Source: a candidate division KSB1 bacterium
GTDB taxonomy: Bacteria > Zhuqueibacterota > JdFR-76 > DREG01
DNA length: 14,707 bases
Assembly (NCBI GenBank): GCA_022566355.1
Contig: JADFJB010000073.1
Span: 8,698-23,404 of the forward strand
Direction: 5' to 3'
The notes under the pieces are model-generated. The model had not been told where the DNA came from and made no database searches. It worked only from the letters and a program-made list of their open reading frames with translations. Numbering within the stretch: the stretch's first letter is position 1; each line of letters starts with the position of its first letter. Position numbers and translations under genes: made by a program. Positions 1-14,707 of the stretch are shown here, piece after piece.

Positions 1-468
1 CCAATATGCCCGGAAGGATACATTGGTTCCTATCAAGATTATTGTAGGGATTCTGGGCCTCAGGTAAGCAAGCCCTTTTTCAGTCACGACAGGATCCTGA
101 TTCACCAGGGAATACAGAAAAGGTAAGATCATATATCCTAAAAGAGCCAACACTAAACCAACAATGGTAGATATAAGGATGCCGGCATTCAGATCGTACC
201 CGGTCAAATGAGCCTTTCCCTCCCCGATCCGCCTTGCTACTAGCGCCTGCACACCAGCACTGATGCCCAGTAAAAACGAAATCAAAAGTAGGAAAATAAA
301 GTTACCGATCCCCACGCTCGCCAAAGCAGCGTTGCCCAACCGACCTACCATTGCAGTGTCGATGAGGCTCATTAGATTTTGTGAAAGCATTCCCCCAACA
401 ATAGGTAACGATAAACCAAGTATTTTTTTTAGACGTGACTTTTCGATTGACAGGGTAATTTGAGGCAT
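1..468 (-). CDS. MATE-family multidrug efflux transporter, N-terminal part (cut by window edge)
   Basis: Reading the minus strand from the ATG at 468 gives 156 codons with no stop, running off the left edge. The start reads MPQITLSIEKSRLKKILGLS, followed by hydrophobic helices with the features of MATE N-terminal halves: LPIVGGMLSQNLMSLIDTAM, then a VGRLG-N-AALASVGIG stretch and an SAGVQALVARRIGEG loop. MATE transporters export cationic drugs or metabolites across the inner membrane in exchange for Na+ or H+ and have 12 membrane helices; about four are visible. An AGG sits roughly nine bases before the ATG as a weak ribosome binding site. No partner gene is visible and the substrate cannot be told from this part. 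I am sure of the family; the completeness of the gene is unknown. Confidence 0.9.
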   Translation of the reverse strand, partial: MPQITLSIEKSRLKKILGLSLPIVGGMLSQNLMSLIDTAMVGRLGNAALASVGIGNFIFLLLISFLLGISAGVQALVARRIGEGKAHLTGYDLNAGILISTIVGLVLALLGYMILPFLYSLVNQDPVVTEKGLAYLRPRIPTIILIGTNVSFRAYW

Positions 469-661
469 GAAATACCTGTTACGACCTTTTTGCTTTGATC
501 TCGTGAGCTGAATAAATAAAATAATAAATATCGATTAACAAGAAACAAGAAAATAAATGTCTTTCAAAAGGTTGTGCTGAACCTGAAGAAGAGAATCTAA
601 TTAAATACAAGCACATTATAAAGGCCAAAATAGATTCCTACTGAATGACATACCTACCTTT

Positions 662-699
662 CATTTATCAGTGTTAAATCCGTGTTAATCTGTAGCTAA
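662..699. repeat. Fragment of a dispersed-repeat-like phrase
   Basis: The stretch contains the near-repeating words GTGTTAAATCCGTGTTAATCTG followed by TAGCTAA. I recognise it as resembling a phrase scattered between genes in several uncultured bacterial genomes, but that is from memory and unchecked. A short echo, GGTTAATCTGT, occurs at 12923-12933. No matching inverted arm was found nearby, so this may be a remnant. The rest of 469-757 is AT-rich and holds no convincing gene. Confidence 0.3.
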
Positions 700-757
700 A
701 AATTATCTTACTTTTATGTGGCGCTTTATCCCCGATAATCAAACCAATTCTTTGTCC

Positions 758-1057
758 CTACCCTGAAACACGATTGATCTCATCCAATTCCCCTTGAGTG
801 GGCTGATAACCTTTACCTGCTTTGTAGGTTTTTAATGATTCTGCAATTTGACTCATAAGATCAGGATTTTGTAACACATAGGAACTTTCATCGTCAGGAA
901 GCTTGACGTCGAAAGGCAAACCTCTGCGCAAAGAGATTAGACTGTATAATATATTAATTACCTCCGAATGTGATATTCCTAATTTACTTAAAATCTCTTC
1001 GACGTTGTTTTTTAGTGCTGGATTTATTCGGGCGGTTACCGTTGTTTCTCTTGCCAT
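758..1057 (-). CDS. RelB/DinJ-type antitoxin without an adjacent toxin
   Basis: A 99-residue protein. Residues 1-53 (MARETTVTARINPALKNN, ILSKLGISHSEVINILYSL, RRGLPFDVKLP) match the ribbon-helix-helix DNA-binding half of RelB/DinJ antitoxins: a TARI strand, a helix-turn ending in LPFD. Residues 60-99 (NPDLMSQIAESLKTYKAGKG) have the look of an antitoxin tail that wraps its toxin. Such proteins neutralise a RelE/YafQ-type mRNA interferase and repress their own operon. The start is supported by GGAG seven bases before the ATG. The toxin normally lies directly downstream, but 469-757 holds no open frame of RelE size. It is therefore an orphan antitoxin, either a relic or able to act on a toxin elsewhere. 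The family call is good; activity is unknown. Confidence 0.78.
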   Translation of the reverse strand: MARETTVTARINPALKNNVEEILSKLGISHSEVINILYSLISLRRGLPFDVKLPDDESSYVLQNPDLMSQIAESLKTYKAGKGYQPTQGELDEINRVSG

Positions 1058-1211
1058 ATTTTTTCTCCAATTTAAAACAATGTAATACTAATGTATAAAC
1101 AGTTACAACCTTTTGCTCTATGATTTTATCACTGCAACAGATCATTCAACTCCAACAAGCCTAACTAACTCAAGCCATGTGAGCACAGTTGAATCTTATA
1201 TCAAACTCAGT

Positions 1212-1604
1212 TTACACTAACCAGTTTTCTAAACTGAGGTTCTCAATTCTATTGAAATGTTTACTGTTACCCGTTATTAATTTCGTGCATTTCGTTAAAA
1301 CCGTTGCGGCTATTAAAATATCCGCATCTGGAAGCAGGGCACTATTTCTATAAAGATTAGATTTCAATTCCCCAAACTTTTTTAGGATTTCTAAATCAGT
1401 ATCGATGATATCAATGGATAATAAAAATTCATCTACAACATTTTTGTTCTTTATTTTATTACTCGATCTTTCTGCACCATAATATAATTCACCAACGGTC
1501 ATAAAAGAAATGGAGACTTGTTCATCGCTACTTAGTCTATTTTCTATTACAATGTTGTTGCCTCATAACAACTCTATGCATATGTCAGTGCCGATAAGAA
1601 TCAC
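1212..1604 (-). pseudogene. vapC: vapC PIN-domain toxin, inactivated by an in-frame stop and loss of the first catalytic Asp
   Basis: Reading from a GTG at 1604, which overlaps the antitoxin stop in a GTGA junction, the minus strand encodes VILIGTDICIELL, then TGA at 1565-1563 (codon 14), then GNNIVIENRL and on into SFMTVGELYYGAERS. The full frame would be about 130 residues, the usual VapC length. VapC proteins are Mg2+-dependent PIN RNases that cleave tRNA or rRNA. The family reads LDT[DN]xCxxLLRG at this point. Here the catalytic Asp is Gly (IGTD) and the Arg codon is TGA, a change one base from CGA. Later acidic positions remain: the Glu of VGEL, the Asp of LLPDADILIAA, and TGNSKHF near the end. 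A 96-residue remnant could start at the ATG at 1502, but it would lack the first active-site strand. The toxin is almost certainly dead, barring sequencing error. Confidence 0.88.
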
Positions 1605-1885
1605 AAATTCACTTCACGACCCAATGTGCGGTTCTCATAAATATCATTAATTATTTCCTGTGTTGATCTTTCATCATCCCATTCATTAGCTAGTTTTTTC
1701 CAAATGTTCAATTGTGTTTCTTTGGAGATATTTTTTTTCGTTTTTGCAAGATGATTGACTTCCTCTTGAACCCCTCGCTCTAAAAGTAATAATATTTCGT
1801 TATTGAGACTTCTTTTTCCCATTTGTGATAATGCCCGAATCTTCCTGACAATTTTTTCAGGAATATTTCTAACTGTTATATTCAT
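1601..1885 (-). CDS. FitA/VapB-type ribbon-helix-helix antitoxin
   Basis: A 94-residue antitoxin of the FitA/VapB kind. The N-terminal ribbon-helix-helix (MNITVRNIPEKIVRKIRALS, then GKRSLNNEILLLLERGV, residues 1-40) binds operator DNA. The C-terminal tail ending in YENRTLGREVNL matches tails that insert into the active site of a partner VapC PIN nuclease. AGGA lies seven bases before the ATG. Its stop overlaps the GTG start of the vapC frame by four bases, typical of translationally coupled toxin-antitoxin pairs. The antitoxin is intact while the toxin is broken, as expected when a locus decays toxin-first. It may still repress its promoter or protect against related VapC toxins. The family call is firm from both ends of the protein. 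Confidence 0.85.
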   Translation of the reverse strand: MNITVRNIPEKIVRKIRALSQMGKRSLNNEILLLLERGVQEEVNHLAKTKKNISKETQLNIWKKLANEWDDERSTQEIINDIYENRTLGREVNL

Positions 1886-1913
1886 GGTTTTTTCCTGTAA
1901 AAGGTCATAGATA

Positions 1914-1947
1914 ATTATATTATAGTTATAAACTAGTTACATTTTAA
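1914..1947 (-). promoter_or_regulatory. Putative promoter/operator of the vapB-vapC locus
   Basis: On the minus strand TTAAAA (1942-1947) is followed after 17 bases by TATAAT (1919-1924), with a second overlapping TATAAT at 1914-1919. The antitoxin ATG lies 33 bases further on. The region is rich in short A/T palindromes, including ACTAGT, and could carry the operator for the ribbon-helix-helix antitoxin. The -35 match is only partial. Confidence 0.4.
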
Positions 1948-2061
1948 ATATTTGTGAGGATATATTAAGCTCGCATTGTGGCAATGTTCGGATGGTTCAC
2001 ATGACGACCAATCTTCTGATTGTTCGAGTGCGACAATCAAGATGAACAATGCAGCATTCTG
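1948..2061. other. Intergenic stretch with small hairpins downstream of the SDR gene
   Basis: Between the dehydrogenase stop and the antitoxin promoter are two small perfect hairpins: CATTG-TGG-CAATG (1974-1986) and CAATC-TTCT-GATTG (2009-2022). Neither is followed by a clear T-run on the minus strand, so they are at best weak terminators of the upstream operon. No gene is visible here. Confidence 0.3.
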
Positions 2062-2829
2062 TTATCTCCCACCATCAATCGATAGTACCTGACCCGTTAT
2101 CCATTTGGCATAATCCGAGGCGAAAAAGAGGACGCCATTTGCAATATCGTCCGGTTCTCCCAGGCGTTTCAAGGCTATTTTATCAACAAGTGCTTTTTGT
2201 CCGGTTTCGCCATAGGATTGCCACTGTTTTTCCGTGTTGGGATTAGACCTGATAAATCCCGGTGCGATATTATTCACCGTAATCTGCCAGGGTCCCAATT
2301 CGTGGGCCAGTTGCTTCGTTAATCCGATTTGCGCCGCCTTGGCAGAAGTATAGGCTTGTATGCCGGTAAGACTGACGCCCAAACCCGCACCGCTGGAAAT
2401 ATTGATAATTCGACCATAACGCGCTGTTTTCATTCCAGGAGCAACAGCCTGGGCAAAATAAAATGCTGCGGAGGTATTGACAGCAAAAACATCTAGCCAG
2501 TCGTCTTCGGAAACCTCTTCAAGAGGGCGGCCGACCTGCCCTAACACACCACCGGCATTATTGACTAAAATATGCACCATGCCGGACTCAGCCGAGGCCT
2601 CTTCGACAAACTCAAAAACAGCTTTTTTATCCCGAACATCGACAGTGCGGATCCGGCAGTCACCCGAAGTACCCTGACACAGATTCTGGGTTTCCGCCAA
2701 CTCATCTCCCAAAATATCGCAAGCCCACACCGAAGCGCCACGTTTGGCAAAAGCCAGGCTGATAGCGCGGCCAAAGCCGTGTGCTGCACCGGTTACGATA
2801 ACGGTTTTACCTGTAAATTCAATCTGCAT
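2062..2829 (-). CDS. Short-chain dehydrogenase/reductase (SDR), 3-oxoacyl-ACP reductase-like
   Basis: A 255-residue classical SDR, the standard family length, with every signature in place. The nucleotide-binding TGAAHGFG is at 13-20 and an acidic D38 follows the second strand, favouring NAD(H). NNAG is at 90-93, the structural Asn at N118, catalytic Ser at S145/S146, and YTSAK with Y160 and K164. APGF follows at 189-192, and the C-terminus ends in IDGGR. Such enzymes reduce keto groups or oxidise alcohols in the cytoplasm; the substrate cannot be read from sequence and FabG-like activity is only one option. It starts 30 bases after the end of the phosphatase-superfamily gene upstream and is probably the last gene of a three-gene operon. 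The Shine-Dalgarno before its ATG is weak (TTAGAG). Confidence 0.9.
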   Translation of the reverse strand: MQIEFTGKTVIVTGAAHGFGRAISLAFAKRGASVWACDILGDELAETQNLCQGTSGDCRIRTVDVRDKKAVFEFVEEASAESGMVHILVNNAGGVLGQVGRPLEEVSEDDWLDVFAVNTSAAFYFAQAVAPGMKTARYGRIINISSGAGLGVSLTGIQAYTSAKAAQIGLTKQLAHELGPWQITVNNIAPGFIRSNPNTEKQWQSYGETGQKALVDKIALKRLGEPDDIANGVLFFASDYAKWITGQVLSIDGGR

Positions 2830-2859
2830 GATTGCTCTAAAATATGATTTTACAACTGC

Positions 2860-4005
2860 TTATCTTTCAACCTTCAGTATTTGGTCGATTGGCTTACCTA
2901 CCTCGTTGATGCTTTCATAGTTTATTCCTAAAATGGTTGCTATAGTACTTGCAATTTGATTTGCAACAATCGGAACGCTATTGCTGACTTCACCTTTCGC
3001 TTTTATCCCGGCTCCCCATGCAATCATCCAGGTTTGATCCGTTCCTTCATATTTACTGCCATGATTTCTCCAATTGTCGATTGGATCTGTACCCCTGCCG
3101 TGGTCCGTAGTAATTATGAAAACGGTATTATCTTTGTATTGCTCGTCCGACTGAACAAATTCCCACAAATCTTTAACGAAAGCATCCGTTTGCTTCGCCG
3201 ACTTTAAATAAGCTTCATAATCACCATCGTGAGCAAAGTCATCGGTTTCGCCATAAGCAATATAAACTACATTGGGTTTGTTTTTCTTAATGTATTCTTT
3301 AGCATAGTGATGTGTGAATGCGTCATATCTAACCGTATTCCAAATTTTTGGCAACTGACTCTGAATGGTATTCAGCGATCGCTCCATTTCCGTCAGACCT
3401 TCACCAACCGCATTTTCAAAGCCGGCATTCACCGGAATTCCGCTTCTTTCTTCATTGATGATATAGGGGAAGACATCCCAAGAACCAAATGCCGCTACTC
3501 TGCCATTAAACTGTGGTTGTTCATTGATGATTTCCAAAACCGTTTTATTGGGGTTGTTCATTTTTTTGTTGGAGTCGATTCTCTCATCAACATAACCAAC
3601 CAATATTTCACTATAACCGGGGTATGAAAAACGATGCGGATTGGATATGCTGACAGCGCTGCCGATAGTCCTATTTCCATAAATCTGGCCTATCTTTTCA
3701 ATTTCGCTCCAGATAAAAGGCGTCAATTTCTTTCTTCTCATTTTAGTATCATCGTGCCAGAATTCATTTTTGAGTTCCTCAAGATTTCCAACATATTTTT
3801 TATTCCCTATCAACAGTGAATCTGCGCCTGAGAACAACTCCTGCCAGCGATATCCGTCCCAGGTAATCAGAAATACATTTTTGGTTTTTTGATCATCAGA
3901 ACATTGCGTAAAAAGAAACAACAAACCAAATAGTAGTGTTCTTTTCAGCCATTTGATTAAATTTATTTTGAAAAACGGGATAGCTCTATTGGTTTTAATA
4001 GCCAT
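2860..4005 (-). CDS. Exported alkaline phosphatase-superfamily hydrolase (type I phosphodiesterase/sulfatase fold), possible lipoprotein
   Basis: A 381-residue metalloenzyme of the alkaline phosphatase superfamily. After a basic N-terminus, a hydrophobic stretch at 22-34 ends at C35 (LFTQC|SDD), a non-ideal lipobox. This suggests an exported or lipid-anchored protein facing the periplasm. Expected two-metal ligands are present: D50 in ITWDGYRW, a nucleophile in SYPGYSEIL (S132 most likely), D255 and H259 in ETDDFAHDGD, D301-H302 in TTDHGRG, and H315 in RNHGS. This order matches type I phosphodiesterases, nucleotide pyrophosphatases and related enzymes that cleave phosphate or sulfate esters; Ser rather than Thr as nucleophile leaves the substrate class open. 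AAGG lies eight bases before the ATG. It sits 63 bases after the DUF1499 gene and 30 bases before the dehydrogenase, all on the same strand. Confidence 0.85.
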   Translation of the reverse strand: MAIKTNRAIPFFKINLIKWLKRTLLFGLLFLFTQCSDDQKTKNVFLITWDGYRWQELFSGADSLLIGNKKYVGNLEELKNEFWHDDTKMRRKKLTPFIWSEIEKIGQIYGNRTIGSAVSISNPHRFSYPGYSEILVGYVDERIDSNKKMNNPNKTVLEIINEQPQFNGRVAAFGSWDVFPYIINEERSGIPVNAGFENAVGEGLTEMERSLNTIQSQLPKIWNTVRYDAFTHHYAKEYIKKNKPNVVYIAYGETDDFAHDGDYEAYLKSAKQTDAFVKDLWEFVQSDEQYKDNTVFIITTDHGRGTDPIDNWRNHGSKYEGTDQTWMIAWGAGIKAKGEVSNSVPIVANQIASTIATILGINYESINEVGKPIDQILKVER

Positions 4006-4068
4006 ATTTTGGACCTTAAATTAGTTAGCATTTAGTCGATCTTCCTCTTCGTCTAACTCTCCCTGGCA

Positions 4069-4560
4069 CTAATTGACATTTTTTATTCTTTTATTAAATA
4101 AGTCCGAAATCAACTCCACTCGTTTTCTATTTACCCCAAGATCACTAGTTCCGACTCTAGAACCAGATCGTAAATGAATGATATTTTTAGACTTATCCAG
4201 CCTGATTTCCAAATCGTCAACGAAGCTGAAAATAGAGACGGTGAAAGTGAAAGCCATATAAGAATCCTGTTCAGATTGTATTTCGCCTCCCGCTTCTTGA
4301 ATCACGGCTTTGACCAGATCCATTATTCCTCCTGATTTTTCAACCGGATAATTCAAATGCGAAATGTAATGAGATTTATCTTCATCGAATTCACTATTGA
4401 CGCAGTTTGGTTTATCAGGACAAGGAGAGAGTCGTCCTGCAATTAATCCCGGAGATTTGCCGTTTTTTGATTGATTCGCGAGAATGTAAAACCGAATCAG
4501 GATGGTTACAGAAAGGAGCGCCACAATGATAAGCATTATTTTGGTTATCTTTTTTTTCAT
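4069..4560 (-). CDS. DUF1499 domain membrane-anchored protein
   Basis: A 163-residue protein with one N-terminal membrane helix (about residues 8-28, IMLIIVALLSVTILIRFYIL) and a DUF1499 domain after it. Family hallmarks are LSPCPDKPNCVNSE near residue 45, FTFTVSIFSFVDDLEIRLD in the middle and the HLRSGSRVGTSDLGVNRKRV block near the end. The biochemical function of DUF1499 is unknown. The single helix with no cleavage site suggests an inner-membrane anchor with the domain outside the cytoplasm. It is the first gene of the apparent operon and lies about 95 bases after a good promoter. A link to the two enzymes downstream is inferred only from co-orientation. Confidence 0.85.
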   Translation of the reverse strand: MKKKITKIMLIIVALLSVTILIRFYILANQSKNGKSPGLIAGRLSPCPDKPNCVNSEFDEDKSHYISHLNYPVEKSGGIMDLVKAVIQEAGGEIQSEQDSYMAFTFTVSIFSFVDDLEIRLDKSKNIIHLRSGSRVGTSDLGVNRKRVELISDLFNKRIKNVN

Positions 4561-4661
4561 GTTACTCTAAAAAAATTATTAGACATTTTGTTCATCAGGT
4601 TTGATCCTGTCTAAATATGTATGATTCGGATTGCCATGCATAATTTTTTTAGTTTTGACAT

Positions 4662-4690
4662 TATATACAATATTAAGTGGCTTAAGTCAA
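4662..4690 (-). promoter_or_regulatory. Sigma70-like promoter for the DUF1499-phosphatase-SDR operon
   Basis: On the minus strand TTGACT (4685-4690) is followed after 17 bases by TATATA (4662-4667); a TATAAT overlaps two bases later. Spacing and both hexamers fit a vegetative promoter. Transcription would begin near 4655 and give a leader of about 95 bases before the ATG at 4560. Confidence 0.55.
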
Positions 4691-5127
4691 TAAGTTTATC
4701 TGAATTCTTTGTACACACATCATTCGGGGCTGATTGCCACAATGTGGAACCGGGGCATAAGAATTCTGACGGTGACGAATCCGATATTTTGAGTTAAATA
4801 AAATATGCAAATCAAAGTAATTCTAAAAATTTTTATATAAATTCACAAACAACTTTTAGGTTTTTAAATCATGATATAGCTCTCTCTGCCTATATTAATG
4901 AGACAAAAAGTTGCTTATCCACAAAGAACAACAACAAAATCCCACTCGATTGGCTTGAAGATGAAGAAAATCCGGGTTAAGAAAATGAACGTTCATAAGA
5001 TTTCCCTTGATTTGTTAAAAACCATTTATTTTATTTCATTAGGCAATCACCCTGGCAAAGATTATTAATCTTTTAACTTTAGTAATCAAACAAGTAAATA
5101 TTTAGGTAATTTCTAATTTTAATCAAC

Positions 5128-5134
5128 AAGGAGG
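5128..5134 (+). promoter_or_regulatory. Strong Shine-Dalgarno of the kinase-like gene
   Basis: AAGGAGG ends eight bases before the ATG at 5143. It is far stronger than the sites of most genes in this window and fixes the start of the secreted protein, keeping the signal peptide in frame. Confidence 0.8.
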
Positions 5135-5142
5135 GCATTATT

Positions 5143-6114
5143 ATGTTTCGGATATTATTTGGCAGATTCTTGCCATCATGTACTATGCTATTGTTGCTCC
5201 TTCCCACCTATTCGCCTGCACAGGATTCCAATATTGTCTACCCGATCGAAGAGATCGAACGCAGGCTCGCGCGTGACGATTTTGAGATCTTTCGCTTTAA
5301 TGATCTTCGGTTTGAAGGTGATATCGGGAAACGAGTCATTCTCAAATACGCGGATGTGAAATATATACAGGCAAAGTGGCGGCGGGCGCGTAAGGGTGGG
5401 CATGAATTCAACAATGCGCCCCGCTACGAAATAGCTGCGTATCAAATTCAAAAACTATTCCTGGATGAAAACGAATATGTCGTCCCGCCGACGGTATGCC
5501 GGGGATTTCTGATGGAACAGTACAAAAATATTGAAAAGGATGCTCGTCCGACCTTTAATAAACCGGACATGGTCCTCGTCATGCTGCAATACTGGCTGGA
5601 TGAAGTAACCACTGATGATGTGTACGATAAGAAGAGATTTGATAACGATTCGTTGTACGCAAAACATTTTGCCAACACAAATATCCTCACCTACCTCATT
5701 CGTCACTCAGACAGTAACAAAGGCAACTTGCTGATCTCAACAGACAAATCAAATCCCCGGGTATTTTCTGTTGACAATGGTGTCGCATTCAGAAGCGAGA
5801 TAAGTAACCGGGGTACCAAATGGCGTTCCATACAGGTAAAAAAACTGCCCAAAAAAACCATTGAACGGTTGCGAGGAATTACACCTGAAGTGTTACATAA
5901 AGCGTTGGGTGTAGTTGCACAAATAGAAATTAAAAATGGTATCATAAAATCAGCAAAGCCGTCCGAAAACATCGACGCTAAAAAAGGAGTTCGTCGCAAA
6001 GAAGGCATTATCCAGCTCGGGCTTACTGAAAGAGAAATCAACATGATTGAAAAGCGGTTAAGAGATCTTCTCGAAAAGGTAGATAAAGGTAAGTACGAAT
6101 TATTCCAGACATAG
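5143..6114 (+). CDS. Secreted FAM20C/PI4-kinase-like fold protein, putative extracytoplasmic kinase
   Basis: A 323-residue protein with a Sec signal peptide: basic residues at 3 and 8, a leucine run at 16-20, and a likely cut at SPA|QDS near residue 26. The mature part carries the landmarks of atypical kinases of the FAM20C/CotH/PI3-PI4-kinase type. A lysine-bearing strand (K68 in VILKYA, or K78 in QAKW) is followed by E96 in RYEIAAYQI and a VVPPT motif (113-117). The catalytic loop is IRHSDSNKGN (H178, D180, N185) and the metal-binding DNG is D201-G203 in FSVDNGVAF. In those families the Lys-Glu pair holds ATP and Asp/Asn bind metal. An exported kinase would need ATP outside the cytoplasm, or use another nucleotide-type donor. 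It stands alone between intergenic gaps. The fold call is good, catalysis is inferred, and the substrate is unknown. Confidence 0.68.
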   Translation: MFRILFGRFLPSCTMLLLLLPTYSPAQDSNIVYPIEEIERRLARDDFEIFRFNDLRFEGDIGKRVILKYADVKYIQAKWRRARKGGHEFNNAPRYEIAAYQIQKLFLDENEYVVPPTVCRGFLMEQYKNIEKDARPTFNKPDMVLVMLQYWLDEVTTDDVYDKKRFDNDSLYAKHFANTNILTYLIRHSDSNKGNLLISTDKSNPRVFSVDNGVAFRSEISNRGTKWRSIQVKKLPKKTIERLRGITPEVLHKALGVVAQIEIKNGIIKSAKPSENIDAKKGVRRKEGIIQLGLTEREINMIEKRLRDLLEKVDKGKYELFQT

Positions 6115-6171
6115 CCTTTGATTGGTAATGATGGTATTAGATAAACAAGATTAACAAAACATGAACAGAAT

Positions 6172-6290
6172 ACCAAATTACAAGCACTAATATTTCAAAT
6201 ATTTGATTAATGAATTTTAGTATAACTCTTTTTTTGGTTATTGTATTTGAAATTTATTTGTGATTTGTATTTTCAATTATTTGGTAATTT
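6172..6290. repeat. AT-rich imperfect inverted repeat
   Basis: The left arm (6172-6200) and right arm (6245-6290) form an imperfect inverted pair. The reverse complement of the left arm begins ATTTGAAATATTAGTGCTTG, and the right arm begins ATTTGAAATTTATTTGTGAT; both continue to an ATTTGGTA word. About 45 bases separate the arms. It fills most of the gap between the kinase-like gene and the transporter gene. It could be a decayed mobile palindromic element, but low complexity inflates the similarity. Confidence 0.4.
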
Positions 6291-6320
6291 CAATTTTGAG
6301 CATTTATACTTGTAGCAGGA

Positions 6321-9095
6321 ATGGCTGTGCAGCCAGACAGAACAATAGGCCAGTATAACATTCTCGAACGGTTTCTGAACCTGCGACGCAGTGATTTGAA
6401 GCGTGGTTTGCCTCTTTTTTTCTACCATTTTTTAATCATATCCAGCCTTGTCATCGGGCAAATCGTTCGCGATACACTGTTCCTGGAGCGATTTGAAGCG
6501 GTGCACCTTCCCTACGTGGACATGACTATAGCCGGAGTTGTACTGTTTGTGGTTACAGGCTACACCTACTTCAGACGATATGTCAGTTTGTCAACGCTGC
6601 AGATAGGAAGCTTATTTGGCTTTGCAGTAATTGCCGGTCTGTTCTGGCTGAGTACCTGGATCTACCAATGGACCTGGCTGTATCCATCACTTTACATTTG
6701 GGTAGGAATTCTGGGCGTACTGGCACCAGTCCAGATGTGGATTCTCATTATTCATCTCCTCAGTGTCCGTAACAAACGATTGCTGGGAATTGTAACCAGC
6801 GGTGGTATTGCAGGAGGGCTGGCAGGATTTTTATCTCGGGTGATCGTACAACGCTTTGAAGCCGAACACCTGCTCTTTGTCATGATGATTCTTTTAGCAG
6901 GGTGTGGGGTGCTGGTAATGTGGATAATACGACAATGGCGCCCGACTCTACTTGAAATGGAGTTTATTGACGATGAGAATCAACCTGATCGTTCTTTGAA
7001 CCTGCGTAAAAACTATCAACAAATCCGTACTTCATCACATCTAAAAATGATCGCCGCATTGGTCTTTCTGTCAGCGATTGTAACTTACATTGCAGGTTGG
7101 CAGTTCAAAGCGATCGCTGCTGATTCGTTCACCATGAAAAATGACTTGGCCGCTTTTTTCGGGACATTCCACGGCTATGTCAGCATACTGGGATTCCTTA
7201 TTGCTCAAATACTAACACCCCGGTTACTGTCATTTAGTTTGAGTGTCGCCCTGGTGATCCTGCCATCGGTCCTGTTAGCAGGAACTTTTGGCGTCCTCGC
7301 CTGGGGCACGCTCTGGTCAATCACATTTCTTAAGGGAAGTGATAAAATTTTGCGTTATTCCATTGAAAAACCGGCTGTTGAATCCCTGTATTTCCCTATT
7401 CCACCACAATTGATGACCCAGGTAAAGATGTTCATCGATACAGTGAGTTGGCGCCTGGGAGACGGACTGGCTGCTCTTATTGTGTTTATTTTTGTCACAG
7501 TTTTGCATTTAAGCGCTCGACAGATCAGTTGGATTACCCTTCCGCTCCTAGCCGTTTGGTTGATCGTCGTTTTTGTAGCACGGCACCGTTATGTGGAAAC
7601 CCTGGGTGAAAGTCTGCACCAGCATCGCCTTGATGCTGAACTCTCAACAACACAAACACTGGATCGTACAACCACGGAAATGATCGCAGCCAGGTTAGGG
7701 GCTGAAGACAAGGATGAGATTCTGTATGCGCTTAATCTGCTTGGTTCAGAGCAGTATTCAACAGTTCACCCTGCAGTTCGTGATCTTTTAGCTCACCCTG
7801 CAGCCGAAGTCCGTGAAAAGGCACTTTCGATATTGAATGCAGCAGGAGACACCAGCGTGATTTCCAGAATAGATCATTTACTGCATGACGAGAACCTTGG
7901 GGTACGCACCGAAGCGCTGCTTTTTCTGGCGCATCATACCCAGATCGATCCATTGGAACGTATTCAAAAATTGGGCGACTTTCCGGATTTTACGATCCGT
8001 TCAGCCATAATCACCTACCTGGCCCGTTCCGGCGATCCTAAAAACCTTGACCCGGCCCGCCAGCTCCTTGATGCGATGGTGCAGGAACAGGGACCCGATC
8101 AACTCCGTACCCGTATGGAGGCTGCTCGATTGATCGGTTCATTACCTGATGTTTTTGCAGAGCAGCTGGAAACCTTGTTGAATGATCCAAATACTGATGT
8201 TGCCAGCCAGGCCATTCTGGAGATAAAACCTACAACCACGCCACGCATCATCAGAGCTGTGATGGAAAAACTCGGCGATCCGGATCTTACTGCAAGGGCT
8301 GCTGATTCCCTGGGACAATTTGGTGATGGCATTGTGGACCTGTTGTATGAACGATTGCTGGATGCTTCTGTAGCCATAGAGATGAGGCGAGAGATACCGG
8401 GAGTTCTACTGCGCATTGGCACACCAAAGGCAAATCAAATGTTGATCGAAAGCCTATTTTCATCTGACACGAAACTTCGATTACAGGTGATCACTTCCCT
8501 GACCAGCCTGCAGAGCCGGCACCCAGAATTTGAGCTGGATAACCAAGCAATTGAGACCATACTGGTTGCTGAAATCGTTGGGCATTTCCGCTCGTACCAG
8601 GTTCAGGAGTCCCTGGAAAATAATTTGGATGACGATGAGACGATACTTAATGCATTGCAAGAATCCATGCAACAAGACATTGAACGGATCTTTCATTTGA
8701 TCAAATTGCTTTATCCAAAACATGATCTCCATAGCGCATATTTTGGCATTCAATCGGAAAATGTAAAAGTTCGAGATAATGCGCTGGAATTTCTGGAGCA
8801 AATCCTGAAGCCGGAATTGCGCAACCTTTTAGTTCCTGTACTGGATCCGGAAGTAAGTTTCGCTCAACGGGTAAAATTGGCGAACCGACTGATCGGTACG
8901 ACTATAGAGACCCCTACTGAGGCTATACTCACTCTCCTGGATAATCCTGAGCCCTGGTTAAAATCCTGTGCAGCTTATACGATTGGTATTTTGAATCTAA
9001 CTTCTCTGGAGGACAAACTTGACGAATGCCTTGAGCATTCCGATCCATTATTGCGTGAAACCGCAAAACAGGCGAAACAACGCTTGCAGCGTTAA
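6321..9095 (+). CDS. Npt/ADP-ATP-translocase-like membrane transporter fused to HEAT repeats
   Basis: A 924-residue two-part protein. Residues about 30-420 contain 11-12 membrane helices; the first (LPLFFYHFLIISSLVIGQIV then RDTLFLERF) is typical of Npt1/Npt2 (TlcA-like) nucleotide transporters. Residues about 445-920 are cytoplasmic tandem alpha-helical HEAT repeats with recurring units such as HPAAEVREKALSILNAAGD, DENLGVRTEALLFLA and DPNTDVASQAILEI, ending in QAKQRLQR. Free-living bacteria carry such fusions without importing host ATP, so the substrate is open. The membrane half may be a scaffold or transporter, with the repeats as a protein-docking arm. The ATG at 6321 directly follows AGGA, too close for a normal ribosome binding site, yet the frame is closed by a TGA shortly upstream and no better start exists. 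Confidence 0.82.
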   Translation: MAVQPDRTIGQYNILERFLNLRRSDLKRGLPLFFYHFLIISSLVIGQIVRDTLFLERFEAVHLPYVDMTIAGVVLFVVTGYTYFRRYVSLSTLQIGSLFGFAVIAGLFWLSTWIYQWTWLYPSLYIWVGILGVLAPVQMWILIIHLLSVRNKRLLGIVTSGGIAGGLAGFLSRVIVQRFEAEHLLFVMMILLAGCGVLVMWIIRQWRPTLLEMEFIDDENQPDRSLNLRKNYQQIRTSSHLKMIAALVFLSAIVTYIAGWQFKAIAADSFTMKNDLAAFFGTFHGYVSILGFLIAQILTPRLLSFSLSVALVILPSVLLAGTFGVLAWGTLWSITFLKGSDKILRYSIEKPAVESLYFPIPPQLMTQVKMFIDTVSWRLGDGLAALIVFIFVTVLHLSARQISWITLPLLAVWLIVVFVARHRYVETLGESLHQHRLDAELSTTQTLDRTTTEMIAARLGAEDKDEILYALNLLGSEQYSTVHPAVRDLLAHPAAEVREKALSILNAAGDTSVISRIDHLLHDENLGVRTEALLFLAHHTQIDPLERIQKLGDFPDFTIRSAIITYLARSGDPKNLDPARQLLDAMVQEQGPDQLRTRMEAARLIGSLPDVFAEQLETLLNDPNTDVASQAILEIKPTTTPRIIRAVMEKLGDPDLTARAADSLGQFGDGIVDLLYERLLDASVAIEMRREIPGVLLRIGTPKANQMLIESLFSSDTKLRLQVITSLTSLQSRHPEFELDNQAIETILVAEIVGHFRSYQVQESLENNLDDDETILNALQESMQQDIERIFHLIKLLYPKHDLHSAYFGIQSENVKVRDNALEFLEQILKPELRNLLVPVLDPEVSFAQRVKLANRLIGTTIETPTEAILTLLDNPEPWLKSCAAYTIGILNLTSLEDKLDECLEHSDPLLRETAKQAKQRLQR

Positions 9096-9145
9096 GAAGG
9101 ATGGTTAAACAAAAAAAATTTTAATCGAAAAAAGAGCATCCTGAG

Positions 9146-9270
9146 TAAGGGCTGTCCAAAAAGCTCGTAAAGAGTCAGTAACACGACATTCACGTCGCCG
9201 ATTTGAGGCTAGTTTCTCGACATAAATGTCGAGTTACGTATTTCCATGACCCTTTTTGGACAACCCCTTA
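9146..9270. mobile_element. MITE-like element with near-perfect terminal inverted repeats
   Basis: The ends are TAAGGGCTGTCCAAAAAG (9146-9163) and, on the other strand, TAAGGGGTTGTCCAAAAAG (9270-9252): one indel and one mismatch in 19 positions. If the outermost TA is taken as a duplicated target, the arms begin AGGG on both sides, as in TA-targeting IS630/Tc1-type insertions. The 125-bp body has no coding capacity and holds internal hairpins at 9184-9197 (CGAC...GTCG) and 9216-9233 (CTCGACAT-AA-ATGTCGAG). It lies 50 bases after the transporter-HEAT stop and might double as a terminator. Confidence 0.62.
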
Positions 9271-9373
9271 TCGAAGAGCTTAACCTGTATTCCTTAACGT
9301 AAATAACTAAAAGCAATCAATTGGTTTTTTGTTTGAGATTTGATACTTAATAGAAACATTAAAGGAATAAATC

Positions 9374-10648
9374 ATGACTACAAATAAATATCTGTTTCGG
9401 AAATCCGCGGCTAAAATGATAGTTTTCTTATTGTTTTTTTCGATTACCCTTGTCGGATTTAATACGAACCAATCCTCAGCTCAGCAGAGGCAGGGCATAA
9501 TCATATTCACACATGTCAATATCATTGATGGCATTTCAGCAGCACCCATCAGCAATGGATGGGTGGTTGTTTCAGACGGTAAGATTGAAAGCATGGGAGC
9601 GGGCGAACCTCAAATTCCTGACGAAGCCAAGGTCATAAACCTTCATGGCAAGTATCTACTTCCCGGTCTTATCGATGCACATGTCCACATTCGTACTTTT
9701 GATGCGGCTAATCGAGCCCTTATGTCTGGCGTAACAACTGTCCGGAGCATGGGTGTGTCGCATTTTATAGATGTCGGATTGCGTGAGTTGGCAGCATCCG
9801 GGAAGATCGAATCCCCGGAAATCCTGGCTGCCGGATATCATATAAGGCCAAAACTGGCTGACGAATTTTTCATAGACATTCCGGCGATGTCTGCCTTGAT
9901 GGAATCAGAAGTACATGGACCTGATGCAATGCGGAAAATGGGCAAAGTTATGGTAAAGCACGGCGTCAACTGGATTAAGACCAACGCCACTGCACGGGCC
10001 GGTCTCCCGAACACCGATCCTCGCGAACCCTATTATAATGAGGCAGAATTAAAAGCTCTCGTGGAAGAAGGAGCCACAAGTAACATTCCTGTTGCAGCAC
10101 ATGCGCACGGCGATGAAGGAGGCCGTGCAGCTGTTCTTGCCGGCGTTCGCAGTATCGAACACGGTACATACTTGAGCAAAGAAACACTCTCCATCATGGT
10201 TGAAAAAGGAACTTACCTGGTCCCAACCATCGCTGTAGTTGCAGATTTGGCACAACCGGGCGGAGATTATGATAATCCACTACTTCAGATTCGCGGCAGG
10301 CACATGCTGCCGCGTATTCGCCAAACTGCAGAAACTGCCCACAAACTCGGCGTCAAAATTGTGGCCGCAACCGATACTGGTTATCGCCCGGGGAGTGTCC
10401 TGAGGCTATCCCAGGAACTTGAAGAGCTGGTTGGCATCGGCCTTTCACCGCTGCAAGCAATCAAAGCAGCAACCAGTCTCGCCGCAGAATTGTTGGGCGT
10501 GGATGATCACACAGGCAGAATAGCCGCCGGTTTTGATGCTGATATTCTTGTGGTTGAGCAAAATCCCCTGGAAAACATTGGTGCGTTACACGATCCATTG
10601 ATCATTGTAAACAACGGCAAGATCGTACTGAACAGAACGGAGTGGTAA
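9374..10648 (+). CDS. Exported metal-dependent amidohydrolase (Xaa-Pro dipeptidase/imidazolonepropionase-like)
   Basis: A 424-residue amidohydrolase-superfamily enzyme with an N-terminal signal peptide (hydrophobic 15-29, likely cut near SSA|QQRQ at 36-37). Metal-centre residues are in order: DAHVH with H103 and H105; the likely carboxylated lysine K202 in NWIKTNATARAG; H243/H245 in AAHAHGDEGG; H263 in SIEHGTYL; and D344 in AATDTG. The C-terminus closes the small beta domain with AAGFDADILVVEQNPLENI. This layout matches prolidase-like amidohydrolases (Sgx9260-type), which cleave dipeptides or N-acyl amino acids, here probably in the periplasm. AAAGGA precedes the ATG by eight bases. It converges on ygfK with 65 bases between the stops. 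Substrate specificity is inferred from family only. Confidence 0.85.
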   Translation: MTTNKYLFRKSAAKMIVFLLFFSITLVGFNTNQSSAQQRQGIIIFTHVNIIDGISAAPISNGWVVVSDGKIESMGAGEPQIPDEAKVINLHGKYLLPGLIDAHVHIRTFDAANRALMSGVTTVRSMGVSHFIDVGLRELAASGKIESPEILAAGYHIRPKLADEFFIDIPAMSALMESEVHGPDAMRKMGKVMVKHGVNWIKTNATARAGLPNTDPREPYYNEAELKALVEEGATSNIPVAAHAHGDEGGRAAVLAGVRSIEHGTYLSKETLSIMVEKGTYLVPTIAVVADLAQPGGDYDNPLLQIRGRHMLPRIRQTAETAHKLGVKIVAATDTGYRPGSVLRLSQELEELVGIGLSPLQAIKAATSLAAELLGVDDHTGRIAAGFDADILVVEQNPLENIGALHDPLIIVNNGKIVLNRTEW

Positions 10649-10677
10649 GAGGATTTGAAACAAACATCTTCTAACCA

Positions 10678-10722
10678 CGAGATGAATCTCGCGTTACAAA
10701 TGTAACGTGACATTTATGTCAC
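10678..10722. repeat. Three back-to-back perfect palindromic hairpins between convergent genes
   Basis: Three perfect palindromes stand end to end: CGAGAT-GA-ATCTCG (10678-10691), CGTTACA-AA-TGTAACG (10692-10707) and GTGACAT-TT-ATGTCAC (10707-10722). The last overlaps the ygfK stop codon at 10714-10716. They fill the gap between the convergent amidohydrolase and ygfK genes and could form a bidirectional transcription stop. There is no T-run after them, and three different stems in tandem is not how ordinary terminators are built. Confidence 0.7.
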
Positions 10723-12921
10723 AGCCACATTCACATAATTCACTTGTTCTGCATTCAAAACCCCTTTCACAATTACAGCTGTTGTCAAGTAATTTCTAAA
10801 GTCTAAAACATGGCCTTCCCTATCGCTAATCAAGGCTATTTTTTGCAGTACCTCGTGGGTTGTAGCATCACATTCAATTTCTATAATATCGTCGGTAAAT
10901 CGGGATCGACTATCGATAGAATCATATATATAAGTATATGCCTTGCCAAGAATTCTACACAGTGCATGGATTAAATCATTTTGTTTTTCAATATAGAAGC
11001 CATCGAGATTGTTATGCCTATGAAAACTCGCAGCGCTGCCAAAAAACCGTGGTTTCTCGATGAAAGGGCCGCCATCTTCCGGACAAAAAATATCACAGTT
11101 GCCGCAATCATTACAGAAATCAGAAAAATTTGCGATTTGATGGGATGCAGCGATGGTAAAAACTCCTCCTGGCTCCTCGACAACATTCCGATCTTTAATT
11201 TTAAATAGTGAATATTCGATTTCAAGAGGTTCGATTTCATAGCTGAAATTGGCGTCATTAGGGCAAACAGGAATACACTTATCACAATTGATGCAGTCAA
11301 ATAATTTAAGATAGCTGCCAATTTTCCTGGGTGTTTTCACATTTTTCTCATTGCGGTAGCGAGGATCATTATAGATTTTCTGCAAAACATTCTCGGTATT
11401 TAATACCGCAGTTGTTTGTACCCAGTTTTGGTACAATGGTTGTAAAATATCATTTATAGGTTCAACTCGTTTTGGATTTATTTTGTTAATTACTTGCAAA
11501 AGTTTAGTGAGCGATACATTGTATTTCCCTTCATCAGGAAGACTTTGTTTTTCAATGGAATCCTGCCAGTTTGAATGTGCTAATTCCAGGTAATCCGTTA
11601 CAGTTGATTTTAAATTCGAATCCAAATCGTTGCCATTCTGAAATAGCATATCCATTGCACCGTCACAAACCAATTTTGCTGATTCGGCCGCATTGCCATT
11701 CGAGGCCAGGATAAATTGATCGACATTCATAGCCTTCACTTTTCCCATACTCGCGTGTAAACTCCCCATGTATTTATGCAATCGGCCGTAGCCGCCGGGA
11801 CGCAGTAAATCCGTACAAGTTGTAACTGGAACCAATCCGCAAGATAAGGCATCGGCAAAATTGCGCTGGTCAATCCCGGCAGCAAAAGATATGGGAATTT
11901 CCGTGCCAAATATCTTGCGCCATTCATGTACAAGGGTCATTGCCAGCACATTCAGAGGTTCGCCGGAGAGGTACATGATCTCGTCTTCAAAAAACTCGTT
12001 TTGGTTAATGACTTCGAGTGTATTGGAAAACTTGACACCGACATGCCGGCTCTTTTTTTCTGCGATCTTTTGCAATCGTTTTACGATTTCCACACCTTCA
12101 TCCCAAGAGATGCCATTTTCATATGCATTAGGATTGACCTTAATTTTGTGGTAGCCTAAGCGGCCATACAAAATTTCTTCCAGCTTTTCTTTTCCTAACA
12201 TGGGAGGATTCATCTTGATGATGACATCGAAATCCATTTCAGTAATGAGAAATTCCACAATTTGTTCGATTTCATTGGCAGGACAACCATGAAAAGTGGA
12301 CAAAGTAATACTTCCCGACAACTTCGTTTTAAAAGGCAGGTTGCGAAATTCAGAAAATTCAGATGGAATCTGCTCCACAAATCGATCTACCAACCGATCA
12401 GCATTCTTCATTGTCGACAACCAATTGCGCACTTTTTTTGTGGTGATGCCGGCCAGATCATAGCCAACGCTGATATCAAAAATGGTTGGTCCTGGATCCG
12501 TTTCGAGAATATTAGCAGCCGTCAGAATTTCGATCAGGATATGGGCAGCAACGTATTCGCGCAGAGATTCCTCCATGCGCAATTCCTGGGACCATTCCAC
12601 ATTATGGCCGATATTGCGTACATCTATGCATGGCCGGGAAATTTTTAAGCGGTCAAGGATCTGGATGGTCTTGAGTTCCATGATCCGTGAACCGCCCAAC
12701 CAGGCAAGAACGATGTTTTGTGCAAGCTGGGTTTGCGGACCGGATGCAGGTCCTAGCGGCGTGGCTGCTTCTCTGCCGCAAAAAGAAACCCGGGTGTCAA
12801 ATTCTTTTGACTGCTGAAAAAACAATCGTTCCGGTAAGTCGAATATTCTCTTGTTTTTTTCAAACTCCAGGAAAGCACGCTTCAACAGAAGCGGGAACGA
12901 CATGGGGTATAATTCAGCCAT
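10714..12921 (-). CDS. ygfK: YgfK-like Fe-S oxidoreductase, short form without a flavin/NAD(P) domain
   Basis: A 735-residue protein strongly resembling the N-terminal part of E. coli YgfK (putative selenate reductase/dihydropyrimidine dehydrogenase-like subunit): ATPLGPASGPQTQLAQNIV at 53-71, MELKTIQILDRL at 81-92, CID and HNVEWSQEL near 98-114. Residues 1-430 form a dihydroorotate dehydrogenase-like barrel with STFHGCPANEIEQ at 208-220 and DLLRPGGYGRLHKY at 371-384. Two [4Fe-4S] motifs follow: C543, C546, C549, C553 and C603, C606, C609, C613. The E. coli protein is about 1,030 residues with a GltD-like FAD/NAD(P) domain; no GxGxxG motif exists here, so electrons must come from a separate partner. 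Neighbouring ssnA supports a role in anaerobic purine catabolism. The start is uncertain: no clear Shine-Dalgarno, and M7 is an alternative. Confidence 0.85.
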   Translation of the reverse strand: MAELYPMSFPLLLKRAFLEFEKNKRIFDLPERLFFQQSKEFDTRVSFCGREAATPLGPASGPQTQLAQNIVLAWLGGSRIMELKTIQILDRLKISRPCIDVRNIGHNVEWSQELRMEESLREYVAAHILIEILTAANILETDPGPTIFDISVGYDLAGITTKKVRNWLSTMKNADRLVDRFVEQIPSEFSEFRNLPFKTKLSGSITLSTFHGCPANEIEQIVEFLITEMDFDVIIKMNPPMLGKEKLEEILYGRLGYHKIKVNPNAYENGISWDEGVEIVKRLQKIAEKKSRHVGVKFSNTLEVINQNEFFEDEIMYLSGEPLNVLAMTLVHEWRKIFGTEIPISFAAGIDQRNFADALSCGLVPVTTCTDLLRPGGYGRLHKYMGSLHASMGKVKAMNVDQFILASNGNAAESAKLVCDGAMDMLFQNGNDLDSNLKSTVTDYLELAHSNWQDSIEKQSLPDEGKYNVSLTKLLQVINKINPKRVEPINDILQPLYQNWVQTTAVLNTENVLQKIYNDPRYRNEKNVKTPRKIGSYLKLFDCINCDKCIPVCPNDANFSYEIEPLEIEYSLFKIKDRNVVEEPGGVFTIAASHQIANFSDFCNDCGNCDIFCPEDGGPFIEKPRFFGSAASFHRHNNLDGFYIEKQNDLIHALCRILGKAYTYIYDSIDSRSRFTDDIIEIECDATTHEVLQKIALISDREGHVLDFRNYLTTAVIVKGVLNAEQVNYVNVAVT

Positions 12922-12950
12922 TGGTTAATCTGTATTATTCATAAATTCTG

Positions 12951-13085
12951 CTACCAAGACTCTAAGACACTAAGATTACATAACTTAGAAGAACTACGAT
13001 TAAAAACTGAGTTTCTTTCGATTAATTTTATAAAACTTATTTTCTTCTTTTTTTTCAATACTTTGCGCCTTCGAGCCTTTGTGGC
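12951..13085. repeat. Imperfect inverted repeat between ygfK and ssnA
   Basis: The left arm reads CTACCAAGACTCTAAGACAC from 12951. The right arm, read on the other strand from 13085, is CGCCACAAAGGCTCGAAGGC. After a three-base offset 13 of 18 positions agree between AGACTCTAAGACACTAAG and AGGCTCGAAGGCGCAAAG. About 80 AT-rich bases separate the arms. The element fills the 179-base spacer between the two genes. I recall similar phrases between genes in many unrelated bacteria, but I cannot verify that here. Confidence 0.5.
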
Positions 13086-13100
13086 GATAAATTGTTCAGG

Positions 13101-14396
13101 TTAATCGATCTCTGCCATTTTTTGCCATAATCTCCGTGCAACCGGCAGCGCTTTTGCGTATAGCTCTTTGATGTCCAATTTCTGCCATTCATTTTCAAAA
13201 ATAATCCACTCACCATTCACCATCACACTTTCAACCATGGATGACCGCAATCCGAACAAAAAGTGACCCGCAAGGTTTTCATCAGTCATGGGGGTCGGAG
13301 AATCATAATCTAAAATTACCAGATCTGCTGCCGAACCTGCAGTAAAAGAACCGAATGGCAGGTCAAACAGTTCGCTCAATAGATGATTGCCCTGGTGCAG
13401 CATTGCCACAATCGTTTGCGGACTCACTCCATTTCGACTATCCTGGTTTTTGAAATAGGCAATCTTCGTCTCTTCGATCATATCTGCCGGGAAACCGTCT
13501 GTTCCAATTGCAGCGCGATTGCCAAATTTCTCGATCGAAGCATGACCAACAGCATTATTCATATTGGACCTGGGGTTATGGAGCAACCATGCGCCGGATT
13601 TTTGTGCCCAAAGCAATTCAACTTCTGATAAATGAATATTGTGGGCGAATAAGCTTTTTGAATGCAACAGGTTGACTTTTTCCAGGCGCTCAATGATAGA
13701 AATGCCATATTGATTCCTTGCGTCATCGACATCGCAGCCATCTTCGGCGACATGAATATGAATTCCTGAATTCATAGAATTGGCTAAATCCGCACATTTT
13801 TCTAATGACTCGTCATTCAAAGTGAAAGAAGCATGGCCGCCAACAATACCTGCTGATAATGTGTCTTTCTGTTTTTTCAGGAAGCGTTCATTTTCAGCCA
13901 ATCCGGCATCTCGTTTTTCCTTCCCTCCCCTATCCGTTGTCTCATAACAAAGCAAACGGCGAATTCCGATTTTTCCCAGGGCATCATCTATAATATCCAA
14001 TGATCCATCAATAGTATTTGGCGAAGCATGGTGATCGACCAAAGTCGTAGTGCCGCATTGGATGGCTTCCATACCGCCGATAAGAGCGCTGTAGTAAATG
14101 CTTTCTTCATCCAGTGCACGATCCAAACGCCACCATACTTTTTGTAAGATCTCAAGAAAATTTCTGGGTGACTCTTTAGGAGGAGGCATCCCTCTTGCCA
14201 GCGATGAATAAAGATGCGTATGGGCACAGACAAAACCCGGAAGGATCATTTTTCCATGCAGATCAATGATTTGCTCGTTCGAAGCATTCGGAATTTCCTT
14301 CTCAACGACAGCTATCTTTCCATCAACAATCCTGATATCTCTTTTTTGGATGGATGGAGGTTGCAGGCAAGTTAATAATGCGTTTTTTAGAATCAT
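13101..14396 (-). CDS. ssnA: SsnA-like aminohydrolase (amidohydrolase superfamily)
   Basis: A 431-residue cytoplasmic amidohydrolase closely matching E. coli SsnA in length (about 440) and motifs. Seen are LPGFVCAHTHLYSSLARG with H59 and H61, VWWRLDRALDEESIYYSALI at 87-106, TTLVDHHASPNTIDGSL at 117-133, CYETTDRGG at 150-158, HIHVAEDG with H213/H215, AHNIHLSE with H252/H255, and IGTDGF with D300. The WWRLDRALDEE and DHHASP signatures separate it from guanine deaminase or TrzA relatives. In gut anaerobes ssnA belongs, with ygfK, hyuA, ygeW/X/Y and xdh genes, to a cluster needed for uric acid breakdown; its exact reaction is, to my knowledge, not settled. It lies upstream of ygfK on the same strand, separated by a 179-base repeat-bearing spacer. 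No strong ribosome binding site precedes the ATG. Confidence 0.88.
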   Translation of the reverse strand: MILKNALLTCLQPPSIQKRDIRIVDGKIAVVEKEIPNASNEQIIDLHGKMILPGFVCAHTHLYSSLARGMPPPKESPRNFLEILQKVWWRLDRALDEESIYYSALIGGMEAIQCGTTTLVDHHASPNTIDGSLDIIDDALGKIGIRRLLCYETTDRGGKEKRDAGLAENERFLKKQKDTLSAGIVGGHASFTLNDESLEKCADLANSMNSGIHIHVAEDGCDVDDARNQYGISIIERLEKVNLLHSKSLFAHNIHLSEVELLWAQKSGAWLLHNPRSNMNNAVGHASIEKFGNRAAIGTDGFPADMIEETKIAYFKNQDSRNGVSPQTIVAMLHQGNHLLSELFDLPFGSFTAGSAADLVILDYDSPTPMTDENLAGHFLFGLRSSMVESVMVNGEWIIFENEWQKLDIKELYAKALPVARRLWQKMAEID

Positions 14397-14707
14397 TGGC
14401 TTTTGAATTTATTGAATCAAAATTTGGATTTAGGAATAAAGAATAAAACAGATTTTAGTTTTAAGCCAAAGGAATTTTGAGTGAAGTCATAATTAACCAG
14501 GATAATTCACAAACTTCATAACTGATTTATAAAACTGTCATTCCCGTCCCGCCTGGGGCGGGATTATCGGGAATCTTGTTACACAGGCCACATAGATCCC
14601 CGATAAACATCAGACTGTCCGAGAATCGGTCTTGTCACTCCTGCAAGCTTTAATCAAAAGTTCATTTTGTGCTTAACTAATGCAAATAGACCCCCGATTA
14701 AAGCGCT
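14397..14707. other. Gene-free right end upstream of ssnA
   Basis: These 311 bases hold no credible coding frame. They should include the promoter of ssnA, but I see no convincing -35/-10 pair. The middle is occupied by a GC-rich nested hairpin and repeat-like words (see the repeat at 14538-14630). Confidence 0.5.
14538..14630. repeat. GC-rich nested hairpin with TCATTCCCG-type dispersed-repeat words
   Basis: An inner stem TCCCGCC/GGCGGGA with loop TGG (14547-14563) sits inside an outer stem ATTCCCG/CGGGAAT (14540-14546 with 14568-14574), leaving a TTAT bulge. It continues into CATAGATCCCCGATAAACAT and an imperfect hairpin ending in CCGA-GAA-TCGG (to about 14630). The base composition differs sharply from the flanks. 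TCATTCCCG...GGGAATC is a wording common to dispersed intergenic repeats of many bacteria. Confidence 0.5.

Follow-up and report, generated by a model that had tools for sequence, protein, structure and literature searches.

The window, meaning the whole stretch of 14,707 nucleotides that was analyzed, contains the gene of a secreted PI3/PI4-kinase-like protein of 323 amino acids (5143..6114, + strand). The gene was recognized by its open reading frame with an ATG start, by profile matches, and by an alignment of its relatives. The explanation that is favored, with somewhat better than even confidence, is that the product is an active exported kinase with a protein (tyrosine) target, that an exported Shelph phosphatase undoes its action in most relatives, and that an NTT protein may feed it in the window's lineage. 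The open reading frame, leader, conserved catalytic residues, profile similarity, operon structure, and co-occurrence were observed here. The activity, the protein or tyrosine substrate, and the ATP supply are inferred. It counts against this explanation that there is no usable structure and no PDB relative, that the PF00454 score is below its cut-off, that no substrate has been identified, and that no activity has been shown.

Animals are well known to have exported kinases. In bacteria such enzymes have seldom been described, mainly on account of the view that the periplasm contains no ATP. With the kinase gene in one operon with an exported phosphatase, and with an ATP-transporter-like gene in one lineage, nucleotide supply becomes a testable matter. 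The individual parts (kinase, phosphatase, and NTT) belong to known superfamilies. No description of the exported PI4K-like family, or of its operon with an exported Shelph phosphatase, was found in the open-access papers searched.

Gene, export signal, and catalytic residues

The open reading frame is present exactly as an earlier note on this DNA had given it, and a ribosome-binding site, GGAGGG (5130..5135, + strand), can be read 7 nt ahead of the ATG. The source genome, in which the window is part of contig 73, is 4.6 Mb in size and 98.5% complete. A signal peptide is predicted for residues 1-26 (5143..5220, + strand), with cleavage between SPA and QDSN. This feature had also been claimed before and it holds across the family. 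A hydrophobic leader with Ala at -1 was found in all 16 aligned copies, so that the requirements for Sec and signal peptidase I (a hydrophobic core and a small residue at -1) were satisfied throughout, as judged without a dedicated predictor. The mature start, QD(S/K/V)N, follows directly after this Ala in 15 of the 16. There is no lipobox cysteine at the cleavage site. Thus, the best reading of these sequences is that the kinase is exported by Sec, is cleaved by signal peptidase I, and is soluble in the periplasm or at the cell surface.

The alignment consists of 16 copies, and those other than the window protein are 38-80% identical to it. K78, E96, H188, D190, N192, G194, N195, D211, and N212 are invariant in all of them. 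Among these are the Lys, Glu, catalytic Asp, Asn, and metal Asp of the protein-kinase-like superfamily, in that order (K78, E96, D190, N195, and D211). K78 (5374..5376) is the predicted ATP-binding lysine, and E96 (5428..5430) is the predicted helix-C glutamate that would form a salt bridge to K78. The VVPPT motif comprises residues 113-117 (5479..5493), of which V114, P115, and P116 are invariant. The catalytic loop, HSDSNKGN, comprises residues 188-195 (5704..5727), and D211-N212 (5773..5778) is the predicted metal-binding DFG equivalent, DNG. All of these features are on the + strand. Only 55 of the 323 positions are invariant, and the chance that five residues named in advance would all be among them is about 1e-4. 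The invariance of the catalytic set under such constraint indicates that the protein is not degenerate, as the earlier note had judged from its intact landmarks. The motifs listed in that note were confirmed (YEIAAY from residue 95, VVPPT from 113, HSDSNKGN from 188, and DNG from 211), with the exception that K68 is not a landmark, since it can be K, R, V, Q, E, A, or T. Its numbering was correct for K68, K78, and E96. The residues that it called D180, N185, and D201 are D190, N195, and D211, each number having been ten too low. At position 180 there is an N and at 185 an L, and the D at position 201 does not belong to the DNG motif. With this correction, the conservation that it asked for was found at every named residue other than K68.

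Some families of atypical kinases are known to carry out other chemistry. A polyglutamylating pseudokinase is cited in PMC7948968. Such cases are counted for the possibility that the fold and residues were kept for another reaction (AMPylation or glutamylation), or that the protein is a nucleotide-binding pseudokinase that regulates the phosphatase. The invariant N192, which takes the place of the H of the usual DRH triplet, would agree with this. Typical pseudokinases, however, differ from the window protein, in which every expected catalytic and metal ligand is invariant in all copies, and this possibility is considered quite improbable.

A number of other genes were noticed in the window. 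Toxin-antitoxin genes are present upstream (758-1057, 1212-1502, and 1601-1885, all on the - strand) and encode a RelB-like antitoxin as well as a PIN toxin paired with a FitA-like antitoxin. An exported phosphodiesterase of the alkaline-phosphatase superfamily (Sulfatase/Phosphodiest) is encoded at 2860-4005 (- strand) and is probably a lipoprotein (LFTQCSDD). Secreted proteins of this kind were also seen by eye near the kinase at two other loci, L002 (6717-8315) and L005 (8145-9749). A DUF1499 protein (4069-4560, - strand) is encoded divergently upstream of the kinase.

Family placement and distribution

The window protein matches the Pfam family PI3_PI4_kinase (PF00454) with E 2.7e-5 and 24.7 bits, which is below the gathering cut-off of 27.1. 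When E values up to 1 are counted, PF00454 matches 12 of the 16 members, the window protein's E value being the best. The best NCBIfam match is TIGR03843 (SCO1664 family), which also matches 12 of 16, with a best E of 1.1e-5; the score of the window protein is 16.3 bits, far under the cut-off of 172.4. Both matches span the catalytic loop in the window protein, and that of TIGR03843 extends beyond it. Weak matches were obtained to ABC1 (6/16) and Fam20C (2/16). Membership in FAM20C (PF06702) was not met (best E 0.035), and no Pfam match to CotH and no profile match to HipA was found among the 16 members. The earlier label of "FAM20C/PI4K-like" can therefore be kept in its second half, as PI3_PI4_kinase and TIGR03843 are clearly better, and not in its first. 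The broader reading, that of a secreted, intact-looking PI4K-like kinase, is supported by both conservation and profiles.

A different kinase was used for comparison. It is a second-type PI4K/HipA_2-like kinase, membrane-anchored or exported, with the canonical loop NSDRHRNN (L039 2994-3911, - strand; PF00454 E 3.6e-8). It was the only protein matched by HipA_2 and, within the phylum, was found in genome G028 alone. In an hhalign alignment to it, D190 and N195 were placed on the D and N of the DRHRNN loop and D211 on the metal aspartate, although the alignment was weak (probability 0.5%, E 0.12). An AlphaFold2 model reached a pLDDT of only 33. It was made from an alignment of three rows (the window protein, L002, and L005); L004 was omitted for its unknown residues and L003 because it gave the same match as L002. 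Since structure prediction failed, the assignment of a kinase fold rests on profiles and motifs. On the profile matches and the alignment to the L039 kinase, the protein is placed in a new PI4K/SCO1664-like family of the protein-kinase-like superfamily and is not a member of FAM20C, CotH, or HipA.

It could be argued that the motifs match by chance and that this is a secreted non-kinase of unknown fold. No confident structure was obtained, the one canonical relative could be aligned only weakly, and PDB sequence searches with the window protein and with the family profile did not find a kinase. Set against this are two independent kinase-like profiles that each match 12 of 16 members and that both cover the catalytic loop of the window protein, in addition to the invariance of all ligands. 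A chance match is regarded as very improbable.

Relatives of the kinase were identified in 8 of 82 genomes of the window's phylum, its own genome included, and a profile search added none. The kinase is also present in four genome_contigs MAGs, of which three are titled Candidatus Neomarinimicrobiota and one Thaumarchaeota. In a second phylum, that of one of these MAGs, it was found in 3 of 149 genomes drawn, that MAG included. No relatives were found in viral contigs, and there was no PHROG match. The MAG titled Thaumarchaeota (L003, PAWD01000046.1) has the same bacterial locus as L002, with the same match to the window protein (71%), and its title or binning is probably wrong. At L002, L005, L045, and L046, of the second phylum, the kinase lies at a different, conserved site, where smpB and tyrS (named by eye) adjoin it and an aminotransferase and/or glycosyltransferase gene, also by eye, is on its other side. 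One contig of the window's phylum (G028:C206) carries two copies of the kinase, one of them truncated with in-frame stops. Between the two is a gene that appears by eye to encode a PknB-like Ser/Thr kinase of 895 amino acids.

Exported phosphatase and NTT-HEAT neighbor

In five relatives (G023, G029, G044, G045, and G064), a leader-bearing phosphatase gene comes directly after the kinase gene, at a distance of about -4 to +17 nt. A sixth genome, G005, has the order kinase, NTT, phosphatase, with the phosphatase (leader-bearing, 416 amino acids) 15 nt beyond the NTT. This partner is a calcineurin-like phosphoesterase (PF00149, E 2e-11 to 9e-15) that has kept all of the PPP motifs, GDxHG, GDxFDRG, GNHE, and HGG. 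Its profile matches the Shewanella psychrophilic phosphatase I/protein-tyrosine-phosphatase 2z72 at E 7e-65, and it thus satisfies the criteria of a Shelph PPP phosphatase. The characterized bacterial Shelph is reported to be a strict tyrosine phosphatase, and the Plasmodium Shelphs are reported to be tyrosine phosphatases as well (PMC5658161).

Within the window's phylum, the phosphatase was found in 7 of 8 genomes with the kinase and in 1 of 74 without it (Fisher p 1.7e-8). When shuffled within families, the co-occurrence remained significant (p 6e-4). In G028, the phosphatase gene is about 255 nt behind the second-type kinase described above. This provides an independent link of the phosphatase to a kinase outside the cytoplasm. 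Neither the window's own genome nor any kinase genome of the second phylum has the phosphatase, and it was rejected as a constant companion of the kinase. Shelph-like proteins also occur in other genomes that lack the kinase. A large exported protein that resembles the tricorn protease, as judged by eye, is encoded on the same strand directly upstream of the kinase-phosphatase pair in G064 or downstream of it in G044 (L026 2741-6031 and L029 12008-15271). It is a possible third member of the unit.

The mechanism proposed here would begin with removal of the signal peptide, after which the kinase would act in the periplasm or at the cell surface. The phosphate donor would be a nucleotide bound through K78/E96 and N195/D211, and D190 would serve as the catalytic base. 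The co-expressed, exported Shelph-type PPP phosphatase that most relatives within the phylum have would take the phosphate off again, and the pair would thus form a reversible phosphorylation system outside the cytoplasm. The likeliest target would be protein tyrosine, an inference from the known specificity of Shelph enzymes. The substrate could instead be a small molecule, a lipid, or an envelope glycan, with the phosphatase trimming the same phospho-compound or a nucleotide. Kinases of lipids and small molecules are among those with PI3/PI4K, ABC1, and HipA-like folds, PF00454 (the best profile) takes its name from lipid kinases, and the phosphatase profile also matches the diadenosine tetraphosphatase ApaH (E 4e-8). 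The match of the partner to protein-tyrosine-phosphatase I is far stronger than that to ApaH, however, and this alternative is thought unlikely.

For the nucleotide, the gene that follows the kinase in the window may be relevant. It encodes a protein of 924 amino acids (6321..9095, + strand) with an NTT/TLC ATP-ADP-translocase-like membrane domain (TLC E 3.5e-7; 29.8 bits, above the cut-off of 21) and HEAT repeats (HEAT_2 E 3.7e-22). Its best PDB match is a plant NTT, at only E 0.52. No terminator-like site was seen in the 206 nt between the kinase gene and this one. The earlier note was silent on this gene and on the phosphatase of the relatives. G005, which belongs to the same family as the window's genome, repeats the kinase-NTT pair (kinase 80% and NTT 82% identical). 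All 8 of the phylum's 8 kinase genomes have TLC proteins, as do 15 of the 74 others (p 1.4e-5, weakening to p 0.04 within families); the corresponding figures for the second phylum are 3 of 3 and 29 of 146 (p 0.009). A TLC match was found in one of the three other genome_contigs MAGs that have the kinase; the two without, of 1.2 and 1.5 Mb, are small and possibly incomplete. Two further NTT/TLC genes are present in tandem in the window's genome (G000:C163), with frames of about 350 and 961 amino acids, and the 961-residue product is 28% identical to the window's NTT.

In the window's lineage, the NTT-HEAT protein may carry ATP or ADP over the inner membrane and so feed the kinase. This supply is plausible and is an inference. 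Whether the kinase works alone is an even call. In that case the NTT would be a chance neighbor and the nucleotide would be leaked, set free by lysed cells, or supplied by another donor; ATP in the periplasm and ATP released by bacteria have both reportedly been observed. This alternative touches only the step of ATP supply and is compatible with the favored explanation. It draws on the 206-nt gap between the kinase and NTT genes, in which a weak promoter-like site lies at 6281-6310, ahead of the NTT gene. It also draws on adjacency, as the NTT is beside the kinase only in the window's genome and G005, two members of one family, and is elsewhere in the genome in the others; the NTT was rejected as a constant neighbor. 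The co-occurrence of TLC proteins with the kinase in two phyla and the gene order in G005 speak against it.

The operon with an exported phosphatase in relatives and the adjoining ATP-transporter-like gene suggest that phosphate is added and removed outside the cytoplasm. A more specific proposal would be a dedicated system of reversible tyrosine phosphorylation, in which the exported kinase and the Shelph phosphatase are served by an NTT-HEAT protein that exports ATP and returns ADP. In this full form the proposal is tentative and remains doubtful. If it is true, a function would also be found for the NTT-HEAT proteins of free-living bacteria, that of exporting ATP in a tyrosine phosphorylation system. 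Such proteins are common, what they do is unknown, and every NTT that has been functionally characterized is from a parasite or an organelle (PMC5381601). The gene association seen here suggests a role for these widespread proteins.

Comparison with known systems

The window's downstream gene has the architecture of the NTT-HEAT fusions (Major et al., 2017, PMC5381601). It differs in that it sits beside an exported kinase, a context that is not described in the accessible part of that paper. The phosphatase partner resembles Shelph (2z72/1v73) in its complete PPP motifs and strong profile match. It differs in having an extra N-terminal region of about 110 residues, in its pairing with an exported kinase, and in being absent from the window's genome.

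The kinase shares its best NCBIfam match with the SCO1664 family (TIGR03843), although it scores 16 where the cut-off is 172. Unlike the SCO1664 proteins, which are presumably cytoplasmic, the window family is exported. With the PI3/PI4 kinases (PF00454) it has in common the D(x4)N loop and a D-x-G-like metal motif at the right spacing; it falls below their cut-off, has DSNKGN where they have DRHxxN, and is exported. The CotH kinases of the spore coat are likewise bacterial atypical kinases. They phosphorylate spore-coat proteins (PMC7821199). The window kinase differs in its lack of a Pfam CotH match, and no CotB/CotG-like repeat substrate was seen near it. FAM20C is set apart by the faint Pfam match noted above, confined to two members, and by architecture, as most mature forms in the family have a single cysteine and thus are not disulphide-rich. 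The DNG metal motif is FAM20-like. In the way that it would work, the window kinase is comparable to FAM20C and the other kinases of the animal secretory pathway, which are also kinases outside the cytosol.
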